A program made the translations under genes and the position numbers. A stretch of DNA of 42,467 bases from Zavarzinia marina (GTDB lineage: Bacteria; Pseudomonadota; Alphaproteobacteria; Zavarziniales; Zavarziniaceae), in NCBI RefSeq assembly GCF_021568905.1, contig NZ_JAKGSB010000011.1:1-42467 (forward strand). The letters are read 5' to 3'. Positions 1 through 42,467 of this stretch are shown here, piece by piece (position 1 is the first letter of the stretch; every line of letters begins with the position of its first letter). The notes under the pieces are model-generated. The model saw only the letters and a list, made by a program, of their open reading frames with translations. It was not told the origin of the DNA and did no database searches.

Positions 1-145
1 TCTGCGCCAGATGCAGCATCACCGCGCTGTCCTTGCCCACCGAATAGAGCATCACCGGGCGCTCCGTCTCCGAAACAACCTCCCTCATGATGTGGATGCT
101 CTCCGCTTCCAGACGCTGCAGGTGAGTCAGTGATGGTGTGGACAC
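1..145 (-). CDS. cysD: Sulfate adenylyltransferase subunit 2, N-terminal part (window edge)
   Basis: This is the small, ATP-pyrophosphatase-type subunit of ATP sulfurylase, which makes adenylylsulfate (APS) from sulfate and ATP for sulfur assimilation, with the GTPase subunit CysN. Only the first 48 codons lie in the window. They read [17 protein letters not shown], then the PP-loop [14 protein letters not shown], which is diagnostic for CysD. The start is taken as GTG at 145 because a GGAAG Shine-Dalgarno lies six bases upstream and the protein then begins [10 protein letters not shown]. The upstream region has a promoter-like -35/-10 pair and an AT-rich palindrome, listed separately. The rest of the gene, and probably cysN, lies beyond the left edge. 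Confidence 0.93.
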
Positions 146-218
146 GGCGAGCTTCCAAGGTTCGAGGAGAAATCACACCGGAAAACAGGAATTGAGATAA
201 TTTCCGGCCACCAACCGC

Positions 219-246
219 AGATAATCCGGGCGGCGAGGCAGGTCAA
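219..246 (-). promoter_or_regulatory. Putative cysD promoter
   Basis: Read on the minus strand, TTGACC (241-246) and TTATCT (219-224) are separated by 16 bases. They stand about 75 bases upstream of the cysD GTG. The match to a sigma-70 promoter is good but untested. Confidence 0.45.
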
Positions 247-271
247 GGCTTTGAACGCCGTCGGATGCATT

Positions 272-291
272 TGGAAAATTATTATTTTCCA
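272..291. promoter_or_regulatory. AT-rich palindrome upstream of cysD promoter
   Basis: TGGAAAAT, four bases, then ATTTTCCA form a perfect 8-bp inverted repeat in otherwise GC-rich DNA. It ends about 26 bases upstream of the putative -35 box. That position fits an activator site such as a LysR-type regulator (CysB-like), but the assignment is inference. Confidence 0.35.
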
Positions 292-312
292 TTTTGCGGG
301 TCAATCGGGAGA

Positions 313-795
313 TCAATCGGGGCCATCGGTTCCGGTGGGGCGGGGGACAGCCCAGCGCGCGGCGGCGGCATCGTCGCCCATCTTGGCGGCGACCCATTCG
401 GCGGCGCCGTCCGCCGTGATCTCGCGCTTCCAGAAGGGGGCCTTGGTCTTCAGCCAATCGATCAGGAAGGCGCAGGCATCGAGCGCGGCGGCACGATGGG
501 GGGCCGCCGCCGCGACCATGACGATGCGCTGGCCGAGATCGAGCCGCCCGACCCGGTGGACGATGGCGCAGCCGGTCAGGGCGAAGCGACGGCGGGCCTC
601 GTCCTCGATCGCGGAAAGCGCGCGTTCGGTCATGCCGGGATAGTGCTCCAGCTCGATGGCGACGATGTCCTTGCGGTCGCCATGATCGCGCACCAGGCCG
701 ATGAAACTGGCGACGGCGCCGGTGCCGCCGTCGCCGGCAAGGGCGTCGAGAATGGCGCCCACGTCGATGTCGCCGGTCTGTATGGAAACGCTCAT
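313..795 (-). CDS. moaE: Molybdopterin synthase catalytic (large) subunit MoaE
   Basis: MoaE transfers sulfur from the thiocarboxylate of MoaD to cyclic pyranopterin monophosphate, giving molybdopterin. The 160-residue protein is close to the family's usual length of about 150. It shows SFIGLVRDHG near residues 35-45, LEHYPGMTE, the HRVGRLDLGQ segment, and the active-site lysine region LKTKAPFWKRE near residues 120-130. The start MSVSIQTGD at 795 was chosen over upstream ATGs because those fall inside a 16-bp tandem repeat and the longer reading adds a low-complexity leader absent from the family. No moaD partner is next to it; it sits between cysD and motB, so its synthase partner must be elsewhere. 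Confidence 0.93.
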   Translation of the reverse strand: MSVSIQTGDIDVGAILDALAGDGGTGAVASFIGLVRDHGDRKDIVAIELEHYPGMTERALSAIEDEARRRFALTGCAIVHRVGRLDLGQRIVMVAAAAPHRAAALDACAFLIDWLKTKAPFWKREITADGAAEWVAAKMGDDAAAARWAVPRPTGTDGPD

Positions 796-808
796 CGCGC
801 CGTTCCGC

Positions 809-856
809 CTGTCATGCCGACCATCTGTCATGTCGACCATCTGCCATGCCGACCAT
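809..856. repeat. Three 16-bp tandem repeats upstream of moaE
   Basis: CTGTCATGCCGACCAT (809-824), CTGTCATGTCGACCAT (825-840) and CTGCCATGCCGACCAT (841-856) lie head to tail just upstream of the moaE start. The units differ by one or two bases. The period is not a multiple of three, so this is probably non-coding slippage or a repeated operator. Confidence 0.85.
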
Positions 857-888
857 TCTGGGCCGGCGCGGGCGGAAAGGGAACCGGC

Positions 889-965
889 CGCGGGAAAGGG
901 AAGGGGCGGGACGGGAAGGCAAGGCAAGGGCCAGGACGGGAAGGGTCAGGGCAGGGCGGGGGTGG
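889..965 (+). other. G-run-rich tract at the 3' end of motB
   Basis: The plus strand has many GGG and GGGG runs separated by one to five bases, spanning the motB stop codon and the spacer before moaE. This pattern could fold as a G-quadruplex on the plus strand, which is the non-template strand for plus transcripts and the template for the minus-strand genes. No function is shown by the sequence. Confidence 0.4.
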
Positions 966-2061
966 CGGCGATGCCGGGCGGCAGGGCCGGGGTCTCGCGC
1001 AGCAGGGTGATGGTGATGCGGCGGTTGGCCGGATCCAGCGGATCGTCGGGGTTCAGGGGTTCCGACGCCGCCTTGCCCGAGATCTGATAGACCCGCTCGG
1101 GCCGGATGCCGGCTTCGGTCAGGACGCGGCGGCTGGCGTTGGCGCGGTCGGCCGACAGTTCCCAATTGGTATAGCCGGTCGACGAGCGGTAGGGCGCCGC
1201 ATCGGTATGGCCGGCGACGGCGATTCGATTCGGCAGGCGGCCGACGATGCCGGCGATCTTGCCCAGCAGTTCGACCATGGCCGGCGACATGCGCGAAGAG
1301 CCGGACTGGAACATGGCTTCGCGCCTGCTGTCGACCAATTGGATGCGCATGCCCTCGGGCGTGACGTCGACCAGCACCTGGCCGGCGATGGCCCGCATCT
1401 CGGGCGACGACTGCAGTGCCAGGCGGAGTGCCTGCGCGGTTTCGGCGAAGCGCTGTTCCTCGGCGCGGGCCATGGCCTCGGTCCGGGCGCGCTCGTCCTC
1501 GCTGAGGGGCGGGGCCTGGGGGCCGAAGGCATCCACCGGGCGCCGGCCGACGCCTTCGGCATCGGGCCGCTCGCTGCGGGCCTCTTCCTCGCCCGGCGCG
1601 GGCGTCGCGACCGCCGCGCTGCGCTCGCCGACGTCGGTCTGTTCGCCGCCGGTTTCCCGACCCTCCTGGCCGAGATCGCTGATCGGGCGGCTGTCGTCCT
1701 CGATCGGCTCGCGCTCGCTCTCGCTTTCGCTCGGCGGGCGCTGGGGTTCGATGCGGGTGATCAGGGCGGGGCTGCCGCCATTGTTGCGATTGCCGTCCCG
1801 GGCGATGGTCTCGCCGCCCAGGACGCCGCCGGCGCCCGATGTGGTCTCGGATACGGAGACCGGGTCGAAATAATCGGCGATGCCCTGTTTCTGCGCCTCC
1901 GACGTGGCGTTCAGCAGCCACAGCAGCAGGAAGAAGGCCATCATGGCGGTGACGAAATCGGCGTAGGCGACCTTCCAGGCACCACCGTGGTGGCCGCCCG
2001 CGACCTTCTTCACCTTCTTGACGACGATGGTCGGGCCGTTGCCCATGTCACCATTGGCCAT
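946..2061 (-). CDS. motB: Flagellar motor stator protein MotB
   Basis: MotB is the peptidoglycan-anchored half of the proton-driven flagellar stator. The N-terminus has the basic segment VVKKVKKVAGG and then the single membrane helix WKVAYADFVTAMMAFFLLLW, with the proton-carrying aspartate at D35 (D32 in E. coli). Residues of about 60-190 form a Pro/Glu/Arg-rich linker longer than in E. coli. The C-terminal half is an OmpA-like peptidoglycan-binding domain with VAGHTDAAPY and LSADRANASRRVL. The gene starts nine bases after the motA stop, so the two are one operon. Length 371 residues. The 3' end runs into a G-rich tract. Confidence 0.95.
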   Translation of the reverse strand: MANGDMGNGPTIVVKKVKKVAGGHHGGAWKVAYADFVTAMMAFFLLLWLLNATSEAQKQGIADYFDPVSVSETTSGAGGVLGGETIARDGNRNNGGSPALITRIEPQRPPSESESEREPIEDDSRPISDLGQEGRETGGEQTDVGERSAAVATPAPGEEEARSERPDAEGVGRRPVDAFGPQAPPLSEDERARTEAMARAEEQRFAETAQALRLALQSSPEMRAIAGQVLVDVTPEGMRIQLVDSRREAMFQSGSSRMSPAMVELLGKIAGIVGRLPNRIAVAGHTDAAPYRSSTGYTNWELSADRANASRRVLTEAGIRPERVYQISGKAASEPLNPDDPLDPANRRITITLLRETPALPPGIAATPALP

Positions 2062-2070
2062 GGACGGGTC

Positions 2071-2931
2071 CTAGACGGGCTGGAGCTTCTGGGTCGCTTC
2101 CTCGACCTCGTAGAAGGTCGGGCGGACGTGGGTCTGCAGGGCCTTGCGGGCGAATTCCACCGAAACCGCCGGCGGATAGCCCTGGAGGTGGGCGAGCAGC
2201 CCGGCCTTGATGCAATGGAGGTAGCGCATCTCCGCCTCATGGGTGGCGCGCACGGAATTGGCGATCGGGGCGACGAAACCATAGGACATCCAGACGCCCA
2301 TGAAGGTGCCGACCAGGGCCGCGCCGATCAGATGGCCCAGCACTTCCGGCGGCTCTGTGATCGAGCCCATGGTATGGATGATGCCGAGCACGGCGGCGAC
2401 GATGCCGAGCGCCGGCATGCCGTCGGCCATGTTCTGGATGGCGTGGGAGACCTCGTGTTCCTCGGCCGCATGGGTCTCGAGCTCGAGGTCGATCAGGCTC
2501 TCCATCTCGAAGGCGTTCTCGGTGCCGAGCGTCATCAGGCGCAGGTAGTCGCACAGGAAGGTGACGGCATGATGGTCCTTGGCGAAGGTCGGGAACTGGT
2601 TGAACAGGGTGCTGTCGTGCGGGTTCTCGACATGCTGTTCGAGGGCCAGCATGCCCTTGCTCTTCGCCAGCTTGAACACGGAATAGAGCAGGGTCAGCAA
2701 CTCGAGGAAGGCGTCCTGCTTGTAGCGCGGCCCCTTCATGGCGCCGGCGATCGCCTTGCCCGTCTTCTTCAGGACGGGCGGGGGGTTGGCGATGATATAG
2801 GCGCCGATGGCGGCGCCGAAGATGATGAGGAATTCGAGCGGCTGCCAGAGCACCTCGACATGGCCGCCCGCCAGGATATAGCCGGACAACACGCTCCCGA
2901 GGACGACGACGATACCGATGATCAGCAGCAT
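2071..2931 (-). CDS. motA: Flagellar motor stator protein MotA
   Basis: MotA forms the ring of proton-channel subunits around MotB and applies torque to the rotor. The 286-residue protein begins MLLIIGIVVVLGSVLSGYIL, aligning with the E. coli start, and shows four membrane helices. The pore-lining helices carry DGMPALGIVAAVLGIIHTMG (with the conserved proline) and LVGTFMGVWMSYGFVAPI. The cytoplasmic loop contains the charged residues that meet FliG. The start at 2931 was preferred to an upstream ATG at 2961 because AGAAGGG precedes it and the upstream one has no ribosome site. Together with motB this implies a motile cell; no other flagellar genes are in the window. Confidence 0.95.
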   Translation of the reverse strand: MLLIIGIVVVLGSVLSGYILAGGHVEVLWQPLEFLIIFGAAIGAYIIANPPPVLKKTGKAIAGAMKGPRYKQDAFLELLTLLYSVFKLAKSKGMLALEQHVENPHDSTLFNQFPTFAKDHHAVTFLCDYLRLMTLGTENAFEMESLIDLELETHAAEEHEVSHAIQNMADGMPALGIVAAVLGIIHTMGSITEPPEVLGHLIGAALVGTFMGVWMSYGFVAPIANSVRATHEAEMRYLHCIKAGLLAHLQGYPPAVSVEFARKALQTHVRPTFYEVEEATQKLQPV

Positions 2932-3035
2932 GTGGCGCGGCCCTTCTGGCCTGTGAATCATTGCGTATGGACTGTTGCACTCTGGCGCAGGGTGGTTAAC
3001 AAACCGCTTAGGCGGTCGCGCGAGCGGGGATTTTC

Positions 3036-3983
3036 ATGAAGACGGCGATTACGGCCCTTCTGTGCCTCATGCTGTTCGTGATGCTGGGATCCTGCGCCAG
3101 GCACCCCGGTACAGGCAGCCAGGGCACGCGCAGCCAGGGCGCCGGCGTGTCGTCGGCGGCGGGCGCGGCCGCGCCCAGGCCGGTTCGTGCCGTGCCCGTG
3201 CCGCTCGCCTGTTCCGACCGCCGTCCGTCGCCGGCGGCCGAGGGGCTTTCGGGCGCCATGGTGCGCGCCGCCACCGCCGAGTGGCGCCGCTGGGGCGAGC
3301 GCGTGGTCGAACTGCAGCCCGGCCGCTCCATTCTGATGCTGTCCGGCGGCATGCCGACGGTCTGGGAGCAGGAGGCCGACGCCTTTCCCATGCTGGCGAA
3401 CTACTGGTGCGCCGCGCCGCCCTATCGCAATTATTGGGAGACGGCGGCGCAATACGCCGGCTTCGACCGGGTGCGCGCGCCCGATGGCGCCATCGACCGC
3501 TACGCCCTCGAAAACCTGCCCGTCGGCTCGGCGCCCTTCGCCGATCCCTGGTCGGCGGCCTTCGTCTCCTACATCGTCTTCATGGGCGGCGTGCCGGACC
3601 AGCGCTTCCGCTACAGCGATACCCATTGGGATTATGTCGCCGACGCCATCACGGCGGCACCCGGCACCAGGGCCTTCCGCGCCGCCGGCATCCGCGACGT
3701 CGCGCCCCGGCCCGGCGATCTCGTCTGCGCCACCCGCAGCGGTTCGCCGCCCGCCGACTGGCGTGCCCTGCCGGCCGGCGGCTCCCGCCCCATGCATTGC
3801 GACATCGTCGTCGGCACTGTCGGCTGCGCCTTCTCGCCGGCCCGGCGCTGCGTGGAGGCGATCGGCGGCAACGTCCTCCAGGGCGTCACCCTCAGCCGCA
3901 TCCCCGCCGACGGCTTCGGTCACATCCTGCCCGGCGGCGAAGGGCGGGACTGGGTCGTCGTCCTCCAGAACATGGGGCGGTAG
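3036..3983 (+). CDS. DUF2272-family lipoprotein
   Basis: This is a predicted lipoprotein of 315 residues. The leader MKTAITALLCLMLFVMLGSC ends in the lipobox LGSC with the lipidated cysteine at C20. After an Ala/Gly/Pro-rich spacer, the body matches the DUF2272 family as I recall it: WSAAFVSYIVFMGG near residues 170-185, HWDYV, PRPGDLVCATRSG near 225-240, and HCDIVVGTV near 255. The cysteine- and histidine-bearing layout (W-S-A-A-F-x-S-Y ... RPGDLV ... HCDIV) resembles NlpC/P60-like peptidase folds, but the usual catalytic Cys is not obvious, so activity is unknown. The gene diverges from motAB with about 100 bases between them. A small terminator follows the stop. Confidence 0.75.
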   Translation: MKTAITALLCLMLFVMLGSCARHPGTGSQGTRSQGAGVSSAAGAAAPRPVRAVPVPLACSDRRPSPAAEGLSGAMVRAATAEWRRWGERVVELQPGRSILMLSGGMPTVWEQEADAFPMLANYWCAAPPYRNYWETAAQYAGFDRVRAPDGAIDRYALENLPVGSAPFADPWSAAFVSYIVFMGGVPDQRFRYSDTHWDYVADAITAAPGTRAFRAAGIRDVAPRPGDLVCATRSGSPPADWRALPAGGSRPMHCDIVVGTVGCAFSPARRCVEAIGGNVLQGVTLSRIPADGFGHILPGGEGRDWVVVLQNMGR

Positions 3984-3986
3984 GGG

Positions 3987-4004
3987 ACGGTCTCAGACCG
4001 TTTT
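3987..4004 (+). terminator. Short intrinsic terminator after the DUF2272 gene
   Basis: ACGGTC, loop TCA, GACCGT and then TTTT follow directly after the stop codon at 3983. The stem is only six pairs but GC-rich and has a T-run. Confidence 0.5.
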
Positions 4005-4022
4005 CATCGCTCTTTCCAGCAG

Positions 4023-4102
4023 CGTCATCCCGGCGGAGGCCGGGATCTGGTGCAGAAAGAGACCTCTTCTGGCCGAGGTCCCGGCCTTCGCCGGGACGAT
4101 GG
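4023..4102. repeat. REP-like intergenic inverted repeat
   Basis: Two arms (about 4023-4048 and 4075-4102) are inverted copies of the motif CATCCCGGCGgAGGCCGGGA; each arm is itself a small hairpin. This kind of CCCGGC(G)nAGGCCGGG element is common between genes in alphaproteobacteria. Here it sits between two convergent genes and may also act as a terminator or mRNA-end stabiliser. Confidence 0.7.
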
Positions 4103-4140
4103 CTGTTGAAGGGGCTGCCCGAATGTGACGTCGAGGCGGA

Positions 4141-5391
4141 TCAGGCCGCCGTATTGGCGAGGCGCTTCACCGGGAAGCCGGCCGCCTCGATGCGGGCGAT
4201 GATCTCGTGCAGATGATCGGTGTCGCGGGTTTCGACGATGAGGTCGAGATCGGTGTTCTTCACGGGGACGTCGAGGAACAGGCGCTGGTGCGATACTTCG
4301 AGGATATTGCCGCCGGCATCCGCGATCAGATTGGCGATCACGGCGAGGGTGCCGGGACTGTCGGAAATCATCACACGAAGGCCGGCGATCCGTCCCTCCC
4401 GCACCAGATTGCGGCGGATCACCTCGCCCAGCAGGCGGGGGTCGATATTGCCGCCCGAGAGCACGAGGCCGATGCGCCGGCCCCGGAAGCGCGCGGGATC
4501 GGCCAGCACGGCGGCGAGTGCCGCGGCCCCGGCCCCTTCCGCCACCGTCTTTTCGATGGCGAGGAGCAGGCCGACCGCCTGTTCCAGCTCCGCCTCCGAA
4601 ACCAGCAGGATATCGTCGACCAGGCGGCGCGCGATGGCGGCGGTGATGCGTCCGGCGGTCTTCACCGCGATACCCTCGGCGATGGTCATGCCGCCGCAGG
4701 CTTCCTCCCTGCCGTCGAGGGCATTCTTCATGGAGGGGTAGAGCGCGGCCTCCACCCCGATGATCTCGATCCCGGGCTTGAGCGCCTTGGCCGCCGTCGC
4801 GATGCCGCCGATCAACCCGCCGCCGCCGATGGGTACGACGATACAGTCGAGGTCGGGCACGGCGGCCAGCATTTCGAGGGCGACCGTGCCCTGGCCGGCG
4901 ATCACCGCCGGATCGTCGAAGGGATGGACCAGGGTCAGGCCTTCTGCCTCCGCAATCCGCAATCCGGCGACGAAGGCATCCGCCAGCACCTGGCCTTCCA
5001 GAACCACGCGGGCGCCGTGGTCGCGGGTCTGGCGCACTTTGACGAAGGGCGTCGTCCTCGGCATGACGATGGTCGCCGGAATGCCGAGGCGGGCGGCGTG
5101 ATAGGCGATCCCCTGGGCATGATTGCCGGCCGACATGGCGATCACGCCGGCCGCGCGTTCCGCCGCCGTCAGGCCCTGCAGCTTGTTGCAGGCGCCGCGA
5201 TCCTTGAAGGAGGCGGTGAACTGCAGGTTCTCGAACTTGACGAAGAGGCGGGCCCCCGCGATCTGGCCGAGCGTCCGGGCTTCGGCGCAGGGGGTCGGCA
5301 CGATCTGGCCCGCGAGCGCCGTGGCCGCCGCCTCGATGTCGGCAAGGGTGACGATGTCGTCCGGAACGGGGGAATCGGGCGGTTTCAGCAT
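4141..5391 (-). CDS. ilvA: Threonine ammonia-lyase with C-terminal ACT domain
   Basis: This PLP enzyme deaminates threonine (and serine) to 2-oxobutyrate (or pyruvate), the first step toward isoleucine. The fold-type II motif FTASFKDRGA places the PLP lysine at K63; SAGNHAQGIAY and the phosphate loop PIGGGGLIGG follow, and SGGN lies near the end of the catalytic part. Residues from about 335 form one ACT domain (VMISDSPGTLAVIANLI), giving a total of 416 residues. That is the short IlvA/TdcB-like type with one ACT domain, not the long E. coli IlvA. Whether it is biosynthetic or catabolic cannot be decided here. A hairpin brackets the ribosome site (see separate entry). Confidence 0.88.
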   Translation of the reverse strand: MLKPPDSPVPDDIVTLADIEAAATALAGQIVPTPCAEARTLGQIAGARLFVKFENLQFTASFKDRGACNKLQGLTAAERAAGVIAMSAGNHAQGIAYHAARLGIPATIVMPRTTPFVKVRQTRDHGARVVLEGQVLADAFVAGLRIAEAEGLTLVHPFDDPAVIAGQGTVALEMLAAVPDLDCIVVPIGGGGLIGGIATAAKALKPGIEIIGVEAALYPSMKNALDGREEACGGMTIAEGIAVKTAGRITAAIARRLVDDILLVSEAELEQAVGLLLAIEKTVAEGAGAAALAAVLADPARFRGRRIGLVLSGGNIDPRLLGEVIRRNLVREGRIAGLRVMISDSPGTLAVIANLIADAGGNILEVSHQRLFLDVPVKNTDLDLIVETRDTDHLHEIIARIEAAGFPVKRLANTAA

Positions 5392-5417
5392 CGGGGCAAG
5401 TCCTTCACATGCCCCGA
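5391..5417 (-). promoter_or_regulatory. Hairpin enclosing the ilvA ribosome site
   Basis: On the minus strand TCGGGGCA and TGCCCCGA pair perfectly over 8 bp. The 11-base loop holds GAAGGA, the likely Shine-Dalgarno of the threonine deaminase. The stem ends on the A of the ATG. It may control translation initiation. Confidence 0.4.
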
Positions 5418-5427
5418 CTTGAGCATG

Positions 5428-6348
5428 TCAGGCGGCGTCGCGAAAGTCCCAGCGTGTGCCGGTGCGCGCCAGCGCGAGATCGAAGAGCCGCGCCGCCGTC
5501 GCGGGATCGGGCGTGATCTTCTTGTCCGCCTTGGCCGGCGCCCCGCGCATACCCCCCAGCTTCGACGGACCGTAGAGATCGCCGCCCCGCGCGGCGGGAT
5601 CGGTCGCGGCCAGCAGGCTGGGGGCGGCCCCCATCGCTGGCGACTGCGCCATCAGGGCATTACCGAGGGCGAGCATCGCCGTCTCCATCAGGGTCGGCTT
5701 GATCGAGCGTCCGCCCCAGGCACTGTTGGTCGCGGCATAGCCGGGGTGGGAGAGCAGGCTCTTGACGCCGATCCCGGCCTGGTCCAGGCGCCTTTGCAAT
5801 TCCTCGGCGAGGAGCAGATTGCCGAGTTTCGAATCCGCATAGGCCTGCCACTTGTTGTAACGCCGCGCGCGCCAGTCGAGATCCTCGAAATCGATCCTGC
5901 CGCGCCGGTACATGGCGCTGGTCACGGTGACGACGCGGGCATCGCGCCGCCCGGCCATCAGGGGCAGCAGGCCGAGGGTCAGCGCGAAGTGGCCGAGGCA
6001 ATTGGCGCCGAAATGCCATTCGAAGCCCTGAGCGGTATGGCCGTGTTCGACGCCGAAGACGCCGGCATTGCAGACCAGGATGTCGAGCCCGGGCAGGCTG
6101 TCCGACACCGTCGCCACGCAATCGCGGACCGATGCCAGATCGTCGAGGGACAGCAGGGCGGCGCGAACCGTGGCGCCCGGGCGGACGGCGCGGAGCCGGT
6201 CCAGGGTCTCGGCCGCGCGACTCTCGTCGCGGCAGGCGATGACGACCTCGGCGCCCCGGGCGACGAGGCCCTTGGCGGTTTCCAGCCCGATGCCGCGGTT
6301 GGCGCCGGTGACGAGGGCGATGCGGCCCTCCAGTTCATTTCCGGTCAT
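5428..6348 (-). CDS. Short-chain dehydrogenase/reductase (retinol dehydrogenase-like)
   Basis: This 306-residue protein is a classical SDR oxidoreductase that uses NAD(P)H. The nucleotide loop TGANRGIG is at residues 14-21, VCNAG stands near residue 90, and the catalytic Tyr and Lys are in YADSK (Y170, K174). An aspartate-rich segment FEDLDW precedes the catalytic tyrosine, as in the retinol/WW-domain oxidoreductase-like subgroup. ACRDESRA after the second strand suggests NADP preference (inferred). Substrate is unknown. It has a good GGAGG eight bases before the ATG. It lies between the threonine deaminase and aroB on the same strand with no operon link beyond proximity. Confidence 0.85.
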   Translation of the reverse strand: MTGNELEGRIALVTGANRGIGLETAKGLVARGAEVVIACRDESRAAETLDRLRAVRPGATVRAALLSLDDLASVRDCVATVSDSLPGLDILVCNAGVFGVEHGHTAQGFEWHFGANCLGHFALTLGLLPLMAGRRDARVVTVTSAMYRRGRIDFEDLDWRARRYNKWQAYADSKLGNLLLAEELQRRLDQAGIGVKSLLSHPGYAATNSAWGGRSIKPTLMETAMLALGNALMAQSPAMGAAPSLLAATDPAARGGDLYGPSKLGGMRGAPAKADKKITPDPATAARLFDLALARTGTRWDFRDAA

Positions 6349-6422
6349 GCGTGATCCTCCCCATCGCCATCGTGCCGGCGAAAGGGAGGGGGCGGATCGT
6401 CCGTATGGAGGGTGTTCGCGCC

Positions 6423-7547
6423 TCAGGCGGCGCGCAGCACGTCCGCGACCGCGTCGAGCGGCACGTCCTGGGTGATGAAGGCCTCGCCGATGCGCCGCGC
6501 CAGGATGAAGGTCAGCTTGCCGTCCTTCACCTTCTTGTCCTGGGCCATGTGATGGATCAGGGCGTCGGGCGCCAATTCGCCGGCGATCTGTGCCGCGCCC
6601 TCGATGTCGGCGGGGGCGACCGGCAGGCCGACGGCGGCCATGTGGCGGCAGGCCCTGACCGCGTCCTGTCCCGGACAGAGGCCGAGGCGGACCGAGAGAT
6701 CGAAGGCGAGGCGCATGCCGATGGCGACTCCTTCGCCGTGGAGCAGGCGGGGGCCGAAGCCGGTCGCGGCCTCCAGCGCATGGCCGAACGTATGGCCGAG
6801 GTTGAGGAGGGCGCGTTCGCCCGTCTCGCGCTCGTCGCGGGCGACGATGCCGGCCTTCGCCGTGACGGAGCGGCGCACCGCCTCGATCCGGGCCGCGCGG
6901 TCGCCGTCGACCAGGGCGGGCCCGTTCGCTTCCAGCCAGTCGAAGAATGCGGCATCGCCGAGCAGGCCGTATTTCACCACCTCGGCATAGCCCGCCAGCA
7001 ATTCGCGCCGGGGCAGGGTTTCGAGAATGGCGACATCCGCCAGCACCAGGCGGGGTTGATGGAAGGCACCGACCAGATTCTTGCCGTGGGACGTGTTGAT
7101 GCCGGTCTTGCCGCCGACCGAGGAATCGACCTGAGAGAGCAGGGTGGTCGGCACCTGCACGAAGTCGACGCCACGCTTGGCGATCGCCGCCGCGAAACCG
7201 GCCAGATCACCGATCACGCCGCCGCCAAGGGCAACCACGGCGTCGCGCCGTTCGATCCGCGCGTCCAGCAGGCGGGACATCAGCCGTTCCAGCATGGGGA
7301 AGGACTTGGTGCCTTCGCCCGGCGGCATCACGACCGTTTCGTGGTGCACACCGGCGGCATCGAGGCTGGCCTGGGCCCGCTCGAGGTGAAGCGCGGCGAC
7401 GTTTTCGTCGGTCACGATCAGGGCCCGGCCCTTGGGAAAGAGGTCGCGCACGCCCGCGCCCAGGCTGTCGATCACGCCGGCGCCGATATGAATGTCGTAG
7501 GCGCGTTCGCCCAGGGCAACGGGAACGGTTACGGCGCTGTCAGGCAT
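6423..7547 (-). CDS. aroB: 3-dehydroquinate synthase
   Basis: AroB cyclises DAHP to 3-dehydroquinate, step two of the shikimate pathway, using NAD and a divalent metal. The 374-residue protein shows the NAD-binding [14 protein letters not shown], the substrate segment [19 protein letters not shown], the [10 protein letters not shown] motif, and the metal ligands in [20 protein letters not shown] and HGEGVAIGM. Every expected motif is intact. The first codons overlap the end of aroK by eight bases, so the two enzymes are translationally coupled, the usual arrangement in proteobacteria. Confidence 0.97.
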
Positions 7548-8139
7548 GCTCGGTTTCCTCGCCGGGGGCGATCAGGGTCAGGATGGCGTCCACCACCTGG
7601 TCGTGCGGGCCGTCCAGGCTGTCGACCACCAGATCCGCCTCGGCATAGACGGGATAGCGCGTCGCGATGAGACGCTCCAGGATCTCGCGCGGGTCGCCCT
7701 TCTTCAGAAGCGGGCGGTTGTTGCGCTTCTTCACCCGGCGCAGCAACACGTCGAGATCGGCGCGCAGCCAGATGGAGACGGCGGTCGCCTTGATCCTGGC
7801 CCGGGTTTCGGGATCCATGAAGGCGCCGCCGCCGGTCGCCAGCACATGGGGCGGCGAGCCGGTCAGCAGGCGGGCGATCACGCGCCGCTCGCCGTCGCGA
7901 AAGGCGGTTTCGCCATGGCGCTCGAAAATCTCGTCGATGGTGCAGCCGGCGGCTTGTTCGATCTCGGTGTCGGCGTCGACGAAGGGAACGTGGAGACGCT
8001 GGGCGAGGCGCTTGCCGATCGAGGATTTGCCGGCGCCCATAAGGCCGACCAGCACGACGGTCCGCGCCAGCCTGAAGGGCGGGATTGGCGGTACCGGGGC
8101 GTCGGCCTGGGTTTCAGCGCTATGAAGGTTGTCGTCCAC
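7540..8139 (-). CDS. aroK: Shikimate kinase
   Basis: AroK phosphorylates shikimate at the 3-hydroxyl with ATP. The Walker A motif GLMGAGKS is at residues 32-39, the shikimate-binding DADTEIE follows, then FRDGERRV and the central LATGGGAF. The lid carries RNNRPLL. The start is uncertain: GTG at 8139 gives 199 residues with a short Pro-rich leader, while the same frame is open to 8310. I prefer the GTG because the longer version adds an Arg-rich tract that looks like intergenic sequence. It is followed by aroB with an eight-base overlap and is divergent from the small membrane protein gene. Confidence 0.93.
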
Positions 8140-8344
8140 GGGCGGAATGTGCCCTTTGGTCCCGTATCTTTCAAGGCGCCATCGGTCGAATCTGCGGGCC
8201 GTCGCGGGATCGGTCGCGGCCTTGTCCTGCCGCGGGGCGGCCCTTACAGTGGCCGCATCGAAGCCGTTGGGGAATCGGCGCGCCCGGCGCCGTCCCGTGA
8301 CCGGTGCCACATTCCTGCCTCATCCGGATCGTCAGTATCAGCCC

Positions 8345-8485
8345 ATGTCGAAGTTTCTCTTCATCGTCTTCGGGGTCCTCGTCGCCGCGGTGGTCGGGGG
8401 CGGCGCCTATCTGGCGACCTTCGACCCGCCGGTCTCGCGCGAAAGGATGGAGCAGGTCCTGCCCAATGACCGCTTCCCCGACTAG
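8345..8485 (+). CDS. Small single-pass membrane protein (46 aa)
   Basis: This short gene encodes one membrane helix (FLFIVFGVLVAAVVGGGAYLA) followed by a polar tail ending in VLPNDRFPD. Similar tiny proteins with a conserved PDxRFP-type ending occur near xerD and aroK in related alphaproteobacteria, from memory. Function is unknown. The last 20 bases overlap the start of the next gene in another frame, which suggests translational coupling. No strong Shine-Dalgarno is seen before the ATG, so the exact start has some doubt. Confidence 0.6.
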   Translation: MSKFLFIVFGVLVAAVVGGGAYLATFDPPVSRERMEQVLPNDRFPD

Positions 8486-10280
8486 GCGACGGCAGACCAG
8501 GCGACGGCAGGCATCCCCCCGGCGGGCCGTTCTGGCGCTGGGACTCCTGTCCTGCCTCGGGGGCAGTCTGGTCGTGCCGACGCCGGCGCGCGCCGAAGGT
8601 CCCGTCCGGATCCTGCCCGATTTTCTCTATGGCGATCCCGCGCCGCCGGTGTCGCCGCCGGCCCCGTCCGGTCCTGAAGACGGGGATGGCCCCCTGTCCC
8701 TGATGCCGCCCGACATGGGCGCGCCGGTTGACGCGGGACCTGCTGACGGCGAGACCATGCCGCGCGGTGCCGCCCTGCCGCCGCCAATCGAGATCGCCCC
8801 GCTCGACACCGTCCGTCCGCTCGAAGGCGAGGATGTCGCCGCGCCGGCGCCGATCGGCAGCGGCGAGCTCTGGCTCGGCACGCCGCCGGGCCTCGTGGCG
8901 CCCCTGCTGGCCAATGTGCCGGCGCCGGCACGGGGCACGGTGCCCCGCCGCCTGACCCAGCGTCTGCTGATGGCGGCCCCCTCCGTGCCCGATGCCACCG
9001 CAAGGGTGATCGAGAAACTGGCTGCCGCCGGTGCGGCCGAGGATCTGGCGAGTTTCGCCGGGCGTCTCGCCGGCCTGCCCGCGCCCTCCGTCCCCCATGT
9101 CGTGCGCGGCCTCGCCGCGGCGGGCGACCGGCGTCGTCTCTGCGATGCCGGGCTCGACCGGGTGCCGGGCGCGGGCGGGCTCGACGTCGACGTGCTGCGG
9201 GCCGTGGCCCTGTGCCGGGCGGTGGCGGGCGATACCATCGGGGCGCAGCTCGCCCTCGATCTCGCCCACGAACAGGGGGCGGTCGGCCTCGGCTTCGAAC
9301 ATCTGCTGCGCGCCCTGACCGGCGGTGAACGGGCCGCGTCCTCGGATGTCGGGGGGACGGATCCGCTCGCCCTCTGGGCCGCCGCCGCGCTCGATCTGGC
9401 GCCGCCGCCCGAAGCCTTCGACGATCCGCCGCCGCTGGTCCTCGGCCTGCTGGCGCGCGCGAAGGCGCCGATCGGATTGCGCCTGGGCGCGGCGGAACGG
9501 GGTGTCCGCCTCGGCCTCGTCGATCCCGCCGATCTCGCACTTCTCTATGCCGGCGGGCCGGCGCCCCTGGCGGCGCCCGCCGATCTGTCGCCGCCCATGC
9601 GCCGGGCCGTCCTGCATCGGGCCGTGCTCGAAGCCTCGGGCCCCGCCGTCCGCGCCCAGGCCGTCGTCGCCTTCGTCGAGGCGGCGGAGGCGGATGGTCT
9701 CGCCACCGTGGCGGCAAGGGTCGAAGGCCGTGCCATCGCCGATACGGCGGACCAGTCCCTGCCGCCCGCGATCGGCGCCGGCCTCGTCCGTGCCGCGCTT
9801 CGCGCCGGCGACCGGGCGGCGGCGCTCCGCCAGATCGAGCGGCTGGCGAGGAATGCCGGGGATTCGCGCGACCTCGCCCGCCTCTGGCCTTACCGTGCCC
9901 TGCTGGCGGGCGATGCGGCGGTGCCGCCGCGCTTCGACGATTTCGAGGATGCGCTGCCCGCCGGGACGGCGGGGGAGCGGGGGGGCGACATGACGGCGGC
10001 CCTTCTCGATGCGCTGGGCGGCCGGCGCCTGCCGGACGACCTTGCCGCGCGTCTCGATCGGACCGGCGGCAATCCCGCGATCCCCGGCCTCGATGCGGCG
10101 CTCGCCGGCGGCCGGCGGGGCGAGGCGGTGGCCCTGGTGCTGGAATTCCTGGGCGGCAACGGCTTGCAGGGCCTGGAGCCCAAGGCGGCGGGGGCGGCGG
10201 TCGCCGGTCTCGTCCGGGCCGGTCTGACGGCCGAGGCCCGCGATCTCGCGATCGAGATCGCGCTGGCGGCGGGGCTTTGA
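8466..10280 (+). CDS. Large exported alpha-helical protein of unknown function
   Basis: The product (604 residues) has an Arg-rich N-terminus with a hydrophobic core AVLALGLLSCLGGSLVV and a cleavage site PTPARA-EGP, so it is probably exported. Residues of about 45-130 are Pro/Gly-rich and disordered. The remainder is an Ala/Leu/Arg-rich run of amphipathic helices resembling TPR- or Sel1-like solenoids, without a motif I can name. It starts inside the end of the 46-residue membrane protein gene, and its stop overlaps the TTG start of xerD (TTGA), so all three are probably one operon. The same neighbourhood in relatives suggests a conserved but uncharacterised envelope protein. The frame is open upstream to 8304, but ATG at 8466 gives the proper signal peptide. 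Confidence 0.7.
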   Translation: MTASPTRRRQTRRRQASPRRAVLALGLLSCLGGSLVVPTPARAEGPVRILPDFLYGDPAPPVSPPAPSGPEDGDGPLSLMPPDMGAPVDAGPADGETMPRGAALPPPIEIAPLDTVRPLEGEDVAAPAPIGSGELWLGTPPGLVAPLLANVPAPARGTVPRRLTQRLLMAAPSVPDATARVIEKLAAAGAAEDLASFAGRLAGLPAPSVPHVVRGLAAAGDRRRLCDAGLDRVPGAGGLDVDVLRAVALCRAVAGDTIGAQLALDLAHEQGAVGLGFEHLLRALTGGERAASSDVGGTDPLALWAAAALDLAPPPEAFDDPPPLVLGLLARAKAPIGLRLGAAERGVRLGLVDPADLALLYAGGPAPLAAPADLSPPMRRAVLHRAVLEASGPAVRAQAVVAFVEAAEADGLATVAARVEGRAIADTADQSLPPAIGAGLVRAALRAGDRAAALRQIERLARNAGDSRDLARLWPYRALLAGDAAVPPRFDDFEDALPAGTAGERGGDMTAALLDALGGRRLPDDLAARLDRTGGNPAIPGLDAALAGGRRGEAVALVLEFLGGNGLQGLEPKAAGAAVAGLVRAGLTAEARDLAIEIALAAGL

Positions 10281-11284
10281 GCGAGGAAACCCCGAAACGG
10301 CGACGGGGCCGGCCACCGGCCAAGCCCGCCTTCGTGCCGAGCGGCAGGGCGGCCGACGTCATCGACGCCTTTCTCGAAATGATGGCGGCGGAACGCAACG
10401 CCGCCCGCAACACGCTCACCGCCTATCGCACCGACCTGATCGACTATGCCGCCTTCCTGGCGAAGCGGGGCGGCTCGATCGACCGCGCCGGACCGGAGGA
10501 GGTGGAGGCTTACTTCGCCTCGGTCGAGGGACGGGGCCTGAAACCGGCCACGGCGGCGCGCCGGCTGTCGGCGCTCCGCCAGTTCCATCGCTTCTCGCTC
10601 GACGACGGCCTGCGGGCGGACGATCCGACCAGCCGCATCGAAGCTCCGCGCCGGGGCCGCCGCCTGCCCAAATATCTGACCGAGGACGAGGTGGAGGCGA
10701 TGCTGAGGATCGCTGCCGAAGCCTTGACCGATCCCGCCGGCAAGGCGCGGGAAAAGCGCGTCGTGCGCTTCATGGCGCTCCTCGAAATCCTCTATGCGAC
10801 CGGGCTTCGGGTCTCGGAACTGGTCGGCCTGCCGCTTTCGGCGCTGGCCCAGGACCCGCGCTTCGTCCTAGTCACGGGCAAGGGCGGGCGCGAGCGCATG
10901 GTGCCCCTGTCGGACCCCGCCCGCGCCGCCATCGCGCGCTGGCTGGGCTTCCGGCCCAAGGGCCTCTTGGCCAAACAGGCGAAGTTCCTCTTTCCCGCCG
11001 GCACCGCGACCGGCCATATGACGCGCCAGCATTTCGCCCAGGGGCTGAAGGCGCTGGCGATCGAGGCGGGGATCGAGCCGACGCGCGTGTCCCCTCATGT
11101 GCTGCGCCATGCCTTCGCCTCGCATCTGCTGGCCCATGGCGCCGATCTCCGGGTGGTGCAGACCCTGCTGGGCCATGCCGATATCTCCACGACGGAGATT
11201 TACACCCATATCCTCGACGAAAAACTGCGCAGCCTCGTCAATCGTCATCATCCGATGGCAAAATCGCCGCGCCGCACAAGTTGA
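10277..11284 (+). CDS. xerD: Site-specific tyrosine recombinase XerD
   Basis: XerD, with XerC, resolves chromosome dimers at dif under FtsK control. The N-terminal SAM-like core-binding domain (residues about 25-115) contains NTLTAYRTDL and RRLSALRQFHRF. The catalytic domain has the Arg in TGLRVSEL (R178), the Lys in TGKGGRERM, HVLRHAFASHLL (H and R), LLGHADISTTEIYTH (H and nucleophilic Tyr). At 335 residues it is about 35 longer than E. coli XerD, partly from a basic N-terminal extension KRRRGRPP. The start is TTG, overlapping the upstream stop codon. It is chromosomal and has no adjoining att-like repeats, so it is a housekeeping Xer and not an integrase. Confidence 0.93.
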   Translation: MSEETPKRRRGRPPAKPAFVPSGRAADVIDAFLEMMAAERNAARNTLTAYRTDLIDYAAFLAKRGGSIDRAGPEEVEAYFASVEGRGLKPATAARRLSALRQFHRFSLDDGLRADDPTSRIEAPRRGRRLPKYLTEDEVEAMLRIAAEALTDPAGKAREKRVVRFMALLEILYATGLRVSELVGLPLSALAQDPRFVLVTGKGGRERMVPLSDPARAAIARWLGFRPKGLLAKQAKFLFPAGTATGHMTRQHFAQGLKALAIEAGIEPTRVSPHVLRHAFASHLLAHGADLRVVQTLLGHADISTTEIYTHILDEKLRSLVNRHHPMAKSPRRTS

Positions 11285-11309
11285 CAAGCGATTGGCGCCT
11301 TCTTACGGT
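11281..11309 (+). promoter_or_regulatory. Putative promoter of the malyl-CoA lyase gene
   Basis: TTGACA (11281-11286, overlapping the xerD stop) and TACGGT (11304-11309) are 17 bases apart. A GGAGA ribosome site follows at 11325 before the ATG at 11339. The -35 is a perfect match; the -10 is weak. Confidence 0.45.
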
Positions 11310-11338
11310 CCCCGCCACCCAATCCGGAGACGTTCCTG

Positions 11339-12316
11339 ATGAGCTTCAAAACCGTCGAGCAGGCCCCCTCCCGCCTCAATCGCTGTGAGCTGGCGGTGCC
11401 GGGCTCCAGCCCGCATATGTTCGAGAAGGCCGCGAAATCGGCCGCCGACGTGATCTTCCTCGACCTCGAGGACGCGGTCGCGCCCGACGACAAGCCGAAG
11501 GCGCGCGAGAACATCATCCAGGCCCTGCACGACGTCGACTGGGGCGACAAGACGATCTCGGTCCGCATCAACGGCCTCGACACCCACTATGCCTACAAGG
11601 ACATCGTGGAAGTCGTCGAGCGCGGCGGCGAGCGTCTGGACCTCATCATGATCCCCAAGGTCGGCACGGCGTCGGACGTCTATGCCGTCGACATGATGCT
11701 GACCCAGATCGAGACCGCGATCGGGCGCAGGAAGAAGATCGGCCTCGAGCACATCATCGAGACCGCCCTCGGCATGCAGAACATCCACGAGATCGCCGCC
11801 GCCTCGAAGCGGAACGAGTCGCTGCACTTCGGCGTCGCCGACTATGCCGCCTCGTGCCGCGCGCAGACGACCCAGATCGGCGGCCCGAACCCCAATTACG
11901 CCGTCCTGACCGATCCGGACGAGGCGGGCGAGCGTGTCCGCCATTGGGGCGACATGTGGCATTATGCGATCGCCCGCATGGTGGTCGCGGCCCGCGCCAA
12001 TGGCCTTCGTCCGATCGACGGTCCCTTCGGCGACTTCTCGGATTCGGACGGCTATCAGGCCCAGGCCAGCCGCGCCGCCGTTCTCGGCTGCGAAGGCAAA
12101 TGGGCGATCCACCCGAAGCAGATCCCGGTCGCCAACGAAGTCTTCACCCCTTCGGAAAAGGAAGTGACCAAGGCCCGCCGGATTCTGGAAGCGATGGCGA
12201 CCGCCCAGAAGGAAGGCAAGGGCGCGGTCTCTCTCGATGGCAAGCTGATCGACATCGCCTCGATCCGTCAGGCCCAGTCCCTGGTCGAACAGGCCGATCG
12301 CATCGCCGGCAAGTGA
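11339..12316 (+). CDS. mcl1: L-malyl-CoA / beta-methylmalyl-CoA lyase
   Basis: This HpcH/HpaI-CitE family enzyme cleaves or forms malyl-CoA and beta-methylmalyl-CoA (acetyl- or propionyl-CoA plus glyoxylate), as in the ethylmalonyl-CoA pathway and the serine cycle. The 325-residue sequence matches Rhodobacter Mcl1 closely in my recollection: FLDLEDAVAPDDK, SVRINGLDT, IMIPKVG, GPFGDFSD and KWAIHPKQI are all present. Metal-binding acidic residues are in LDLEDAV and in IIETALG. The gene has its own promoter-like sequence and stands between xerD and accA. Together with phaC and acs in this window it fits C2-assimilating metabolism, although ccr and the rest of the pathway are not here. Confidence 0.88.
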   Translation: MSFKTVEQAPSRLNRCELAVPGSSPHMFEKAAKSAADVIFLDLEDAVAPDDKPKARENIIQALHDVDWGDKTISVRINGLDTHYAYKDIVEVVERGGERLDLIMIPKVGTASDVYAVDMMLTQIETAIGRRKKIGLEHIIETALGMQNIHEIAAASKRNESLHFGVADYAASCRAQTTQIGGPNPNYAVLTDPDEAGERVRHWGDMWHYAIARMVVAARANGLRPIDGPFGDFSDSDGYQAQASRAAVLGCEGKWAIHPKQIPVANEVFTPSEKEVTKARRILEAMATAQKEGKGAVSLDGKLIDIASIRQAQSLVEQADRIAGK

Positions 12317-12337
12317 TGTGCTATCAGGGCGTGCGGT

Positions 12338-12387
12338 TTCCGGACATGCGTCCGGAACCGGACGTCCACGGTCGCTTCGGCGACCGT
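12338..12387. promoter_or_regulatory. Two perfect hairpins between mcl1 and accA
   Basis: The first hairpin is TTCCGGAC-ATGC-GTCCGGAA (12338-12357). The second is ACGGTCGC-TTCG-GCGACCGT (12368-12387) with a UUCG tetraloop. Neither is followed by a T-run, so processing, attenuation or mRNA stability is more likely than intrinsic termination. Confidence 0.5.
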
Positions 12388-12414
12388 ATCGGGCGCTAAC
12401 GAAGGACGAAACCC

Positions 12415-13374
12415 ATGGCCATGTTCCTCGATTTCGAGAAGCCCATCGCGGAGCTCGAAGCGAAGATCAAGGAACTGCAGGCGATGCCCGAACATCCGGG
12501 CGTTTCGATCGCCGACGATATCGCCCGGCTGGAGGACAAGGCGGATCTCCTGCTCCGTCAGACCTATGGCAGGCTTACGGCCTGGCAGAAGACCCAGGTC
12601 GCGCGCCACCAGAACCGCCCGCGCTTCAACGACTACGTGAAGCTGCTGGTCGAGGATTTCGTGCCGCTCGCCGGTGATCGCGCCTTTTCCGACGACAAGG
12701 CGATCCTCGGCGGCATGGGCCGCTTCCGGGGGCGCCCGGTCATGGTCGTCGGCCATGAGAAGGGCGCCGACACCGAAGGCCGCATCCGTCACAATTTCGG
12801 CATGGCCAAGCCCGAAGGCTATCGGAAGGCGATCCGCCTGATGGAACTGGCGGACCGCTTCGGCATGGCGGTGATCACCCTGATCGACACCCCGGGCGCC
12901 TTCCCGGGCATCGAGGCGGAGGCGCGCGGCCAGTCGGAAGCGATCGCCCGCTCGACCGAGACCTGCCTGAAGCTCTCCGTGCCTCTCGTCGCCGTGGTGG
13001 TGGGCGAGGGCGGCTCGGGCGGCGCCGTGGCGCTCGCCACCGCGAACCGGGTGCTCATGCTCGAACACGCGGTCTATTCGGTGATCTCGCCCGAAGGCTG
13101 CGCCTCGATCCTGTGGCGCTCGGCCGAACGGGCCCAGGACGCGGCGGCGGCGCTCAAGCTGACGGCGCAGGATCTGATCAAGCTCGGCGTCATCGATGCC
13201 GTCGTCCCGGAACCGCTCGGCGGCGCCCACCGCGACCCCAAGGCGACCGTCGCCGCGGTCGGCCACGCCGTCGCCTCCGCCCTCGACGAATTCAAGGGCA
13301 AGGACGGCCCCGCCATCCGCCGCGACCGCCGCGAGAAGTTCCTGGCCATGGGCCGCAGCGGTCTGGTGGCCTGA
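12415..13374 (+). CDS. accA: Acetyl-CoA carboxylase carboxyltransferase subunit alpha
   Basis: AccA with AccD transfers CO2 from carboxybiotin to acetyl-CoA, making malonyl-CoA for fatty acid synthesis. The 319-residue sequence has the family start [15 protein letters not shown], the central [32 protein letters not shown], the oxyanion region [11 protein letters not shown] and [13 protein letters not shown]. All are intact and length is standard. A Shine-Dalgarno-like AAGGACG precedes the ATG. It is downstream of two hairpins and convergent with the Sel1 gene, nine bases apart. accD is not in the window. Confidence 0.97.
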
Positions 13375-13383
13375 GGTCGGGGT

Positions 13384-14508
13384 CTAGTCGGTCCCGTCCA
13401 TGTCTTGAAGTGCAACGGTGGCGTCATCGCTGCCGGCGTCGATGGCACGACGGAACCACATTCTGGCTTGTTCACGGTCGGCGGGTACGGTTTTGCCATC
13501 CCGATAGACGATCCCCATGAATGTCATGGCCTCGGCGTCGCCGGCATCGGCCGCCTTGCGCATCCACTCGACGGCGGCGGTTTCGTTCTGTTCGACGCCA
13601 TAACCATTTTTCAGGGCGATCGCGTAGTTGAACATGCCGTAGCTGTTGCCGGCTTCGGCCGCCCGTAGCATCCAGCGGGTGGCGGCGATATCGTCCTTGG
13701 CGAGACCGGCACCTTCACGAAGCATGACGCCGAGTTTGACCATCGCGGGCACATAGAGGGCCTCCGCACTCTTCAGGTACCATTTCGCGGCCTCGACGTC
13801 GTCCTGGGTAATGCCTTCACCCTTCTGGAGACTGTAGGCATAGTTGTACATCGCTATCGGCAGGCCGGTATCGGCTGCCTTTCGGAACAAGGCAACAGCG
13901 GCGGCCTGGTCCTTCTCGGTGCCCCGGCCCTCGAACAGCAACTTGCCCAGGTTGTTCATGGCGTCCGGCTTGCCGGCGTCGGCGGCCTCGCGGTACCACG
14001 CGACGGCCGCGACTAGATCGGCTTCATGGCCTTCACCGGCTTCGAGCATCTGGCCCAGGGCATACATGGCGTCAACGATTCCGGCCGATGCTGCCCTGCG
14101 GTGCAATTCCAAGGCCTCGGCAGCATTCTTGGGGACGATATCTCCCGTCCGCAATTCGACGGCATAGCGATATTGGGCGGCGGGATAGCCGGCCTCGGCC
14201 GCGTTGCGCAGATGGCGAAGAACGTCGGGGTGGTGATCCTCCAGCGCGACGAATGCCCTCGCGAGCTGATACTCGAAGCGAGGTTCGTCGGGATATTCGG
14301 CCATGGCGTCGCGGCAGGCGGCGATGGCGTCCTTTGCCGGGATCCAGAAATAGCTGCGGCCGACGATCCCCATGGGACGTCCCGAATCTTCCGGGTCAGC
14401 GGCGAGCCGATCGCAATCCGTAATCGTCGTGGCCGATGCCGATGCCGAGCCGATCCAGACCATCGCGGCGAGACATGCTGCCGCGCATCGGGGCCACCAT
14501 TTCGCCAT
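13384..14508 (-). CDS. Exported Sel1-repeat protein (longer of two)
   Basis: The product (374 residues) has a Sec-type signal peptide (core CAAACLAAMVWIGSA, cleavage near SASA-TTI) and is probably periplasmic. Residues of about 35-110 form a domain shared with the next gene: ITDCDRLAADPED ... ACRDAMAEYPDEPRFEYQLARA, with two cysteines that could form a disulfide. From about residue 115 on, seven or so 36-residue Sel1 repeats follow, for example AAAVAWYREAADAGKPDAMNN. The ATG at 14508 was chosen because GGAG stands six bases upstream; the frame stays open further upstream. Sel1 proteins are usually scaffold or signalling adaptors; the partner is unknown. Confidence 0.82.
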   Translation of the reverse strand: MAKWWPRCAAACLAAMVWIGSASASATTITDCDRLAADPEDSGRPMGIVGRSYFWIPAKDAIAACRDAMAEYPDEPRFEYQLARAFVALEDHHPDVLRHLRNAAEAGYPAAQYRYAVELRTGDIVPKNAAEALELHRRAASAGIVDAMYALGQMLEAGEGHEADLVAAVAWYREAADAGKPDAMNNLGKLLFEGRGTEKDQAAAVALFRKAADTGLPIAMYNYAYSLQKGEGITQDDVEAAKWYLKSAEALYVPAMVKLGVMLREGAGLAKDDIAATRWMLRAAEAGNSYGMFNYAIALKNGYGVEQNETAAVEWMRKAADAGDAEAMTFMGIVYRDGKTVPADREQARMWFRRAIDAGSDDATVALQDMDGTD

Positions 14509-14594
14509 CACCATCTCCGCCCGCTCAGTGCTGGTGCATACGATACCATGTATGCGTGCACGGTGGGTGGGGCGAATGCGGCCAAGCGGTGCGG

Positions 14595-15293
14595 CTAATT
14601 CCCCCCGCCCATCTTTTCCGCCCGGTCGAGGGCCATGGCGGCTGTCTTGGAGCCGGCGTCGATGGCGCGGCGGTACCAGTCCTTGGCCTGGGCAATGTCC
14701 TTCGGCACGCCGGCGCCGTCGAGATAGGCGTGGCCCAGCATGGTCATGGATTCGGCATCGCCCGCCAGTGCGCCTTCGCGGAACCAGTCGGCCGCCGCGA
14801 CGGCATCGGCCTTCGTGCCCTCGCCGATGGTATAGGCCTTGCCGAGGGCCTGCATGGCCCTTGGATGGCCCGCTTCCGCCGCCTTCAGGAACAATTGGAA
14901 GGCCGCCGCGACGTCGCGGGGCACGCCGAAGCCGCTGCGCTTCATGACACCCAGGAAATACATGGCGTCCGGATAGCCGGCCTCCGCCGCTTCGGTCAGG
15001 AGCGTCGTCGATTCGGCGACCATCTGGTCGTTGCCCGGCGCCAGCGCCCGGGCGAGCTGATATTTGTAGCGCGCGATCTCGGGATTGGCCGCCATGGCCT
15101 CGCGGCAGGCGGGTACCGCCGCGCGGACGTCGATCGCGATGATGGCGACGCCCTTGACCGGTGCCGGCCGGTCGACGTCGGTCGGCGATGCCGCCAGCCG
15201 GTCGCACTCCGTGATCTCGGCCCATGCGCTCCCGGCCGAGAGCGTGCCCGAAACCGTCAGTGCCGCCGCCAGGATGCGTGCCCGCCGTGTCAT
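14595..15293 (-). CDS. Exported Sel1-repeat protein (shorter of two)
   Basis: This 232-residue paralogue of the neighbouring gene begins MTRRARILAAALTVSG and has a signal peptide cleaved near SAWA-EIT. The N-terminal module ITECDRLAASPTDVDRP ... ACREAMAANPEIARYKYQLARA aligns with the other protein. It has about four Sel1 repeats, such as AAADWFREGALAGDAESMTM. GGGAG six bases before the ATG at 15293 supports the start. The two genes are tandem on the minus strand 86 bases apart and probably arose by duplication followed by repeat gain or loss. Function is unknown. Confidence 0.8.
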   Translation of the reverse strand: MTRRARILAAALTVSGTLSAGSAWAEITECDRLAASPTDVDRPAPVKGVAIIAIDVRAAVPACREAMAANPEIARYKYQLARALAPGNDQMVAESTTLLTEAAEAGYPDAMYFLGVMKRSGFGVPRDVAAAFQLFLKAAEAGHPRAMQALGKAYTIGEGTKADAVAAADWFREGALAGDAESMTMLGHAYLDGAGVPKDIAQAKDWYRRAIDAGSKTAAMALDRAEKMGGGN

Positions 15294-15360
15294 CGTCGTC
15301 TCCCCCGTCGTCCAAACCGGGGGCATTCTGGCAAAGGCGGCGGCCCCTGTCTGCCCGCAG

Positions 15361-17973
15361 TCACCCCACCAGCGGCCTGAACGTGGTCTTGTCGGTGCCG
15401 CAGTCGGGGCAGCGCCAATCGGCGGGCAGGGCGGCGAAGGCGGTGCCCGGGGGGATGGCCTGGCCGGGCAGGCCCTGGGCTTCGTCGTAGATGAAATAGC
15501 AGCCCCGGCAGATGTGGCGCCGCGTGCCGCTGGGGCGCGGCGTCGCGGTGACCGTGGTGGCCGGCGCGGGCGCGATGTCGGGGATGGCGACGGTATCGTC
15601 GCGGCTGACGCGGCCCGATTTTCGCACCGTCAGATAGATGCCGAGATCCTTGTGGCCGAAGGCGGCGCGCAGGGAGCCGGGAATATCGAGGTCGCGGCGC
15701 CCGCTCGCCGGATTGACATTGGTCGCGCCGCAGCGCCCGTTGCGCCGCTCCACACGGCACAGGGTCTCGCCCAGGAGGATGTCGCTGCCGATCCAGTCGA
15801 ACTCCTGCCAGGGCTTGGCGCCATCGATATAGACATTGGCGCGAAAGCGCAGCGGATCGAGGGGGACGCCCCATTGCGCCTCGAGGCTGCGCAGGGTGGC
15901 GAGATTGATCAGCGAGATCACATTCTCGGGCTTGTCCATGAAATGGCCGCCCCGGCTGCGCACCAGGCGCGGCGTGCCGCGCAGCGTCGGCACCAGGCCG
16001 GCGAAGAAACGCTCCACCGCCGCGCGTCCGGCGGCGGTACCGATGTCGGCGCGGAGCAACTCGCCCTCGCCGTCGGACAGGGTCAGCACCTCGCTCCCGA
16101 CGTCCAGATGGCTCCGCACCTGGGCCAGGGCCTCGTCCAGCATCAGCATGACGAAGAGACCCTTCTTGGCCCATTTGGGGTCGTCCTCGTCCACCGGCAC
16201 GCCGGGGCGGGCCAGGGCGAAGAGACGGTCGAAGGGAAAGGGGCGGTCGGCCTCCAGCGTCACCGTCTCCACGGCCTGCGCGCTCAGGCCCTTGATCGGA
16301 TAGCGATAGAGTCCCTGGATGACGGGCATGATGGGGGCGTCCTCGAAGGATGGCGGGGCCTTGGACTTTGCCCGAACGGACACGGGCCGTCGTAGGGCCG
16401 GCTTCTGAAGATTTCGGGGAGCCGGACGGGCATTGCGCCCGGTCGCCGGTGCCGCCATGCGCGACGGCGCCGCGTCCACCATCAGCGCATCGAGGAAGTC
16501 GTGCCGGTGGTCCAGCGTATCGTCGATGATGTCGGACAGCCGCGCGATGCCCTGGTCGATCTGGCGCGGCGTCAGCGCCGCGTAACCGAGCACGATGGCG
16601 CGGCGGCTGAACACGCCGGGCCGTGCCTCGAAGGCGCCGCCCGCGGCGAGCGGATAGAGGCCGACGCGGGCGCGCCGGGCCAGGCCCTCCAGGGTCGCGG
16701 CATCGGGCACGCCGGGCGGCAGTTGCCAGAACAGATGCAGGCCCGCCTCGGTCCCGCCGACATCGGTCTCGCCGAAATGCCGGCGCAATGCCGCGAGCAG
16801 CGTGTCGCGCCGCTCCCGATACTGGGTGCGCAGGCGGGCGAGATGGGCGGCATGGCTGCCACCCTTGATGAATTCGGCCAGCGTTGCCTGTTCGGCCCAG
16901 GGATTGCCGTTGTTGGCCAGCGCCTTGGCCGCCCGCGCGGCTTCGACCAGGCGCGGCGGCACCACCATGTAGCCGAGCCGCAGCCCGGCCCCGAGGGATT
17001 TGGAGAACGTGCCGAGATGGATGGCGCAATCGGGCGCCAGGCCGGCCAGCGACGGCAGGGGCGAGCCCTCATAGCGAAAGTCGCCGTCGTAATCGTCCTC
17101 CAGGATGTAGCAGCCATGGGCGCGTGCCCAGGCGATCAGGGCGCCGCGGCGCGCGGCCGAAAGCGCGTGGCCGGTCGGATATTGGTGGGAGGGCGTGACA
17201 TAGACCAGGCCGGCGGGGCGGTCCGGCAGGGCGTCGGTCACCAGGCCTTCCGCGTCGACGGGGACGGAGGCCAGCGCCGCGCCCGAAGCCTGAAAGGCGA
17301 AGGCGGCGCCCTGATAGCACGGATCCTCCACGATCGCCGTGGTGCCGGGGCCGAGGAACAGGCGCGCGGCGATGCCGATACCTTCCTGGATGCCGGCGGT
17401 GATCACCACCTGGCCGGGATCGGCGCTGATGCCCCGGCTGGCGGCCAGATGCTCGGCGATCGCGGCGCGCAGCGCGAACAGGCCGCCCGGATCGCCATAT
17501 TGGGTCAGGCCCTGGGCCCCGCCATGGGCGAGGCGGTCCTGCAGCAGCCGGCGCCAGGTCTTCAGGGGGAAGAGCGCGGCATCGGGCCTGCCGGGAAAGA
17601 AATCGAAGCTGACGCGCCCGCCCGCCTGGGCGGTCAGGCGGGGCGCCTGGGGCAGCACGCGCGGCAGCGGCATGGCGGCGGCATCGGCCGCCATGGGCGC
17701 CGGGGGCGGGGGGCGCAGGTCTTCCGGCGGCGTCGCGGCGGCATAGATGCCGGACGCCACCCGCGCCTCGGCGTAACCTTCCAGGATCAGCAGGTCGTAG
17801 GCCCGGACGGCGGTATTGCGCGAGATCGCCAATTGTTCCGACAGGCGGCGCGACGAGGGCAGCCGCGCGCCGGGCGGAATGCGCCGGTGGCGGATCGCCG
17901 TGCGCAACTGTTCGGCCAATTGTTCGGTCAGGCTCTCGGGCCGGGACCGGTCCAGCAGAATGGGAAACTGCAT
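15361..17973 (-). CDS. Fused PdxR/MocR regulator - MOSC domain - rubredoxin
   Basis: One uninterrupted frame of 870 residues joins two proteins that are normally separate. Residues 1-75 are a GntR-type winged helix (RIPPGARLPSSRRLSEQLAI, SRNTAVRAYDLL). Residues of about 110-490 are a fold-type I aminotransferase-like domain with the PLP lysine at K325 (TFSKSLGAGLRLGY), making a PdxR/MocR regulator. A 55-residue linker rich in Pro/Arg/Ala follows. From M549 comes a MOSC N-terminal barrel (GLYRYPIKGLSAQ) and MOSC domain with its molybdenum-ligand cysteine in GRCGATNVNP (C748). The end is a rubredoxin with CRGC (C822, C825) and CPDC (C855, C858). MOSC plus iron protein resembles E. coli YcbX, which carries a [2Fe-2S] domain. 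GAGGA stands before M549, so the second part may also be translated alone. ATG 17973 is preferred over GTG 17979. Confidence 0.8.
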   Translation of the reverse strand: MQFPILLDRSRPESLTEQLAEQLRTAIRHRRIPPGARLPSSRRLSEQLAISRNTAVRAYDLLILEGYAEARVASGIYAAATPPEDLRPPPPAPMAADAAAMPLPRVLPQAPRLTAQAGGRVSFDFFPGRPDAALFPLKTWRRLLQDRLAHGGAQGLTQYGDPGGLFALRAAIAEHLAASRGISADPGQVVITAGIQEGIGIAARLFLGPGTTAIVEDPCYQGAAFAFQASGAALASVPVDAEGLVTDALPDRPAGLVYVTPSHQYPTGHALSAARRGALIAWARAHGCYILEDDYDGDFRYEGSPLPSLAGLAPDCAIHLGTFSKSLGAGLRLGYMVVPPRLVEAARAAKALANNGNPWAEQATLAEFIKGGSHAAHLARLRTQYRERRDTLLAALRRHFGETDVGGTEAGLHLFWQLPPGVPDAATLEGLARRARVGLYPLAAGGAFEARPGVFSRRAIVLGYAALTPRQIDQGIARLSDIIDDTLDHRHDFLDALMVDAAPSRMAAPATGRNARPAPRNLQKPALRRPVSVRAKSKAPPSFEDAPIMPVIQGLYRYPIKGLSAQAVETVTLEADRPFPFDRLFALARPGVPVDEDDPKWAKKGLFVMLMLDEALAQVRSHLDVGSEVLTLSDGEGELLRADIGTAAGRAAVERFFAGLVPTLRGTPRLVRSRGGHFMDKPENVISLINLATLRSLEAQWGVPLDPLRFRANVYIDGAKPWQEFDWIGSDILLGETLCRVERRNGRCGATNVNPASGRRDLDIPGSLRAAFGHKDLGIYLTVRKSGRVSRDDTVAIPDIAPAPATTVTATPRPSGTRRHICRGCYFIYDEAQGLPGQAIPPGTAFAALPADWRCPDCGTDKTTFRPLVG

Positions 17974-18356
17974 CGCCACCTTCTCCTCGCCGAAGGAGCC
18001 TAGCGCCGGCCGCGCGCCTTCGCATCGCGGAAGATGGGGCCAGATGACCTCAGGGCGCCGCCATGGTGCCAGTTGTCCGGCAATCGGCCCGAATCTGGCG
18101 CTGCCCGCCTCGCATCGACTGGCACCATGCCCTGAGCGGAAGAGGGTGAAGCGCCCTGTTTTTCACCATTGATGGCCTTGAGCGTCTCGGATCGCCTGAA
18201 AAATCGGCATTTCGCTACGGCCGGGCGGGCGGTGGGGGACGGCGGCTGGCGCCTTTCGAATTTCGGGCGATGGCTCTCGGGCCCTGGCGGTCGCGGTGGT
18301 CAGTCTGTCTGCGTCGCGCGACATGGCGTCGCCGCCGCATCCGATAGGAGACCAGG
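17974..18356. promoter_or_regulatory. 383-bp divergent regulatory region (PdxR fusion / UrtA-like gene)
   Basis: No gene is supported here. The region contains a long interrupted inverted repeat at 18049-18136 (separate entry), a smaller one with GGTGAA and TTCACC near 18145-18167, and the ribosome site AGGAG before the UrtA-like gene. Clear sigma-70 boxes were not found. Confidence 0.6.
18049..18136. promoter_or_regulatory. Putative operator: interrupted inverted repeat
   Basis: CTCAGGGC (18049-18056) and ATGGTGCCAGT (18063-18073) recur as the inverted complement ACTGGCACCAT (18118-18128) and GCCCTGAG (18129-18136). The 11-bp halves are centred 55 bp apart, about five helical turns. This suits a two-site dimeric regulator such as the adjacent MocR-type protein (inference). 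Confidence 0.5.
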
Positions 18357-19583
18357 ATGAAACTGACCCGCCGCCGCCTGGGGGCCGCTGCCGCCGGCCT
18401 CTTGCTCGCCCTCAACCTGCCCGTGGCCGCAAGGGCCGCCGAGCCGATCAAGATCGGCATCCTCCATTCGCTTTCCGGCACCATGGCCATCAGCGAGACG
18501 GTCCTGAAGGATCTGATGCTGATGATGGTGAAGGAGCAGAACGAGAAGGGCGGCGTCCTCGGCCGGCCGATCGAGGCGGTGGTGGTCGATCCCGCCTCCG
18601 ACTGGCCGCTGTTCGCCGAAAAGGCCCGCGACCTGCTGGCACGGGAGAAGGTCGCGGCCGTCTTCGGCTGCTGGACCTCGGTGTCGCGGAAATCCGTGCT
18701 GCCGGTGTTCGAGGAATTGGACGGCCTGCTGTTCTACCCCCTCGAATACGAGGGCGAGGAAAGCTCGAAGAACATCTTCTACGGCTCATCCGTGCCCGAC
18801 AACAAGGCGATCCCGGCCATCGAATATCTGATGAGCGAGGACGGCGGCGGCATCCGCCGCTTCGTGCTGGAAGGCACGGACTACGTCTACCCGCGCACCA
18901 GCAACAAGATCATCCGCGCCTTCCTCGAACAGAAGGGCATTCCGGCGGAAGACATCCGCGAGAACTACACCCCCTTCGGCTTCGCCGACTGGCAGACCGA
19001 GGTCGCCGCCATCAAGGCTTTCGGTTCCACAGGCATTCCCACGGCCGTGATTTCCACCGTCAACGGCGACGCCAACGTGCCCTTCTACAAGGAGCTGGGC
19101 AATCAGGGCATCAAGGCGACGGACATCCCCGTGATCGCCTTCTCGGTCGGGGAGGAGGAGTTGAAGGGCCTCGACACCGGGCTGCTGGTCGGCCATCTCG
19201 CGGCCTGGAGCTATTTCCAGTCGGTCGACACGCCCGAGAACAAGGCGTTCATCGAGAAGTGGCGCGCCTATATCGGCAATCCCAAGGCGGTGACCAACGA
19301 TCCCATGGAATCCGCCTATAACCTGTTCCGTCTCTGGGTGAAGGCGGTGGAGAAGGCGGGCACGACCGACGTCGACGCGGTCTCGGCGGCGATCGTCGGG
19401 GAAAGCGTGATTTCCCCGACCGGCTACGAGGTGGTAATGAACGCCAATCATCACGTCACCAAGCCGGTGATGATCGGCGAGGTCCAGGACGACGGCCAGT
19501 TCGAGATCGTCTATCAGAGCAAGCCGGTCGCGCCCAAGCCCTGGAGCCCCTATCTGCCCGCCAACGCCGGCCGCAACGATTGA
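18357..19583 (+). CDS. UrtA/AmiC-like ABC transporter substrate-binding protein
   Basis: This 408-residue protein belongs to the branched-chain amino acid/amide periplasmic binding family (Peripla_BP_5) and resembles urea- and short-amide-binding UrtA/FmdD. It has a leader with TRRRLGAAAAGLLLAL that could use the Tat route, with cleavage after AARA. Typical segments are IGILHSLSGTMAISE, VFGCWTSVSRKSVLPVFE, LFYPLEYEGEESS, and FVLEGTDYVYPR. Unlike normal urt loci, no permease or ATPase genes (urtBCDE) follow; the next gene is a ferredoxin. The protein may serve a transporter encoded elsewhere or act as a sensor. AGGAG precedes the ATG. Confidence 0.85.
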   Translation: MKLTRRRLGAAAAGLLLALNLPVAARAAEPIKIGILHSLSGTMAISETVLKDLMLMMVKEQNEKGGVLGRPIEAVVVDPASDWPLFAEKARDLLAREKVAAVFGCWTSVSRKSVLPVFEELDGLLFYPLEYEGEESSKNIFYGSSVPDNKAIPAIEYLMSEDGGGIRRFVLEGTDYVYPRTSNKIIRAFLEQKGIPAEDIRENYTPFGFADWQTEVAAIKAFGSTGIPTAVISTVNGDANVPFYKELGNQGIKATDIPVIAFSVGEEELKGLDTGLLVGHLAAWSYFQSVDTPENKAFIEKWRAYIGNPKAVTNDPMESAYNLFRLWVKAVEKAGTTDVDAVSAAIVGESVISPTGYEVVMNANHHVTKPVMIGEVQDDGQFEIVYQSKPVAPKPWSPYLPANAGRND

Positions 19584-19639
19584 GGGTCCCGGTCGCGCCC
19601 CACCCCTCGCGATGGGGTGCTTCCCGGCGAGGTCGGACC

Positions 19640-19957
19640 ATGGTGAAGATCACATTCGTTGCCGCGGACGGCCGCCTCATGGTGGTCGACGCGATGGTCG
19701 GGGCCAGCGTCATGATGGCGGCGCTGACCGGGGGCGTCGACGATCTGCCGGCGGAATGCGGCGGTGCCCTCGCCTGCGGAACCTGCCACGTCCATGTCGG
19801 AACGCCGCCCGAAGGCCTGCTGCCGCCGTCGGCGATGGAGGAGGCGATGCTGTCCAGCCTCGACGCGCGCCGCCCCGACAGCCGGCTGAGCTGCCAGCTG
19901 ACGGTCACGGCGGCGTTCGACGGCCTCGTCCTGCATCTGCCGCCCACGGACGGCTAG
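19640..19957 (+). CDS. [2Fe-2S] ferredoxin, adrenodoxin type
   Basis: The 105-residue protein is a small electron carrier. The cluster ligands are C40, C46, C49 (ECGGALACGTCH) and C85 (LSCQL), the adrenodoxin/putidaredoxin spacing. The N-terminus MVKITFVAADGRLMVVDA has the usual beta-strand start. It lies 56 bases downstream of the UrtA-like gene on the same strand and converges with the unknown gene at 19964. The redox partner is not visible; candidates would be a cytochrome P450 or Rieske oxygenase elsewhere. The start was chosen by homology length; the frame is open 20 codons further upstream but that part is Pro/Arg-rich. Confidence 0.9.
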   Translation: MVKITFVAADGRLMVVDAMVGASVMMAALTGGVDDLPAECGGALACGTCHVHVGTPPEGLLPPSAMEEAMLSSLDARRPDSRLSCQLTVTAAFDGLVLHLPPTDG

Positions 19958-19963
19958 GCGGTG

Positions 19964-20710
19964 TCAGCGCGGCGCGATGGCGCGGCGTTCCCGATCGACG
20001 ATATGGAAGGCGCCGATCGGCAGGTCGCTCGCCATCGGGTCATCCTCCAGCATGTCGACCCCGCCGCCGCGTGAGATGCGGAAGATTACCTTGAAGAGGG
20101 CGCCACCATAGAGGACGACGGCTTCGACGTCCTGGCTGCCGTCGTCGTGGCGGGCGAGAAGCAACAGGGGCTCCACGCATTTCTCGATCAGCCGGGCGAG
20201 CACGGGCGAAGGCGGGTGCGGTGGCAGGTCGTCGGCCGTCTCCAGGATCTGGAAGGCGCCGGCCTCGCCGCACACGACATGGCCGAAGAACTGGAGATAG
20301 GCGTCGAGCGCGTCGCGCTCTTCGAGCCCCGGCGGCGCTTCGGCGTTCAGGGCATGGATCACGGGCGCGGTGCCGTCGAACAGGGCGACGAATTCCGGCC
20401 CCAGCGCGAAGAGAAGGGTGGCGCCGCCGCCGTCGGCGGCGACCCGCGCGGTCAGGCATTCGATCAGCAGGATGTCGCGGCGAAAGGCCGGCGCCTGGAC
20501 CCGGACGCCATGGATCGCGGCCGGTGCCGCATCGGTGCCGGCGGCCAGAAGGTCGGCGATCAGCACCGCCGCGCTCTCCCGCGGCAGGTCCAGCCAGGGG
20601 CCGGGCGTGACCGGCGGCACCGGCCAGACCGGAGAGGGGTCGAAATCGAGCCGGGGCACCTTCGGCGGCGCGCCGGCGGCATTGCGCCGCCGGAAGTTGG
20701 AAAGCGCCAT
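19964..20710 (-). CDS. Conserved hypothetical protein downstream of phaC
   Basis: I do not recognise this 248-residue protein. It has no signal peptide or membrane helix. A Pro-rich N-terminus (VPRLDFDPSPVWPVPPVTPG) is followed by an Ala/Leu-rich globular part with several aspartate/glutamate clusters and a C-terminus with AVVLYGGALFKVIFRISRGG. The gene begins eight bases after the phaC stop codon, so it is probably co-transcribed with and possibly coupled to phaC. A role in PHA granules is therefore guessed from context only. It converges with the ferredoxin gene, six bases away. Confidence 0.65.
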   Translation of the reverse strand: MALSNFRRRNAAGAPPKVPRLDFDPSPVWPVPPVTPGPWLDLPRESAAVLIADLLAAGTDAAPAAIHGVRVQAPAFRRDILLIECLTARVAADGGGATLLFALGPEFVALFDGTAPVIHALNAEAPPGLEERDALDAYLQFFGHVVCGEAGAFQILETADDLPPHPPSPVLARLIEKCVEPLLLLARHDDGSQDVEAVVLYGGALFKVIFRISRGGGVDMLEDDPMASDLPIGAFHIVDRERRAIAPR

Positions 20711-20718
20711 CAGGCCGC

Positions 20719-22524
20719 TCAGTCGGACTTGATCTTCACATAGAGGCCGGGGGCGTCGTCCAGCACGCGCAGCTTGCCGTCGCCGGGCGTGCGCGCGGCC
20801 ACCATGGCGCCGGACTTCTTCGACATCCACTGCAGCCAGTCCGGCCACCACGACCCCGGGTGTTCCTCGGCCTTGGCGAACCATTCCTCGAAGCTGCCGG
20901 CGCCGGCCAGATCGTCGTTGGTCCAGTGCTGGTATTTCTTCGCTTCGGGCGGGTTGATGATGCCCGCGATATGGCCGGAGCCGGCGAGCACCAGGCGCAC
21001 CGGCGCCTTGAAGATGCGGGCACCCCGAAACACGGAGCGCGCGGGCGCGATATGGTCTTCCTTGGAGGCGACGAAATAGAGCGGCACCTTCACCTTGTTC
21101 AGATGGATCGGCACATTGTTCATGACGATGCCGCCCGGCTGCGACAGCCTGTTCCGCTGATACATCTCGCGCAGGTAGAACATGTGCATGGCGACCGGCA
21201 TGCGGGTCGCGTCCTGGTTCCAGAACAACAGGTCGAACGGGAAGGGATCGCGGCCCAGCAGGTAGTTGTTGACGACGAAGGACCAGATCAGGTCGTTCGC
21301 GCGCAGCATGTTGAAGGTGGTCGCCATGTCGCCGCCTTCGAGATAGCCCTTTTCCGACATGCGCTCGGCCAGGAATTCGAGCTGGTCCTCGTCGATGAAG
21401 ACGGAAAGCTCGCCCGCCTCGGCGAAATCGACCTGGGCGGCGAAGAAGGTGCAGGCGGCGATCCGCTTGTCGCCGATGGTCTGGAGATAGGCGAGGGTGG
21501 CGGCGGTCAGGGTGCCGCCGATGCAATAGCCGATGGCATTCACCTGATGCTCGCCCGTCGCCTGCTCGACGGCGTCGAGCGCGGCGAGCACGCCGTCGTT
21601 CATGTAGCCCTCGAAGCCGATCCGGGCGAGCTTCGAGTCCGGATTGACCCAGGAAACGACGAAGACCGTGAAGCCGTGGTCGACCGCCCATTTGATGAAG
21701 GAATTCTGGGGCTTGAGGTCCAGGATGTAATATTTGTTGATCCAGGGCGGCACGATCAGCAGCGGTCGGCGATAGACCTTCTCGGTCACCGGCTCGTACT
21801 GCAGCAGTTCCATCAGATCGTTGCGGAAGATCACCTTGCCCGGGGTGACGGCGATGTTGCGGCCGACCTCGAAGGCATTGGGGTCGGTCATGCGGATCGC
21901 GAGGCGGCCCTTGCCGCGCTCCAGATCCTCGAGCACATGGTCGAGGCCGCGCACCAGATTCTCGCCGTTGCTCTCGATCGTGACGCGCAGCACTTCAGGA
22001 TTGGTCAGCACGAAGTTGGAGGGCGCGATCGCATCGACGAACTGGCGGGTATAGAATTCGACCTTCTTCTTGATCTTGGGGTCCAGGCCCTCGACGTCGT
22101 GGACCGTGTTCTGCATCCAGCGCGCGGCCAGCAGGTAGGACTGCTTGATGAAGTCGAAGACCTGATTCTCTTCCCAGCTCCGGTCCTTGAAGCGCTTGTC
22201 GCTGCGCGACGGCTGGATGATCGGGTCCGGATGCTCGCCCATGAAGCGCTTGGTGGCGGTCTGCAGCAGGGCGGCGTAGTCCTTCCACAGCTTGACCTGG
22301 GTCTCGAGCAGGAAGGACGGATTGGAGATGATCTTGGCCGTCATCTCCAGATAGGCGCTGGCCAGGTTCTGCGGGTCGAACTGGACGTTCTTCTTGACGA
22401 TGTCCTGGCGTTCCATGAACTCAGCGACCAGTTTCCGGCACCGCTTGGCGATTTCAACCATGTTGCGGGCGAAGGCGGCGGGATCTGGGATCGATTGCTG
22501 GTCTTTGCCGTGTTGATCGGCCAT
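20719..22524 (-). CDS. phaC: Class I poly(3-hydroxyalkanoate) synthase
   Basis: PhaC polymerises 3-hydroxybutyryl-CoA into PHB on granules. The 601-residue length fits class I (589 in Cupriavidus necator). The lipase-like box GYCIGGT carries the nucleophile C334; the other triad residues are D490 (SKEDHIAP) and H518 (GSGHIAGI). Other landmarks are PPWINKYYILDL, FVVSWVNPD and WWPDWLQWM. The N-terminal helical part (residues 1-200) includes the standard AGRDPxxPxx-like loop less clearly. AAGGA seven bases before the ATG supports the start. The gene diverges from the OmpA-domain gene and is followed by the unknown gene. Confidence 0.97.
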   Translation of the reverse strand: MADQHGKDQQSIPDPAAFARNMVEIAKRCRKLVAEFMERQDIVKKNVQFDPQNLASAYLEMTAKIISNPSFLLETQVKLWKDYAALLQTATKRFMGEHPDPIIQPSRSDKRFKDRSWEENQVFDFIKQSYLLAARWMQNTVHDVEGLDPKIKKKVEFYTRQFVDAIAPSNFVLTNPEVLRVTIESNGENLVRGLDHVLEDLERGKGRLAIRMTDPNAFEVGRNIAVTPGKVIFRNDLMELLQYEPVTEKVYRRPLLIVPPWINKYYILDLKPQNSFIKWAVDHGFTVFVVSWVNPDSKLARIGFEGYMNDGVLAALDAVEQATGEHQVNAIGYCIGGTLTAATLAYLQTIGDKRIAACTFFAAQVDFAEAGELSVFIDEDQLEFLAERMSEKGYLEGGDMATTFNMLRANDLIWSFVVNNYLLGRDPFPFDLLFWNQDATRMPVAMHMFYLREMYQRNRLSQPGGIVMNNVPIHLNKVKVPLYFVASKEDHIAPARSVFRGARIFKAPVRLVLAGSGHIAGIINPPEAKKYQHWTNDDLAGAGSFEEWFAKAEEHPGSWWPDWLQWMSKKSGAMVAARTPGDGKLRVLDDAPGLYVKIKSD

Positions 22525-22612
22525 GAACCATTCCTTATTGTTCGCGAGCGGGCGGTGACGGACATGCGGAAGACCCGATGGTGTTCCGGTGTGGGGTTTC
22601 CTCTCGCGGCGG

Positions 22613-22641
22613 AGTATAAGTACTTCGTGTTATGGGTTAAA
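22613..22641 (-). promoter_or_regulatory. Putative phaC promoter
   Basis: On the minus strand TTTAAC (22636-22641) and TATACT (22613-22618) are 17 bases apart. The transcript would have an 80-90-base leader before the phaC ATG. It lies in the short AT-rich patch of the divergent region. Confidence 0.4.
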
Positions 22642-22703
22642 GTCGACGTCCGTATGATGTCGTGCGGTCCTTGCGGGACCGGTGTTTGGTCGAGGTTCGG
22701 GCA

Positions 22704-24335
22704 ATGGTCTCCAGTGTCGACAAGGGCGGGGAAAAAGGGGCGCGTTTCGTGCCGACCCTCGTCGTCGCGGTTTGTGTCGCGTCGGCTACGCTGGGGGCCG
22801 TGATGGCCGCGGGTTCCCTCGGTGTCGCGCAGGAGGCGTCGGCCGAGGGCAATACGCCCGCCGATACGATCGATCCGGATGCCGTGCGCCGGCCCGCCAC
22901 CATCGAGGAAAGCTTCCCCAGCCTGTCGGCGGTGCCGAGCCGGCCGGTGCCCTCCGTCGACGTGCTGGAACGTTCCGCGATCACCAGCAGCCTGGTCAGC
23001 GACCGTCAGAACGCCCAATACACCAGCCAGGCCCTTCGCGGCGGCGAGGAGGCGGCGGCCCCGCCGCCCCGCAGCCTGCCGCCCGTGGCCGGCGAGATTC
23101 GCGATCCGAACGAGGAACGCCGCCGCATGGCGGAGGAGAGCGGCGTGACCGCCTTCGGTTCCTATTCCCGTCGCGCCGACGGCGCCCAGGTGCCGCCGCC
23201 GCTGCCCGTCCGGCCGGAGGCCCAGTCCTATGCCGGACGCGCGCCCGTGGTCGACGACGGCCGCGGCTTGGCGTCGACCGTGCCCGGCGCCGTCGCCCGC
23301 CCGGAAGGAACGGCGACCGCGTCGGTCGCGCCCGAGGCGCCCGAAACCATCGATCCCGCCGCGCCGCGCGGTGATTCGGTCCGTCCGCTCCGCGTGCCGA
23401 CCGCCGTCGCCAGCCTGCCGGTGCCGGAGGGCCAGGAGCAGCGCCAGATGGCGGCCGGCCCGCAGCCGCGCGTGATCGCCTCCATCGACCCGAGCCGCGC
23501 GCCGGTGCCGTCGCCGGCCTCGGTCGCCGCCGCGCGCGGCGTTTCGCCGTCGCCGGCCCTCGTGGCCGATGCCTCGGTCGGCAGCCGCTATGCGCCGTCG
23601 TCGGCATCGCCCGCCCTGCTGCCGGCGCCCGGTTCCGCGCCGGCGCCGGGGTCCGTGCAGGCCAGCGGCCTCGACACGATCACCCCGGGCGGCAGCATCG
23701 AACTGCAATTGCCGGTCGAGGTCGCGCCGGGCGTCATCGTCGCCTCCGTCTACCAGAGCCAGCTGGCCGAAACCCGGCGCCCGACCTCGGTGCCCGTCTC
23801 CATGCCGCAGTTCGAGGTGTCGTCGGCGCCGGCCCTGCCGGTCACCGGCATCGCCATGACGCCCGCCATGCAGGCCGCCCTCGGCGGCCGCGCCCCGGCC
23901 CCGGCGCCGGTCCGTCTCGATGCGCCCGCCGATCCCGGCCGGCGCGCCGCGGCGCCCGCCCGCCCGGCCCGAGCTACCACCGCCGCCGCCTCGGTTCGAC
24001 CGGCCGCGAGCGGTGGCACGACGATCGGTTTTGCCGCGGGGTCCATCGACCTTTCGCCGGCGGCGCGCGAATCCATCCGTCAGATGGCCGGCGCGCTGCA
24101 ATCCGGCGCGGCGCAGGTGCGGATCGTCGGCTATGCCCGTTCCAACGGGGATGCCGGCGACTCGGTCGGGGCCTTCGGGCTCTCGATCGATCGGGCGAAC
24201 GCCGTTGCTTCCGCCTTGATGGCGGCGGGCGTGCCCCCGAGGGCCGTGAAGGTGGAGGCGATCGTCGCCGACGCCGGCGCGGCCGCCCAGCGCAGTCGCG
24301 GCATCGGGCCGGAAGCGGTCGTCTTCATCGAGTAG
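22704..24335 (+). CDS. Membrane-anchored protein with degenerate OmpA-like domain
   Basis: The product (543 residues) has an N-terminal membrane helix (FVPTLVVAVCVASATLGAVM) that could be an uncleaved anchor. Residues of about 50-430 are Pro/Ala/Arg-rich and probably disordered. The last 110 residues form an OmpA-like domain with FAAGSIDLSPAAR and FGLSIDRANAVASAL. The canonical NG-HTD loop is replaced by GYARSNGD, so the conserved diaminopimelate-binding Asp is not in place; the conserved Arg is kept (IDRANAV). Peptidoglycan binding may be altered. Start M at 22704 is supported by GAGG upstream. It is divergent from phaC, and followed by the aminotransferase. Confidence 0.75.
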   Translation: MVSSVDKGGEKGARFVPTLVVAVCVASATLGAVMAAGSLGVAQEASAEGNTPADTIDPDAVRRPATIEESFPSLSAVPSRPVPSVDVLERSAITSSLVSDRQNAQYTSQALRGGEEAAAPPPRSLPPVAGEIRDPNEERRRMAEESGVTAFGSYSRRADGAQVPPPLPVRPEAQSYAGRAPVVDDGRGLASTVPGAVARPEGTATASVAPEAPETIDPAAPRGDSVRPLRVPTAVASLPVPEGQEQRQMAAGPQPRVIASIDPSRAPVPSPASVAAARGVSPSPALVADASVGSRYAPSSASPALLPAPGSAPAPGSVQASGLDTITPGGSIELQLPVEVAPGVIVASVYQSQLAETRRPTSVPVSMPQFEVSSAPALPVTGIAMTPAMQAALGGRAPAPAPVRLDAPADPGRRAAAPARPARATTAAASVRPAASGGTTIGFAAGSIDLSPAARESIRQMAGALQSGAAQVRIVGYARSNGDAGDSVGAFGLSIDRANAVASALMAAGVPPRAVKVEAIVADAGAAAQRSRGIGPEAVVFIE

Positions 24336-24387
24336 CTGCTCGTCACATCAACATTTCACCCTCCATCGAGGGACATTGGATCGGATC

Positions 24388-25620
24388 ATGGATCCCGAAT
24401 TTCATCGCATCCGGCGGTTGCCGCCCTACGTCTTCGAACAGGTCAACAGTCTCAAGGCCAAGGCCCGCGCCCGCGGCGAGGACATCATCGACTTCGGCAT
24501 GGGCAATCCCGATCTGCCGACCCCGAAACACATCGTCGACAAGCTGGTCGAGACCGTCGCGGACCCGCGCACCCACCGTTACTCGGTCTCGCGCGGGATT
24601 CCGGGCCTGCGCCGCGCTCAGGCCGCCTATTACGCCCGGCGCTTCGGTGTCGATCTGGATCCCGATCGCGAGGTGATCGCGACCCTCGGTTCCAAGGAGG
24701 GGCTCGCCAATCTGGCGCAGGCGATCACGGCGCCGGGCGACACCATCCTGGTGCCCAACCCGTCTTATCCGATCCATCCCTATGGCTTCATCATCGCCGG
24801 CGCCGCCATCCGCTCGCTGCCGCCGGTCGGCCCCGGCGGGGATTTCCTCGGCGTGCTCGAACGCGCGACACGCCATTCGGTGCCCATGCCGACCGCGATC
24901 GTGCTGAATTATCCGTCGAATCCGACGGCCGAGGTGGTCGACCTCGACTTCTACGGCCCGATCGTCGAATTCTGCCGGGCCAAGGGCATCTACATCCTGT
25001 CGGATCTCGCCTATTCCGAGATCTATTTCGACCCGGCGAAGCCGCCGCCGTCGATCCTGCAGGTGCCCGGCGCGCGCGAGATCGCGGTCGAATTCACCTC
25101 GATGTCCAAGACCTATTCGATGCCGGGCTGGCGCATCGGCTTCGCGGTCGGCAACCAGAAGCTCATTCAGGCGCTCGGCCGGATGAAGTCCTATCTGGAT
25201 TACGGCGCCTTCACGCCGATCCAGGTGGCCGCCGCCGCCGCCCTGAACGGTCCGCAGGACTGCGTCGACGAGGCCCGCCAGATCTACAAGTCGCGCCGCG
25301 ACGTGCTGATCCCCGGCCTCCTGGATGCCGGGTGGAAGGTGCCGTCGCCGCCGGCCACCATGTTCGCCTGGGCGCCTATCCCCGAGGCCTTCGCCCATCT
25401 CGGCAGCCTGGAATTCTCCAAGCGCCTGCTGACCGAGGCCAAGGTGGCGGTCGCGCCCGGTCTCGGCTTCGGCGAATACGGCGACACCCACGTCAGGATC
25501 GCCCTGGTGGAGAATGAGCACCGCATCCGCCAGGCGGTCCGCAACATCAAACGGTTCCTCGCGTCGGCCGATCCGGCGCAACCGAAGGAAGCCCTTTCGG
25601 CGAAGAAGGTCGTGGCGTGA
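24388..25620 (+). CDS. Class I/II aminotransferase (alanine / LL-DAP aminotransferase-like)
   Basis: This PLP aminotransferase has 410 residues, with the cofactor lysine K241 in SMSKTYSMPGWR, substrate-binding NPSYPIHPYGF and LNYPSNPTAE segments, and a C-terminal Arg in VRIALVENE. It belongs to the group annotated as LL-diaminopimelate aminotransferase or glutamate-pyruvate aminotransferase AlaC, which in alphaproteobacteria sits just before hom. The next gene begins at its own stop codon. I take ATG 24388 as the start (protein begins MDPEFHRIRRLPPYVFEQ); a TTG at 24376 lies in frame. Substrate specificity is not resolvable here. Confidence 0.85.
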   Translation: MDPEFHRIRRLPPYVFEQVNSLKAKARARGEDIIDFGMGNPDLPTPKHIVDKLVETVADPRTHRYSVSRGIPGLRRAQAAYYARRFGVDLDPDREVIATLGSKEGLANLAQAITAPGDTILVPNPSYPIHPYGFIIAGAAIRSLPPVGPGGDFLGVLERATRHSVPMPTAIVLNYPSNPTAEVVDLDFYGPIVEFCRAKGIYILSDLAYSEIYFDPAKPPPSILQVPGAREIAVEFTSMSKTYSMPGWRIGFAVGNQKLIQALGRMKSYLDYGAFTPIQVAAAAALNGPQDCVDEARQIYKSRRDVLIPGLLDAGWKVPSPPATMFAWAPIPEAFAHLGSLEFSKRLLTEAKVAVAPGLGFGEYGDTHVRIALVENEHRIRQAVRNIKRFLASADPAQPKEALSAKKVVA

Positions 25621-26921
25621 CGAAACCCCTGCGTCTTGGTATCGCCGGCCTGGGCACGGTCGGCGGCGGTCTCGTCCGCCTGCTTTCCGCCCATGCGGGC
25701 CGTCTCGCGCTCCGCACCGGGCGTCCGTTCGAAATCGCCGCCGTCTCGGCCCGGGATCCCGGCCGGGATCGCGGGCTCGGCAATGCGCTCGGCGGCGCCA
25801 CCTTCCACGGCGATGCCGTGGCGCTGGCGCGCGATCCGGGGATCGACGTCTTCGTCGAACTGATCGGCGGCGAGAGCGTGGCGCGCGACGCGGTCGAGGC
25901 GGCGCTGGCGGCGGGCAAGCCCGTCGTCACCGCCAACAAGGCGCTGCTCGCCCATCATGGTCTCGATCTTGCCCGCAAGGCCGAGGCGGCGGGTGTCGGC
26001 ATCAACTTCGAAGCCGCCATCGCCGGCGGCATCCCGATCGTGAAAGCCTTGCGTGAAGGCCTCGCGGGGAATCGCATCGATGCCGTCTACGGCATCCTGA
26101 ACGGCACCTCCAACTACATCCTGACCAGCATGGAGGAGACCGGCGCGTCGTTCGAGGACGCGCTGGCAGAAGCCCAGCGCCTCGGCTACGCCGAAGCGGA
26201 TCCCAGCTTCGATGTCGACGGCGTCGATGCCGCCCACAAGCTCGCGCTCCTCGCCAGCCTCGCCTTCGGGGTCGCGGTCGATTTCGACCGTCTGCATGTC
26301 GAGGGCATTCGCCGGGTCTCGGCGCTCGACATCGCCTTCGCCCGCGAACTCGGCTTCCGTATCAAGCTGGTCGGTATCGCCAAGGCGACGGCGGAAGGGC
26401 TAGACGTCCGGGTGCATCCGGTCATGGTGCCGGCGGGCAGCGCGCTCGCCCATGTCGACGGCGTCTTCAACGGCGTCGTCGTCGAGGGCGACCAGGTCGG
26501 CCAGATGGCGTTCGAGGGCCGGGGCGCCGGTGCCGGGCCCACGGCTTCCGCCGTGATGGCCGACATCGTCGACGTCGCGCTCGGCCTGCATCTGCCGCTC
26601 TACGGCGTGCCGTCGCCGGCCCTCGGAACGGCCGATGTGATCCCCGTCACATCGCGCGTCGGGCCGTCCTACCTCCGGCTTTCGGTCGTTGATCGCCCGG
26701 GCGTGATCGCCGACATTGCCGCGATCCTGCGGGACGAGAAGGTTTCGATCGAATCGCTGCTCCAGCGTGGTCGTGCCCCCGGCGAGGGCGTGCCGGTGGT
26801 GATCGTCACACACGAGTCGCGGGAAGAGGCTATGGCACGGGCACTCGCCCGCATCGACGCATTGGAGTCGGTGCTGGAGCAGCCGACCATGATCCGGATT
26901 GAAGAGATAAGGCGCGCCTGA
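25617..26921 (+). CDS. hom: Homoserine dehydrogenase
   Basis: Hom reduces aspartate semialdehyde to homoserine for Thr and Met synthesis. Its 434 residues contain the NAD(P) loop GIAGLGTVGGGLV at 8-20, VTANKALLAHHG near 103, the central YGILNGTSNYILTSME and the substrate motif FDVDGVDAAHKLALLASL, and a C-terminal ACT domain (VVDRPGVIADIAAILRDEKV). GTG start overlaps the upstream stop codon (GTGA), so it is coupled to the aminotransferase. The last codons and the spacer to glpX form a long inverted repeat. Confidence 0.96.
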   Translation: MTKPLRLGIAGLGTVGGGLVRLLSAHAGRLALRTGRPFEIAAVSARDPGRDRGLGNALGGATFHGDAVALARDPGIDVFVELIGGESVARDAVEAALAAGKPVVTANKALLAHHGLDLARKAEAAGVGINFEAAIAGGIPIVKALREGLAGNRIDAVYGILNGTSNYILTSMEETGASFEDALAEAQRLGYAEADPSFDVDGVDAAHKLALLASLAFGVAVDFDRLHVEGIRRVSALDIAFARELGFRIKLVGIAKATAEGLDVRVHPVMVPAGSALAHVDGVFNGVVVEGDQVGQMAFEGRGAGAGPTASAVMADIVDVALGLHLPLYGVPSPALGTADVIPVTSRVGPSYLRLSVVDRPGVIADIAAILRDEKVSIESLLQRGRAPGEGVPVVIVTHESREEAMARALARIDALESVLEQPTMIRIEEIRRA

Positions 26922-26956
26922 CCCCTGGTACAACCGACCCTTGGGGGTCAGGCGCG
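26913..26956. promoter_or_regulatory. 13-bp inverted repeat over the hom stop codon
   Basis: CGCGCCTGACCCC (26913-26925, includes the TGA) and GGGGTCAGGCGCG (26944-26956) are perfect complements with an 18-base loop. No T-run follows, so it may be an attenuator or mRNA-stability stem between hom and glpX. Confidence 0.5.
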
Positions 26957-26980
26957 GGTTCATTCGAAGGAAAGAGAGAC

Positions 26981-27973
26981 ATGCCGACCAAGAAGACCAA
27001 GGCCGAAGGCAATACGGCGGCAGCCTATGACGATCGCGCCCTCGTCCTCGAACTCGTCCGCGTCGGCGAGGCGGCGGCGATCGCGGCGGCCAAGCTGGCC
27101 GGCCGGGGCAACGAGAAGGCGGCGGACCAGGCGGCGGTCGACGCCATGCGCACCGCGCTGAACCAGATGGCCATCAAGGGCACCGTCGTCATCGGCGAGG
27201 GCGAGCGCGACGAGGCGCCGATGCTCTACATCGGCGAGGAAGTGGGCACCGGCAAGGGGCCGGAAGTCGACATCGCCCTCGACCCCCTGGAAGGCACCAC
27301 CCTGACCGCCAAGGCCTGGCCGAATGCGCTGGCGGTCGTGGCGCTGGCCAAGCGCGGCAATTTCCTGCATGCGCCCGACGTCTACATGGAGAAGATCGCG
27401 ATCGGCGGCGGCTTTGCCCCCGGCCTGGTCGACATCGACCGCGACCCCGTGGACAATCTGAAGGCCGTCGCGGACGCCAAGGGCGTGCCGGTCGAACGGG
27501 TGACCGCCTGCATCCTGGACCGCCCGCGCCATGCCGAACTGATCGCCAAGGTGCGCGGCGCCGGCGCCCGCATCAATCTGATCCCGGACGGCGACGTCGC
27601 CGGCGTCATCGCGACGGCGGAGCCGGAAACCGGCATCGACATCTATTTCGGTTCGGGCGGCGCGCCGGAAGGCGTGCTGGCGGCGGCGGCGCTGCGCGCC
27701 ATCGGTGGCCAGATGCAGGGCCGCCTGCTGTTCCGCAACGATGAGGAAAGGGCCCGCGCCCTCAAGGCCGGCATCACCGATCTGAACCGCAAGTACGATC
27801 TCGAGGAACTGGCCAGCGGCGACGTCATCTTCGTCGCGACCGGCGTCACCAGCGGTTCCATGCTCCAGGGCGTGAAGATCACCCCCCAGGGCATCACCAC
27901 CGAGACCATCGTGATGCGCTCCAAATCCGGCTCGGTGCGCTGGATCAAGACCCGCCACGGCGCCGGCAAGTAA
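26981..27973 (+). CDS. glpX: Class II fructose-1,6-bisphosphatase
   Basis: GlpX dephosphorylates fructose-1,6-bisphosphate in gluconeogenesis and the Calvin cycle. The 330-residue protein carries the lithium-sensitive phosphatase signature: GEGERDEAPMLYIGEEVG at about 68-85, DIALDPLEGTTLTAK at about 92-106 and GAPEGVLAAAALR near 227. It starts after an AAGGAAAGAGA ribosome site. In this alphaproteobacterial arrangement recJ usually follows; here the next gene is a convergent flavoprotein, so the order differs from that memory. Confidence 0.95.
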   Translation: MPTKKTKAEGNTAAAYDDRALVLELVRVGEAAAIAAAKLAGRGNEKAADQAAVDAMRTALNQMAIKGTVVIGEGERDEAPMLYIGEEVGTGKGPEVDIALDPLEGTTLTAKAWPNALAVVALAKRGNFLHAPDVYMEKIAIGGGFAPGLVDIDRDPVDNLKAVADAKGVPVERVTACILDRPRHAELIAKVRGAGARINLIPDGDVAGVIATAEPETGIDIYFGSGGAPEGVLAAAALRAIGGQMQGRLLFRNDEERARALKAGITDLNRKYDLEELASGDVIFVATGVTSGSMLQGVKITPQGITTETIVMRSKSGSVRWIKTRHGAGK

Positions 27974-28022
27974 GGCGCTACCGGCTGGCGCCCCGGCGCG
28001 CCAGCCGATCCGCCGCGCCCAG

Positions 28023-28076
28023 CTAGTCCGTCGTGCCCAGCTAGTCCGTCGTGCCCAGCCAGTCCGCCGCGCCACG
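28023..28076. repeat. 18-bp tandem repeat at the 3' end of the flavoprotein gene
   Basis: CTAGTCCGTCGTGCCCAG occurs at 28023-28040 and again at 28041-28058. A diverged third unit follows at 28059-28076. The middle copy encodes the last residues and stop (LGTTD-stop) of the flavoprotein, and the outer copy lies beyond the stop. Confidence 0.85.
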
Positions 28077-29300
28077 GCCGGCGGCGCGGCCGAGCGCCAG
28101 GCAGGCGGTGAGCAGATAGCCGCCGGTGGGCGCATCCCAATCCACCATTTCGCCCGCGCAGAAGACGCCCGGCAGGGCCTTCAGCATCCAGCCGTCGTCC
28201 AGCGCATCGAGGGCGATGCCGCCGGTGGTCGAGATCGCTTCCGCCAGCGGGCGCGGGCGTTCGAGGGGCAGGGGCAGGGCCTTGATGCGCTGCGCGATCG
28301 CCGCCGTCTCTTCGAGATCCCCCGGCCCGGCGCCTTCCCGCAGCAGGCCGGCCCGCACCCCGTCCAGACCGAGCGTGCGGCGCAGGTGGTCGGTCAGGGT
28401 ATGGCGTCCGCGCGGCCGGGCCAGCGCCGCCGCGATCTCGTCCTCGTCCCGCGCCGGCATCAGGTCGAGGGTCAGGGCGGCCCGTTCCCCGGCGGCCATG
28501 CGGGCGGCGATTTCGGCCGACAGGGGATAGATCGCGCCACCCTCGATACCGCTTTCGGTGACGACGAATTCGCCGCGCAGCCGCCGTCCGCCCCAGGCGA
28601 CGGCGACCGGCTTCACCGGCTGGCCGGCGAAGCGGTTCTTGAAGACCGGGCTCCAGGCGACGTCGAAGCCGCAGTTGGACGGCCCGAAAGGTACCGTCGC
28701 CACCCCCGCCGCCCCGAGGGGTGTCCGCCAGGCGCCGTCGCTGCCGAGCTTCGGCCAGCTCGCGCCGCCAAGCGCAAGGACGAGGGCAGGGGGCTTCGGG
28801 ACCGTGACCCGCACCCCTTCCGGCCCCGTGAAGCGGAGGCCGCCGTCCGCCCCGAAGCCGGTCCAGCGGTGGCGCACCCGGATCGTCAGGCCCTTGGCGC
28901 GCAGCCGGTGCAGCCAGGCCCGCAACAGGGGGGCGGCCTTGAAGCCGGTCGGAAACACCCGCCCGGACGAGCCGACGAAAGTCTCGACCCCGAGTTGGGC
29001 GGCGAAGGCGCGGACCGCCGTCCCGTCGAAATCGCGAATCGCCGCTTCCAGGCGCGGGCGGGCGGCCCCGTAACGTTCGAGCAGATCGTCCAGCGGCGCC
29101 GCATGGGTGAGGTTCAGCCCGCTCTTGCCCGCCATCAGGAACTTCCGCCCCAGCGACGGCATGGCATCGAACAGGATGACGCCATGGCCGGCATCCAGCA
29201 GGACCTCGGCCGCCATCAGACCGGCCGGTCCGCCGCCGATGATCATGGCCTCGGCCGGTGCGGTCGGCCCGGCTTCATCCGATTTCGCGCCGTTCGGCAT
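28041..29300 (-). CDS. NAD(P)/FAD-dependent oxidoreductase, HI0933/TIGR03862 family
   Basis: This 419-residue flavoprotein has the FAD-binding loop IIGGGPAGLMAAEVLLDAG near residues 20-38, MAGKSGLNLTH near 58-68, VFPTGFKAAPLLRAWL near 118, and ALGGASWPKLGSDG near 175. The C-terminal FAD motif is GVFCAGEMVDWDAPTGGYLL. This is the HI0933/BaiN-like family (TIGR03862) of unknown substrate. It is convergent with glpX, and the 3' end carries an 18-bp tandem repeat. No strong Shine-Dalgarno is seen at 29300. Confidence 0.88.
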   Translation of the reverse strand: MPNGAKSDEAGPTAPAEAMIIGGGPAGLMAAEVLLDAGHGVILFDAMPSLGRKFLMAGKSGLNLTHAAPLDDLLERYGAARPRLEAAIRDFDGTAVRAFAAQLGVETFVGSSGRVFPTGFKAAPLLRAWLHRLRAKGLTIRVRHRWTGFGADGGLRFTGPEGVRVTVPKPPALVLALGGASWPKLGSDGAWRTPLGAAGVATVPFGPSNCGFDVAWSPVFKNRFAGQPVKPVAVAWGGRRLRGEFVVTESGIEGGAIYPLSAEIAARMAAGERAALTLDLMPARDEDEIAAALARPRGRHTLTDHLRRTLGLDGVRAGLLREGAGPGDLEETAAIAQRIKALPLPLERPRPLAEAISTTGGIALDALDDGWMLKALPGVFCAGEMVDWDAPTGGYLLTACLALGRAAGRGAADWLGTTD

Positions 29301-29360
29301 TCGCTGAGTCGGGACCTCTCGAAAGATGGCTTCGACCGCGATCTATCATCTGGCGCGTCC

Positions 29361-29410
29361 GTTCGCGACCGTCTTTGCCGACAAGATGCGAACCGAAGTC
29401 GGTTTTTTTT
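29361..29410 (+). terminator. Leader terminator with competing hairpin upstream of flp1
   Basis: AACCG, loop AAGT, CGGTT and a T-run form an intrinsic terminator at 29391-29410 on the plus strand, although no plus-strand gene lies upstream. GTTCGC (29361-29366) can instead pair with GCGAAC (29388-29393), which shares three bases with the terminator stem. The two folds exclude each other, as in an attenuator. Confidence 0.45.
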
Positions 29411-29552
29411 GCCCAGCCGGCGCACGGCAACGGCCCGTTAACAATTGGCGACGATACTCTCCTCAGCGCCGGGCAGTTGATTGGCGCTGCCGATGTGATA
29501 CCAGTTTTCCGGGACGAACTTATGTTCGACGTCCTGATTTAGGAGAAATGCA

Positions 29553-29762
29553 ATGCTTCGCAACATGATCGCCTCGGTGCGTGAATCCGGTGAACGCGGT
29601 GCCACGGCCATCGAATACGCCCTGATCGCCGCCCTCATCGCCGTGGCCGCCATCGTCGCCATGCAGACGGTCGGGACCGAACTCACGAACACCTTCACGG
29701 AGGTTTCCGACACGCTTGCCGGCGACGAAGCCGCGACGCCGACGCCGTCTCCCACCCCGTAA
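29553..29762 (+). CDS. Flp/type IVb prepilin (copy 1)
   Basis: The 69-residue prepilin has the class III leader ESGERG|ATAIEYALIAA, cleaved after G16 by a TadV/CpaA-type peptidase, with the glutamate E21 at mature position +5. A single hydrophobic helix (IAALIAVAAIVAMQTV) follows and the tail is Thr/Pro-rich (ATPTPSPTP). AGGAG seven bases upstream supports the start. Flp pilins form Tad pili used for surface attachment. No tad assembly genes are in the window, so secretion and processing must be provided elsewhere. Confidence 0.9.
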   Translation: MLRNMIASVRESGERGATAIEYALIAALIAVAAIVAMQTVGTELTNTFTEVSDTLAGDEAATPTPSPTP

Positions 29763-29846
29763 CGCGCGCGTCCAGACGTAGTTCTGATTTCAGCGGATCC
29801 CGGCATCGGGTCTTCTCGATGCCGGGCGATTGCCGGGGAAATGCTG

Positions 29847-30056
29847 ATGTCGATGAAGGGGATTGCGCCCGGCGATGGCGGGCGCAAATGTGAGACGCTG
29901 TCCCTGTTCCACGACGCCCGAGCGGAGCGCGGTGTGACGGTGATAGAATATGCCGCCATTGCCGGCCTGATATCGATCGCCGCCGCAGGGGTACTCTATG
30001 TGATCGGCGGCGATCTTTCCGCAGCCTATGAAGGCTTTGCCGCCGCCTTTCCCTAA
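29847..30056 (+). CDS. Flp/type IVb pilin-like protein (copy 2)
   Basis: This 69-residue protein has the same processing site (ARAERG|VTVIEYAAIAG, cleavage after G29, with the glutamate E34 at +5), but a longer leader and a different short tail. GGGGAA six bases before the ATG at 29847 fits better than ATG 29841. It lies 85 bases after copy 1 and may be a minor pilin or pseudopilin of the same system. Base composition here is lower in GC than the flanks. Confidence 0.75.
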   Translation: MSMKGIAPGDGGRKCETLSLFHDARAERGVTVIEYAAIAGLISIAAAGVLYVIGGDLSAAYEGFAAAFP

Positions 30057-30163
30057 AGCCCCAGTTATGGTTCCGTCGGCGGTGCGACCGGACACTGGAC
30101 CCGACCGTGACGAGAGCATCTTGACCGTCAGGTAAGCTTGGAGACCGGAAAGGCGAAATCATC

Positions 30164-31285
30164 ATGACCGACACCAGCCTGTCCGCGACGATGGGGCGAA
30201 CCCGGGCTCATCTTTTCAGTCCGACCGTGGACTTTCTTTGTCTCGGCGGTGGCGGAATCGTCGTCATGGCAGCGATCGCCTTGATGCTGCCGGGGGCGGC
30301 GGATATTGCCACGGTGGCCGCGGTCAGTCTTGTGGTCGCGAATTTCGTCAATCATCCCCATTTCGCCCATTCCTATCAAATCTTCTACCGAGGATTCGGG
30401 CGTCGCCTGTGCGATTCCTCGCTTCCGACGGTATTGCGCTTGCGCTATGGCTTTGCCGGCATCGTGGTGCCCATTCTGATCGCAGCCTATATGGCCGCGA
30501 CCATCCTGAGCGGTGACGCGCTGGCCCTCGGTTATGCGCTGAACTTCATGGGGTTCGTCGTTGGCTGGCACTATGTAAAGCAGGGCTTCGGGATCGCCAT
30601 GGTCGATGCCGCCATGGCAAGGCGCTATTACGCGCCGGGAACACGTCGCGCCATGCTGGTGAACGGATACGCCGGCTGGATTTATGCTTGGCTCGCGGTC
30701 AATCGCGCAGTCGCCGCACATGATCTCTGGGGCATCAAGAATGCCGCCTTTGCGCTGGGAGACACGGTGGCCGTAGTGGCTGGCGCGATCTTTGCCGCGA
30801 CTTCGGCCTTCGTACTATTGCGTTTGGCGGGCGACCGCTGGCGCCATGGTCGGCATTTTGCGGTAAATGGCCTGATCGCCTATTTCGTCTCTCTTTATGC
30901 TTGGGTCGTTTTTGTCCGAATCGATCCGATTTTCATTTATGTCGTGCCGGCAATGCATTCACTGCAATATCTGACAGTGGTCTGGCGTTTCGAGGCCAAT
31001 CGGGAGAGAGCGAAGGCCGGGACGGCTGCGCAGCGCCAAGCACCGGGCAACGGCCCGCGCGCGCGGCTTGCCGCATTTGGCTTCATGGGCCTGGTATTGG
31101 GGGCCGTTGGCTTCTGGGTTCTTCCTCTGACGTTGGACATGGCTGTCCCTTACGACCATGCCATCTTCGGAACCCATCTTTTCCTTTTTGCCTTCTGGAT
31201 CTTCATTAACGTCCACCACTACTTCATGGACAATGTGATCTGGCGCCGAGAGAATCCAGAAGCGAAGGCCTTCCTCTTTTCCTGA
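30164..31285 (+). CDS. Polytopic membrane protein with conserved-looking histidine motifs
   Basis: The product (373 residues) has about seven to nine membrane helices and no recognised family. Histidine motifs sit at helix ends: NHPHFAHSY (H64, H66, H69), GWHYVKQGFG (H136), PAMHSLQYLTVVWR (H265) and INVHHYFMDNVIWR (H351, H352). Such a spacing of His near membrane faces recalls membrane di-iron desaturases/hydroxylases or Brp/Blh-type beta-carotene oxygenases, but the exact signatures do not match, so metal binding is inference. It follows the two pilin genes (107 bases after copy 2) in a patch of lower GC and less strict codon choice, hinting at acquisition. The ATG at 30164 has GAAAGG about 11 bases upstream. 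Confidence 0.7.
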   Translation: MTDTSLSATMGRTRAHLFSPTVDFLCLGGGGIVVMAAIALMLPGAADIATVAAVSLVVANFVNHPHFAHSYQIFYRGFGRRLCDSSLPTVLRLRYGFAGIVVPILIAAYMAATILSGDALALGYALNFMGFVVGWHYVKQGFGIAMVDAAMARRYYAPGTRRAMLVNGYAGWIYAWLAVNRAVAAHDLWGIKNAAFALGDTVAVVAGAIFAATSAFVLLRLAGDRWRHGRHFAVNGLIAYFVSLYAWVVFVRIDPIFIYVVPAMHSLQYLTVVWRFEANRERAKAGTAAQRQAPGNGPRARLAAFGFMGLVLGAVGFWVLPLTLDMAVPYDHAIFGTHLFLFAFWIFINVHHYFMDNVIWRRENPEAKAFLFS

Positions 31286-31294
31286 CGGCGATGC

Positions 31295-32254
31295 TTAGTC
31301 CAGCGTGATCACCTGGACCGAGCGTGCCGGCTGCGCGCCCGGGGGCAGAGGGATCGTTTCAGCGGGATCGCTCGTTTCTCCCTCATTCATCGCGTCTTTG
31401 GCCGAAGCACCAACATCGATTGCGCCCGCTGGCGCATTGGGGGAGGCCGTTTCGACGTTCGCCGGTTCGGTCGCCGCCGATTCGGTCGCAGGCGGCTCTG
31501 TGCCGGCCATATCGCCATCGCTCACCATGTCGTCGGCGGCTTCGGGCGGTGTGGGCGGCACTTCGGTGCCGTCCGCGCGGATGATCTTGATCGAGCGGGC
31601 GGGCTGCGCGCCTGGCGGTGGGGGCGTCGGCGCCGCGGGCATGATCTCGGCGCCGTCGGTCGGGGGCGCGATTTCGACCACTTCGGGGACCGGGGCGGCG
31701 CTGGGCGGCGGCGGTTCCAGGAGCATGGGGCCGTCGGCCGGCTCCGGAATCGGCGCAGGCGGGGCTGCTGCTGCCGCATCCTCGCTGGCGTCGTAGATCA
31801 CGGTCGCATGGGCGGCGGGGTCCGCGTCGTCCATGGGATTCGGTGCGGCCGCCGTTTCGGGGGCGGGCGCTTCGGGAGAGGACGGCGGTTCCGGGGTCAT
31901 GGGCGTGGACGCCGTCGCGTCGAAGATGGTGGTGGCGCCGGCGGCCGGATCGTCGTCGGGCCTTTCGGGCGGCGGCGCGGTCGTGGCGATCGAGGGCGGC
32001 ACGGCTTCCGCTCCATCGTCCGTGGTCGCGTCGCGAATGACGATCGAGCCGGTCGCCGCCGGCATCGGCGGGCGTGGCACGGGGGGCGTGGCGGTCGCGG
32101 GGGGCGTGGCGGTCGCGGCGGGGGCCGTACCCTCGTCTGCATAGACCTCGGGGAAGAGGCTGCGTTTCGACAGGCGATCGCGAACGTTCGAGCAGGCGGC
32201 GACGGATGCGCTCACGCAGAGGGTCAGGATGACGAAAGTGGTTGTCGTCCGCAT
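31295..32254 (-). CDS. Pro/Ala-rich lipoprotein with repeated short motifs
   Basis: The 319-residue product has a lipoprotein leader MRTTTTFVILTLCVSASVAAC with the lipobox VAAC, lipidated at C21. The body is low-complexity (Ala, Pro, Glu, Asp, Thr) with repeated elements: SIVIRDATTDD, TTIFDATAS and TVIYDASED, and near the C-terminus PPGAQPARSIKIIRADG and PPGAQPARSVQVITLD. No known domain is visible; it is probably an extended periplasmic or surface-anchored protein. The start at 32254 has GGAG-GAGG upstream and a perfect TATAAT -10 about 95 bases before it. It converges with the membrane protein gene and diverges from the aldehyde dehydrogenase. Confidence 0.72.
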   Translation of the reverse strand: MRTTTTFVILTLCVSASVAACSNVRDRLSKRSLFPEVYADEGTAPAATATPPATATPPVPRPPMPAATGSIVIRDATTDDGAEAVPPSIATTAPPPERPDDDPAAGATTIFDATASTPMTPEPPSSPEAPAPETAAAPNPMDDADPAAHATVIYDASEDAAAAAPPAPIPEPADGPMLLEPPPPSAAPVPEVVEIAPPTDGAEIMPAAPTPPPPGAQPARSIKIIRADGTEVPPTPPEAADDMVSDGDMAGTEPPATESAATEPANVETASPNAPAGAIDVGASAKDAMNEGETSDPAETIPLPPGAQPARSVQVITLD

Positions 32255-32347
32255 GGGCCTCGCTCCGATCGTGGCATCGTCCGCATTCCTGCGCCCTTGG
32301 GTGGAACAGCGGCGGCCCAGCGTCAAGGGCCGAGGCGACAATCTGTC

Positions 32348-32353
32348 ATTATA
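32348..32353 (-). promoter_or_regulatory. Perfect -10 box for the lipoprotein gene
   Basis: TATAAT on the minus strand (32353 to 32348) stands in the AT-rich centre of the 247-bp divergent region. The -35 hexamer is not obvious, so it may need an activator. Confidence 0.4.
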
Positions 32354-32501
32354 TTGGTTCCGAAATGGTGCGGTGCGAAGCCGAATGGCGCCGCGACACC
32401 ATGGCGGACATGCCGCGCCGAGGGCTCGACGGCGGCAATGGAACGCCCTAACGTCTTCGCGCCAAAGAAAACCCGAGCCATTCGGCCAGGAGGAGAGCGT
32501 C

Positions 32502-33932
32502 ATGAGGGAGTATCTGCGTTTCTACATCGACGGCGCCTGGGTGGACCCGGTCGAGCCGAAGAGCATCGACGTCATCAACCCCGCGACCGAGGAAGCCTTC
32601 GCCCGCATCTCGCTGGGCTCGGCGGCCGATGTGGACAAGGCCGTGAAGGCGGCGAAGGCGGCGTTCGAGAGCTATTCTCTGACCACGCGGGAAGAGCGCA
32701 TCGACCTGCTGCAGCGGATCCTGACCGCCTATCAGGCGCGCTACGGCGATTTCGTCGAGGCGATTTCGACCGAAATGGGCGCGCCGCTGTTCCTTTCCAA
32801 GGCGGCCCAGGCCGCGACCGGCGTCGCCCATCTGGCCAAGATGATCGAGATCCTGAAGGAATTCCCGTTCCAGGAGTTGCGCGGCACCACGGCGATCAGC
32901 AAGGAGCCGGTGGGCGTCTGCGGTTTCATCACGCCCTGGAACTGGCCGATCAACCAGATCGTCTGCAAGGTCGCGCCGGCGCTGGCGGCGGGCTGCACCA
33001 TGGTGCTGAAACCGTCCGAGATCGCGCCGGTCAACGCCATGATCCTGGCCGAGGTCATGCATGAGGCGGGCGTGCCGGCCGGCGTATTCAACTTGGTGAA
33101 CGGCGATGGCATGGGCGTCGGCCAGCCGCTGTCGGCGCATCCCGACGTCGACATGGTGTCCTTCACCGGCTCGACCCGGGCCGGCGTCGCGGTCGCCAAG
33201 GCGGCGGCCGACACGGTGAAGCGCGTGCATCAGGAACTGGGCGGCAAATCCGCCAACATCATTCTGCGCGACGCCGACCTGAAGGCGGCCGTGACCGGCG
33301 GCGTGCGCGGCGTGATGGGCAATTCGGGCCAGTCCTGTAACGCACCGACCCGCATGTTCGTGCCCCGCGAAGCCCAGGACGAGGCGGCGGCGATCGCCAG
33401 GGCGGTCGCGGAGAAGATCAAGGTCGGCAATCCCTTCGAGGACGGCGTGACCATGGGGCCCGTCGTCTCGGACGTCCATTTCGCCAAGATCCAGGGCCTC
33501 ATCGCCAAGGGGATCGAGGAGGGGGCGACCCTGGTCACAGGCGGCCCCGGCCTGCCGGAAGGCATGAACAAGGGCTATTTCGTGCGCCCGACCGTCTTCG
33601 CCAACGTCACCAACGACATGACCATCGCGCGCGAGGAGATCTTCGGCCCGGTGCTGGCGATCCTGCCCTACGACAGCGAGGACGACGCCATCGCCATGGC
33701 CAACGACACGGTCTACGGCCTGTCGGGCTATGTCCAGTCCGGCGATCTCGACCATGCCCGCAAGGTGGCGGCCCGGCTGCGTACCGGCAATGTCCATCTG
33801 AACGGCGCCGGGCCCGATTTCGCTGCGCCCTTCGGCGGCTTCAAGCAGTCGGGCAACGGCCGCGAATGGGGCGAGTTCGGCCTCGAGGAATTCCTCGAGA
33901 TCAAGGCCGTGCTCGGCTGGGAAGCCGCCTGA
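32502..33932 (+). CDS. NAD(P)-dependent aldehyde dehydrogenase
   Basis: This ALDH-superfamily enzyme of 476 residues oxidises an unknown aldehyde to the acid. The catalytic Cys is in NSGQSCNAPT, the general-base Glu in HQELGGKS, the coenzyme-binding loops in FITPWNWPINQ and VSFTGSTRAG, and EEIFGPVLAI and FGGFKQSGNGRE are present. A strong Shine-Dalgarno (AGGAGGAG) precedes the ATG at 32502. It is close to the family annotated only as aldehyde dehydrogenase. It stands 97 bases before the cytochrome b561 gene on the same strand. Confidence 0.92.
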   Translation: MREYLRFYIDGAWVDPVEPKSIDVINPATEEAFARISLGSAADVDKAVKAAKAAFESYSLTTREERIDLLQRILTAYQARYGDFVEAISTEMGAPLFLSKAAQAATGVAHLAKMIEILKEFPFQELRGTTAISKEPVGVCGFITPWNWPINQIVCKVAPALAAGCTMVLKPSEIAPVNAMILAEVMHEAGVPAGVFNLVNGDGMGVGQPLSAHPDVDMVSFTGSTRAGVAVAKAAADTVKRVHQELGGKSANIILRDADLKAAVTGGVRGVMGNSGQSCNAPTRMFVPREAQDEAAAIARAVAEKIKVGNPFEDGVTMGPVVSDVHFAKIQGLIAKGIEEGATLVTGGPGLPEGMNKGYFVRPTVFANVTNDMTIAREEIFGPVLAILPYDSEDDAIAMANDTVYGLSGYVQSGDLDHARKVAARLRTGNVHLNGAGPDFAAPFGGFKQSGNGREWGEFGLEEFLEIKAVLGWEAA

Positions 33933-34029
33933 TTCGGCTGTCTCCCCGACGGGGCAAATTGTGCTCGTCTCCCGCTTCGATCGGCCCTTATCATGCAGGC
34001 GCCGTATTGGGGATGGGAGGCGGGTGCAG

Positions 34030-34587
34030 ATGGCGACGTCGAGGGCGTGGAAACGACGGGAGTATTCCGCCGTCGCCAAGCTCCTGCATTGGGTGATGGC
34101 GGGGGTCGTGATCGCGGCCTGGACCTTCGGCCTTCTGCAGGACGACATGCCCGCCGGTCCGGAGCGTCTGGCCCTGATCGATACCCACAAGGCGATCGGC
34201 AGCACGGTCATCGTGCTGGTCGCGTTGCGCATCCTGTGGCGCCTGTTCAATCCCGCGCCGCCCCTGCCGGGCACGATGGCGCCCTGGCTGCAGGGCGCCG
34301 CCATGGTCGGCCACCTCGTCCTCTACCTGTTGATGGTGGCGATGCCGATGTCGGGATGGCTGATCAGCTCCGCCTTCGGCTATCCGGTGATGCTGGCGGG
34401 CTTGGTGGAACTGCCCAGCCTTCTCGCCGACAAGGATCCGGAACTGGGCCGGACCGCGGCCGAGGCCCATGGCCTGATGGCCTGGATCCTGGCGGCGGCG
34501 GTGCTGGGCCATGTCGCCATGGCCCTCAAGCATCATTTCATCGATCGCGACGACATTCTCACGCGGATGATGCCCCGGGTGCGTTGA
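34030..34587 (+). CDS. Cytochrome b561 (CybB family)
   Basis: The 185-residue protein is a four-helix di-heme membrane cytochrome that oxidises quinol or takes electrons into the membrane. Heme-ligand histidines lie in AKLLHWVMAG, MVGHLVLYLL and VLGHVAMALKHHF; IDTHKAIGS supplies another. GGGAGG about nine bases upstream supports ATG 34030. The last 29 bases overlap the convergent methyltransferase gene. Confidence 0.9.
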   Translation: MATSRAWKRREYSAVAKLLHWVMAGVVIAAWTFGLLQDDMPAGPERLALIDTHKAIGSTVIVLVALRILWRLFNPAPPLPGTMAPWLQGAAMVGHLVLYLLMVAMPMSGWLISSAFGYPVMLAGLVELPSLLADKDPELGRTAAEAHGLMAWILAAAVLGHVAMALKHHFIDRDDILTRMMPRVR

Positions 34588-35251
34588 CCGCGCCGTCGAA
34601 ACACCAGACGGCGGTATTCTTTATCTCCATGTCCTCGAGGGCGCGCGAGACCGGCACCTGATATTCGGCGAGGCGCCGCAGGCGCCGGCGCGGCAGATAG
34701 GAACGGCCCGGGTCGCCGATCAGCACCAGACGGCCGGCGTCGGCGAGCGCGGCCAGCCATCCGGTGACGCGCGTCGCCATCGGGCTCTCGTAGCAGACGT
34801 CGCCGGCGAGCACGACATCGGCGTCAAGATCAAGGCGTCCGACCAGGTCGCCCGCCGTGACCTCGATCGTCACCTCGTTGAGTGCCGCGTTCATGGCGAT
34901 GGCGGTCAGCGCGAAGTCGTCGATCTCGTTGGCGGCGACATGGGTGGCGCCGGCCAGGGCGGCGGCGATCGCGACGATGCCGGACCCGGCCGCGAAATCG
35001 AGCACCCGCCTGCCGCGAACCAGTTCCGGGTTGTCGAGCAGATAGCGGGCCAATGCCTGGCCGCCGGCCCAGGCGAAGGCCCAGAACGGCGGCGGCAGGC
35101 CCATGCGGCCCAATTCATCTTCCGTGCGCTGCCAGAGGTCCATGGCCTCCGTCGCCAGATGGAGCCGGACCTCGGGCGCGTGGGGCGGCGTCACGATCTC
35201 CGTATTGCCGGCGATGAAACGGTGGCGGTCGGCGATGGGCGAATCGGACAT
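34559..35251 (-). CDS. Seven-beta-strand SAM methyltransferase (ETF-beta Lys methyltransferase-like)
   Basis: This is a 230-residue class I methyltransferase of the METTL20/COG3897 type (often annotated nicotinamide N-methylase). Motif I is VLDFAAGSGIVAIAAA near residues 83-98, the acidic cofactor ligand is in ANEIDD, and post-motif II is AGDVCYESP, fitting the D-x-x-Y signature of MTF16 lysine methyltransferases. PPPFWAFAWAGGQALARYLL precedes motif I, as in the ETF-beta enzymes. The likely substrate is the beta subunit of electron-transfer flavoprotein (family inference). The gene overlaps the cytochrome b561 gene at its 3' end. Confidence 0.83.
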   Translation of the reverse strand: MSDSPIADRHRFIAGNTEIVTPPHAPEVRLHLATEAMDLWQRTEDELGRMGLPPPFWAFAWAGGQALARYLLDNPELVRGRRVLDFAAGSGIVAIAAALAGATHVAANEIDDFALTAIAMNAALNEVTIEVTAGDLVGRLDLDADVVLAGDVCYESPMATRVTGWLAALADAGRLVLIGDPGRSYLPRRRLRRLAEYQVPVSRALEDMEIKNTAVWCFDGAVNAPGASSA

Positions 35252-35299
35252 GGCGGCGCCGGATCGAGGGAGGGAAGGGGAGGCGAGAGGCGAAACGAC

Positions 35300-35328
35300 G
35301 AAGAGCCCGACCGAAGGCCGGGCTCTTC
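35300..35328 (-). terminator. Intrinsic terminator of the zinc-ribbon gene
   Basis: GAAGAGCCCG and CGGGCTCTTC pair over ten bases around a nine-base loop. On the minus strand it follows the stop codon of the zinc-ribbon gene by about 18 bases and runs into a short T-rich stretch. Confidence 0.7.
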
Positions 35329-35346
35329 ATGCGCGTTTGAAGGCGA

Positions 35347-35592
35347 TCAGGCGCGGAAGAGGCCGCCGCAGGAGCCGCAGACGACGTTGACGTAGTAATT
35401 GGTGTCGAGGCCGACGGTCCAGCCGACGTGGCCGCACCAGGGGCACTGGGTATAGCCGTTGTAGCGGGCCTGGCCCTCGGTCGCGTCCTGGGGCGGCTTG
35501 GCCAGCAGGATGCCGAGCTTCGACTTGTCGATGGAGGCGGCATCCGCCTCGTCGATCTTGGTGCCGCGCTTGATGGTCAGTTCTTCGCTCAT
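35347..35592 (-). CDS. Zinc-ribbon protein, copy A (81 aa)
   Basis: This 81-residue protein has a four-Cys zinc ribbon: CPWCGH (C50, C53) and CGSCGG (C72, C75), separated by GWTVGLDTNYYVNVV. The N-terminal half (LTIKRGTKIDEADAASID) is polar. I know no family name; such short ribbons often bind nucleic acid or a protein partner. It differs from copy B only in its first few residues (MSEE versus MTNE). A ribosome site GGAGAA is conserved before both. Stop is TGA. Confidence 0.82.
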   Translation of the reverse strand: MSEELTIKRGTKIDEADAASIDKSKLGILLAKPPQDATEGQARYNGYTQCPWCGHVGWTVGLDTNYYVNVVCGSCGGLFRA

Positions 35593-35641
35593 TCCGATTC
35601 TCCGTTAGGGGGTCTGCAGGGTCCGGGCCCGCCGGCCGCTT

Positions 35642-35663
35642 CCTCTCGACCTCGGCCGAGAGG
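35642..35663. promoter_or_regulatory. Hairpin between the zinc-ribbon copies
   Basis: CCTCTCG and CGAGAGG pair around an eight-base GC-rich loop. It may end or attenuate the copy B transcript before copy A. Confidence 0.4.
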
Positions 35664-35738
35664 ATAGCGGTCGGCGCGCTGCCAGCACAATGGAGTCGAT
35701 CGCCTTCAAGGCGGGAGCTTCTGCCGGATGTCGCGGGA

Positions 35739-35984
35739 TTAGGCGCGGAAGAGGCCGCCGCAGGAGCCGCAGACGACGTTGACGTAGTAATTGGTGTCGA
35801 GGCCGACGGTCCAGCCGACATGGCCGCACCAGGGGCACTGGGTATAGCCGTTGTAGCGAGCCTGGCCCTCGGTCGCGTCCTGGGGCGGCTTGGCCAGCAG
35901 GATGCCGAGCTTCGACTTGTCGATGGAGGCGGCATCCGCCTCGTCGATCTTGGTGCCGCGCTTGATGGTCAGTTCGTTGGTCAT
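35739..35984 (-). CDS. Zinc-ribbon protein, copy B (81 aa)
   Basis: The second, upstream copy of the 81-residue four-Cys zinc ribbon begins MTNELTIKRG and is otherwise identical in protein to copy A. Over codons 5-81 only two silent DNA differences are visible (35820 and 35870 against 35428 and 35478 in copy A). Stop is TAA here. The 146-base spacer between the copies is not similar to the region upstream of copy B. A Crp-like palindrome lies about 140 bases upstream. Function is unknown. Confidence 0.82.
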   Translation of the reverse strand: MTNELTIKRGTKIDEADAASIDKSKLGILLAKPPQDATEGQARYNGYTQCPWCGHVGWTVGLDTNYYVNVVCGSCGGLFRA

Positions 35985-36582
35985 CGTGGTTCTCCGAAAA
36001 AGGCGTGGTGTTCTGGACCGACGGTCGTCGGCCTGTGGATTCCTTGGTCACTGACTGTCCGAAGATTACGGGCGCGACGTCCGCCCGGCAGTGAGGCAGG
36101 TCACAATCCCTGCGACGTTAAGCGTGACGGGAGTCACATTTTGGCCACTGGCCGCCGCCGCATCCGTCCGGCCGCGAATTCTCCGCGCTTTTCACGGATT
36201 CGAACTGTTCCCGAAGTATGGTTAAGAAGAAAAGCGAGCCGGTCCCGGCAGGGAAAGAATTTCCCGGTCGGATTGGTTGGGTTTCGGGAATAAAACGCCA
36301 TTCAACCAAATTGGTGGAAGCCCGGGCAGGTAGTTTCGATTTCGGCGGCGTTCGTGGTCGATATGAGTGCGGCGACCACACACAATGCATTTCGAAACGC
36401 CACTTGGGTCATGTGGGGTGCCGTCGCGTTCATTTCGGCGCTTGAGCCCAGAAAGAATGCAAATACCCCTGATTTGGTGAATTGATCACTCGATTTGGGG
36501 GTAGCTGATTTTGACGATCCGGGTGGCTTGGGGCACTGCAAAGGCAAGGGGCACCCTAAGAGTGCTGGCGAGGCGGAAGATC
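35985..36582. promoter_or_regulatory. 598-bp regulatory region between copy B and the repeat protein
   Basis: No convincing gene is present. The left part is GC-rich and holds the Crp-like site at 36123-36138. From about 36180 to 36520 the DNA is markedly AT-richer. Near 36464-36503 there are two GATTTGG direct repeats 21 bp apart (36471 and 36492), inside an inverted pair TACCCC and GGGGTA. This is the likely control region of the large repeat protein. Confidence 0.55.
36123..36138. promoter_or_regulatory. Crp/Fnr-type palindrome
   Basis: CGTGA-CGGGAG-TCACA matches the Crp half-site pair (TGTGA-N6-TCACA) at nine of ten positions. It lies about 140 bases upstream of zinc-ribbon copy B and 445 bases upstream of the repeat protein. 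Binding is inferred. Confidence 0.45.
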
Positions 36583-39960
<3,378 letters not shown>

Positions 39961-39982
39961 TCCGCCAATCCCGCATGAAGAA

Positions 39983-40010
39983 GGGCCGTGCCGCTGGCGC
40001 GGCCCTTTTT
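39983..40010 (+). terminator. Strong intrinsic terminator of the repeat protein gene
   Basis: GGGCCG-T-GCC, loop GCT, GGC-G-CGGCCC and TTTTT follow 23 bases after the stop codon at 39960. Confidence 0.85.
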
Positions 40011-40079
40011 CGTTTCGCCGGTTGCATCCGCGGGCTCCCTGTTGAAGGCTTCACAGCCTCATGACGATCAGGAGATGCC

Positions 40080-41591
40080 ATGTTCGAGAGCGCCGAAATC
40101 GGCAACAGCCTGCCGCGCGAGGCCTATGAGCGGGAGATGCCGCGCCTGCGCACCCGCCTGATCGAACTGCAGACCCAGCTTCTCGAACGCCGCGCGACCG
40201 AAGTGCTGATCGTCGTCGGCGGTCTCGTCGGCGCCGGCCGCAGCGAAACGGCACGCCTGATCGGCGAATTGTTCGATCCCCGCCATGTCGAGGTGGTGCC
40301 GGATCTGCCCCCCAACGACGAGGAAGCCAGCCGCCCGCCCATGTGGCGCTATTGGCGGCAATTGCCGGCCAAGGGCCGAATCGGCGTGTTCTTCTATGGC
40401 TGGTACGCCGGGGCGCTGGGCGAACGCATCGGCAAGCGCTGCGATCTCGCCCATTTCGACGCCCGCCTCGAGGGGATCAAGCGCTTCGAGCAGATGACGG
40501 TGGACGAGGGGGCGCTGGTCATCAAATTCTGGTTCCATCTCAGCCGCAAGAGTCAGCGCCGGCGCCTGGAGGAATTGGCGGCCGATCCCGAGACGGCCTG
40601 GCGCGTGACCAAGGAGGATTGGGCCCATGCCAAATCCTATCGCCGAATCCGCAACGTGGCCGAACGCATGGTGCGCGAAACCTCCACCGGGGCGGCGCCC
40701 TGGTTCGTGATCGAGGGCGAGGACCGCCATTACCGCGAGATCGCCGTGGCCCGCACCCTGGTCGACGAAATCTCCCGCGTGATCGCGGCGCAGGACGAGG
40801 CCGCCCACGCCCGCCGCCGGCGGCGCAATGGCGCCAAGACCGCGCGCCTGTCGCCGCCGCCGGTCGCGACCCTCGGCACCACCGACGTGCTCAGCGCCCT
40901 CGATCTCTCGCTGTCGCTGTCGAGCAAGGATTACGACGACGAATTGCCCCGCTGGCAGGGCCGTCTCGCCGAACTCTCGCGCGAGAAGAAACTGCGCAAG
41001 CGCGGCATCGTCGTGGCCTTCGAAGGGTATGACGCCGCCGGCAAGGGCGGCGCGATCCGGCGCGTGGCGGCGGCCCTGGACCCGCGCTTCTACCGCATCA
41101 TTCCCGTCGGCGCCCCGACCGACGAGGAACGGTCCCATCCCTATCTCTGGCGGTTCTGGCGCCATGTCCCGCAGCAGGGGCGCATGGCGATCTTCGATCG
41201 CACCTGGTACGGGCGGGTGCTGGTGGAGCGGGTGGAAAACCTGCTGGCGGAGGCGGATTGGCGCCGCGCCTACGCCGAGATCAACGAATTCGAACAGGAA
41301 CTGGTCGAGAACGGCCTGATCATCGTGAAATTCTTCCTCGTGGTCTCGCCCGGGGAACAGTTGAAGCGGTTCCGCGCCCGGGAGAAAGTGCCGTTCAAGC
41401 GCTACAAGATCACGCCGGACGATTGGCACAACCGGGAAAAGCGCAAGGACTACGACACCGCCATCATCGAGATGGTGCAGCGGACCTCGTCCGAACTCGC
41501 GCCCTGGACCCTGGTCGAGGCCGAGAACAAGCGATTCGCCCGCATCAAGGTGCTGAAGACCCTAGTCGAGACCATGGAGGCGGCACTCTGA
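40080..41591 (+). CDS. pap: Polyphosphate:AMP phosphotransferase (two-domain PPK2)
   Basis: The 503-residue protein has two tandem PPK2 kinase domains, the arrangement of Pap, which makes ADP from AMP and polyphosphate. The second domain (from about residue 275) has an intact P-loop EGYDAAGKGGAI with K322, then FDRTWYGRVL and the lid EKRKDYDTAI. The first domain has the loop GGLVGAGRSETA with Arg (R54) in place of the P-loop Lys and FFYGWYAGAL, so it is probably not catalytic, as in other two-domain PPK2s. It starts 70 bases after the terminator. It would help regenerate nucleotides in low-energy conditions. Confidence 0.92.
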   Translation: MFESAEIGNSLPREAYEREMPRLRTRLIELQTQLLERRATEVLIVVGGLVGAGRSETARLIGELFDPRHVEVVPDLPPNDEEASRPPMWRYWRQLPAKGRIGVFFYGWYAGALGERIGKRCDLAHFDARLEGIKRFEQMTVDEGALVIKFWFHLSRKSQRRRLEELAADPETAWRVTKEDWAHAKSYRRIRNVAERMVRETSTGAAPWFVIEGEDRHYREIAVARTLVDEISRVIAAQDEAAHARRRRRNGAKTARLSPPPVATLGTTDVLSALDLSLSLSSKDYDDELPRWQGRLAELSREKKLRKRGIVVAFEGYDAAGKGGAIRRVAAALDPRFYRIIPVGAPTDEERSHPYLWRFWRHVPQQGRMAIFDRTWYGRVLVERVENLLAEADWRRAYAEINEFEQELVENGLIIVKFFLVVSPGEQLKRFRAREKVPFKRYKITPDDWHNREKRKDYDTAIIEMVQRTSSELAPWTLVEAENKRFARIKVLKTLVETMEAAL

Positions 41592-41630
41592 CCGGACACC
41601 CCGCCAGGCGGGGGCCCGGGCGATCGACGA

Positions 41631-42122
41631 TCAGCGCGCGGCCATGCGGCTTTCGGGCAGGCCGAAATCGTCGGCGGCGAGAGCGCGGCAGGCGACGGCC
41701 ATTTCCGAGGCGCTGGCCGGATTGACCTGGAACAGGCGCGACGACAGGCCCTTGCGGACCCGTTCCGACAGCGCCGCCACGGTCTCGGCCGAGGCATCGG
41801 CCATGCCGCCCTCGCGCAACCCCTCGATCAACAGGCGGTCGGCCCGGGCGGCGGTCGCGGTCAGGGCGGGCGCCAGATCCTCGTAGGCGACGGCGGCGCT
41901 GCGCCGGCTGGGGCTCCAGGGCATGGCCGGGGTGGTCGCGGCCACCGCCGCCTCGCGGCACAGCAGATGGGCGGCGCCGGTCTCGATCTTGTCGTTGACG
42001 GCGGCGAGGCCGAAGAGGGCCGCCTGCGACTTGAAGAGGCTGGCCGGATCGGCCGCCCCGGCGGTGGCCGTCATGCCGAGAAAGCCGGCGACGGCGAGAA
42101 CGGTCACGGGTTTAAGCAACAT
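41631..42122 (-). CDS. Small exported protein of unknown function
   Basis: The 163-residue product has a signal peptide (MLLKPVTVLAVAGFLGMTA, cleavage near AGA-ADP) and is otherwise Ala/Arg/Glu-rich with a few Cys (AHLLCREAAVAA, AVACRALAADDFG) that could form a disulfide. GAGG eight bases upstream supports ATG 42122. I recognise no family. It converges with pap. A strong hairpin and an intergenic repeat lie upstream. Confidence 0.65.
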   Translation of the reverse strand: MLLKPVTVLAVAGFLGMTATAGAADPASLFKSQAALFGLAAVNDKIETGAAHLLCREAAVAATTPAMPWSPSRRSAAVAYEDLAPALTATAARADRLLIEGLREGGMADASAETVAALSERVRKGLSSRLFQVNPASASEMAVACRALAADDFGLPESRMAAR

Positions 42123-42171
42123 GATACACCTCACGAGCACAGGGGTTCATTGTGCGCCAGCGAGATGAAAT

Positions 42172-42211
42172 CCCGCACTGCAATGTGAGCAAGGCTCATC
42201 TGCAGTGCGGG
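42172..42211. terminator. Long hairpin downstream of acs
   Basis: CCCGCACTGCA (42172-42182) and TGCAGTGCGGG (42201-42211) pair perfectly over 11 bp. Inside, TGAGC and GCTCA pair again. On the minus strand it is followed by ATTTCAT; it probably ends the acs transcript, or it could control the small exported gene. Confidence 0.5.
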
Positions 42212-42233
42212 GGATGCGGATAGACCCTGCGTT

Positions 42234-42330
42234 CCCCTCACCCCCAACCCCTCTCCCCGAGCGGGGCGAGGGGCTTTCAACGCTCTCCCTCGCCCCCCGG
42301 AGGGGGAGAGGGTTGGTGTTAGGGGGGAGG
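42234..42330. repeat. Intergenic C-rich/G-rich inverted repeat
   Basis: A C-rich arm (CCCTCACCCCCAACCCCT and on) and a G-rich arm (GGGGGAGAGGGTTGGTGTTA and on) are near inverted copies of each other. This CCCTCACCCC-type element is a widespread intergenic repeat in bacterial genomes. It lies just past the acs stop codon. Confidence 0.75.
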
Positions 42331-42333
42331 CCC

Positions 42334-42467
42334 CTACCTGTTCTGTCGGTTGTCGATGAGGTCTGTGACGACGGAGGGATCGGCGAGGGTGGAGGTGTCG
42401 CCGAGGGCGCCGAACTCGTTCTCGGCGATCTTGCGGAGGATGCGGCGCATGATCTTGCCGGATCGGG
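42334..42467 (-). CDS. acs: Acetyl-CoA synthetase, C-terminal end (window edge)
   Basis: Acs activates acetate with ATP and CoA to acetyl-CoA. The last 43 codons are present: [19 protein letters not shown] holds the conserved acetylatable lysine (RSGKIMRR), then [17 protein letters not shown] and the stop. These are diagnostic for AMP-forming acetyl-CoA synthetases. The rest continues beyond the right edge. Confidence 0.93.

Follow-up and report, generated by a model that had tools for sequence, protein, structure and literature searches.

The locus raises the question of whether a single long open reading frame of Zavarzinia marina, which joins a PdxR/MocR-type transcription regulator to a MOSC-rubredoxin protein, is an inherited fusion of regulator and enzyme or two genes whose separating stop codon was lost. 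The window, i.e., the whole stretch analyzed, comprises 42,467 nucleotides of contig NZ_JAKGSB010000011.1. The original prediction of one frame running from the GntR and aminotransferase domains through MOSC to rubredoxin was borne out, and the frame lies on the minus strand, which the prediction had not given. The minus-strand reading frame at 15361–17979 encodes 872 residues from a GTG, or 870 residues from the ATG at 17973; on the plus strand, the frame over 15361–17973 is interrupted by a stop codon.

The fused gene and its linker

The encoded protein has the GntR winged helix and the fold-type-I aminotransferase domain of MocR/PdxR regulators, matches the NCBIfam PdxR model NF052282 with 414.9 bits (cut-off 320), and retains the lysine that forms the PLP Schiff base. 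Unlike those regulators, however, the chain does not end after the aminotransferase domain, but is extended by a linker, a MOSC domain and a rubredoxin domain (Table 1). K325, C748 and the four rubredoxin cysteines (residues 822, 825, 855 and 858) are all found where they had been predicted. The predicted structure of the full-length protein had a mean pLDDT of 70 and a pTM of 0.47, with values below 50 in the linker, and the domain arrangement was not read from it.

Table 1. Features of the fused gene and its surroundings (window coordinates).
Feature	Position	Strand	Remarks
Fused CDS, PdxR/MocR-type regulator, linker, MOSC, rubredoxin, 870 aa	15361..17973	-	Pfam, NCBIfam
GntR winged-helix DNA-binding domain, residues 15-77	17743..17931	-	Pfam PF00392
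Aminotransferase-like sensor domain (Aminotran_1_2), residues 136-420	16714..17568	-	Pfam PF00155
PLP lysine K325	16999..17001	-	Present in window protein
Inter-domain linker, residues 490-548	16330..16506	-	Variable length, translated as judged from sequence, low model confidence
Conserved linker motif Pro-Ala-Leu, residues 525-527	16393..16401	-	P 21/24, A 24/24, L 24/24
Shine-Dalgarno-like GAGGA ahead of junction ATG	16340..16344	-	Ten bases before ATG at 16329
Junction ATG (Met549), probable internal start of free MOSC-rubredoxin (322 aa)	16327..16329	-	
MOSC domain, Pfam stretch 679-795	15589..15939	-	45.6 bits (cut-off 22.7)
Putative molybdenum-ligand cysteine C748	15730..15732	-	Invariant in 12 and in 19 aligned rows
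C-terminal rubredoxin domain, residues 820-865	15379..15516	-	PF00301, 63.9 bits (cut-off 23)
Candidate operator box ATCTGGCCCCAT	18034..18045	-	
Candidate operator box AACTGGCACCAT	18063..18074	-	
Candidate operator box GACTGGCACCAT	18117..18128	+	
UrtA-like substrate-binding protein, divergent, signal-peptide-like N-terminus (by eye)	18357..19583	+	TIGR03407 over cut-off
Urea-pocket Gln-to-Glu, E130 of UrtA-like protein	codon 18744-18746	+	
[2Fe-2S] ferredoxin, overlaps end of binding-protein gene, candidate redox partner	19580..19957	+	PF00111

A search for homologues of the same architecture, as the prediction had proposed, found the joint between regulator and MOSC open and in frame at 26/26 loci with a regulator upstream of MOSC-rubredoxin, five of them on contigs of 3.1–9.2 Mb; the loci are related to one another, so that this and the other counts overstate their independence. 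One of the 26, L105 (in a shorter cut, L090), is otherwise broken, with part of MOSC missing; it was counted for the joint, the junction ATG and the divergent gene, and left out of the linker, start-signal and PLP counts. The linkers, measured in 25 rows, are 51–80 residues long, with 11 different values, all in frame. Besides the Pro-Ala-Leu motif, R534 is conserved in the 24-row comparison, which leaves out L023. Most close pairs have an excess of linker substitutions at the third codon position, the sum over five pairs sharing no member (of 11 compared) being 33, 32 and 75 at positions 1, 2 and 3; the excess is absent from the pair formed by the window and L014 (25, 24 and 27). To judge from these sequence patterns, the linker is translated. 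The claim that the linker codons differ from their neighbors proved mildly true, with a GC3 of 0.78 compared to 0.88 in both flanking domains.

Since the same joint recurs in other bacteria beside the same solute-binding gene, the comparison indicates that the fusion is real and inherited, not a sequencing error. The fusion occurs sporadically among other bacteria of soil and water and is rare, with 2/385 genomes of the class having it. The five other Zavarzinia genomes searched held no full-length relative of the fused protein, and a comparison within the genus was therefore not possible. Of the plasmid records, 133 matched at E 1e-50; in none of them did one place span 80% of the fused protein. 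Among the 385 class genomes, the closest regulators without the fusion were 40–45% identical. Stand-alone MOSC-rubredoxin proteins with the same metal-binding residues and no adjacent regulator also exist (L024, L026 and L029). No regulator match accompanied the weaker MOSC matches in long frames that were sampled, which came from four (L055, L058, L059 and L065) of the 71 class genomes lacking a stronger match and from the L027 genome (L125).

The junction ATG

The GAGGA that had been pointed out ahead of the MOSC ATG is present at 16344–16340 and is part of a conserved start-like site. The junction ATG is kept in 26/26 loci, in L030 by hand placement across a one-residue alignment gap. When the Shine-Dalgarno-like signal was averaged over the loci, the junction ATG came out on top among the 46 linker positions; of the regulator starts that served as positive controls for the signal, three (L019, L103 and L104) were extrapolated and are not start codons. 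The signal is weak in L018, L021, L097–L100 and L101, and codons +16 and +18 inside MOSC have an average signal as strong as that of the junction ATG. Low mRNA structure does not single out the junction ATG, which ranks fourth of 46, and the low structure reaches on into the MOSC codons.

The stand-alone relatives bear on the same position. L026 has its own ATG there, and L029 has a GTG with GGAG ahead of it. The flanks of L026 and L020 are colinear, and homology restarts at the junction ATG, the regulator and the binding protein being absent from L026. In a tree of the MOSC domain, L026 is nested inside a fused clade (100/98) and L029 groups with L102 (98/97); only these two groupings were used, since 12 of the 29 inner branches are open, long branches are present and the composition of the L029 sequence is unusual. 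These comparisons suggest that the fused gene probably keeps an internal start at the junction ATG. Because the GAGGA-ATG is a conserved start-like site, the gene may yield both the fusion and free MOSC-rubredoxin.

Metal site, PLP lysine and divergent gene

C748 and the four rubredoxin cysteines are invariant (12 and 19 aligned rows), and a role for C748 is assigned by analogy with Cys273 of mARC1, as given in the accessible part of a review (PMC10637980). In a fold search with a model other than the full-length one, the top PDB match was human mARC1, followed by YuaD and YiiM, with a TM-score by query length of 0.53–0.59 to mARC1. The likeness to YcbX that had been claimed is supported by the fold in kind only; MOSC_N (PF03476), at 19.8 bits, stays below the Pfam cut-off of 25. 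The protein shares with YcbX and mARC a MOSC domain with a conserved cysteine, and has a rubredoxin in place of the C-terminal [2Fe-2S] ferredoxin domain of YcbX. The genome encodes MoaA, consistent with Moco use by the predicted enzyme. From its conserved residues and fold, the MOSC-rubredoxin half is a probable molybdenum reductase. To our knowledge, few of the compounds on which bacterial MOSC reductases act in nature have been established.

The PLP lysine, kept in the window protein, is replaced in 10/23 fusion members. The PLP counts use 23 rows because L022, which has K at the lysine position, has a frame break within its aminotransferase domain and L023 has no such domain; L027, cut by the contig end before residue 64, is included. 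An independent-pairs comparison of lysine loss with tyrosine loss comprised few pairs only. With the lysine missing in 10/23, sensing through a PLP aldimine cannot be universal among the fusions. The suggestion of a sensor-enzyme fusion is a reasonable reading. In the available part of a published MocR classification, by comparison, Lys312 is conserved in all of its clusters (PMC6677901).

In 24/24 loci with upstream sequence, a UrtA-like gene diverges from the fused gene across a gap of 321–523 bases, which measures 383 bp in the window. Seven of the nine urea-pocket residues of Prochlorococcus UrtA are identical in 23/23 of the UrtA-like proteins, which thus lack the full set. Gln144 is replaced by Glu in all 23, compared to Gln in 7/7 chosen UrtA controls, while Phe192 is replaced by Tyr, which is also present in the seven controls. 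The genome encodes a third, more distant UrtA-like protein with Phe at the Gln144 site, and AmiC has Pro; this pocket site therefore varies outside UrtA. On chemical grounds, the Gln-to-Glu pocket would suit a ligand that carries more positive charge, or offers more hydrogen-bond donors, than urea does. No urtB adjoins the UrtA-like gene in the available flanks, some of which are short, and a separate urtA with urtB is encoded elsewhere in the genome. Rfam gave no match in the whole window at gathering thresholds, and the proposed ligand thus receives no support from a known riboswitch. PdxR proper has PLP-synthesis target genes next to it; here, no PLP or Moco synthesis family occurred among the ten window neighbors scanned, while the neighbors at other loci were compared with annotation for a minority of them. 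In the place of the window ferredoxin, L101 has a ferredoxin and L020 a Fer2/NAD-binding reductase. The idea that a redox operon is conserved downstream of the binding-protein gene was rejected and such genes were not counted into the system, as they are present in only three loci (these two and the window), several flanks being short.

As in MocR/PdxR systems, the divergent arrangement comes with repeated candidate operator boxes, which here are AACTGGACCCAT-like. AACTGG occurs in 24/24 intergenic regions, and the boxes number 76; in 50 dinucleotide shuffles, the respective values were 3.2 (maximum 7) and 2.1 (maximum 5), with a consensus derived from the same regions that were counted. Boxes lie on both strands in 20/24 loci, and direct boxes are exactly 24 bases apart in 13/24; the window is without such a pair, its two same-strand boxes being 29 apart. 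In the accessible part of PMC5320631, the commonest MocR operator layout is two direct boxes and one inverted (32% of regulons), and the TauR box is given as CTGGACYTAA. The layout of the candidate boxes is much like that of these known operators.

Interpretation and comparison with known systems

We put the probability of the whole explanation, an inherited, self-regulating fusion of a MocR protein and a molybdenum reductase with AACTGGACCCAT-type operators, a paired binding protein and an internal start, at roughly 55%. The MocR/PdxR half would bind the AACTGGACCCAT-type boxes and control both its own gene and the UrtA-like gene. The MOSC-rubredoxin half would be a Moco reductase of the mARC/YcbX kind, in which rubredoxin, not a [2Fe-2S] domain, feeds the Mo center, and would most likely reduce the N-hydroxyl group of a small amide, amidine or guanidine, as a PutA-like self-regulating enzyme. 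The UrtA-like protein may capture this compound or a relative in the periplasm. With regulator and enzyme in one chain, transcription could be coupled to turnover, as PutA does for proline. The same mRNA may also yield free MOSC-rubredoxin from the conserved internal start, so that the enzyme could exceed the regulator. A further reading, which is rather doubtful, is that the two products are made by design, the smaller one from a conserved internal ribosome-binding site, and that the regulator has abandoned PLP in several lineages; the signal read at the operator of a guanidine- or amidine-type binding protein would then come from the redox state, cofactor loading or substrate of the attached Mo/rubredoxin enzyme and no longer from a PLP adduct.

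Two separate genes, with a stop lost by recent mutation or sequencing error in this one genome, are an extremely improbable source of the frame. The lower linker GC3 and the GAGGA-ATG at the junction had spoken for this reading, and the latter cue is meaningful in itself; nevertheless, the reading is rejected because the joint is open in 26/26 loci and the linkers, in frame throughout, vary over 11 lengths in the 25 rows measured; the third-position excess in most close pairs, the conserved Pro-Ala-Leu and the distance to the nearest unfused regulators among the 385 class genomes also stand against it. It is possible, if on balance unlikely, that the true fusion is made only as the full-length protein and that the junction Met owes its conservation to structure, as the MOSC fold starts directly after it; the loci with a weak signal and the comparable codons +16 and +18 point the same way, although in those loci no position is better placed. 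The peak of the signal at the junction ATG and the starts of L026 and L029 at the same place argue instead for initiation there.

Instead of being an enzyme, the MOSC-rubredoxin half might sense redox state or molybdenum for the regulator, to which it is physically joined, and the loss of the PLP lysine in 10/23 members suggests that another input may be needed. This is unlikely, however, considering that the metal-binding residues are invariant in 19 aligned rows and recur in the stand-alone proteins with no regulator adjacent. Less likely still is a PdxR-like role in vitamin B6, Moco or urea homeostasis in place of an N-hydroxy substrate: both the PdxR match and the UrtA match exceed their cut-offs, but the divergent neighbor is UrtA-like throughout, no cofactor synthesis family or adjoining urtB was found within the scopes given above, and the urea-bonding residue is changed.

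If the self-regulating molybdenum reductase is real, a MocR regulator would here carry its own redox enzyme, and a rubredoxin would act for a Mo enzyme within one polypeptide. The fusion of a MOSC enzyme with its regulator, next to one binding protein whose urea pocket is altered, points to a ligand class, a promoter and a partner gene, and among the fusion members the MocR domains without the PLP lysine form a natural series. Titles and abstract openings of the literature on MocR, MOSC and rubredoxin pairings held no description of this architecture. In its accessible part, the mARC review lists ferredoxin, flavin, NifS, MoaB and XdhC domains as fusion partners of MOSC, and the term rubredoxin does not occur in the review (PMC10637980); the part of PMC6147048 available names no fusion of MOSC with a regulator.

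With the MocR/PdxR, GabR and TauR regulators of the GntR family, the fusion shares the GntR and aminotransferase-like domains, the divergent neighbor, and direct and inverted boxes with a CTGGAC core; it differs in the added MOSC-rubredoxin and in the frequent loss of the PLP lysine. It resembles YcbX and mARC in the MOSC fold and its invariant cysteine, and YcbX also in having a fused electron carrier, of a different type; it departs from both in its weakly recognized MOSC_N and its N-terminal transcription regulator. Compared with the UrtA and AmiC binding proteins, the divergent protein scores above the NCBIfam UrtA cut-off and keeps seven of the nine urea-pocket residues, and differs in its Glu at Gln144 and in having no adjoining urtB in the flanks available. 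PutA-type self-regulating enzymes likewise carry a DNA-binding domain on the same polypeptide as a redox enzyme, and their genes diverge from a transport gene. Compared to PutA, the domains of the fusion are unrelated, a conserved start-like site lies inside the gene, and the neighbor is a binding protein instead of a permease.

The fused gene and its joint

On the minus strand of the window, a stop-free open frame of 870 residues (17973 to 15361) joins a regulator to a MOSC-rubredoxin protein as originally predicted, with the Pfam domains in order. NCBIfam classified the first half as PdxR (414.9 bits; cut-off 320), and the PLP lysine (K325), C748 and the four rubredoxin cysteines were all found at the predicted positions. 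Two Sel1-repeat genes follow closely on the same strand (13387-15326), the first beginning 34 bases past the stop of the fused gene.

Pfam domains of the fused protein
Domain	Residues	Strand	Source
GntR	15-77	minus	Pfam
Aminotransferase class I/II	136-420	minus	Pfam
MOSC	679-795	minus	Pfam
Rubredoxin	820-865	minus	Pfam

Homologues were sought by a pattern-based scan of a species-genome collection, which used the MOSC-rubredoxin half as query and reaches close relatives only. The scan gave 24 loci: 14 with the regulator upstream in the same frame and a stop-free joint, six without a regulator match (L024, L026, L029, L031, L035, which is frame-shifted, and L032, truncated by the contig end), and four MOSC proteins without rubredoxin (L033, L034, L036, L037). 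Further searches centred on three fused loci yielded more. Around L030, they came from 7 of 242 genomes in its genus (titled Bradyrhizobium) and 6 of 397 in its order; around L021, from 3 of 75 in its family (titled Reyranella); and around L028, from 2 of 111 in its genus (titled Methylobacterium). Removal of duplicates left 25 loci, including the window, plus one broken copy from the Reyranella family search (L105/L090, G821:C78), which keeps the regulator, joint and binding protein while MOSC is partly missing.

The same architecture was thus found elsewhere, and the suggestion of two separate genes whose spacer had lost its stop was not borne out, since the joint was open and in frame in all 26 copies and adjacent-but-separate halves occurred at none of these loci. 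Assembly error was rejected as the cause because five fused loci come from contigs that are 3.1 to 9.2 Mb long. It is as good as certain that the fusion is genuine. It is also sparsely distributed: a MOSC match at E 1e-40 was present in 73 of 385 genomes taken from the class, but only two matched over all 322 residues, both fused, and the regulator was absent in the four inspected of the other 71. The stand-alone relatives L026 and L029 have probably lost the regulator, because the tree places both inside the fused clade; L031 falls outside it.

The linker and the junction codon

The linker is translated and comes in 11 lengths, between 51 and 80 residues (25 rows). Over five close pairs sharing no member (L016/L021, L027/L028, L097/L098, L103/L104 and L018/L095, out of 11 pairs compared), the substitutions total 33, 32 and 75 at the first, second and third codon positions; the more distant pair of the window and L014 showed no third-position excess (25, 24, 27). 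A526 and L527 never vary in 24 rows, and P525 and R534 are almost as constant, against a variable background; the structure model gives this stretch low confidence.

The predicted GAGGA site was confirmed 10 bases 5' of the junction ATG at 16329. This ATG is retained in 26 of 26 loci, while no more than 13 of 24 rows agree at any of the 10 residues preceding it. In anti-Shine-Dalgarno pairing (mean of 25 loci) the junction codon was the best of 46 linker positions, and for weak predicted mRNA structure it ranked 4 of 46. Three observations weigh against a start: codons +16 and +18 inside MOSC score equally well, the low structure extends beyond the junction codon into MOSC, and the Shine-Dalgarno-like signal is weak in L018, L021, L097-L100 and L101. 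The regulator's own start, an imperfect positive control, scored no better. A natural experiment is provided by L026 and the fused locus L020, which have common flanks (82-87% DNA identity). About 5.4 kb of L020, comprising the reductase, binding protein, boxes and regulator, correspond to about 130 unrelated bases in L026, and homology restarts at the junction ATG, leaving MOSC-rubredoxin whole, although the exact edge is uncertain in the fast-changing linker. This comparison supports reading the junction, which looks like a start codon, as a start; internal initiation there is likely.

Regulator, boxes and divergent binding protein

Whereas a published MocR classification reported the PLP lysine as conserved across all its clusters (PMC6677901), K is present in 13 of 23 members of the fused family; the other 10 carry R, Q, A or S at this position, and the tree implies at least five changes. 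PLP binding through this lysine is therefore dispensable in part of the family, with the enzyme residues retained. In the subgroup L097-L100 (four genomes from the L030 genus search), the lysine, the Asp-Tyr motif next to it and the Shine-Dalgarno-like site have all decayed, and the conserved MOSC-rubredoxin residues are kept.

MocR proteins are described as often self-repressing and frequently controlling divergent genes; their commonest box layout is two direct and one inverted, and TauR recognises CTGGACYTAA (PMC5320631). All 24 intergenic regions contain AACTGG, compared with 3.2 in dinucleotide shuffles, and 76 candidate boxes match AACTGGACCCAT at 9 of 12 positions (2.1 in shuffles), in regions that are homologous and from which the consensus was itself derived. 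A 24-base spacing between direct boxes is seen in 13 of the 24 loci, and 20 of 24 have boxes on both strands; the window has three, the same-strand pair spaced 29 bases.

All 24 loci with upstream sequence have a divergent UrtA-like binding protein (60-82% identity to the window's, at 321-523 bases); the window's own exceeds the UrtA cut-off. Searches of the flanks, some of them short, found no urtB next to this gene, apart from one distant partial match in L018; the second urtA of the window's genome is accompanied by urtB. In Prochlorococcus UrtA nine residues line the urea pocket, of which Gln144 bonds both urea nitrogens (PMC10392092). This position is Glu in 23 of 23 divergent binding proteins; all 7 UrtA controls (six hand-picked from plasmid matches among 680 records, plus the genome's second UrtA) have Gln, and a third, distant paralogue in the genome has Phe. 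A redox gene follows the binding-protein gene in three loci only: a ferredoxin in the window (19580-19957) and L101 ([2Fe-2S], 9283-9651), and a Fer2/NAD-binding reductase in L020 (1528-2562).

A putative self-regulating reductase

The best match of the MOSC-rubredoxin model (mean pLDDT 81) was human mARC1 (E 9e-11, 12% identity), followed by YuaD and YiiM; the tail of the model matched rubredoxins. Neither C748 nor any rubredoxin cysteine varies in the aligned rows, and MoaA is encoded in the genome. Two further MOSC proteins exceed the Pfam cut-off in the window's genome (G000:C10:155662-155973 and G000:C12:42071-42394), so the fused protein is not the sole candidate N-reductase.

Amidoximes, N-hydroxyguanidines and hydroxamates are substrates for reduction by enzymes of the mARC type, and in YcbX the fused domain is of the [2Fe-2S] type (PMC10637980), whereas the window protein carries a rubredoxin. 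The records listed by literature searches on MocR, MOSC and rubredoxin pairings showed no description of the MocR-MOSC-rubredoxin architecture. The mechanism we infer to be best is that the fused protein would act as a Mo reductase that regulates itself, with an N-hydroxylated amidine, guanidine or amide as its substrate. We take PutA to be the closest working analogy for such a fused, self-regulating enzyme.
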